DNA from: a virus
Length of the DNA stretch: 22,189 bases
Direction: 5' to 3' (one strand)
Virus record (IMG/VR): IMGVR_UViG_3300007344_000287
Coordinates: 1-22,189 of that record
Part shown: piece by piece, positions 1 to 22,189 of the stretch
Position numbering within the stretch: the stretch's first letter is position 1
Layout: each line of letters begins with the position of its first letter
Notes under the pieces: generated by a model
Database searches by the model: none
Seen by the model: only the letters and a program-made list of their open reading frames with translations
What the model was told of the DNA's origin: nothing
Program-made: the position numbers and the translations under genes

Positions 1-55
1 CTATCAACGCGGCAATGCGCTCCTGCTCTTCTTTTAGTCTCATTAGTGTGTTCAT
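1..55 (-). CDS. Start of an unknown early gene, cut by the window edge
   Basis: Only the first 18 codons are visible. They read MNTLMRLKEEQERIAALI and run off the left edge. The start codon overlaps the stop of the upstream nuclease gene in an ATGA arrangement (ATG at 55-53, TGA at 54-52), which is the typical junction in this operon and supports the start. The visible part is charged and helical, compatible with a coiled coil. No function can be assigned. Confidence 0.55.
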   Translation of the reverse strand, partial: MNTLMRLKEEQERIAALI

Positions 56-369
56 AGTGCTTCTCGAATTAACTCAATCCAATCGCTTGCCCTCATCGTC
101 ACAAGCCATTCACAATTGTTTCTGCGGTGCGCAACGTAAGGCACCTTTTCTTCTGCGTCTTTGATTGCCTGCCGCATTGCTGTCTCGATGTTAAGCCTCT
201 CCACCCGCTTTACTTCAGGGTGAAGCTTGGACCCCATCTCCTCGCAGATCACGTCAGGGCTATCAGGGCCGCCAGCAAATTGCTGGCCGCGCTTTGCGTT
301 AAATCCGTGTTCGCGGAGAAAGTCTCTCCATTGTCGCTCCCCTCTTGCCCCTTTTGATCTGCTATTCAT
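52..369 (-). CDS. Hjc/PDDEXK-like endonuclease (possible Holliday-junction resolvase)
   Basis: A 105-residue basic protein. It begins with SRSKGARGERQW, where Glu11 sits in the position of the first catalytic acid of Hjc-type and related PDDEXK nucleases. It continues with a PDV segment (Asp39) and then EVKRVE (Glu52, Lys54), giving the order E...D...ExK expected of the fold. The length is close to that of small phage and archaeal resolvases. Such enzymes cut branched DNA during phage recombination or before packaging; that role is inferred from the motif, not shown. The gene lies in the minus-strand early operon and overlaps its upstream neighbour by an ATGA junction at 369-366. A generic VRR-type or restriction-like nuclease is the main alternative. 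Confidence 0.7.
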   Translation of the reverse strand: MNSRSKGARGERQWRDFLREHGFNAKRGQQFAGGPDSPDVICEEMGSKLHPEVKRVERLNIETAMRQAIKDAEEKVPYVAHRRNNCEWLVTMRASDWIELIREAL

Positions 370-602
370 TGTGCTTTCAGGATCAATCTTGCCGCTGCAA
401 TCAGCTTAATGTCATCCTCTGTTTTATCCTCATAGTCCCCTCCCTCTAGCCAGAGAATGCGGTCGCGGATCACTTCGCGCATGGGGCAGTCTTTCAATTG
501 CTGCCAATGCTTTAGCACCTCTTCCCGTGGCGCCTCATCAATGACAAGGCGCAGTTTCTCCCGTGCTTCGATGTAGGCACGGCAACGCTCAGTGAAAGTC
601 AT
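366..602 (-). CDS. Hypothetical early protein, 78 aa
   Basis: I do not recognise the family. The 78-residue product is highly charged and predicted helical, with a Trp/Leu-rich centre and an acidic stretch (GGDYEDKTEDD) before a helical C-terminus. It is coupled to the downstream nuclease by an ATGA overlap. A 12-bp perfect palindrome, GAGGGGCCCCTC, lies 5-16 bases upstream of its ATG, so initiation could be affected by a local hairpin or a bound protein. No Shine-Dalgarno sequence other than the GAGGGG half of that palindrome is seen. Confidence 0.6.
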   Translation of the reverse strand: MTFTERCRAYIEAREKLRLVIDEAPREEVLKHWQQLKDCPMREVIRDRILWLEGGDYEDKTEDDIKLIAAARLILKAQ

Positions 603-687
603 GAAAGAGGGGCCCCTCGCCCGAATCGGTCGGGCTGTGATGTTGTACGGTCACAGTAGGCGCTGTGTGTTTGTTTGTTAAATGCAT
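589..687 (-). CDS. Possible 32-aa small early protein
   Basis: An ATG ORF fills the gap between the mom-like gene and the 78-aa gene, and its end overlaps the start of the latter by 14 bases. The product begins MHLTNKHTAPTV and is rich in His, Thr and Pro. In its favour, the operon otherwise has almost no non-coding DNA. Against it, the region holds GC palindromes and inverted repeats that could instead be regulatory, and no family is recognised. Confidence 0.28.
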   Translation of the reverse strand: MHLTNKHTAPTVTVQHHSPTDSGEGPLFHDFH

Positions 688-700
688 CACGCGGGGCCCC
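607..700. repeat. GC palindromes in a leader region
   Basis: GAGGGGCCCCTC at 607-618 is a perfect 12-bp palindrome, and its core GGGGCCCC recurs at 693-700. Between them lie an inverted repeat GCCCGA/TCGGGC (about 619-635) and a looser TGTGA/TCACA pair. All of this sits in the only larger gap of the left half of the operon, upstream of the 78-aa gene. It could be an RNA hairpin controlling that gene, an RNA-processing site, or a protein-binding site. There is no T-tract, so it does not look like an intrinsic terminator. Confidence 0.45.
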
Positions 701-743
701 AAAATTGATGTGTGTCTATCCCGATTAAAACACATAGATGTGT

Positions 744-1427
744 CTATACCTTGTTCTGCCTAAAATCCTTGATGAAAAGCCACTTCCGAGAACGGTCGCG
801 CCATTCCCCATCTACCCCCTTTGTCTTGCCCCGTTGCTGCACCTTCCCATCTACCCAGAAGTCCTTTTTGGGAGCGGTCATCCCCAGCGCGGTGAATCCG
901 CTTGCTTTGTAGATCGTCCCTTGATGCCCCTGCCCATCGTCAGCATAGGTCACAATTCCCTTCACGGTCGCCAATTTGCGGAGCAGTTTTGTCGTGATGG
1001 CGATGAATCTGCTTTCCGAGTTTTTCGGGCAAAGCGGCGACATCACCAGTCGCTTGATTTCCCACCAATCTCCTTGGGCGTGCCTGTCCCAATATCCTGC
1101 GAGATCGGTCGCGTTTGGTGGGCCGTATGTGATCGCGCCTTCTAGCTTGCCCTCCCAATATGCCCCGAAGTTGATCTGGGACACGAACCCTTGATCTCCC
1201 AAGTAGTGCCATGCGCGATACGCTTTTGCGGCTGTTGGTGCGCCGATTTCTCGGAAGTAGAGTTGGAGCGCGGAGGTCGGACTTGAACCGCCATCTTCCT
1301 CTTGGAATAGAGGTAGCTCTACCGTTGAGCTATCCACGCATAAAGCAGAACAAGTAGTCGCAGACGAACCCGCCTTAGCTTCGGGTCGTTCGGGCGTCTC
1401 TTGATCTGACAGGGTTAAATCTTTCAT
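744..1427 (-). CDS. Mom-like DNA modification protein (GNAT-type acyltransferase) with an unusual N-terminus
   Basis: From about residue 54 the 227-residue product matches the pattern of phage Mu Mom-like proteins: an AWHYLG motif (72-77), GAITYGPP (98-104), WWEIKRLVMSP (121-131), a conserved NSESRFI segment (136-142), then TYADDGQGHQGTIYKASGF (160-178). Mom proteins adopt a GNAT fold and in Mu modify adenines, shielding phage DNA from restriction. The assignment is by pattern recall. Residues about 30-55 are encoded by the tRNA-Gly-like sequence at 1264-1339, and no ATG, GTG or TTG lies between the tRNA end and the conserved AWHYLG motif. Translation must therefore start at ATG 1427 (chosen; 9 nt after the preceding ORF) or at GTG 1337 inside the tRNA. 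Confidence 0.7.
   Translation of the reverse strand: MKDLTLSDQETPERPEAKAGSSATTCSALCVDSSTVELPLFQEEDGGSSPTSALQLYFREIGAPTAAKAYRAWHYLGDQGFVSQINFGAYWEGKLEGAITYGPPNATDLAGYWDRHAQGDWWEIKRLVMSPLCPKNSESRFIAITTKLLRKLATVKGIVTYADDGQGHQGTIYKASGFTALGMTAPKKDFWVDGKVQQRGKTKGVDGEWRDRSRKWLFIKDFRQNKV
1264..1339 (-). tRNA. tRNA-Gly(TCC)-like gene with an expanded anticodon loop, embedded in the mom-like ORF
   Basis: Read on the minus strand, the 76-nt element has an acceptor stem GCGTGGA pairing fully (one G-U) with TCCGCGC, a discriminator T and an encoded CCA. It has a perfect D stem GCTC/GAGC with a GG-containing loop, and a T arm GGCGG-TTCAAGT-CCGACC with a canonical loop and one bulged A. The anticodon arm is odd: CCTC/GAGG closes an eight-base loop TATTCCAA instead of a seven-base loop. 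It contains the TTCCAA expected of Gly-TCC. Either this is a functional variant tRNA, possibly frameshift-suppressor-like, or a decaying one. It is co-directional with, and wholly inside, the mom-like reading frame. Confidence 0.65.
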
Positions 1428-1436
1428 AGAACAGGG

Positions 1437-1814
1437 TTAGGTGTTGTCGTCAGCGGGTCGCTGGACATTGACGTTAGACACACACCCCAGTCTCTCAGCC
1501 TCAGCCAGAAACGCTTCTGCCACCTGCTCTCCATGGCCCTCATTAATTGCTGTAGTGTATTCAAACCCTTTCACCTCGAAATGATCACAACAGATCTGCT
1601 CCAACTGCTCCAAGCATCCATATTCCTCATTAGTCTCATCAAATGCCCTTTCTTTCCCTACAGGATAGCCGCCAACACGGGCAGCCGCTCTAGCTGGTCA
1701 GTCATGCCCAGCAAATTGCCAACTTGATTCACAACAAGCTTCCTTCGCTTCCCGGGGCCATTCTGTGGCAGCCTTGGCAGCCGCTCTTAGCATTGGTTCT
1801 GTTAATTTAATCAT
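1437..1814 (-). pseudogene. 125-codon early ORF interrupted by a single in-frame TGA
   Basis: The ATG at 1814 overlaps the stop of the upstream 70-aa gene (ATGA). The frame encodes 38 residues (MIKLTEPMLRAAAKAATEWP...) up to a TGA at 1698-1700. It then continues open for 86 more codons, with protein-like composition (RAFDETNEEYGCLEQLEQIC, then VAEAFLAEAERLG), to a TAA at 1437-1439, 9 nt before the mom-like start. The downstream part has no ATG and only TTG candidates in frame, so it is unlikely to be an independent gene. A nonsense mutation, a sequencing error, or TGA readthrough (the context is TGAC) would each explain it. No family is recognised. Confidence 0.6.
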
Positions 1815-2023
1815 TGTTTCAGCCGATACATCACGCGGTTCAACTTGAGAACATGCTCAAGCATTTCTTTGCTGCCGTAGAACTCAATCAGCTCTTCCTC
1901 CATATGCCCAAGCAACGTCTTCACCCTGGTCAAAATCTCGCTGCCACGATCCAACCTCTCTGCCATCTGCTGAATGCGGCCCAGGCCAATCAATAATCCC
2001 ATCACATGGTCATCAGTGCTCAT
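1811..2023 (-). CDS. Hypothetical helical early protein, 70 aa
   Basis: A 70-residue product, almost entirely helical, with heptad-like leucines (LLIGLGRIQQMAERL, then LLGHMEEELIEFY), so it probably forms a coiled coil or oligomer. It overlaps both neighbours by four-base ATGA junctions (2020-2023 upstream, 1811-1814 downstream), indicating translational coupling. The family is not recognised. By position, between a ssDNA-binding-like region and the mom-like gene, it is an early accessory protein. Confidence 0.65.
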   Translation of the reverse strand: MSTDDHVMGLLIGLGRIQQMAERLDRGSEILTRVKTLLGHMEEELIEFYGSKEMLEHVLKLNRVMYRLKQ

Positions 2024-2376
2024 AATGCTTCATTCACTTGGCGAATTAGCTCGCTCATGTAGTCGCGATAATAGTCTTCCCATTCTTGCGCCTGGGCCAA
2101 GTGCGGGCGCTTCTTCCATTGTCTCCAGATTGCTTCGCGCATCTCTTGGCTTGGCGTTTTCTGCCCCTTCTCTTTCTTGGGCGCTGCGGGCGGTTGCTCT
2201 GGCTCTTCTGTTGCGCCTTGTCTCACAAACAAGAGCCAGAGCAGTTCCCTCCGTAAAGATAACAACGCTGCATCTGTTTCACTGTCTGCTTCCTGGCAGT
2301 CCACGATCAATCGCAGAGTGCCGTCAGCCATCGTTTGCAAACGGCTTATGCTGGCGCTGACTTTGAGATAGGCCAT
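2020..2376 (-). CDS. Hypothetical early phage protein, 118 aa
   Basis: The N-terminal 45 residues look like a compact beta-rich domain (KVSASISRLQTMADGTLRL, then IVDCQE). This resembles small phage proteins that report on replication or recombination substrates, but I cannot name the family. A Pro/Lys-rich linker (about residues 60-77) leads to a Trp-rich helical tail (EAIWRQWKKRP, EWEDYYRDYM). The start codon shares its A with the stop of the upstream gene (TAATG at 2376), and the end is coupled to the 70-aa gene by ATGA. Function unknown. Confidence 0.65.
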   Translation of the reverse strand: MAYLKVSASISRLQTMADGTLRLIVDCQEADSETDAALLSLRRELLWLLFVRQGATEEPEQPPAAPKKEKGQKTPSQEMREAIWRQWKKRPHLAQAQEWEDYYRDYMSELIRQVNEAL

Positions 2377-2672
2377 TAGCGAATGCGATAGATAGGCGTC
2401 ATGCGGGCATGGCTGCTGCGCGTTTTCATCTGCCCCATTTTTCCGGTTTTCTCAATGAGCCGCAATTTCAGCGCCCGCAGGATCAATGCGCCCGCCGCAT
2501 TGTGATGGTGAGGGGCGCCCACCCGGGAGCAAACCCAAATACGGATTTGCTCCCCGGTGGCTTCTTTTGATGGGTAATTGGGCAACTCATCCAGTGCAAG
2601 TTGGAGCCAAGTCTTAGCTTTCTCCTCTACACGCTCGAGCGCTTCATCTCTCAGGGTTTTGGCCGCTTTCAT
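2376..2672 (-). CDS. Winged-helix-like phage DNA-binding protein, 98 aa
   Basis: This 98-residue product has an N-terminal amphipathic helix, then a segment ATGEQIRIWVCSRVGAP, then HHHNAAGALILRALKLRL, and a basic end rich in Arg, Ser and His (KTRSSHARMTPIYRIR). The pattern resembles small phage proteins with a winged-helix or HTH-like core in which a conserved His/Asn-Ala-x-Gly motif precedes a recognition helix. The resemblance is from memory and imprecise. The gene is joined to both neighbours by TAATG junctions (2672 and 2376), so all three are co-translated. A role in early DNA metabolism or regulation is inferred from position. Confidence 0.6.
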   Translation of the reverse strand: MKAAKTLRDEALERVEEKAKTWLQLALDELPNYPSKEATGEQIRIWVCSRVGAPHHHNAAGALILRALKLRLIEKTGKMGQMKTRSSHARMTPIYRIR

Positions 2673-3304
2673 TAAAAAGGAATATCATCAGTTTCAACTG
2701 TATCATTGGGCGGGCCATCCCCTGTCTCAGCCGGTTGCATATCAACCACCTCGATGCCCGCTTTCTTGAACTCAGCAGAGTTGCCAAGCGCTTTTTTGAT
2801 CCACTGGGGCAGCTTTTCGTAATCACCCCCGGTCAACTCTTCAATCTGATAGTAAAAGCTCTCCAGGCTTGCTGCCGGCACCTGAGTGCCTTGAGGCAAA
2901 GCCATCACACTGGAGATCCTGGGGCGTGGGTCGCCTTTCTGGTTCGCCTTGTGAGTAATTGCAAGCATGCACCCTGCGCCAAGGACGCGTTTCATTTCAA
3001 AGCCTTGCAGCTCTTTCTCGGTAAAGCCCTTCCCGCGCCATGCCTCAAGGGCCGCCCGTAGATTGCTCTTCTCATTGAGACTCGCCGTGAACCATTTGCT
3101 GATCACAGCCGGCTCTTCTCCTCGCTCCTCCTTGAACACATGCCGCACCTGGGGGAGTTCCCAGAGAACCAGCATTTGCTGCTTGTCACCGTAGGCAGTC
3201 TCTTGCGTGCCCACGTCAACTATGCCGTAACACGTTGCTAAATGTGTTCCTTCAGGGATAAGAAAAAACTCCCCGCCGCCATGATCGCTTACTGTTAATG
3301 CCAT
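2672..3304 (-). CDS. Phage ssDNA-binding-like protein with SSB-type C-terminal tip
   Basis: The 210-residue product has a beta-rich N-terminal part (FFLIPEGTHLATCYGIVDVG, then QQMLVLWELP) and a helical middle (SNLRAALEAWRGKGFTE). It ends in an acidic tail closing with DDIPF. That ending is the classic tip with which bacterial SSB proteins recruit replication and repair partners. Proteins of this architecture are common in phage replication modules. The likely role is coating ssDNA during replication or recombination; this is inference from the tail and context. The start at 3304 lies after an A-rich leader (GAAAAACAATAAA) and overlaps the upstream Zn-knuckle gene by 10 nt. Confidence 0.65.
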   Translation of the reverse strand: MALTVSDHGGGEFFLIPEGTHLATCYGIVDVGTQETAYGDKQQMLVLWELPQVRHVFKEERGEEPAVISKWFTASLNEKSNLRAALEAWRGKGFTEKELQGFEMKRVLGAGCMLAITHKANQKGDPRPRISSVMALPQGTQVPAASLESFYYQIEELTGGDYEKLPQWIKKALGNSAEFKKAGIEVVDMQPAETGDGPPNDTVETDDIPF

Positions 3305-3570
3305 TTTATTGTTTTTCTGTTTTCTGTTTGTTTGCTTCTCCCGTCAGGAGAGAAAATGCTGTTGCCGCCACTGCCGCCCCTTTTTGCGGTGTTCCTGCCA
3401 CTCCAATGCTTGCACTCATAGCTGCCCACCGTGTTCCAACACACTCGACAGCGCTGTCCCGGCTTCCGTTTTGGTAGCAACAACTTCAGTTCACCACTCT
3501 TTGTCCTTTGTTGCCGGCGCCGCACAATGGCGCGAAAGTTTGCAGCCTTTGCTTCCCATTCTTTACTCAT
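3295..3570 (-). CDS. Small basic protein with a Cys/His knuckle, 91 aa
   Basis: The ATG at 3570 is preferred over one four codons upstream because it makes an ATGA overlap with the previous stop (3569-3567). The product begins with a helical basic segment (AANFRAIVRRRQQRTKSG). It then has CRVCWNTVGSYECKHW, a C-x2-C...C-x-H arrangement that may bind one zinc. The C-terminus is a disordered Gly/Ser/Lys-rich tail. It lies immediately upstream of, and overlaps, the ssDNA-binding-like gene. It may bind nucleic acid; no family name is claimed. Confidence 0.6.
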   Translation of the reverse strand: MSKEWEAKAANFRAIVRRRQQRTKSGELKLLLPKRKPGQRCRVCWNTVGSYECKHWSGRNTAKRGGSGGNSIFSPDGRSKQTENRKTIKWH

Positions 3571-3830
3571 GCTTCTCTCCAAATGACCCAGAAAATAGAC
3601 AGAGCCGTTTCAGTGGTTTTATGCTCCAAATTGCTCCTGTCCGTGGTCCACAATGAATGGCACTCAGCAGAGCGCTTGGTTTTGGACATCGCAACCATAT
3701 GGTTATCGAGTCCCTCGACTCGATGTGTTGCGGGTCCGTCATACCCCACAGGAACAATCAATTGCCCCACTCGCGGCGGCTCAACCGGGGGCGCCACAAA
3801 TTGGCGGATCCACCAGGGATAAATTGTCAT
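3567..3830 (-). CDS. Hypothetical early protein, about 87 aa
   Basis: The frame is supported at its 3' end by an ATGA junction with the next gene. The product contains PWWIRQFVAPPVEPPRVG, then LIVPVGYDGPATHRVEGL, and an aromatic end (SIFWVIWREA). The start is uncertain: ATG 3830 is listed, ATG 3857 gives nine more residues, and GTG 3797 would reduce the overlap with the upstream gene from 50 to 17 nt. No family recognised. Confidence 0.5.
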   Translation of the reverse strand: MTIYPWWIRQFVAPPVEPPRVGQLIVPVGYDGPATHRVEGLDNHMVAMSKTKRSAECHSLWTTDRSNLEHKTTETALSIFWVIWREA

Positions 3831-4113
3831 CCCATTTGAGCCGCTTGGCGCATCCATAATCCTCCAGAATATTATTGTAACGAATTACGGTTGAATCATG
3901 CTGCGGACCTGTCCAACTCTTGTAGCCTGGGCTTGTTGATTGGCGATCCGCCAATCGTTCCAGCAACAGCTTAAGTTTCCACATCCCCGGGCGCTGCATG
4001 ATCAACACCCAGCCGCCCAACACCTCTACGCGCAGCACTGGTTGCCATACGCGTTGCGAACTGCGGCCCTCTTGATTGCAGATCACCTCTGGCTCTAGTG
4101 GTGGCGCAATCAT
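3781..4113 (-). CDS. Hypothetical early protein, 110 aa
   Basis: The start shares a base with the stop of the small membrane-protein gene (TGATG at 4115-4111), good evidence for translation. The product has a beta-strand-rich middle (VWQPVLRVEVLGGWVLIMQR) followed by a basic Trp-Lys segment (GMWKLKLLLERL). The second half, around HDSTVIRYNNILEDYG, is mixed. I do not recognise it. Its end overlaps the following gene in another frame by 50-77 nt, depending on that gene's start, which is unusually long for this operon. Confidence 0.55.
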   Translation of the reverse strand: MIAPPLEPEVICNQEGRSSQRVWQPVLRVEVLGGWVLIMQRPGMWKLKLLLERLADRQSTSPGYKSWTGPQHDSTVIRYNNILEDYGCAKRLKWDDNLSLVDPPICGAPG

Positions 4114-4274
4114 CAGAGGTTTCGATAACGCAACGCCTCCAAGATTTTGCCATCACGCCGCGCTCTGCGGCGTTGCGCAGAAAACACGGTTTTAGCCAGC
4201 AGAAGATAGCAGCCTGCTGAAATTAGCGCCACGCTGGTCACGGCGCCCAATATTGTGAAGAATTGGTGTAACAT
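4113..4274 (-). CDS. Small single-pass membrane protein, 53 aa
   Basis: From ATG 4274 the product is MLHQFFTILGAVTSVALISA followed by GCYLLLAKT. This is one hydrophobic helix of about 22-25 residues, then a strongly basic tail (FSAQRRRARRDGK), predicting insertion with the basic tail in the cytoplasm. An upstream ATG at 4319 would add 15 polar residues ahead of the helix and is less likely. The leader (CACACAAAAACC) has no Shine-Dalgarno sequence. As the first gene of the early operon after the RHH repressor it could act in superinfection exclusion or membrane anchoring; a holin is possible but unsupported. Confidence 0.5.
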   Translation of the reverse strand: MLHQFFTILGAVTSVALISAGCYLLLAKTVFSAQRRRARRDGKILEALRYRNL

Positions 4275-4420
4275 GGTTTTTGTGTGAGTGATGCAGCGGC
4301 GCCTAGAATGTGTGGGCAAGACTAGGCCTGAATATGAATTAACGACGACGTGTCCCCGTGCCCGTTCCGTCCCCCTGTTGCCAAGGGGAGCCGCTGCAAA
4401 TTATGGGTGTGCTCGTATGT

Positions 4421-4457
4421 GGCACATGCAAACCAGTAAAAGGGCAATGCATGTGCC
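4421..4457. repeat. 10-bp inverted repeat GGCACATGCA / TGCATGTGCC
   Basis: A perfect inverted repeat (4421-4430 and 4448-4457) with a 17-bp spacer lies just beyond the stop of the minus-strand RHH gene. The half-site GCACATGCA also occurs at 4632-4640 upstream of that gene, so this is more likely a second operator than a terminator: there is no T-tract after it on either strand. Protein bridging between the two sets of sites, about 200 bp apart, is possible. Confidence 0.5.
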
Positions 4458-4466
4458 GTGGTTGGT

Positions 4467-4616
4467 TTAGCCTTGGCGCTCCAAGTATTGCTCAATTGCC
4501 TCGCGCAGAATCACCGAGATTTTCACTCGGCGCTTTTTGGCGATTCGCGCAACCTTGCGCTGATCCGTCTGAGGAACTCTCGCCCTAAGTGTTTTTGAGT
4601 AAAGCGTGTCCGGCAT
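4467..4616 (-). CDS. Ribbon-helix-helix (CopG/Arc-type) repressor, 49 aa
   Basis: This short ORF starts with ATG 4616. The product has a strand region LRARVPQ (residues 10-16), the first helix (DQRKVARIAKKRR), then KISVILREAIEQYLER (32-47), which fits the RHH second helix. Such proteins dimerise and bind operators through the paired beta-strand. It resembles the divergently transcribed RHH protein at 4779-4952 (shared RARV and ILR-AI--YLER), suggesting a duplicated pair. GCACATGC-type half-sites occur at its start codon and just upstream, which suggests autoregulation. It is the first gene of the minus-strand early operon. No Shine-Dalgarno sequence is present; translation might be leaderless. 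Confidence 0.75.
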   Translation of the reverse strand: MPDTLYSKTLRARVPQTDQRKVARIAKKRRVKISVILREAIEQYLERQG

Positions 4617-4640
4617 GTGGGCTACATTGGAGCACATGCA
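4612..4640. promoter_or_regulatory. Probable operator of the minus-strand RHH gene
   Basis: GGCATGTGG (4612-4620) and GCACATGCA (4632-4640) form an imperfect inverted repeat that includes the RHH start codon. The same half-site makes the perfect inverted repeat at 4421-4457. A TTGACT (minus strand, about 4647-4652) lies 17 nt upstream of AATGTA, and the half-site at 4632-4640 falls inside that spacer, the expected place for a repressor site. The -10 match is weak. Confidence 0.45.
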
Positions 4641-4778
4641 GGCCCAGTCAAAAAGAAACTTTCCTTTTTTTTGGGGCTGAGGAACTGCGTATAAGTTGTT
4701 CTGTTTTTAAAAAAAACTTGGTTGTGCCTAGATGTGGCCTAGCGGATCTTCTCGCCCAATTTAAACTTACGCCACACC
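4617..4778. promoter_or_regulatory. Divergent control region between two RHH genes
   Basis: This 162-bp gap separates the divergent RHH starts. It contains homopolymer tracts (T8 near 4665-4672 and A8 near 4710), a plus-strand TATAAG at 4690-4695 that could be a -10 for the rightward gene, and a repeated GTG-CCTAG / GTGGCCTAG pair around 4724-4742. The layout matches phage immunity regions such as lambda cI/cro or P22 arc/mnt. Which promoter is active under which condition cannot be read from sequence alone. Confidence 0.4.
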
Positions 4779-4952
4779 ATGAATGCAGAATCTGCCCTCC
4801 CGGATAAACAGAAAACCGCAGTGATCAGAGCTAGAGTAACGGACCAGATTAAAAGGCAGGTGGACGCACTCGCAGAGGCGTCAGGGGAATCTGAGGCGTA
4901 CATTTTGCGCCAGGCGATCCGTGAGTACTTGGAGCGCCACAGCAAAAAATGA
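4779..4952 (+). CDS. Ribbon-helix-helix (CopG/Arc-type) DNA-binding protein, 57 aa
   Basis: This short plus-strand ORF encodes a 57-residue protein. It has strand AVIRARV (14-20), helix 1 DQIKRQVDALAEASG (22-36), and helix 2 EAYILRQAIREYLERH (39-54), a textbook RHH domain. It is a paralogue of the minus-strand RHH protein but has its own spacing and a longer N-terminus. It points toward a 29-bp tandem repeat array that begins 59 bp after its stop, so the array is a natural candidate target. It may be the lysogeny repressor, an anti-repressor-like Arc counterpart, or a partition-type centromere-binding protein; position does not decide. Confidence 0.75.
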   Translation: MNAESALPDKQKTAVIRARVTDQIKRQVDALAEASGESEAYILRQAIREYLERHSKK

Positions 4953-5011
4953 ACCACTCAGCACGGGGAGCTGATGCGCGGGCGCATGTATGCACTCGGC
5001 ATTATCGGGGG

Positions 5012-5272
5012 AATCCAGGGAAACCTCGCGGCTGAACGGCAATCCAGGGAAACCTCGCGGCTGAACGGCAATCCAGTGACGCCTCGCGGCTGAACGGTAA
5101 TCCAGTGACGCCTCGCGGCTGAACGGCAATCCAGGGAAACCTCGCGGCTGAACGGCAATCCAGGGAAACCTCGCGGCTGAACGGCAATCCAGTGACGCCT
5201 CGCGGCTGAACGGCAATCCAGGGAAACCTCGCGGCTGAACGGTAATCCAGTGACGCCTCGCGGCTGAACGGG
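5012..5272. repeat. Nine tandem 29-bp repeats (iteron-like array)
   Basis: Nine head-to-tail units of exactly 29 bp start at 5012, 5041, 5070, 5099, 5128, 5157, 5186, 5215 and 5244. Each begins AATCCAG and ends CCTCGCGGCTGAACGG plus one base. Two subtypes differ in the middle: type A has GGAAACC and type B has TGACGCC, in the order A A B B A A B A B. Units are otherwise almost invariant and there are no spacers. The unit is not a multiple of three, so the long frames through it are artefacts. Possible roles are replication iterons, a partition site, or an operator array for the adjacent RHH protein. Confidence 0.9.
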
Positions 5273-5586
5273 AATGCTCCTGCTTTTGATCTGGAGCAGA
5301 GACGGATCTGCACACCCCGCCCATTGCGCTGGACGGAGCATGCATGCTTCTGCTTTCGAGAGCCATCGCTGTCAAATGGAGAGCTGCAACGGATGAAATG
5401 CCACTGGCCCCACGAGGCGCCACCTCATGCCAGTCTAGGCAAATCATCACCCGGGAGCTTCAAGCGCTCCCTTTTGCCCGCGTGATGCGGGGCCATGCTG
5501 GGCCGAGTGTGTTTCGCAGCATGGCTGTGGGGTTGATTAACGCCCTACGCTGTCCGTGTTTCAGGTTTCAGGATCGGGAGCCCCAG

Positions 5587-5620
5587 GCAAAAAGAAAGCC
5601 CGGAAATGCAGTTCCGGGCT
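5587..5620 (-). terminator. Rho-independent terminator, minus strand
   Basis: A perfect 9-bp stem AGCCCGGAA/TTCCGGGCT (5597-5605 and 5612-5620) with a six-base loop is followed on the minus strand by TTTCTTTTTGC. It would stop leftward transcription coming from the attP/integrase side, insulating the repeat array and RHH switch. If the prophage forms, it could also stop read-through from the disrupted tRNA side. Confidence 0.75.
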
Positions 5621-5778
5621 ACCCGTTTAAAATCTGGGCCAGATCATTTGAGGCGAGGCTCAAAGCCGTGACGCAACTGCATTTGCTATGTCTGCGCGAG
5701 ATGTGGCTTAGTTCTGCAATTCCGTCAACGGGGAATTTAACAGGGAAACGCTAAAAAAGCTCACCAAACGTGTTAGAG

Positions 5779-5799
5779 TTGTCGCCACTTTCTCGCCAC
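5779..5799. promoter_or_regulatory. Putative left integrase arm-binding repeats (attP)
   Basis: TTGTCGCCACTTTCTCGCC followed by AC contains two TCGCCAC units 10 bp apart. The same 19-bp block recurs at 5964-5982 with 17 of 19 bases identical, on the other side of the tRNA half. Direct repeats flanking an att core beside a tyrosine integrase are the expected form of arm-type sites. Confidence 0.55.
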
Positions 5800-5868
5800 A
5801 TTCTGACCATAGAAGCAGTGATCCTTGGCTATTCTGAGGCAGTATTTCAGGAATACTGGCGCTTTCTG

Positions 5869-5910
5869 CGGTTTTGGAGACCGATGCTCTACCAATTGAG
5901 CTACTGACCT
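5869..5910 (-). other. attP core: 5' half of tRNA-Trp(CCA)
   Basis: Minus-strand bases 5910-5869 read as a tRNA 5' half: acceptor strand AGGTCAG, TA, D arm GCTC-AATTGGTA-GAGC, and an anticodon arm CGGT-CTCCAAA-ACCG whose loop gives anticodon CCA. After the anticodon stem the sequence stops resembling a tRNA: there is no T arm and no CTGACCT acceptor partner. Phage genes lie on both sides, and the integrase starts 110 bp away. It therefore fits an attP core, with crossover in the anticodon region, better than a host tRNA. Integration would join this half to the host 3' half and rebuild the tRNA. Confidence 0.75.
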
Positions 5911-5963
5911 AAGCCGGGTGGCAGCAATGACTTACGCGGATTAGCGCGGATCAGTGCTGCCCC

Positions 5964-5982
5964 TTGTCGCCACATTTTCGCC
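5964..5982. promoter_or_regulatory. Putative right integrase arm-binding repeat (attP)
   Basis: TTGTCGCCACATTTTCGCC matches the left block at 5779-5797 in 17 of 19 positions and lies between the tRNA half and the integrase start. Together the two blocks bracket the core at about 72 and 54 bp, as arm sites would. It could also influence integrase transcription because it is 38 bp upstream of the start codon. Confidence 0.55.
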
Positions 5983-6019
5983 GTGACAAAGTAGCGCCAA
6001 GGCCCGCACACTTGCCCCC

Positions 6020-7108
6020 ATGCCGCCCAAGATCAAGCCTAATCCATCCGGGAAATACCCTTGGCTAGTGGAATGGCGGGAAGGAGTGACCAAAACAGGA
6101 GCACCCAAGCGCTGCCGTAAATACTTTGTAAATGCAGCCCAGGCCAAAACCTTCGCACGAGAGAAACGGACGGAACTGGCGACACTTGGCGCCAAGGCAA
6201 CTCCCTGGTCAGCACTGGAAAGAGCGGCCATCGAGGAAGCAAGAGCGGCCCGCATTGATCCGCTTGAGGCTGTGCGGCACTTTGCTCATCTCAAAGCAGA
6301 GCAGGCAAAGAGCGTGCCTGTGGGGGAGGCTGTGGAAGAGCGCCTGAGAGACGCTGAGAGACGTTTTAAGCCTTCCACGGTGACCGACACTAGATACAGG
6401 CTAAACGCTCTCAGAAAGACTTACAGTGAACAGAACGTGAGGGGCATTTCTCGCGATAACCTGGAGAAATGGATTACAGAGCGAGGGAGCACCCAGAACC
6501 AACGGAATTTCTGGATTGTGCTGCACTCGTTCTGGGAATTCTGCATCAGCAGAGGTTGGGCGGGGGAGAATCTATTGGATCGCATCCCCAAACCAGGAAA
6601 ATCTAAAAGCAGCATTCAGATATTCGCGGTGGAACAGCTCCGCACCTTGCTCCACGGGGCAGAGCCTGAAATCCTGCCGGCCCTGGCAATCATGGCATTT
6701 GCAGGGCTGAGGCGATCCGAAGTGATGGCGCTGCAATGGGAGCACGTCAGAGGGGGCCACATCGAAGTCACCGCAGACAACGCAAAGAGCGCTCGGCGCC
6801 GATTGGTGACGATTTGCCCCGCGCTGAGAGAGTGGCTTTTGTGGGAAAAACTGGGTAATATTTCCCACAAATCTGGGGCATTATGGCCGGGCCGCTCCAA
6901 TGCCTACCGCAGAGCTAGGAAACTGGTCACCCCTTGGCCACACAATGCGCTGCGGCATTCGTTCGCCTCCTATCACCTCGCACTGAACAGAGATGCTGCA
7001 AGCACGGCCCTGGAACTAGGGCACAGCTCCACGGCAATGCTGTGGGAGCATTACCGCGAGCTAGTGACCCAGAAAGAGGCTGAAGCGTGGTTCTCGCTTA
7101 CTCCTTGA
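6020..7108 (+). CDS. int: Tyrosine recombinase / phage integrase
   Basis: A 362-residue tyrosine integrase. An N-terminal arm-binding-type domain (about 1-60) is followed by a SAM-like core-binding domain (about 95-185) and the catalytic domain (about 200-355). Catalytic positions are Arg231 in AGLRRSEV, Lys256 in NAKSARRR, Arg312 in NALRHSF, His335 in LGHSS and nucleophile Tyr345 in WEHYREL. The usual first His of the HxxR motif is Asn309, although His308 is adjacent. The NALRHSFASYHLA style is one I associate with Verrucomicrobiota elements. The gene sits beside the attP core, so it most likely integrates the phage at tRNA-Trp. Its 3' end overlaps the convergent sigma-like gene by 58 bp. 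Confidence 0.93.
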   Translation: MPPKIKPNPSGKYPWLVEWREGVTKTGAPKRCRKYFVNAAQAKTFAREKRTELATLGAKATPWSALERAAIEEARAARIDPLEAVRHFAHLKAEQAKSVPVGEAVEERLRDAERRFKPSTVTDTRYRLNALRKTYSEQNVRGISRDNLEKWITERGSTQNQRNFWIVLHSFWEFCISRGWAGENLLDRIPKPGKSKSSIQIFAVEQLRTLLHGAEPEILPALAIMAFAGLRRSEVMALQWEHVRGGHIEVTADNAKSARRRLVTICPALREWLLWEKLGNISHKSGALWPGRSNAYRRARKLVTPWPHNALRHSFASYHLALNRDAASTALELGHSSTAMLWEHYRELVTQKEAEAWFSLTP

Positions 7109-7554
7109 GCCTGCAACCGCTCCAAACTCAGCGCCAGAATCTCCCGCGCTTCCTGCGGCTCCATCCCCAGCCGTGCCGCTGCATCCTCGATTTTCTCACG
7201 GGGCCGCTCAAGCAAAGTAGAGTAAACCAAATCTGCTGCCAACGGGTCAAGCGCACTCAACCAATCCCACTGCTCTTCATCCTCGGCGCTCTCTGGCAAA
7301 TCTTCGCCAAGCAGCGGCTCTTTGAGCAGATCACGCATGGCTCTGCGGATTTTGGGGCGAGCATAGGCAGCAAAGGGGCGCCCCCTAAACCGCCATTTAT
7401 TGGCTGCCTGCGTCAATGCGTAGGCGCCGGCGGAAAAGAAGTCATCAAAGGTCAGTCCCTGTGCCCTACGGCTGGCTGCCTGCAACACCACTAACCACAA
7501 GTGCCCCTCAACCAATTCTTCTGCACTGGCTCTGCTTTGTTCCTCTAGGCTCAT
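7051..7554 (-). CDS. Sigma-70-like transcription factor, 167 aa
   Basis: The start at 7554 is chosen because the sigma-like homology begins there and the methyltransferase gene ends only 22 nt upstream; a longer frame to 7737 would overlap that gene heavily. Residues 12-78 resemble sigma region 2: EELVEGHLWLVVLQAASRR, then LTFDDFFSAGAYAL, and a FRGRPFAAYARPKIRRAMRD segment matching the core-binding and -10-recognition helix. Residues about 103-150 (IEDAAARLGMEPQEAREILA) resemble the region-4 HTH. It is the last gene of the late operon. It may redirect host RNA polymerase to phage promoters; a diverged helical regulator is the alternative. Confidence 0.65.
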   Translation of the reverse strand: MSLEEQSRASAEELVEGHLWLVVLQAASRRAQGLTFDDFFSAGAYALTQAANKWRFRGRPFAAYARPKIRRAMRDLLKEPLLGEDLPESAEDEEQWDWLSALDPLAADLVYSTLLERPREKIEDAAARLGMEPQEAREILALSLERLQAQGVSENHASASFWVTSSR

Positions 7555-7576
7555 TCGGGGAGCTGCGAGGCAGGCT

Positions 7577-8119
7577 TTAACACATTTTAACACGGGCAAG
7601 CTGCGCGGGATACTCTCCAGGGTCTGGCTCAATACGCTCCACAGATCCCGCCATAGCCAGGGCCCAATCATACCAGGGCCGCGAAGAGTCATGAATGAAG
7701 ATGGCGGGGCAGAGCGGCCAACCCACCTTCTCTCCATAATTCAGCAACCTTGCCAAGCATGCGCCACGCGCAATGCCATCAATCAGGATCACATCAAAAT
7801 CTGCGAGGTCCGCAGGCGTTCCAATGTATTCAGCGGCGCCGGCTGGGCACTCCTCCCATGGTGTTGCGTTTTTGCCCTCGTGACTCACGGGACGATAAAG
7901 TAGCTCCCACTTGTGCGCCAGATCACGCTTGAGCACTTGCCGCCGCAATTCATGTGACCATTGCAACGAATGCTCCACACTGGTCAAACTTTGATCATCT
8001 CGCATGTTTTCGAGCAACCATAGAGATGTGCCGCCGCTGCCCCACTCAAGAATGGCGCTATGATCCGGCAATGCCTCTAGCAATGCCTGCCGCTGATTGA
8101 GCGCCATCAATGCCTTCAT
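7577..8119 (-). CDS. Class I SAM-dependent methyltransferase, 180 aa
   Basis: The 180-residue protein has motif I as EWGSGGTSLWL (25-35), an acidic motif II in SVEHS (47-51), and DVILIDG (109-115) as the motif IV-type strand. It ends with a C-terminal aromatic/His segment IFIHDSSRPWYDWAL. This is the pattern of small class I methyltransferases found in glycan and secondary-metabolite clusters. The substrate is unknown. The gene overlaps the upstream DUF115-like gene by ATGA (8116-8119) and follows a glycosyltransferase, so methylation of a sugar on the virion or host surface is a reasonable inference. Confidence 0.75.
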   Translation of the reverse strand: MKALMALNQRQALLEALPDHSAILEWGSGGTSLWLLENMRDDQSLTSVEHSLQWSHELRRQVLKRDLAHKWELLYRPVSHEGKNATPWEECPAGAAEYIGTPADLADFDVILIDGIARGACLARLLNYGEKVGWPLCPAIFIHDSSRPWYDWALAMAGSVERIEPDPGEYPAQLARVKMC

Positions 8120-8853
8120 GGTTTCTTTGCTTCTACGTAGCTCACTGATGTTTCCTTGGGCACTTCCAATCCTCGCTCAAAGTCATCAAATTCAACAAAC
8201 TCCATGAATGCGTTGATTGGGCTATCAGGAGTCAATGAGTAGCACTCAATTCCAAGCTCTGCCCCGCGCCGCGCAAATTGCCTCAGCCATGCCAATCCGC
8301 CATCATAGCTGATGCGGTTGCGTTTGTTTTGCCACTCCTCCAACTCCAAATCCTCATGGCAATAACCAGAGCTGAAGTCACAGCCAGCGAAATAGAGTTG
8401 GCGATGTCCGCGCTTCAGTAAAAGATGCACTCCAACTTGAAACGTCAGCCTGTACCATACGCAGGGCGTTTTGTTGTCCCTCCATTGAAAAATGGCGTCA
8501 GGGTAGGGCGCCTCTGCCAGATCCACAAAATAGCTGTTTGGAGTGGCGAACAGGGGCGCCCCGCTACGATCCAGCAATTTATGGTGATTCGCCCGCCAGT
8601 ACTTGGGAAACTGCTCACGGGTCAGCGATGGGCGAAACTGCTCAGGCTTATCCATCCCCACCCATGCATCAGGGCGGGGGACTGTGGGATATGCGGTATT
8701 GACTGCTAAAACGAATCGCCCCGGGCCGCTCAGCTTGTCGCCTAGCGCACGGAGAGAAGGACCAGGGCAAGCGAGAATGCCCGGGACGAAATTGGGGGCG
8801 TGTTGGAAAGGCACCCTATCCCATTGCGATCCGTTATGACTCCAAATGCTCAT
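8116..8853 (-). CDS. DUF115/sialyltransferase-like (GT-A-like or GT42-like) glycan enzyme
   Basis: A 245-residue protein beginning with a short beta segment and then ILACPGPSLRAL (26-37). This PGPSL nucleotide-sugar loop is typical of DUF115 (Maf flagellin glycosyltransferases, MptE-like) and of CST-type sialyltransferases. It is followed by FVLAVNTAYP and DAWVGMD. The C-terminal part has AGCDFSSGYCHED and a helix leading to IECYSLTPDSPI, like the NLSP ending of those families. The exact enzymatic class cannot be fixed from sequence alone. It is sandwiched between a glycosyltransferase and a methyltransferase with overlapping ends, consistent with one glycan-modifying cassette. Confidence 0.6.
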   Translation of the reverse strand: MSIWSHNGSQWDRVPFQHAPNFVPGILACPGPSLRALGDKLSGPGRFVLAVNTAYPTVPRPDAWVGMDKPEQFRPSLTREQFPKYWRANHHKLLDRSGAPLFATPNSYFVDLAEAPYPDAIFQWRDNKTPCVWYRLTFQVGVHLLLKRGHRQLYFAGCDFSSGYCHEDLELEEWQNKRNRISYDGGLAWLRQFARRGAELGIECYSLTPDSPINAFMEFVEFDDFERGLEVPKETSVSYVEAKKP

Positions 8854-9001
8854 TGCTCTGCTTATGTCTCGCCATGTCTTTTCTGAGCGCCACTTGTGCT
8901 TCTGCTTTGCATGCTGCGCACCCTGTATCCTGGCAGATTTTGCAATCCCATTGACACGAGCACGGCGTTACTTCTCTGGGGTTATCGCATTCAACACACA
9001 T
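8834..9001 (-). CDS. Cys-rich zinc-binding mini-protein, 55 aa
   Basis: The start at 9001 shares a base with the stop of the glycosyltransferase (TGATG at 9003-8999); a start five codons upstream at 9016 is possible. The product has eight Cys in the pattern C-x2-C, C-x-C, C-x2-C, C-x2-C (MCVECD, CSCQWDC, KICQDTG, CAAC) within 33 residues. This suggests two zinc sites. A helical charged tail follows. The family is not known to me. Its position inside the glycan cassette makes a partner or regulator role plausible. Confidence 0.6.
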   Translation of the reverse strand: MCVECDNPREVTPCSCQWDCKICQDTGCAACKAEAQVALRKDMARHKQSNEHLES

Positions 9002-9627
9002 CACCACTGCATCCATTCATGCTGCACCGCGTTGGGGCGCGGTTGCCCGTGAAACATTACCACGCTTGCTCCCTGCGGCCCTCGCTCTGCGCAATTATCC
9101 CCCTTATAACTCTTCACCAACCCGGGCGCCTTATCCTGCCACATACCAACTGCATTGGGCAGCAAATCCGCGATCACTTCCTGATCACCATGATTCTCTT
9201 TCATGTGATGCTCTTTCCGCGCTAAAAACCCGGGCCATACTTCGCGCTTGATTGCGTCTGGAATAAACATCATGCCGCTTGCCAATTCTTGATGACGGTA
9301 AAAATCCCGCAGCATGATTGCATTGAGAGAATCGCGGCAGATCCTTTCAATAGGGCGCAGATCACCCGTAACCACCATATCTAGATCAAAGTAAAGCCAA
9401 TCATAATAGGTGTTGAGGCGAAACAGCTCTAGCTTGCTCCACCATCCCGGCAGCCCTACCTCAAGCAGAACGGTGTTGCAGTTTAAGTCGTCTCTATCTG
9501 AAAAGCAGAAAAAGGGCAAATGCCCCAAGCCTCCACGCTCTAGCCCTGCGCGTAGTTTATAAACCCAGTCCGGGGAGTAATCCCCGCCGCTCTTCATTAC
9601 GCATGCAATCGCTAAATCCATGTCCAC
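9001..9627 (-). CDS. Glycosyltransferase, GT8-like (DxD motif)
   Basis: The 208-residue protein contains [10 protein letters not shown] (39-48), a [12 protein letters not shown] block (60-71), and [14 protein letters not shown] (77-90). In the last of these the DLD at 81-83 is the metal-binding DxD of GT-A enzymes. The FDLDMVV context and the downstream LASGMMF and HGDQEVI segments (the latter as [12 protein letters not shown]) fit GT8-like and related families that transfer a hexose from a nucleotide sugar. The start overlaps the end of the collagen-like fibre gene by 16 nt, so translation is coupled to that of the fibre. The fibre is therefore the first candidate acceptor, though a host glycan is equally possible. 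Confidence 0.75.
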
Positions 9628-12491
9628 GCGCCGCCCGTGAGCACCATAGATAAACTATCCCCATTAGAATATCCAACGGGATCTGGCAGGTCTGGAACAT
9701 TCGCGGAGTCACCTTGTGGGCCAGTGGGGCCCTGCGGACCTTGGTTGCCCTGTGGACCTTGAATACCTTGGTCACCTTGCAATCCTTGATTGCCTTGGGG
9801 CCCCGTATCACCTTGCGGCCCCTGAATACCTTGATTGCCCTGGTCGCCTTTGGCTGCCAGCAAATCCCAATAAGTCTGCCAAGACGGGCTAACTCCCGGT
9901 TCAATATTGGTGTGATTTAGAATGCACACATAAGCGCTGCCATTGTGCTCTAATGCATTTGTGACCACGTAGGCAGTGGCATTGCTCCAATCAGCGCTAA
10001 TCCAAATCAGCCCTTGATCACCCGTGTCCCCTTGAATGCCTTGTGGACCTTGCGCACCCTGGTCGCCTTGCACCCCCTGCGGCCCTTGAATGCCTTGGTC
10101 GCCTTGGATTGATGTTTGATAAGCCCAAGTGCCAGCGCTCTTCTTCCACACTTTATTGGGCGCATTCTGGTCTAAATAATAATCACCATTGTTGCCCAGG
10201 CCCGCCCCCGGATCACCATAGCCATTCAACCACTCAGGAGCAACGCCAGTGTCACCTTGAATTCCCTGTGGCCCCTGAATGCCTTGTGGCCCCTGAATAC
10301 CTTGGTCACCTTGGGCGCCTTGCAATCCTTGATCACCCTGCGGCCCCGTATCGCCCTGCGGGCCCTGAATACCTTGTGGCCCTTGAATACCTTGTGGACC
10401 CTGAATACCTTGGTCACCTTGTGGGCCAGTTTCGCCCGTGGGCCCTGGGACAGTGCTTGGATCACCCTGCGTCCCTTGATCACCTTTGGCCGCCCACAGC
10501 TCCCATGCTGACACGTTTGGAGGGGCCACATTTACACTATTAGCAATAGCCAGATAAGTGCTCCCATTATGCTCAACAACATCATCAATGTTGTATGTGG
10601 TTCCGCCAACATAGGCGCCGCGTGGCGTAAACCCTCTACCGTCAGCACCGTCATTGCCGGCGGGGCCAGTCGCGCCTTGCTGCCCTTGCTCACCCTTGGC
10701 AGCCCACTTTTCCCAGTAAGTTGCATTAGGTGGCTCGAAATTAGTGTGCCCCAAAATGCAGCGCCAAGTGGCGCCATCATTGATCACAATATCATCAATA
10801 ACATAGGCAGCGGCGTTGCTCCAAGTGCCGCGAGGCGTAAACCCTCTGCCGTCAGCACCATCAGCACCATCAGCACCATTGTTACCCTGATCACCCTGCG
10901 GGCCAGTGGGGCCAGGAACAGTGCTTGGATCGCCTTGGTCACCTTTATCGCCCTGGGCGCCCTTTTCCGCCCATAGCTCCCAGTAAGTTGCATTAGGTGG
11001 CTCTTGATTGGTGTTGGATTGCTTCGCCCGCCAAGTGCTGCCGTCATGATTTACAATGTCATCAAGATTGTAATTGGTGGCGGGGCCCCAATCACCTCGC
11101 GGCGTGAATCCTCTGCCTGCGTCACCCGTTACGCCTTGAATGCCCTGGTCACCCTGCAACCCTTGATCGCCTTGGGGACCTTGTGGGCCCACATCACCAG
11201 TCGCCCCGGGCAATCCGGTCACACCTTGATCACCCTGCAATCCTTGTGGGCCTTGGTCGCCTTGATCTCCTTTATCCCCCTTGGCGCCGGTCACCCCTTG
11301 CAACCCAGTCAATCCCTGATCGCCCTGCGGGCCAGTTATAGATTCGCCCTGCGGCCCTTGTGGCCCTGCATCACCAGTTGCCCCAGGCAATCCAGTTACT
11401 CCCTGAATGCCCTGCGGCCCTTGTGGGCCTTGCGCCCCCTGGTCACCCTGATCACCTGTAGCGCCTTGCACCCCTTGATCGCCTTGCAATCCCTGAATGC
11501 CTTGCGGCCCTGTTTCGCCTTGCAACCCTTGGGGCCCAGTCACACCCTGCTCACCTTGCAGTGATGCTCTCAGCGTCCAAACACCATTTGCCTTCTTGTA
11601 ATAGCTATTAGGGGCATTCCTGTTGATGTAAAAATCCCCATTATCACCCAGGCCAGTGGATGGAGCACCATAACCATCCAAGATCTGGCTACCCGTATCC
11701 CCTTGAATGCCTTGGGGCCCCGATGGTCCTGTGATCGTTTCGCCGGCAGCGCCAGTCAATCCGCGAATGCCTTGCTCCCCTTGATAACCTCGTGGGCCCT
11801 GGGGTCCCGGTACAAAGCCTTCGCCTTTAGCGTCACTGCCAGTTTCCCAGATCAAACACGATCCAGTTTCCAGCTCGATGCAGAAAGGCTCAGCCGTGGG
11901 CCCTGAATCGCCTGTGGGCCCCTGAATGCCCTGCGGGCCCGTAATAGATTCGCCCTGCGGGCCAGATGGTCCCTGCACTCCCTGAATGCCCTGCGGGCCC
12001 TGGTCGCCCGTAGCCCCTGCCGCGAAAATATCCCAATAGGCCTGCCACGACGCACCCACGCCTGGCTCTGTGGTTGCGTTCGTCGTGTCATGGGCAGTGA
12101 TCGCGACATAGGAAACATTGTTATGCGTCACCACATCACGCACAGAAATAGCGCCGCTAATCAGCGACCATGCGCCACGATAATTAAACCCATCACCTGT
12201 GGCCCCTGTTCCCGTGGGGCCCTGATCACCCTGCGGGCCAGTGATAGATTCACCCTGCGGACCTGATGGGCCTTGGGGCCCTGTGATCGTGCTAGTAGGG
12301 CCCGTGGGCCCTTGTGGGCCAGTGATAGATTCACCCTGCGGACCTGATGGACCTTGGGGCCCTGTAATTCCTGTGCCGCCAAGCCCGGGAATGCCCTGCG
12401 GCCCCGTGGGGCCTGTTACAGTTACCCCTGATGGGCCTGTGGGCCCCGTTGGAGACTGAAAACCAAACTCTTTTACCCAGTAACCACTCAT
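9612..12491 (-). CDS. Collagen-like tail fibre with interspersed beta modules
   Basis: From ATG 12491 (ATGA overlap with the hub gene; a start at 12512 adds seven residues) the product is about 959 residues. Long Gly-X-Y tracts, rich in GPQ, GDQ, GPT and IQG triplets, alternate with modules of about 50 residues. At least three modules begin GFTPRG and carry a Trp/Tyr pattern ending YWELWA-KG; two more divergent ones begin GFNYRG and LIWISA. They resemble small chitin/carbohydrate-binding folds. Two further modules share NAPN-YY/VW-KK. The C-terminus ([21 protein letters not shown]) is a capping region. Being next to the J-like hub, it is probably the receptor-binding side or central fibre, forming a trimeric collagen helix. 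Confidence 0.88.
12235..12365. repeat. Recent internal duplication in the fibre gene
   Basis: A block of about 50 bp beginning GGGCCAGTGATAGATTCACC at 12235 recurs 81 bp later at 12316 with very few changes. The spacing equals 27 codons, or nine Gly-X-Y triplets, so triplet register is kept. This points to recent slippage or recombination that lengthened the collagen tract. Confidence 0.7.
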
Positions 12492-14119
12492 CCGAAAGGC
12501 CCTCGCTTCCAAACATCGCCTGTGTCAATGTCCACGTATCTTTCGCCAGGATCACCTTCTCTAAACGGAGATGGTGCGCCATTGCCGCTAGTCCATTTGT
12601 CGCCCTCGCTGTCATTCACGGAGGGGCCATTGGATGTGTCAAAAGTTTGCTCTTCTGTGGAATGATCCCAATCATAAATAGAGGATGCATGCTTTCGCAG
12701 CGTCAACTTAACATGAGCAGAAGCGTTATTAGTGACAAAACTGTGCTCTATCACCTTGTAAATTCCATTAATGCCAAGCGCATCGCTGTTAAGCGTCACG
12801 GCATCCCAAGGCTTAACATCTAAGCCAACAAGCAAATTCACATCACATGTCACCTGCTCATCTAAAAGTTGCGTTTGCAGCGCAATTTTTGCCACCCGTT
12901 GCGCTTGAGTGTGAGAAGCCACAAACTCTAAATCATGCTCCATCACCACCTCTGTGCTTGGTGACCTTTCCTCAGCGAGAAACGGATTGCCGCCCTCCAG
13001 CAACACATCCACATCACTCTCAGTCTGCATTTCGTAAGTGCCTCCCGTGTTTGCGTCTCTGATAATGGGGTATTCAGTCGCGGCATCAAACGTTTCAGGA
13101 GCAACAAAAATGCCCTTGATCACTGTGGCCCTCTCCAGGCTAGTGCGGGCAGTGGTTCTGATAATGTCGCCCACAATATGATCATCTGTAATCGTCACCT
13201 CTGGCGCTGTGTAATAGCCTGAATGAACATAGTAAATCCCATCATGTTCAATCACTGCCCCCGCCATGCATTTAACTACAGGGTCAAGCCAATCTTCTGG
13301 CTCTCCCTCTAGATCAATAAATCCGCCGGCTCTGTATTTCTTCTCTGTTCCTCCCACCTTGTTGACCACAGTGTCACAATCATTCGCAGAAGCGATTAGC
13401 GTGGCACTATCAATGCGAGAGCGAGGAATGTTCACGTAATCCTCTAGAATGTTTGCAGCGATCAACGCAGGGTTGTCAGTCCACTTCAAAGTCTGATCTC
13501 GCGGATCATAGATATTATTTTTGCCCTTGATGGTGCAGGTTAAAGTGGGAATAAACGAGGGGAAACGCGCAGGCGACTCTTTTAGTTTTGCGTAAACGTA
13601 GGCTCTGCCCCTCAGCCTATGGTTCTCACCCCAAAGCGCAGGGTCTGCCGTGTCTTCAACCGCAGCAGGCAATGCCACCTGTGTATCTGTGCCGCTGACA
13701 AATTCAAAAAATGCATAATTCTCAAAGCGCCCATCTGCGCTGTTGGTCACAGGGTCAACAGTCACTAGTTCTCCGTTAATGTAAAAATCGCCAAATTCCT
13801 CCACCTCATGCGCTGCGTAAACAACAATTAAATAAAGGAATTTATTATTCCCCTGGGCGCCGCTGCCGTTGGCGTAGGCAATCAAACCGCCCTTTCTTGA
13901 TTGCCCATAGATCACCTGATGCGCCATGGAGCCTGATCGCACATTACCCGAGCGACCCGGACGGCTTTGCGCATCTGGGCGGCCCTGCAACTTCTGCCCG
14001 AGCACCTGGGCCCCAACAGCCACTGCTGCCTCAATGGCAACAGCCGCAATCGTGCCAATCACACTGGCAGCAGCTTGGGCGCCGGCAACCGCAGTAACAA
14101 TGGCCGCACCTATTCCCAC
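12488..14119 (-). CDS. Tail tip / central hub protein, J-like
   Basis: The 543-residue product starts with an Ala/Gly-rich hydrophobic segment (about 1-40) and then [37 protein letters not shown] and YINGEL. This is the N-terminal arrangement of lambda J-type and related hub proteins. Further on, [21 protein letters not shown] and a long region of beta-strands follow; the C-terminal part carries LGGN-type and DWDHSTEEQ segments. It is shorter than full J, and the receptor-binding extension is supplied by the next gene, the collagen-like fibre. It lies downstream of an NlpC/P60-like gene, the usual order for siphophage tail tips. It closes the distal end of the tail tube. Confidence 0.8.
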
Positions 14120-14544
14120 CGATAGCCCCTTTCTATAAATTTAGGATCAATCAACCGGAATGCCCCCGTTTCAGCGACTGTCACCACCCTGCCCTTGCGA
14201 TAAATGCCCACGGTCACATGCAATTCCTTGCGCTGATTATGCCCCCGCAACAAACACACATCGCCATCTCGCCATGGGGAAGGCACTCTCACCCATCTTG
14301 CCTCGAGCATTGCTTTATCAACAATAGCGCTCATGCCGCCGTGATCCCGCAGGATGCGCAACGCTTCCTTGTCAGTAAGAGGCGACCCTAGCCAACTTCT
14401 GCCAATTTTTGCGCCGCTTGAAATCTCCACCCAATCCGCCATCCATGAGCAACAATCCCACACACCCCGCTCAAACTCGCGAGGAGGCAACAGCACATGT
14501 CTTGCCAATGCTGCGCCACTCGCCATTCGCTGTTCCGTTGTCAT
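14110..14544 (-). CDS. NlpC/P60-like tail-tip protein (DUF6950-type)
   Basis: The 144-residue product has WDCCSWMADWVE (28-39), where a Cys after Trp-Asp sits at the N-terminus of a helix, as in NlpC/P60-type and DUF6950 phage proteins. A GDVCLLRG strand and LHVTVGIY follow; the His there could be the second catalytic residue. In many siphophages a protein of this kind lies between the minor tail protein and J and helps tail assembly or peptidoglycan passage. Overlaps with both neighbours (ATGA at 14541-14544 and 10 nt at 14110-14119) support coupling. Enzyme activity is not certain. Confidence 0.6.
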   Translation of the reverse strand: MTTEQRMASGAALARHVLLPPREFERGVWDCCSWMADWVEISSGAKIGRSWLGSPLTDKEALRILRDHGGMSAIVDKAMLEARWVRVPSPWRDGDVCLLRGHNQRKELHVTVGIYRKGRVVTVAETGAFRLIDPKFIERGYRWE

Positions 14545-15134
14545 CTGCTCTTGAAAGTTGTTCCATTAGTTCCCCAGAACACCTCAGCGTCACTGCTCAG
14601 ATAAGCGAGATGCTCAAAGCCGAGATCACCAGAAAATTCCTCTGTTTGATCCGCGTGAGAATATCGGCGGTTATTAATGCGGGCCGCCCGTGTAACCTCA
14701 TGCTCAAGATTAACCCTGCACACCCCAATAGGCCCGCCACCGCTCGCACTGGTGATGGCGTAGGTTAAAACATCAATAGTGAAATAAAGAGGCTTCTCCC
14801 ATACCACCGAGTCTTGATCATTCATGATCGCGATAATCCACCTTGCGCTGCGCTCCTTATAGTGTGCCGCAGTTAATGTGCCTGCTCTCATGGCTGCCGC
14901 AGGCACTCCTGCCACCTCTAAGGTTAATCCATTGGCGCGGAAATCCTCAGAGCTTTCCACAGGCGTCACAGTGCCAATGCCCCCCGTGGGGAGCCATGTC
15001 TCGCCATCGTGGGTTTTCTCGTAAGTGCCAGTCCAGTAGCGCTCTGTCCCGGTTGTAAAGTCCAACTCCAGAAACATCCCATAGCGGGCGCCGCCGGCAA
15101 TGGTGTTTTTAGCCGCGATAGACAGCAATCCCAT
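14541..15134 (-). CDS. Minor tail protein, DUF2163-like
   Basis: A 197-residue product whose pattern is that of hub-associated minor tail proteins. It has an N-terminal strand pair (FLELDFTTGTERYWTG), a GLTLEVAGVPAAAMRAG block, a central YFTIDVLTYAI, and a C-terminal RRYSHADQTEEFSGDLGFEH segment ending SDAEVFWG. The last part recalls the conserved terminal motif of DUF2163 and of lambda L-like proteins. Its position between a distal tail protein and the NlpC-like protein is the standard one. The start shares a base with the previous stop (TGATG at 15136-15132). Confidence 0.65.
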   Translation of the reverse strand: MGLLSIAAKNTIAGGARYGMFLELDFTTGTERYWTGTYEKTHDGETWLPTGGIGTVTPVESSEDFRANGLTLEVAGVPAAAMRAGTLTAAHYKERSARWIIAIMNDQDSVVWEKPLYFTIDVLTYAITSASGGGPIGVCRVNLEHEVTRAARINNRRYSHADQTEEFSGDLGFEHLAYLSSDAEVFWGTNGTTFKSR

Positions 15135-15739
15135 CAGAGTGCCTCCACTAAATCAACTTGAGTGCCGAAAAGCTCAATAGCATTCCTCGAAAATGTCACC
15201 GTTGGCTCTGCCAATGCAAACACGCCTCGCGCATTATCGGTGGTGATCGTAAGCCCCTCAGCGTGCGCTTTGCGCAACCGGGGCCACACTTCAATGGTGG
15301 CATTGCCGCCACCATCAGCGTCCACATCATCGAGCACTCGATAAAGTGAGTCTTCAACTTGAATGTAATCATTTTGCAGAAGCACTCCCGTGGCGCTAAT
15401 TGTCCATCCCTTGGTATTGAGGGTGGTGGCTCCTGCGACATTCATGCCGGCGCTTAGTGGCGTGCCGTCTTTGCTGCCGCGCACCAGAGAACACCAAGGG
15501 TCACCCAGGCGCACCTTGTTTACACCTCCGCGCAACTTCAACAGAAACGCCTCAAGGATCGCAGCATCTGCTCGAGGTTGTCGCAGAAATTGCAACGACA
15601 TACTCCAACGATCACCCCCCCAGTCTTGCGTTTCTCTTGCGAATGAATAAGGCGACGTGGCAACACCCACAGCACTTCGCGCCGTCAGAGTGCAATCAGT
15701 AAAGCAAATGCCAGCCGGCCAATCATACGTGGTTGCCAC
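15134..15739 (-). CDS. Minor tail / distal tail-like protein, 201 aa
   Basis: The 201-residue product contains GDRWSMSLQFLRQPRADAA, a GGVNKVRLGDPWC block, GWTISATGVLLQNDYIQVED, and a compact WPRLRKAHAEGLTIT end. I have seen this pattern in phage minor tail proteins that follow the tape-measure gene. It probably joins the tube to the tip (distal-tail ring), but a precise family name is not claimed. It starts 20 bp after the tape-measure stop and is coupled by TGATG to the next gene. Confidence 0.6.
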   Translation of the reverse strand: MATTYDWPAGICFTDCTLTARSAVGVATSPYSFARETQDWGGDRWSMSLQFLRQPRADAAILEAFLLKLRGGVNKVRLGDPWCSLVRGSKDGTPLSAGMNVAGATTLNTKGWTISATGVLLQNDYIQVEDSLYRVLDDVDADGGGNATIEVWPRLRKAHAEGLTITTDNARGVFALAEPTVTFSRNAIELFGTQVDLVEAL

Positions 15740-15759
15740 ACCATAACCCTACGCTGCCC

Positions 15760-18405
15760 TTAAAACCCTAGCTCTCTGGCCCGGCGGCCACCTCGTTTGC
15801 CCTGGTCACGAATGGCGGCCAAGGTGCCCTCTCTGGCTGCCGCAAGAATTTGCGGGATCATCTCCTGACTCACCCCGGGCTGAATGTTCAGCGTTTGATT
15901 GACGACTGTGCCGCCCAAGCCGCCCTTAGTCAGATCTGCCACCACTTCACCAGGGTGCAAGATCGCGGGATAACCCCCAGAGCCATCCACGCCACCCGCT
16001 CGCACTCCAAACCCTGTAAACCCGCCACCCTCAAAACTGAGCAGTGAACCAAGCCCTGAGAAGATTGAGGACCAGTTAAAACCACTGCCGCCCCCTGCCG
16101 AATTAAATAGCCCCTGAAAGCCTTTTGCAATCCCACTAAACAGATCTTTAAACAAATCCATTGCAGAGCCTGCCATGGACTGAAGGGCCCCAAGAATGCC
16201 CGTGGAGCCTTGCTCGAAACTCTGAGAGATTGCGCCGGCAGTTTCATTGGCGCCGTTCGCCACCTCACCAAATGCTTCATCATACGAGTGCAGGAGCAGG
16301 TGCGCCCCCGCCTCAATATTAGTGCCCTCGAAATTCACGGGGCGCTCAGAGAGGGTGCGGATAAAACCTTCAGAGAAACTGGCAGCCGCATTTCCGCCGC
16401 TCAGATTAAAATCAATGTTTGCCCCTGGAATGACGTTTTTCGGGGCCAACAAGTCATCGAAAATGTAGCTCTCTAGCTTGGTCGCAGCAATGTCTGCCAC
16501 CAGTTGCGTCAGGAACTGCCCCCAGTCATCCACATTGCCGCTCAGCGCCTGCCTAAAACCGCCACGGATCGTTTGGGTTACGTCATTCCACGCTGTCTCT
16601 GTTTGCTCAATGGCAGCCGTGAAACGCTCCACAGGCTCTGGGGCAGTGGCAGTCTCTACAGATGACTTGAATTCCTCGATGACAGGAGCAGTTGAGGCGA
16701 ACGCTTCTTTAGCTTTCTGCTGCTGCGCATCGAGCTGGCGAAACAGCTCTAGATTTTGCTCATCAGTCAGAAAGGGGCCATATTCAAGATGCGAGCTTTT
16801 GAAATTCTCTGGGGCAACTCCAAACTGGATATTAGTGGCGGCCACCGCTGCCGCCTGCATCGCGGTCACCGCAGTCATTGCTGCCGCTGCGCGTTGCGCC
16901 GCGAAGGTCAGTTGATTGCCCAGATTAAACACGTCCCCCGTGGTTGCCCTCACGCTCTCGCGCAGGCTATTCCACGTCGCTTTGAGTTTGTTGGCTGCCT
17001 CGTTGGTGTGATTAGTGCCAAGAATGAAATTCTGAATGTGTTGGCGGATCGCAGCGCCGTCCTTGCCCGTCTCTTTGAACTCCCGGGCCACCTCAGCTTG
17101 CAATTCTTTCCAAGTGCGAGATGAGGCGCTGATTTGCACAATCTCATTGTCAATCTCTGCAAGCGTATCTTGCAGGTTAAACAATGGCAGACTGTCCAAC
17201 TCTGAAGCAAACTGGCGCACCACCCCGAGCAACGCTTGCCCCACAAAAACGCGCAGTTGATCGCTGGCAAAGCGCAACAATGCTGTCCCCCCTTCAAGCA
17301 GCTTGGTAAATGCGGCAAACCCCATATCAACAATCTTGGCAAGCGCTTGCTGTGCACCATCTATCAGCAGCTCCCCAAGCTTGAGCTGCTCAAACTGGCC
17401 AAAAGCCTCAAATGCCGCAAGAATGGATTCTTGAGCCGCAGCGCCCCAAGATCTTGCACGATCAATGCTGAATATCTCCACCACTTGATCTCGGATCGCT
17501 CGCAATGGCGGGCCGAGCGTTTCAAACACTGGCCCCGAGATAATCCCTAGGAACTCAGCGAAACTGTTCTTAATGCGCTGGAATTCACGATTCCACAGTT
17601 TAGCATTGTCCTGGGCGGCGCCCCCGAAAAGCTCTTCTAATTCATTGGCAAACTTGGGCAGGAAATCATTCGCCAACACCTGCCCCTTTTTGAGCATGTC
17701 GCCAAGTTGCTCAGTAGTCACTCCCATTGCCCGTGCGGCAATGCTGAATGCCCCTGGCAACCGCTCCCCAAGCTGACCCCGCAATTCCTCTGCCTGGACC
17801 GTGCCCTTAGACATGATCTGCTCGATTGCCCTAAAGGCGCCTCGTGTCTCATCCATGGACAAGCCAAGGGCAGCAGAGGCAATAGAGACGCTCTCGAAAA
17901 TGTCGCGGCTCTCCTCAATCGCGAAATTAGCCGGCTTGGCACTGGCAAGCAGTTTCAGGTAAGAGCGCCGCGTAGCGTTTAACGCTAAGCCATATTTCTC
18001 AGCCACCCGGGTCGCAAATTGGATCTCTTCAGCGCCTAAACCTCGCGACCCTGTAACCGCCTCGCCAATGTTCTCGAGCTGCTTCTGCGTTAATGCCAAA
18101 TCGCTCAGCCCGCGAACACCAAACCCTGCGCCAATGCCCCCCACTGCAAGAGCAATGGGGCTAGTGAGTTTCTTGCGTAACCCGTCAAACTGTCGCCCTA
18201 TACTCTTGGCAGCCCTGCTGAAGCTGCTCTCCATACGCTTGGCAGCGCTTGAGAAACTGCGGCCCACGTTCTCGCCAGAGCGTGAAGCGCTCTGCTCCAT
18301 GCCCTTGACCGTGCGCCGCAGTGTTTCAGACGCTACCCGCAGATCACCTGCGAGCTTGGTCGCGTCTGCGCGAATCTCAAACTCTGTTTTGCGCTTAGTT
18401 GCCAT
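15760..18405 (-). CDS. Tape measure protein
   Basis: An 881-residue protein. Residues 1-80 are basic and coiled-coil (KLAGDLRVASETLRRTVKGM). A Gly-rich hydrophobic stretch (83-100) follows, then the conserved tape-measure N-terminal domain (about 110-262), with GTVQAEELRGQLGERLPGAF and MGVTTEQLGDMLKKGQVL. The middle is helical. The C-terminus has GFGVRAGGVDGSGGYPAILH and PGEVVADLTKGG, the lambda-type tail-tip binding region. At about 1.5 angstrom per residue, the tail would be roughly 130 nm. The start overlaps the frameshifted chaperone end by 11 nt. Confidence 0.95.
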   Translation of the reverse strand: MATKRKTEFEIRADATKLAGDLRVASETLRRTVKGMEQSASRSGENVGRSFSSAAKRMESSFSRAAKSIGRQFDGLRKKLTSPIALAVGGIGAGFGVRGLSDLALTQKQLENIGEAVTGSRGLGAEEIQFATRVAEKYGLALNATRRSYLKLLASAKPANFAIEESRDIFESVSIASAALGLSMDETRGAFRAIEQIMSKGTVQAEELRGQLGERLPGAFSIAARAMGVTTEQLGDMLKKGQVLANDFLPKFANELEELFGGAAQDNAKLWNREFQRIKNSFAEFLGIISGPVFETLGPPLRAIRDQVVEIFSIDRARSWGAAAQESILAAFEAFGQFEQLKLGELLIDGAQQALAKIVDMGFAAFTKLLEGGTALLRFASDQLRVFVGQALLGVVRQFASELDSLPLFNLQDTLAEIDNEIVQISASSRTWKELQAEVAREFKETGKDGAAIRQHIQNFILGTNHTNEAANKLKATWNSLRESVRATTGDVFNLGNQLTFAAQRAAAAMTAVTAMQAAAVAATNIQFGVAPENFKSSHLEYGPFLTDEQNLELFRQLDAQQQKAKEAFASTAPVIEEFKSSVETATAPEPVERFTAAIEQTETAWNDVTQTIRGGFRQALSGNVDDWGQFLTQLVADIAATKLESYIFDDLLAPKNVIPGANIDFNLSGGNAAASFSEGFIRTLSERPVNFEGTNIEAGAHLLLHSYDEAFGEVANGANETAGAISQSFEQGSTGILGALQSMAGSAMDLFKDLFSGIAKGFQGLFNSAGGGSGFNWSSIFSGLGSLLSFEGGGFTGFGVRAGGVDGSGGYPAILHPGEVVADLTKGGLGGTVVNQTLNIQPGVSQEMIPQILAAAREGTLAAIRDQGKRGGRRARELGF

Positions 18406-18661
18406 AAGGTCTGTCTCTCAGCAGTTTAGCCGGTGTCAGGGGCATTTGGTTTTCACTTTTAAACAGATTCAGCACTGCGCATTCAAGCCACGCAAAGCGC
18501 AAATCTTGCCTGCGCTCTACGTTGTTGTTGGCAACCTTGAGGGCCGCCAGATCTTGCATGGTCAACTCCTCAAACTCTTCCCTTGTGATGTGGTAGAGCC
18601 TGCGGAGCTGCCAGTATAAGGCTAATTCTTCTTTCCCGGCGTTTCCCCCGAGATTGCGCAC
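18395..18661 (-). CDS. Tail assembly chaperone, frameshift-expressed T part
   Basis: The frame is open from 18661, but an ATG there would give an odd small protein. It is better read as the downstream half of a -1 frameshift fusion: the slip at 18637-18631 joins residues 1-86 of the upstream ORF to EELALYWQLRR onward, giving a 164-residue G-T product. The T part is helical (REEFEELTMQDLAALKVANN) with a basic end, as expected for a domain that recruits tail-tube protein to the tape measure. Its stop lies inside the tape-measure start. Confidence 0.8.
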   Translation of the reverse strand: MRNLGGNAGKEELALYWQLRRLYHITREEFEELTMQDLAALKVANNNVERRQDLRFAWLECAVLNLFKSENQMPLTPAKLLRDRPYGN

Positions 18662-18888
18662 TCAATCGCTTCCCTCACCTTAAAAATGGGCAAGCCATCA
18701 ATTGCGCTTTCAGCGTCTGCCAAGGTTGCGTCAGGGTTGGAACGCAGCAATCCAACCCTGACGCGCTCTAGCACTTGGTCCCACACGCCAAAAGATTCGT
18801 CATCTTCCGCCCGCTTATCAATCGCTTCAAGCTGCCGGCAGGCTTTAATGTCGTAGATTAATTCTAATTCTTTGCTCTCCGTGCTCAT
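18622..18888 (-). CDS. Tail assembly chaperone, G-like
   Basis: An 88-residue acidic, helical protein (ELELIYDIKACRQLEAIDKR, then DDESFGVWDQVLERVRVGLL), as in siphophage G-type chaperones. It sits between the major tail protein and the tape measure. It ends 7 nt after a GGGAAAG heptamer, so most ribosomes should terminate and make G while a fraction shift to make G-T. The start follows an A/T-rich leader with no Shine-Dalgarno sequence. Confidence 0.82.
   Translation of the reverse strand: MSTESKELELIYDIKACRQLEAIDKRAEDDESFGVWDQVLERVRVGLLRSNPDATLADAESAIDGLPIFKVREAIECAISGETPGKKN
18631..18637 (-). promoter_or_regulatory. -1 ribosomal frameshift site GGGAAAG
   Basis: On the minus strand the zero-frame codons here read CCG GGA AAG, giving the slippery heptamer G GGA AAG. 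This is identical to the lambda G/T site. After slipping, the frame continues GAA GAA TTA into the downstream ORF. The G stop (TAG, 18624-18622) lies just past the site, and the two ORFs are in the -1 relationship that the heptamer requires. Confidence 0.85.
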
Positions 18889-18904
18889 AATATTTCAAAG
18901 AATG

Positions 18905-19351
18905 TTAAGGAGTAACCAATGCGCGGGCAAGGGCCCCATCACCAGTCACCGAGACAGTTTGCTGAATGTTTCCATCCACATTGGATGGGAGCGAAACATT
19001 CGCAATAATACCCGTACCGCTGTATTCCACTTTCCCTGAAGTGGCCAAGTGAGGATAGACCTTAATGGCAATTGACTTGCCCACATCAGTAAGGTCCAAA
19101 TCAGGCGAGGCACCCTCATCCGTTTCTTGCCAGAAAAAAGTAAATTCACCCGTCCACGCCTTGGAAGTCAACGTAGCCGCATCCCAACCTCCAGAAGAAG
19201 TTGAGCCGCCGTCACCGTTGGACTTCATGCACTTGGTTTGCTCCGTGTTAATGTTTGCCGAAGTTTGAAGTGTCCATTCTCGGAGGCAGGGCACTTCATT
19301 TGCTGCAACTTCGATAATCCCGTCTGCTCCTGAGATAACTTGAGTAGCCAT
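18905..19351 (-). CDS. Major tail (tube) protein
   Basis: A 148-residue protein, largely beta-stranded: an N-terminal IIEVAANEVPCLREWTL block, TSKAWTGEFTFFWQE in the middle, and a C-terminal VSVTGDGAL region. Size, position immediately upstream of the frameshifted chaperones, and the Thr/Ser/Gly-rich beta composition fit a lambda V-type or other siphophage tail tube protein. It is preceded by the tail-terminator-like gene and an A-rich leader with no Shine-Dalgarno sequence (ACTGATAAAA before ATG). As the most abundant tail protein it would need strong expression; the start context is therefore worth noting. Confidence 0.75.
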   Translation of the reverse strand: MATQVISGADGIIEVAANEVPCLREWTLQTSANINTEQTKCMKSNGDGGSTSSGGWDAATLTSKAWTGEFTFFWQETDEGASPDLDLTDVGKSIAIKVYPHLATSGKVEYSGTGIIANVSLPSNVDGNIQQTVSVTGDGALARALVTP

Positions 19352-19364
19352 TTTTATCAGTTGG

Positions 19365-19796
19365 TTAAATTAGAGTTTGGTTAAATGAGAACACATAACT
19401 CTGCGTAATGTGTCCTTCTGTGTCAGATTCTGGCGAGCGCTCGATGTTCTGCGCTGAAAGTTCCGCGTGAGTCACCGTGGCGCCAAAGTCGCCTTGCTTG
19501 CGGGCCACATAAACAGAGCGCTCCAATGCTAAAGCGTGATCAAGCAGTGTTTCCTCTACTGTGGAAGAGCTGTCTGCGATCATTACCGTGATTGTCTGCG
19601 TGCGCTGCACAAATGCCGTGGAACTAGTGGAAACCACGTCTGTTTCCATCTCATCAAGAAACACAGCGCCGCGTGGCGTTGCCTCGATGGTGCCCAGGTC
19701 TGCCTCACTGGTTGCCACCACAGCCGCAGAGAACCCACTCAGCGCCGCAACCAGAGTTTTCATGTGATCTCTAATATCTATTTGCGCGTGCGGCAT
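19365..19796 (-). CDS. Tail terminator / completion-like protein, 143 aa
   Basis: A 143-residue protein with an N-terminal helix-strand pair (IRDHMKTLVAALSGFSAAVV), an acidic VFLDEMETDVV segment, and strands RTQTITVMIADSS and ITQSYVFSFNQTLI. The order helix, strands, helix (LLDHALALERSVYVA), strands resembles the compact gpU-like tail terminators, which cap the tube. It lies directly upstream of the major tail protein, the expected place. The assignment is from fold pattern and position only. Its start overlaps the 62-aa gene stop. Confidence 0.55.
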   Translation of the reverse strand: MPHAQIDIRDHMKTLVAALSGFSAAVVATSEADLGTIEATPRGAVFLDEMETDVVSTSSTAFVQRTQTITVMIADSSSTVEETLLDHALALERSVYVARKQGDFGATVTHAELSAQNIERSPESDTEGHITQSYVFSFNQTLI

Positions 19797-19984
19797 TAGT
19801 CCTCTTTCAGTTGCTCTTCGCGGCCCTCAAGCCTCAAGAGTTCATCCCTGATCTCATTGGCGCGTTTCTGCCGCTCTGCTTGGCGTTGCTGATAGGCGTT
19901 TTGATCTGCTTGAGCCTGTTCCACCAAATCTGATGCTTCCGCCTTCAGTTTGGCTACTGCGTTTTCAATGTCTTCCTGCGTCAT
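19796..19984 (-). CDS. Small coiled-coil protein, 62 aa
   Basis: A 62-residue, wholly helical, Glu/Gln/Lys/Arg-rich protein (IENAVAKLKAEASDLVEQAQ, then RANEIRDELLRLEGREEQLK) that should form a parallel or antiparallel coiled coil. The family is not recognised. It overlaps the tail-terminator start and lies 20 nt after the 110-aa gene. It could be a structural linker or assembly scaffold of the tail-fibre unit; no direct evidence. Confidence 0.6.
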   Translation of the reverse strand: MTQEDIENAVAKLKAEASDLVEQAQADQNAYQQRQAERQKRANEIRDELLRLEGREEQLKED

Positions 19985-20004
19985 GTGTTCTGCGTTTGTT
20001 TGGG

Positions 20005-20337
20005 TTAAACTTCTTCTTCGACTGGGGGCGCATTCTTCGCCTCCAGATAAGCCTCGATGACTGGTACTGCCGCCATGAGTGCTCCGTAAGCCGCTGCCGC
20101 CTCTGGAACGTTCTCGATGACATCCGTCAAGTCATCGCTATAGATGCGCCCGGCGTCGCCCTCTGGCCCTTCCAAGACTTCGCCCGTTTCCGCGTTGTGA
20201 TAGCGCCGATCAATGCGCAACCACCCAGGATCAACAGGGGAAGCTTTGGCGAAAACCCAGGAATGAAACCAAAGGTCAGGGAATGTTTTTTCCTCAGTCT
20301 GAGGAACCGTTTTTGGTGTTGGTGCTGGTATTGGCAT
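20005..20337 (-). CDS. Hypothetical late protein, 110 aa
   Basis: An acidic 110-residue product starting with a Pro/Thr-rich segment, then FPDLWFHSWVFAKASP and GWLRIDRRYHNAETGEVLEG, and a C-terminal Ala/Glu-rich helix (AAYGALMAAVPVIEAYLEAK). I cannot place it in a family. It follows a fibre-like gene with only 12 nt between and precedes the coiled-coil gene. The leader (GTTAATTCCTAACAGTC) has no Shine-Dalgarno sequence. A fibre-associated or chaperone role is only a guess from position. Confidence 0.55.
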   Translation of the reverse strand: MPIPAPTPKTVPQTEEKTFPDLWFHSWVFAKASPVDPGWLRIDRRYHNAETGEVLEGPEGDAGRIYSDDLTDVIENVPEAAAAYGALMAAVPVIEAYLEAKNAPPVEEEV

Positions 20338-20349
20338 GACTGTTAGGAA

Positions 20350-21246
20350 TTAACCTGCGCTTACTTTGAGTGTCCCTGAATCGTTCCAAATCTCACCAGC
20401 GTTGGTTGGATCACTGGTGGGCAGTGCCTCCATCATAATCGCGCCGCCTTTTGGGTTTAGCGTGAGAGGCAACGCGCTCGTTCCATCACCAGCCTGTATG
20501 CCCTGGGCGTTGTTTGCGCTGTTTGCGTAACCGAGATATAGGCCGTAAGGCGTGGCGTTGTTAGAACCAAAGATCTTGACTACTGCGTCAGTGCTGGCGT
20601 CTGAGACGCTGCTCCAGGTGTTGACCGCTTCGTCGTGGGTAACGGTGAATTTGTTGGGGGCTGTGGTGCCGCCGATGTGGAAGTTGCCATCAGTGGCAAC
20701 ATGAAATGCAGTCAAAATGCCAACAGATACACGCAAAGGCGACGCTGTTGAGCCTCCTGGCGTAGTCCATGAATAAATTCTATTTATCCCACTTTCAGCC
20801 CCGATTACCAGCGCTGACGCTGTTGCGTCCGTTTGACTAATAGCTGCGTATGTGTTACCAGAATCACTAACATGTAACTTGCGACCAGGCGAACTCGTGC
20901 CAATACCCACGTTCCCGCTGGAGTCGATGACTAAGTGATTGCTTGCCCCATAACCCAGATTAAAAGTGCTGGTTGCCTCGTCCCATCTCAGTCGCGCAAC
21001 TGTGGTGCCGCCATTGTTGTCAAAGAGCAGATCTGCGGTGGCCCCGGTGGCATTGTTGTCGCTATCTGTATTAATTGAAAACGCCGCTGCCGTGCCCGTG
21101 GTTTGCAACTGGGCCGTGATTGTCTCAATGGCAGCAATCTGGTCACCAATGGTGCCGGCGTAATTGCTCGCGCCCCTGCGGATCGCTACAGTATCCCCCG
21201 CAACAATTGCATCTTCTGTGAGTTGACTGATCTTTGTGCCGGCCAT
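20350..21246 (-). CDS. Phage fibre-like structural protein, 298 aa
   Basis: The N-terminus GTKISQLTEDAIVAGDTVAI resembles the attachment ends of phage fibres. The middle is a run of short beta repeats (LVIDSSGNVGIGTSSPGRKL, FHVATDGNFHIGGTT) typical of beta-helical or beta-prism tail or head fibres. The C-terminus (EALPTSDPTNAGEIW, NDSGTLKVSAG) is a motif shared with the partial protein at 21648-22189 (NLPTSNPGPGILWNNAGT). It is probably an adsorption or head-decoration fibre. Unusually, it is encoded upstream of the major tail protein rather than after the tip. Confidence 0.7.
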   Translation of the reverse strand: MAGTKISQLTEDAIVAGDTVAIRRGASNYAGTIGDQIAAIETITAQLQTTGTAAAFSINTDSDNNATGATADLLFDNNGGTTVARLRWDEATSTFNLGYGASNHLVIDSSGNVGIGTSSPGRKLHVSDSGNTYAAISQTDATASALVIGAESGINRIYSWTTPGGSTASPLRVSVGILTAFHVATDGNFHIGGTTAPNKFTVTHDEAVNTWSSVSDASTDAVVKIFGSNNATPYGLYLGYANSANNAQGIQAGDGTSALPLTLNPKGGAIMMEALPTSDPTNAGEIWNDSGTLKVSAG

Positions 21247-21254
21247 TAGATTCT

Positions 21255-21632
21255 TTATTCAGTTTTCCAAGATTCTGCGAGATCTTCACCAAGTGCGATA
21301 GTCTCACCGTCCACGGTGACAACGTAAGGCGTTTCTAGTTGCCACGGCTCCACGTCGGCAACCAATCCATTCGCGATCAGGAATTGCATAGTTGCCGCAT
21401 GGCGGCCAGCCAGGGCAGTCCAGTTAGCGGCACCTAGAGTTTCTAATTTTGCAATCAGCTTGTCGCGATCAATGAGCGAATCAGGCGTGCCCCAGAAATC
21501 TTGGAAACCCGCAATGATCGCATCGACGAAACGAGTCATCGCTAGGTTTTCGTTGTTCAGCGCCCTCTGTGCGTCTTCCTGCGCTTCAGTTCGCTCTTGA
21601 GTTGTTACTGTGAAGATAGGCGATGCTTTCAT
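21255..21632 (-). CDS. Hypothetical late protein, 125 aa
   Basis: The 125-residue product has a helical first half (EAQEDAQRALNNENLAMTRF, then ANWTALAGRHAATMQFL) and a C-terminal strand region (YVVTVDGETIALGEDLAESW). The family is not recognised. It lies between two fibre-like genes with 8- and 15-nt gaps, so it probably acts with them, for example as an accessory to fibre attachment or folding. The leader (CATAACCAAAACC) is A/C-rich, with no Shine-Dalgarno sequence. Confidence 0.6.
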   Translation of the reverse strand: MKASPIFTVTTQERTEAQEDAQRALNNENLAMTRFVDAIIAGFQDFWGTPDSLIDRDKLIAKLETLGAANWTALAGRHAATMQFLIANGLVADVEPWQLETPYVVTVDGETIALGEDLAESWKTE

Positions 21633-21647
21633 GGTTTTGGTTATGGG

Positions 21648-22189
21648 TTAGGTCCCGATTGCTGGTGTTCCGGCATTATTCCAAAGAATTCCTGGGCCAG
21701 GATTGCTGGTGGGCAAGTTAGAGATATGAACTGTTCTTGCAGTCCCCGTCCCCGCTGCTTCTGCGCCAATCTCAAGCACGTTAGACGACCAACGGAAAAA
21801 CGCGCGCTCGTAGTTACTCGCGTCCGTGTAGGTGTTGTAGAGGTGGTAAGCCTGGGCGTTGGTGCCGTTGCGTTGATCTAGAATATCTGCGGCACTGCTA
21901 GTAAGTTTTGCATTTCCGAATGCCCCGCCGATGCCGAGTGTCGAGACAATATTAAGGGAAGAGAGGAGCGACGCACCTCCACCATAGATCCGCACAGCAT
22001 ACCCGCCAGATCCGAGAACCTGGGCCGCTCCGCCTGCAGCGGTTAGGTCAATAATATTGTTACTGTAAATTCTGCCCGCTTCATTCCCAACCGCACCAAT
22101 AACAGTTCCCGCCACATTAGGCACCAGCGCATTTCCTGCGCCTGCGCCCCAACCGGTGATGCCGCCGCCGGCCAAGTCGAGAATTTGAA
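21648..22189 (-). CDS. Phage fibre-like protein, N-terminus beyond the window
   Basis: The frame is open to the right edge; a TTG at 22175 is available, but the frame continues upstream of it (QILD before LAGGG), so this is a 3' part only. It has Gly/Ala/Ser-rich beta repeats and a conserved HLYNTYTDASNYERAFFRWS segment, then VLEIGAEAAGTGTARTVHIS. It ends with the LPTS-type terminus seen in the neighbouring 298-aa protein. This segment is widespread in phage fibre proteins. The likely role is host recognition or virion decoration. Confidence 0.7.
   Translation of the reverse strand, partial: QILDLAGGGITGWGAGAGNALVPNVAGTVIGAVGNEAGRIYSNNIIDLTAAGGAAQVLGSGGYAVRIYGGGASLLSSLNIVSTLGIGGAFGNAKLTSSAADILDQRNGTNAQAYHLYNTYTDASNYERAFFRWSSNVLEIGAEAAGTGTARTVHISNLPTSNPGPGILWNNAGTPAIGT

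What the first reader, a model, noticed from the sequence alone, without database searches (positions are those of the whole stretch)
1264..1427. tRNA-Gly-like gene lies in-frame inside a Mom-like gene
A tRNA with intact acceptor and D stems and encoded CCA occupies codons about 30-55 of the mom-like frame on the same strand, and no start codon follows it before the conserved Mom motif AWHYLG. Maturation of the tRNA by RNase P/Z would cut the mom message, making the two products mutually exclusive. Mom is known to be toxic and tightly controlled in Mu, so tRNA excision would be a plausible and, to my knowledge, undescribed brake.
Basis: partly seen in the sequence, partly recalled or inferred. 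Interest (0 to 1): 0.75.

Follow-up and report, generated by a model that had tools for sequence, protein, structure and literature searches.

The report
Glycine tRNA-like RNA welded to mom
Many environmental phages carry, fused to or beside their DNA-modifying mom gene, a small RNA that looks like a glycine transfer RNA altered for use outside protein synthesis; it may deliver the glycine that Mom attaches to phage DNA, which would answer a long-open question about how that modification is made.

Summary
A 76-nt tRNA-Gly-like element with encoded CCA (1264-1339, minus strand) lies in frame at codons 30-55 of a Mom-family ORF (744-1427). It is not a relic. The same element heads tens of divergent mom genes in one fixed codon register; its stems are 99% paired, with two-sided changes at 8 of 20 pairs, several changing the encoded amino acid.

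In other Mom lineages it sits at the 3' end of mom, after the stop, or antisense. Three protein-only searches, blind to RNA, found it in 74/80, 67/77 and 13/18 loci. Every tRNA near mom that ARAGORN could assign in the two larger sets was glycine (37/37). Bacterial glycine-identity bases are kept; decoding and EF-Tu features are altered (bulged A in the T stem, odd anticodon loops, loss of U33 or the D arm).

Best explanation (inferred, ~0.7): a dedicated non-decoding glycyl-tRNA donates glycine to Mom, whose known product is adenine-glycinamide. No RNA, charging or chemistry was tested, and only open-access literature was searched.

The parts
1264..1339 (-). tRNA-Gly-like element with encoded CCA (position i of the RNA = window coordinate 1340-i)
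   Evidence: ARAGORN; Rfam tRNA 30.4 bits; covariance model R1 99 bits, trained on a set that includes it; covariation in relatives
744..1427 (-). Mom-family ORF, 227 aa, first ATG at 1427
   Evidence: Pfam Mom E=9.4e-28; PHROG 1384 Mom-like DNA modification protein
747..1262 (-). folded Mom (GNAT-type) domain, residues 56-227; catalytic-type serine S139 corresponds to Mu S124
   Evidence: AlphaFold2 pLDDT mostly above 85 from residue 61, residues 1-52 below 50; best PDB match 8bv8; alignment with Mu Mom
1333..1339 (-). acceptor stem, 5' strand GCGTGGA
   Evidence: sequence; 7/7 pairs with 1268-1274
1268..1274 (-). acceptor stem, 3' strand TCCGCGC; followed by U73 (1267) and CCA (1264-1266)
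   Evidence: sequence
1316..1330 (-). D arm GCTC-AACGGTA-GAGC
   Evidence: compensatory changes in relatives
1298..1313 (-). anticodon arm CCTC-TATTCCAA-GAGG; UCC at 1304-1306; 8-nt loop, or 6-nt if T31-A38 pairs
   Evidence: conserved loop in 22 distinct relatives
1275..1292 (-). T arm GGCGG-TTCAAGT-CCG-A-CC with bulged A at 1277
   Evidence: fold; bulge conserved in independently found relatives
1335..1337 (-). in-frame GTG inside the element, an alternative start
   Evidence: relatives use starts just upstream or an ATG in the D loop

Best explanation
The element is a working, dedicated, non-decoding glycine tRNA (a 'mom-tRNA') that serves the Mom enzyme encoded with it. Proposed path: (1) the mom transcript, or for antisense copies their own transcript, is trimmed by host tRNA-processing enzymes to a tRNA-like RNA ending in CCA; (2) host GlyRS charges it with glycine through G1-C72, C2-G71, U73, C35 and C36; (3) its altered T stem, anticodon loop and D arm keep it from EF-Tu and the ribosome; (4) Mom, a GNAT-fold transferase, takes the glycyl group from it and puts it on N6 of adenine in phage DNA. 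N6-glycyl-adenine and the known product, N6-carbamoylmethyl-adenine (adenine glycinamide), have the same formula, and an N-to-N (Smiles-type) shift would convert one into the other. Shown here: RNA structure under selection, the glycine identity set, and the tight link to Mom in any arrangement. Inferred: transcription, maturation, charging, EF-Tu escape and the chemistry. In the window's 5'-embedded form each transcript gives either Mom or the tRNA.
For: RNA-level selection: 99.1% of stem cells paired, 8 of 20 pairs with two-sided changes, 0/500 shuffles as high; acceptor pairs unbroken in 47 distinct in-frame elements although changes alter amino acids; weaker codon-position-3 excess than in the Mom body; elbow pair 18-55 covaries G-U/A-G; encoded peptide predicted disordered. 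Link to Mom: RNA-only pattern, 105/112 new loci encode Mom; protein-only searches, element in 74/80, 67/77 and 13/18 loci, in 5', 3' and antisense places. Glycine: 37/37 isotype-assigned ARAGORN tRNAs near mom in the two larger sets are Gly; identity bases kept as listed for bacterial tRNA-Gly in PMC9976931. Not decoding: bulged T stem, odd loops, U33 not kept, D arm sometimes absent. Enzyme: Mu Mom fold, invariant residues kept including the serine mutated in 8bv8; no glycine-rich CoA loop between beta4 and alpha3. Precedents in PMC9976931: S. aureus non-proteinogenic tRNA-Gly that escape EF-Tu via T-stem changes, and the TacT enzyme that reads U73 and G71 of Gly-tRNA.
Against: No RNA, charging or activity was measured. 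Mu, ICP1 and 16 other Mom regions of named phages have no element nearby, so it is not required for every Mom (they could use host Gly-tRNA). Loci are related and counts are not independent. R1 was trained on elements that have the identity bases. Earlier work proposed CoA donors (glycyl-CoA in PMC7824862; acetyl-CoA with iron, from memory). Forming N6-carbamoylmethyl from N6-glycyl needs a rearrangement nobody has shown. The fold search returned CoA-using GNATs below 8bv8.
Confidence: 0.7

Rival explanations
1. Excision brake: the tRNA is a cis element whose maturation destroys the mom message and so limits a toxic protein.
For: In the 5' class start codons lie upstream of or inside the element, in one fixed register, so maturation must inactivate that transcript. 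Mom of Mu is described as toxic when artificially expressed (PMC12707154).
Against: The same RNA occurs after the mom stop and antisense to mom, where excision cannot act that way. A processing hairpin would not need glycine identity bases.
Confidence: 0.08
2. The element is not a donor but a partner of Mom in another sense: Mom modifies or binds the tRNA, for instance a TacT-like GNAT acting on Gly-tRNA, with the element as target, decoy or antidote.
For: TacT, an acetyltransferase, reads U73 and G71 of Gly-tRNA (PMC9976931); Mom has a GNAT-like fold.
Against: The proteins are full Mom-family members by Pfam with all residues invariant between them and Mu Mom, and Mu Mom modifies DNA with a glycine-like group.
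Confidence: 0.12
3. An ordinary phage tRNA gene that boosts glycine decoding, for example for glycine-rich tail proteins such as the collagen-like ORF at 9612-12512.
For: It has a UCC anticodon and the window encodes a long Gly-X-Y-type tail ORF.
Against: 6/8-nt anticodon loop, bulged T stem, lost U33 and missing D arms do not suit decoding, and the link is to mom. Whether relatives share the tail gene was not examined.
Confidence: 0.04
4. A coding relic or recombination joint: an old tRNA captured into the ORF, kept as peptide or as a site where mom alleles are swapped.
For: Fifteen loci share an identical 76-nt element joined to different Mom bodies.
Against: Compensatory changes that alter amino acids, predicted disorder of the peptide, and noncoding and antisense copies. 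Recombination may still use the sequence secondarily.
Confidence: 0.04

Closest known systems
Phage Mu Mom (PF25680; PDB 8bv8)
   Same: Same protein family and fold; invariant H, Y, E, R, S, D, G, Y residues kept, including the serine mutated in 8bv8.
   Different: Mu has no tRNA-like element at mom and controls Mom translation through Com.
Non-proteinogenic tRNA-Gly of Staphylococcus aureus (donors for peptidoglycan cross-bridges, FemX-type enzymes)
   Same: Glycine acceptor identity kept, T-stem features that EF-Tu reads altered; a private donor for a transferase (PMC9976931).
   Different: Bacterial, normal cloverleaf, cell-wall acceptor. Here phage-encoded, linked to or inside the enzyme's gene, and the presumed acceptor is DNA.
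TacT toxins (GNAT) acting on Gly-tRNA-Gly
   Same: GNAT-type fold and reading of U73/G71 on a glycyl-tRNA are a precedent for a GNAT that recognises Gly-tRNA (PMC9976931).
   Different: TacT uses acetyl-CoA and modifies the tRNA-bound glycine; Mom is a DNA modification enzyme.
Phage-encoded tRNA genes (RF00005)
   Same: Cloverleaf stems, CCA end, glycine anticodon bases.
   Different: Anticodon loop size, T-stem bulge, U33 and D-arm loss, and strict linkage to one gene.

Membership tests
Mom family (PF25680) | Profile match above curated cut-off | tested here: met
   97.7 bits against 27.1; all ten relatives tested also match, including Mu and ICP1
Mom family (PF25680) | Residues invariant between relatives and Mu Mom, including Mu S124 | tested here: met
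   27/27 sequences at H74, Y75, E123, R126, S139, D163, G170, Y173 (window numbering)
Mom family (PF25680) | N6-carbamoylmethylation of DNA adenine | not testable with these tools
   needs nucleoside mass spectrometry
tRNA (RF00005) | Covariance-model score above gathering threshold | tested here: met
   30.4 bits against 29; marginal
tRNA (RF00005) | Canonical 7-nt anticodon loop and unbroken T stem needed for normal decoding | tested here: not met
   6- or 8-nt loop and bulged A63, both conserved; so it is tRNA-like and not filed as a decoding tRNA
Glycine-accepting tRNA | G1-C72, C2-G71, U73, C35, C36 | tested here: met
   present in the window; in 54 distinct 3'-type elements 49/49 to 54/54 where aligned, with one exception each at C2 and U73
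Glycine-accepting tRNA | Aminoacylation by GlyRS | not testable with these tools
   needs acid-gel Northern or in vitro charging
Non-proteinogenic donor tRNA | Poor EF-Tu and ribosome use | not testable with these tools
   inferred only from the T-stem bulge and anticodon loop
Prophage attachment-site tRNA fragment | Duplicate copy or junction next to an integrase | tested here: inconclusive
   a search of the record with the 228-bp element region gave one match; the integrase lies 4.7 kb away (6020-7108); the record is a fragment

The most novel reading that the evidence does not exclude
DNA modification fed by an aminoacyl-tRNA: phages encode a private, non-decoding glycyl-tRNA that donates glycine to Mom, which places it on adenine of DNA; in one class the tRNA is also part of the enzyme's own coding sequence, so one RNA is either message or substrate carrier.
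Probability: 0.65. Interest if true: 0.95.

Novelty: categorically new. Interest (0 to 1): 0.88.

Why it matters
The donor for Mom's unusual adenine modification has been unsettled: glycyl-CoA is suggested in PMC7824862, and acetyl-CoA with iron in work I know only from memory. A conserved, glycine-specific, apparently non-decoding tRNA tied to mom points to glycyl-tRNA, which carries both the carbons and the nitrogen of the product, and makes the question testable in an ordinary E. coli K-12 assay. If right, it extends tRNA-dependent chemistry to DNA and adds a phage counter-defence RNA that tRNA annotation misses: the Y8A genome paper reports no tRNA genes (PMC10434257). I know of no described link between a tRNA-like RNA and a DNA modification enzyme, but preprints and subscription journals could not be searched, so part of this may already be known.

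Tried and rejected
Relic or decay: rejected by covariation. Bacterial chromosomal homologues: a DNA pattern scan of the genome collection gave 14 matches, none of them a tRNA-like, and a protein scan gave none, so the evidence is virus-side only. Named phages: 18 Mom regions besides that of Y8A show no element nearby; the tRNA cluster near S-SSM6a mom is ordinary Ile/Thr/Arg/Leu. The second mom of Y8A has none. Full-text searches for Mom with glycyl-tRNA, aminoacyl-tRNA or the modified base found nothing relevant. The paper I remember on Mom, iron and acetyl-CoA is not held. Two alignment calls failed on wrong coordinates.

Full report
1. The observation. The window is a 22-kb phage fragment, a virus record. 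A Mom-family ORF runs 1427-744 on the minus strand. Codons 30-55 are a tRNA-like sequence, 1339-1264, ending in CCA. ARAGORN calls it a tRNA with a 6-nt loop and no isotype, and Rfam scores it 30.4 bits against a cut-off of 29. The acceptor stem is 7/7 and the D stem 4/4. The anticodon arm has TATTCCAA between CCTC and GAGG (8-nt loop, or 6-nt with one more pair), and the T stem GGCGG/CCG-A-CC carries a bulged A. In frame there is ATG at codon 1 and GTG at codon 31; no standard start follows the tRNA before the Mom motif AWHYLG.

2. It is conserved as an RNA. Three close relatives (83-67% identity) share homology that begins sharply at the tRNA, with unrelated DNA upstream. A DNA pattern from the anticodon region found 43 viral loci, 40 of them with a Mom ORF and the element in frame. 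Among 22 distinct elements 99.1% of cells pair and 8 of 20 pairs change on both sides; none of 500 shuffles reaches either value, and slid structures drop to 41-51% paired. In 47 distinct in-frame elements the acceptor pairs are never broken, although pair 4-69 falls on codon positions 2 and 1 and takes six types, so amino acids change to keep the pairing. The excess of change at codon position 3 is smaller in the tRNA than in the Mom body. The canonical elbow pair 18-55 covaries between G-U and A-G. AlphaFold leaves residues 1-52 disordered and folds the rest mostly with confidence. Caveat: the loci are related, so these counts are not independent events.

3. Other Mom lineages have it elsewhere. 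Psychrobacter phage Y8A, whose Mom is 39% identical to that of Mu, has two mini-elements without a D arm just after mom. One metagenomic locus has an element overlapping the 3' end of the second of two mom genes. An RNA-only pattern for the T arm and acceptor end gave 112 new loci; 105 encode Mom and most of the others have the element close to a contig end. To avoid circularity I then searched by Mom protein alone. For 80 Y8A-type loci the covariance model R1 hit 74, one per locus, all 3' of mom: on the same strand 32 span the stop, 9 lie within the end of the ORF, 18 lie after the stop and 2 lie 465 nt away; 13 are antisense. For 77 L105-type loci it hit 67, in most right at the end of the Mom domain. 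For 18 L049-type loci, 13 had it at the 5' end. ARAGORN, which knows nothing of Mom, found tRNAs near mom in the two larger sets, and all 37 with an isotype are Gly; the only far tRNA there is a Gln. A strict structural detector found 19 elements at mom and none in five shuffles of the 382 kb.

4. What is kept and what is lost. In 54 distinct 3'-type elements G1, G71 and C72 are invariant where aligned, C2 is 53/54, U73 is 52/53, and C35 and C36 are 49/49 where aligned. These are bacterial glycine identity elements (PMC9976931). U33, the D arm, the loop length and an unbroken T stem are not kept, and the T-stem bulge is nearly universal. An ordinary tRNA in one such phage (L282) lacks the bulge. 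So the RNA looks built to be charged with glycine but not to decode. R1 was trained on elements that have the identity bases, which biases it; ARAGORN and the detector, which does not ask for those anticodon bases, do not share that bias.

5. Mechanism. Mom of Mu makes N6-carbamoylmethyl adenine, an adenine glycinamide (established knowledge, from memory). The window Mom has the Mu Mom fold (best PDB match 8bv8, titled inactive mutant S124A) and all invariant residues including that serine. Its loop at the place where GNATs usually bind CoA has no G-x-G motif. Glycyl-tRNA would supply exactly the atoms added: N6-glycyl-adenine is an isomer of the known product, and attack of the free amine on C6 with transfer of the amide nitrogen (Smiles-type) would yield it. 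This chemistry is my inference. Mu and other named phages have no element near mom and would draw on host Gly-tRNA; a private tRNA could help where host Gly-tRNA is limiting or held by EF-Tu.

6. In the 5' class the start codon often overlaps the preceding gene's stop (ATGA/GTGA) or lies in the D loop, and all distinct contexts listed share one register, so each transcript gives tRNA or Mom. That could limit Mom, but the 3', post-stop and antisense copies show that it is not the common function.

7. Limits. No experiment; no preprints or subscription papers; dependence among loci; the reported acetyl-CoA and iron binding of Mu Mom (from memory) remains to be reconciled. I rate the reality of a conserved Mom-linked tRNA-Gly-like RNA at about 0.97 and the glycine-donor role at about 0.7.

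Noticed in passing
L010, L012, L018, L022, L032, L047 and others: Fifteen loci carry a letter-for-letter identical 76-nt element joined to clearly different Mom bodies, as if mom alleles were swapped at the element.
   Followed up: partly
window 9612-12512 (-): A 966-aa ORF full of collagen-like G-P-Q-G repeats next to tail genes, with many 18-bp-period repeats.
   Followed up: no
window 5012-5275: Nine tandem copies of a 29-bp unit, 91% matching, in a stretch without an evident gene.
   Followed up: no
window 6020-7108 (+): Tyrosine-integrase-like gene (PHROG 1) on the strand opposite to mom and the tail genes; suggests a temperate phage.
   Followed up: partly
L065:3156-3296 (Psychrobacter phage vB_PmaS_Y8A): Two tandem mini tRNA-likes without a D arm after mom; the genome paper reports no tRNA genes and annotates only a second mom elsewhere in the genome, which has no element.
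   Followed up: yes
L313:1312-1381 and 2023-2092: Two elements in one locus of the L105-type set; some loci of this set carry two Mom ORFs.
   Followed up: no
L108, L118, L154, L166: A stop codon lies just upstream of the element in the mom frame, so translation should start inside the tRNA-like, for example at ATG in the D loop.
   Followed up: partly
Roseobacter phage CRP-212, L064:2501-3019: The mom-like frame is not annotated there; the record calls a MazG-like CDS over most of the same DNA, in another frame.
   Followed up: no

Follow-up and report, generated by a model that had tools for sequence, protein, structure and literature searches.

A divergent pair of short ribbon-helix-helix genes between integrase and early operon as a candidate lysis/lysogeny switch in a probable phage of Verrucomicrobiota

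The window analyzed here, i.e., the whole stretch of DNA under study, comes from IMG/VR as a linear virus record with a length of 22,189 bases. Two very short genes, named L and R, lie back to back in it, and both encode ribbon-helix-helix (RHH) proteins (table 1). L heads a leftward early operon of tightly packed small ORFs, and R faces the phage attachment site and a tyrosine integrase, so that the pair occupies the place between early operon and attP/integrase region that an earlier note on this DNA had described. The tail genes are located on the minus strand further right; a predicted terminator-like site may stop late leftward transcription ahead of the switch region. The late genes end with a sigma-factor-like gene (7051-7737; phrog_351, E=8.6e-9), which overlaps the integrase gene in a tail-to-tail manner at the latter's 3' end, and a tail fibre of 966 amino acids with collagen-like repeats is encoded at 9612-12512. 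A predicted tRNA-??? at 1268-1340, within the Mom-like gene, was regarded as spurious.

Table 1. Features of the window (positions in the window) and long RHH proteins of related loci (positions in the respective record)
Feature	Position	Strand	Remark
RusA-like resolvase	52-369	-	early operon
Leftward early operon led by L	52-4319	-	tightly packed small ORFs
Mom-like protein	744-1427	-	early operon
NGO0469-type replication protein	2672-3304	-	early operon
Second inverted pair, candidate	4421-4457		just beyond L
L, RHH protein, 49 aa	4467-4616	-	inner ATG; 56 aa from ATG at 4637
Candidate paired operator at L start codons	4613-4639		GCATGTG-N13-CACATGC
Divergent control region, 162 bp	4617-4778		between L and R start codons
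R, RHH protein, 57 aa	4779-4952	+	faces attP and integrase
Tandem array, 9.1 copies of 29-bp unit	5012-5275		between R and attP
Intrinsic-terminator-like site	5597-5620	-	predicted
attP core, 35 nt, 5' half of tRNA-Trp(CCA) gene	5870-5904	-	from genome matches
Tyrosine integrase, verrucomicrobial family	6020-7108	+	phrog_1, E=1.6e-32
Long RHH protein, L168	9254-9580		conserved tail
Long RHH protein, L164	9167-9499		conserved tail
Long RHH protein, L166	9167-9553		conserved tail; also in L138, L123 and others

The attP named in the earlier note was confirmed: its core was found in nine of ten verrucomicrobial genomes, once in each and with up to three mismatches, and ARAGORN placed all six of the genomic loci examined within tRNA-Trp(CCA) genes. 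The integrase is 26% identical over 99% of its length to an Akkermansia phage integrase, and its best 80 genomic relatives come nearly all from Verrucomicrobiota. On the basis of these integrase relationships, the host very likely belongs to this phylum. With regard to the 29-bp array, a 22-nt piece of it gave no exact match in viral contigs, and the array searched as DNA gave no match in any of 288 genomes, an empty result that is uninformative without a known positive.

We considered L and R to be real genes because their codon log-odds against the genes of the window (0.128 and 0.163, respectively) exceed those of all 72 out-of-frame ORFs of 40-75 amino acids (maximum 0.099). Both pass the Pfam RHH_1 cut-off of 20.5 bits, R clearly (33.0 bits, E=5.4e-8) and L barely (21.0 bits, E=3.2e-4); this is the curated cut-off used here for assignment to the RHH (MetJ/Arc/CopG) superfamily. 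AlphaFold2 modelled L with a mean pLDDT of 83.8 as an extended N-terminus followed by helices 16-29 and 33-48; pairing of the strands in this fold takes a dimer. The top ten fold matches of this model in PDB include ORF56, CopASO, CopG, PutA, and Arc, with probabilities of 0.82-1.00 and E-values of 0.06-0.3, none of which is formally significant. The best NCBIfam matches, both below cut-off, were a RelB-like antitoxin for R (E=1.5e-7) and the plasmid copy control protein ORF56 for L (E=2.3e-5).

L and R share the strings RARV and ILR-AI--YLER, as was noticed earlier, and are 37% identical over 49 amino acids (E about 8e-6 within the window record). The further proposal that they are paralogues was not confirmed: two RHH proteins of one verrucomicrobial chromosome share 53-55% identity with R, which is thus closer to these than to L, and L and R may equally be separate members of one fold. 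An RHH domain from a Gordonia phage scores 21.9 bits with R, and L scores 22.4 bits with R. One of the chromosomal genes (54% identity) shares its strand with an integrase gene and precedes it by about 215 bp (L177, 8575-10267), and the other (55%) was found in L176, which belongs to the same genome. Relatives of both proteins are scarce. Among 387 verrucomicrobial genomes, matches to R were detected in one and to L in three; R also matched in one of the 49 genomes behind the integrase loci described below. In phage records, R retrieved three weak Gordonia records and L had no match.

In the 162-bp control region no match to the sigma-70 consensus was found. Several sequence clusters in and around this region were considered as operators. 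TGTGGSSTA looked enriched, with four occurrences against 0.43 expected; its enrichment, however, was reached in 23 of 100 family-wise shuffles. The value for CACATGCAG was 6 of 100, which is the rate at which shuffles reach the best 9-mer's four copies within 420 bp. These clusters are therefore kept as candidate operators, not clearly beyond chance.

To find related loci, single-protein scans of viral contigs were of little help (no relatives for the integrase, one for R, none for L). Because of this low yield, the window integrase was aligned with two Akkermansia phage integrases, and the three-integrase alignment provided 80 genomic and 80 viral loci. Of 50 records searched with Pfam RHH_1 (the window, three Akkermansia phages, and those of 46 of the 80 viral loci), 15 had matches, many of them directly after the integrase. 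A home-made RHH profile HMM was re-trained for four rounds on its own hits, and its E-values are hence not independent. A divergent RHH pair near the integrase, which the earlier note had proposed to look for, was present in 20 of the 160 loci (19 viral and one genomic: L046, L094, L111, L118, L119, L123, L138, L139, L142, L156-L160, L163-L166, L168, and L169), a count of loci and not of lineages, about 15 of which appear distinct by eye. Pair coordinates or spacing are shared by L158, L159, and L160 and likewise by L164 and L165, and L118 resembles L119, as L166 does L169.

The layout of these pairs is regular. The intergenic gaps are 35-287 bp, and the longer ORF is directed at the integrase in all 20 loci. 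The window pair has the same cassette layout, as its longer member, R, also points toward the integrase. The shorter RHH gene stands upstream of early genes in ten loci (L111, L119, L164, L166, L168, L156, L157, L163, L139, and L142), including genes for a Sak4-like annealing protein or a DnaB helicase; names were assigned by PHROGs for L111, L139, L142, L164, and L168, and by likeness for the others. In L139 and L142 the DnaB helicase gene is directly behind the shorter RHH gene, which in L168 is followed by genes of excisionase-like and Sak4-like type. Mapping of L158 showed no clear early operon. Among the ten best viral matches of the window integrase (L090-L099), a divergent pair was detected only in L094, and L097 has a single RHH gene that passes the E 0.01 threshold. 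Thus, the nearest integrase relatives mostly lack the pair, which we count against the switch reading, as we do the low yield of one pair among 80 genomic loci.

Membership of these proteins in the RHH family is backed to different degrees. Pfam matches are over cut-off for the long protein of L046 and the plus-strand protein of L142, below it for the short protein of L046, for L164, and for the short protein of L168, weak for L158 and L111, and absent for the long protein of L139. Using hhalign, the long RHH family matched an alignment composed of short RHH proteins plus L and R with a probability of 96.6 over the strand-helix-helix region. The long family had no match to PDB sequences, nor did the long protein of L166 to named phages, and the model of the long L168 protein was poor (pLDDT 63.9), with no significant fold match. 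L and R are only 11-27% identical to the aligned short RHH proteins of the recurrent family; the window pair and the recurrent families share a layout and, judged by these alignments, no clear homology beyond the fold. Other arrangements of RHH genes were also observed: tail-to-tail pairs directly after the integrase (L101, L103, L105, and L106), tandem genes (L104, L121, L136, and L155), and single genes in other viral loci. In L149 (8868-9405), an RHH gene is divergent from an excisionase-like gene (phrog_66, E=5.2e-8), forming a mixed RHH/HTH (helix-turn-helix) pair.

A scan of viral contigs with the long-RHH alignment, i.e., with no integrase in the query, retrieved 28 loci. All 28 have a divergent partner and 27 have an integrase within 4 kb, as sought with five integrase queries; in the remaining locus the contig ends. 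Several of these loci belong to records met earlier (e.g., L179 = L168, L188 = L138, L204 = L157, and L206 = L156), and several further ones look nearly identical. In two of them (L183 and L184) the integrases are 100% identical to that of L164, whereas in L185, which carries the same RHH pair, the best integrase identity is 32% and the gene is on the other strand. The occurrence of the same RHH block beside different integrases indicates that pair and integrase are separate modules.

Comparison of close relatives provided the most informative evidence. In four comparisons (L164/L166, L138/L123, L157/L156, and L111/L119), flanking DNA is mostly 85-100% identical, and identity across the RHH pair is about 50%, i.e., about random. 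Across most of 7500-11,800, L164 and L166 share 91-100% identity; the exceptions lie at about 9300-9800 and 10,300-10,500. At 30-bp resolution the first of these breaks extends over about 9320-9810 and covers the RHH domains of both the long and the short protein together with the intergenic DNA, leaving the C-terminal tails in place; a small conserved island is present near 9571-9600. The same pattern was found for L138/L123 at about 6390-6880, with an island near 6611-6650. In these two finely mapped comparisons the exchanged block is thus about 490 bp long and has sharp edges. L157/L156 show an identity dip over the pair, and L111/L119 show such a dip plus several other breaks. The DNA that replaces the block again encodes a divergent RHH pair. 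The C-terminal tail of the long protein is conserved where the RHH domain has been exchanged, and it may serve in docking or sensing.

The intergenic DNA also differs in its repeats, which are AGTAGCACC/GGTAGCACC in L166, L156, L119, L123, and L163 and GATATGA-like in L164, L138, and L168. When relatives were put to the family-wise shuffle test, the outcome was mixed: the observed level was reached in 0 of 100 shuffles for L164, 1 for L168, 3 for L139, 8 for L166, 13 each for L163 and L094, 14 for L046, and 19 for L123. Among the tested loci that carry the repeats listed above, the result was considered clear for L164 and L168 only. As far as can be judged from these comparisons, the swap of a pair together with its intergenic DNA resembles the exchange of phage immunity cassettes.

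We also searched for other repressors. HTH_3 was looked for in the records behind each of the 80 viral loci and was over cut-off in none of the 19 pair-bearing ones. In the set of 50 records it was over cut-off in seven, none of which is the window or one of the five pair-bearing records of that set, and among 34 further records it was over cut-off in one, not pair-bearing. HTH_19 and S24 were over cut-off in none of 29 pair-bearing records. Many of the records searched are fragments. Two Akkermansia phages served as controls, with HTH_3 in both, HTH_19 in one, and S24 in one. Below threshold, weak HTH_3 matches were seen in the records of L111 and L166 and HTH_19 matches in three pair-bearing records. 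None of the three families matched in the 22-kb window.

The layout, the recurrence, and above all the joint swap of DNA-binding domains and intergenic DNA in the relatives are in line with an immunity region, and by analogy we read the L/R region, which has no close relative, in this way. We estimate a probability of about 0.64 that the pair is a lysis/lysogeny switch of the phage built of two RHH repressors. The switch had been suggested from the window alone; recurrence, block exchange, and the lack of a rival HTH protein over cut-off in the pair-bearing viral records searched now speak for it; in the window, neither operators clearly beyond chance nor a promoter consensus were found. A possible mechanism would be as follows. 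R, which faces attP and integrase, would be the lysogeny-side repressor in a CI-like place, and L, as the first gene of the early replication operon, would be the lytic-side repressor in a Cro-like place. Each would act as a dimer that contacts its operator via the N-terminal strand, with the short repeated operators in and beside the control region as probable targets, and each would close the promoter of the other gene and adjust its own. For the window, DNA binding, mutual repression, and the assignment of roles to R and L are what we infer from this arrangement.

Three other explanations were weighed against a primary switch. L and R might be a secondary regulator similar to P22 immI, steering an accessory function such as an antirepressor, with lysogeny governed by another repressor. 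The window is a linear fragment of 22 kb, and such a repressor could thus be encoded elsewhere in the phage genome. No antirepressor-like gene, however, was found among the window proteins searched, and the HTH and S24 searches in pair-bearing viral records gave nothing over cut-off; we regard this explanation as unlikely. A different role would be that of an excision/integration factor, R (or L) bending DNA at attP, possibly at the 29-bp array. This would agree with the RHH genes directly after related integrases in several phages, with the chromosomal R-like gene upstream of an integrase, with the position of the array between R and attP, and with the fact that no excisionase-like gene was recognised in the window.

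On the other hand, in L168 a separate excisionase-like gene (phrog_66, E=4.3e-6) follows the short RHH gene, and the same or a very similar excisionase-like sequence is present in L164, L166, L156, L119, and L123. In addition, the same RHH pair is located beside very different integrases (L183/L184 vs. L185), and no comparable array was found near pairs in 108 related viral loci. We therefore consider an excision factor rather improbable. Finally, the RelB-like and ORF56 matches, even though below cut-off, would suit stray RHH genes of an antitoxin-like or plasmid type that regulate themselves only locally, and yet no toxin family was found among the neighbouring proteins searched, and the pairing, position, and block exchange seen in relatives would not be expected of such genes; this is the least probable of the three.

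A broader hypothesis can be framed, for which we see an even chance. In a set of temperate phages of Verrucomicrobiota, the primary switch may consist wholly of two divergent RHH repressors, and immunity type may change through swaps of about 490 bp that comprise two RHH domains and the operators. The C-terminal tails, which are retained, might then carry the induction signal. The window would be a distant member with the smallest pair found here. A search of open-access literature (subscription titles being outside its scope) found, among the titles listed, none on a primary switch formed by a divergent pair of RHH genes.

Helix-turn-helix repressors are the usual marker by which immunity regions of phages are located. 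The candidate RHH immunity genes are mostly 50-130 amino acids long, often with a weak family match or none. Should RHH pairs be in use in many phages of Verrucomicrobiota, the immunity genes of these phages would remain unlabelled in routine annotation and lysogeny in this phylum would be under-called. Moreover, the natural exchanges provide pairs of phages whose differences are nearly confined to two DNA-binding domains and the sites of these, and thereby open the RHH recognition code and immunity type to direct testing.

Some features of the proposed switch are found in known systems. The arc and mnt genes of Salmonella phage P22 are divergent and both encode RHH proteins. The parallel drawn to them in the earlier note is apt in kind, since L and R are likewise short, divergent genes of putative RHH repressors side by side, but arc/mnt forms the secondary immunity region of P22. 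There, the main switch is c2/cro, and immI has the antirepressor ant under its control, whereas neither ant nor a second repressor was seen in the window, and the window pair, unlike immI, stands between integrase and early operon. According to two reports, Mnt represses arc and Arc represses mnt in immI (PMC7549136, PMC11016777).

RHH regulators are also known from archaeal viruses. According to one report, the lysogenic state of SSV1 is maintained by F55, a short RHH protein that has been likened to lambda CI and that binds tandem repeats located at its own promoter and at early promoters (PMC5569661). In the same report, AvtR (gp30) of AFV6, also of the RHH type, represses its own expression and regulates a further gene whose product is predicted to be another RHH protein; between the two promoters about 100 nt of DNA are protected (PMC5569661). 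As described there, SSV1 relies on one regulator in an archaeal virus, in contrast to the divergent RHH pair of a tailed bacterial phage, and AFV6 is an archaeal filamentous virus whose AvtR is described there without a link to lysis/lysogeny or an integrase.

In lambda, cI and cro are divergent small repressor genes located between the integrase side and the early operon, in a block that is exchanged among relatives. Since no S24 peptidase domain was found, RecA-driven self-cleavage is not expected in the proposed window switch. The divergent placement of the window pair is the same as in lambda-type cI/cro, with candidate operators and with the RHH fold replacing the helix-turn-helix.

Follow-up and report, generated by a model that had tools for sequence, protein, structure and literature searches.

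Nine tandem 29-bp repeats between an RHH gene and attP of a temperate phage: tentatively, a protein-binding or titration array

The array and its phage

The question raised by this locus is what role, if any, is played by nine tandem repeats that begin 59 bases beyond the end (4952) of a gene for a small ribbon-helix-helix (RHH) protein. The window, which is the whole stretch of DNA that was analysed, is a linear IMG/VR virus record of 22,189 bases, and much of the phage genome probably lies outside it. Late genes, in leftward orientation, occupy the stretch between 22 kb and 7 kb and comprise a tape measure gene (PF20155), tail protein genes, a collagen-like tail gene, and a gene for a sigma-like protein. 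Early genes, including those for Holliday junction resolvase-like and Mom-like proteins among others, point the same way and extend from 4.3 kb as far as the left edge. The lysogeny segment lies between the two blocks and holds two RHH genes, the array, a terminator-like hairpin, attP, and a tyrosine recombinase gene; the array is situated between the ends of two convergent transcripts. The features of this segment are as follows.

4467-4637, minus strand: gene for a second RHH protein of 56 aa, divergent, probable paralogue of the first (PF01402, E 3.4e-4)
4638-4778, no strand assigned: putative divergent promoter region of the RHH genes, with candidate operators GCCTAG at 4726 and 4737
4779-4952, plus strand: gene for a 57-aa RHH (CopG/Arc-like) protein (PF01402, E 5.4e-8; PHROG CopG/Arc-like)
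5012-5272, no strand assigned: nine 29-bp direct repeats in the order A A B B A A B A B (TRF and a register script)
5597-5620, minus strand: terminator-like hairpin with a T-run, the likely end of the leftward late transcript
5782-5802, plus strand: two copies of TCGCCACNTT, 11 bp apart, candidate arm-type sites of one attP arm
5866-5910, minus strand: attP core, 5' half of a tRNA-Trp (CCA anticodon), by match to verrucomicrobial tRNA-Trp
5967-5976, plus strand: third copy of TCGCCACNTT, candidate arm-type site on the opposite side of the core
6020-7108, plus strand: tyrosine recombinase (phage integrase) of 362 aa (PHROG_1, E 1.6e-32)

The phage is temperate and integrating. Its recombinase resembles those of Akkermansia phages (26-30%) and finds matches in 159 of 387 verrucomicrobial genomes, with 25-47% identity among the matches listed, and this twofold likeness suggests that the host likely belongs to the Verrucomicrobiota. 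The attP core begins with the first base of the acceptor strand of tRNA-Trp and reaches as far as the anticodon stem; a 40-base stretch of it has its best match, with one mismatch, in 2 of the 387 genomes, and the Rfam tRNA match at 5835-5910 is sub-threshold.

The array was reported by TRF as 5012-5275, with a period of 29, 9.1 copies, 0% indels, and a score of 423, and the register script placed the unit starts at 5012, 5041, 5070, 5099, 5128, 5157, 5186, 5215, and 5244. Every unit is exactly 29 bases long and the units follow one another head to tail; a CRISPR array was considered and rejected, since unique spacers between the repeats are absent. Twenty-five of the 29 columns are invariant. 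Columns 8, 11, and 12 switch jointly and define the A and B types, and column 29 is C in six units, T in two, and G in one, so that variation is restricted to one 5-nt block and one additional position. In cyclic order, the unit consists of a conserved 24-bp stretch, CCTCGCGGCTGAACGG-N-AATCCAG, and a 5-bp spacer of two kinds. An earlier note on this DNA had described a strictly periodic, nearly invariant array of two interleaved variants, in a phage context and near a pair of RHH genes, and all of these points were borne out.

The longest exact repeat within the array measures 86 bases, so the unit order could be resolved by an assembler using k-mers longer than this; the copy number of nine is read from a single metagenome contig. 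The only other tandem arrays that TRF found in the window are located in the region of the collagen-like tail gene (9.8-12 kb). A period of 29 bp corresponds to about 2.8 helical turns at 10.5 bp per turn, so adjacent units would face different sides of the helix, and dyads within the unit are weak (in B, one of 10 bp with a single mismatched pair).

A multi-site array or a recent minisatellite

The reading that we tentatively place first is that of a DNA-level multi-site binding or titration array built by tandem duplication. The array would then act in cis, as double-stranded DNA, within the lysogeny segment of this temperate phage of Verrucomicrobiota. Several molecules of one DNA-binding protein might sit side by side on its nine conserved 24-bp stretches, and it could titrate or concentrate the bound protein near attP and the RHH genes. 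The order of the units suggests that the array may have grown by tandem duplication from two unit types. In this respect the earlier suggestion of a large operator or decoy array comes close to the explanation preferred here, while its other part, a plasmid centromere or origin, was not supported, as discussed below.

A close rival, which ranks close behind and is itself quite possible, is that a 29-bp sequence was recently expanded by slippage or unequal recombination in a non-coding gap and that the resulting minisatellite has no function. Near-identical units are what recent expansion or homogenisation would leave, and the array sits in the gap that separates the end of the RHH gene from the late terminator, a location between convergent transcript ends where neutral DNA is tolerated and which speaks against a binding array. 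Weighing the other way are the invariance of most columns, the confinement of the variation, and the regulatory surroundings provided by the RHH pair, attP, and the integrase. Independent point mutation, moreover, would be unlikely to yield differences between A and B that are both clustered and linked, together with the three states of column 29. When neutral slippage was simulated with a simple model, applied as a post hoc test, 0.1-0.7% of the arrays with four variable columns had three of them linked inside a 5-nt block. Given the rarity of so tight a linked block, A and B look like true sub-types that arose via selection or one multi-base event; a single multi-base mutation would, however, yield the same pattern, which counts against the binding array, as do the period off the helical repeat and the weak dyads.

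Comparison with related phages bears on both readings. Eighty viral loci with related integrases, kept out of 151, were screened with TRF (score at least 60, period 10-150, at least 2.5 copies), and a comparable array was defined by a period of 20-60 that is not a multiple of 3 and by five or more copies. None was present in 1.116 Mb, where 46 of the 80 loci had at least 2.5 kb of upstream sequence and 142,671 of 200,000 upstream bases were present. Such arrays are thus not a common by-product in these phages, which argues against the minisatellite; the same absence near related integrases and RHH genes, together with that of any homologous array from the collections searched, also suits a recent and functionless expansion. 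The nearest array-like features were 12-24-bp repeats about 0.8 kb upstream of the integrase in two loci (L127 and L135) and, after the integrase, 11-bp repeats at 1.9 kb in two others (L068 and L069). Twenty-five verrucomicrobial integrase loci (L034-L058, flanks of about 1.5 kb) gave no comparable array either, the nearest feature being a 12-bp repeat of 4.9 copies in L050.

Direct searches for the array gave a similar outcome. The exact 28-letter pattern had no match in viral_contigs, searches of which may omit records very near the window. A blastn search of 4400-5900 against 50,697 phage records retrieved 339 records, the best 20 of which matched in the tRNA-Trp stretch only, and 4953-5300 found no match among 72,556 plasmids. 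A 271-bp array query matched 7 of the 387 Verrucomicrobiota genomes over at most 55 bases; these matches were judged to be chance, and none was a comparable tandem array by TRF. Relatives of the window's tail proteins occur in 6 of the 387 genomes, and the regions taken from three of these six contained no comparable array. The only close relative found is an 11-kb contig (L003) with 99-100% protein identity in the tail genes, which by coordinates ends near window position 10.9 kb, so the array locus itself was compared in distant relatives only.

The neighbouring RHH protein comes first to mind as a possible ligand. The nearest solved chains to the 57-aa protein belong to the CopG family (E 4e-4), and the 56-aa protein has a sub-threshold match to the NCBIfam ORF56 plasmid copy control family (E 3.3e-5, 23.9 of 50 bits); the two genes share an inverted similarity of 46 nt at 74%. 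RHH regulators such as CopG, Arc, and ParG-like proteins often autoregulate their own promoter. Two enriched words, picked post hoc, may serve as operators here: GCCTAG, with five of its seven copies in the window within 4301-5435 and a pair at 4726 and 4737 spaced by 11 bp, about one helical turn, and GCACATGCA, all three copies of which (4422, 4448, and 4632) flank the leftward RHH gene, the last adjoining the divergent promoter region. Both words are unlike the array unit. Within the promoter region (4638-4778), no 7-mer of the array was found, with 0.75 expected; this absence of a common motif weighs against the binding array and fits the minisatellite. Nor was a comparable array met beside the RHH homologues at 15 loci in 14 of the 387 genomes (best 53-54% identical). 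Proximity is accordingly the sole evidence for the link to the RHH gene that the earlier note had drawn, and the RHH protein stands as the first candidate ligand by position. In a 111-kb virus record that encodes an RHH homologue (L002), a 23-bp repeat (2064-2155, four copies, 81%) contains the dyad GTGATG-TGT-CATCAC and lies at a distance of about 6 kb from the homologue's gene.

A more specific version of the binding array, and an improbable one as it stands, treats it as a two-type decoy. A and B, which differ in the 5-bp spacer only, would have unequal affinities for a single lysogeny regulator, perhaps the RHH protein. The fraction of units occupied would then measure, in graded fashion, the number of copies of the regulator or of the phage when lysis or lysogeny is chosen. 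If the array is bound by protein, it would represent a compact titration array in phages of Verrucomicrobiota, with two unit types that would allow a direct test of graded binding; our searches found nothing on lysogeny control in such phages. If it is neutral, it may be a copy-number marker for phage strains and a caution against taking a neighbouring RHH gene as evidence for a centromere.

Origin and centromere readings in the light of known systems

In P1 incA, a control gene is followed by nine direct repeats, 19-bp iterons that are bound by RepA, and this comparable array, which adjoins the rep gene of P1, would favour an iteron-type origin. The window matches it in the number of repeats and in their place after such a gene, and differs in having no RepA. 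The IncU plasmid RA3 possesses interleaved repeat arrays of two types, of which DR1 titrates RepB (PMC9455977). Like the array studied here, DR1 and DR2 are long and non-coding, combine two interleaved repeat types, and adjoin replication or control genes; the RA3 units, in contrast, measure 38-60 bp and flank repA/repB (PMC9455977), whereas the window's units differ by only three bases and belong to an integrating phage with no known rep gene. DR1 is the nearest described parallel in working, and membership of that system is not claimed.

An iteron-type origin or copy-control locus, bound by an initiator and used in phage replication, is unlikely. Direct repeats in non-coding DNA would be in keeping with it, and the arrays of RA3 that adjoin rep genes offer a precedent (PMC9455977). 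Against this, the exact DnaA box TTWTNCACA is absent from the window, the AT-richest 60 bp starting within 4950-5340 reaches only 52% AT in surroundings that are GC-rich, and no initiator or Rep was recognised by Pfam among the 28 window proteins. The record is a 22-kb linear fragment, and it is possible that an initiator is encoded elsewhere in the missing part of the phage genome.

Still more doubtful is a partition centromere, bound by an RHH or ParB-like protein, of a phage able to persist as a plasmid. This idea, with which the earlier note had begun, gains some plausibility from the RHH gene (PF01402) that adjoins the array and from the repeat centromeres that RHH proteins bind in type Ib and type II systems (PMC5016525). 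The array resembles these and sopC-type centromeres in that the latter are repeats bound by a small DNA-binding protein (PMC5016525). It differs in that an integrase is present, no motor ATPase was found (ParA, ParM, and TubZ are absent among the 28 window proteins by Pfam), and the repeats lie downstream of the RHH gene, while the type Ib centromere is placed upstream of the par operon (PMC5016525). Rather than lying upstream of or inside a partition-gene promoter, the array follows the rightward RHH gene and shares no 7-mer with 4638-4778. With an integrase and attP at hand, a plasmid state, and hence a plasmid centromere, is unnecessary.

Mycobacteriophage RedRock, likewise temperate, provides a further comparison, since its parS is made of direct repeats within its lysogeny region; each locus holds an 8-bp motif in eight copies, parAB is present, and integrase is absent (PMC7157519). 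In cluster A mycobacteriophages, the integration cassette is replaced by parABS (PMC7157519). Neither this array nor an integrating phage with an RHH-bound centromere was found described, judging by titles and the openings of abstracts, in the literature searched, which included few subscription papers.

Attachment sites, coding tests and neighbouring genes

An accessory array of arm-type sites for integrase or excisionase is most improbable. About 600 bp separate the array from the attP core, which could favour such a role; the arm-like word TCGCCACNTT, however, flanks the core itself at 5782, 5793, and 5967, its only exact copies in the window, and is missing from the array, which lies more than 500 bp from the nearest of them. 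It is TCGCCACNTT, and not the array unit, that was found on both sides of the core. The word TCGCCAC recurs in the integrase-related loci L068 and L069, where 11-bp and 18-bp repeats, AGTCGCCAC..., at L068:12782-12871 and L069:8604-8693, about 1.9 kb after a window-related integrase, contain a core word common to the window's arm-like sites. As an arm motif common to related integrases, TCGCCAC was rejected because its density shows no excess close to the integrase (0.27 versus 0.29 per kb, 55 of 80 loci), so the candidate arm-type sites draw on the window only. The tRNA half in attP is the 5' half and lies on the integrase side, where the usual one is the 3' half; the integrated phage would need to provide the tRNA-Trp promoter.

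It is just as improbable that the array is transcribed into a repeat RNA or encodes, on the minus strand, a small protein built of repeats: all three minus-strand frames are open, as would suit a protein, but so are those of 47% of shuffled units, every plus-strand frame is closed, the period (29) is not divisible by 3, both strands fold more weakly than dinucleotide shuffles (z +1.76 and +2.79), and an Rfam search with a threshold as loose as E 5 matched nothing on the array. The frames and the period make protein coding unlikely, in agreement with the non-coding character proposed earlier, and the poor folding points to an element at the level of DNA rather than RNA, an RNA element being likewise unlikely.

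Some observations concern the neighbouring genes. A gene for a Mom-like DNA modification protein lies at 744-1427 on the minus strand (PF25680, E 9e-28; PHROG_1384, E 3e-31), and a tRNA-like match by ARAGORN at 1268-1340 on the same strand, with an anticodon that is not clear and an Rfam RF00005 score of 30.4 bits against a cut-off of 29, falls inside the 5' part of this reading frame. At the end of the late block, the gene for a protein similar to sigma-70 region 2 (7051-7737, minus strand) overlaps the end of the integrase gene in antisense. The collagen-like (Gly-X-Y) tail gene at 9612-12512 on the minus strand encodes 966 aa and harbors internal repeats, including two 177-bp copies.
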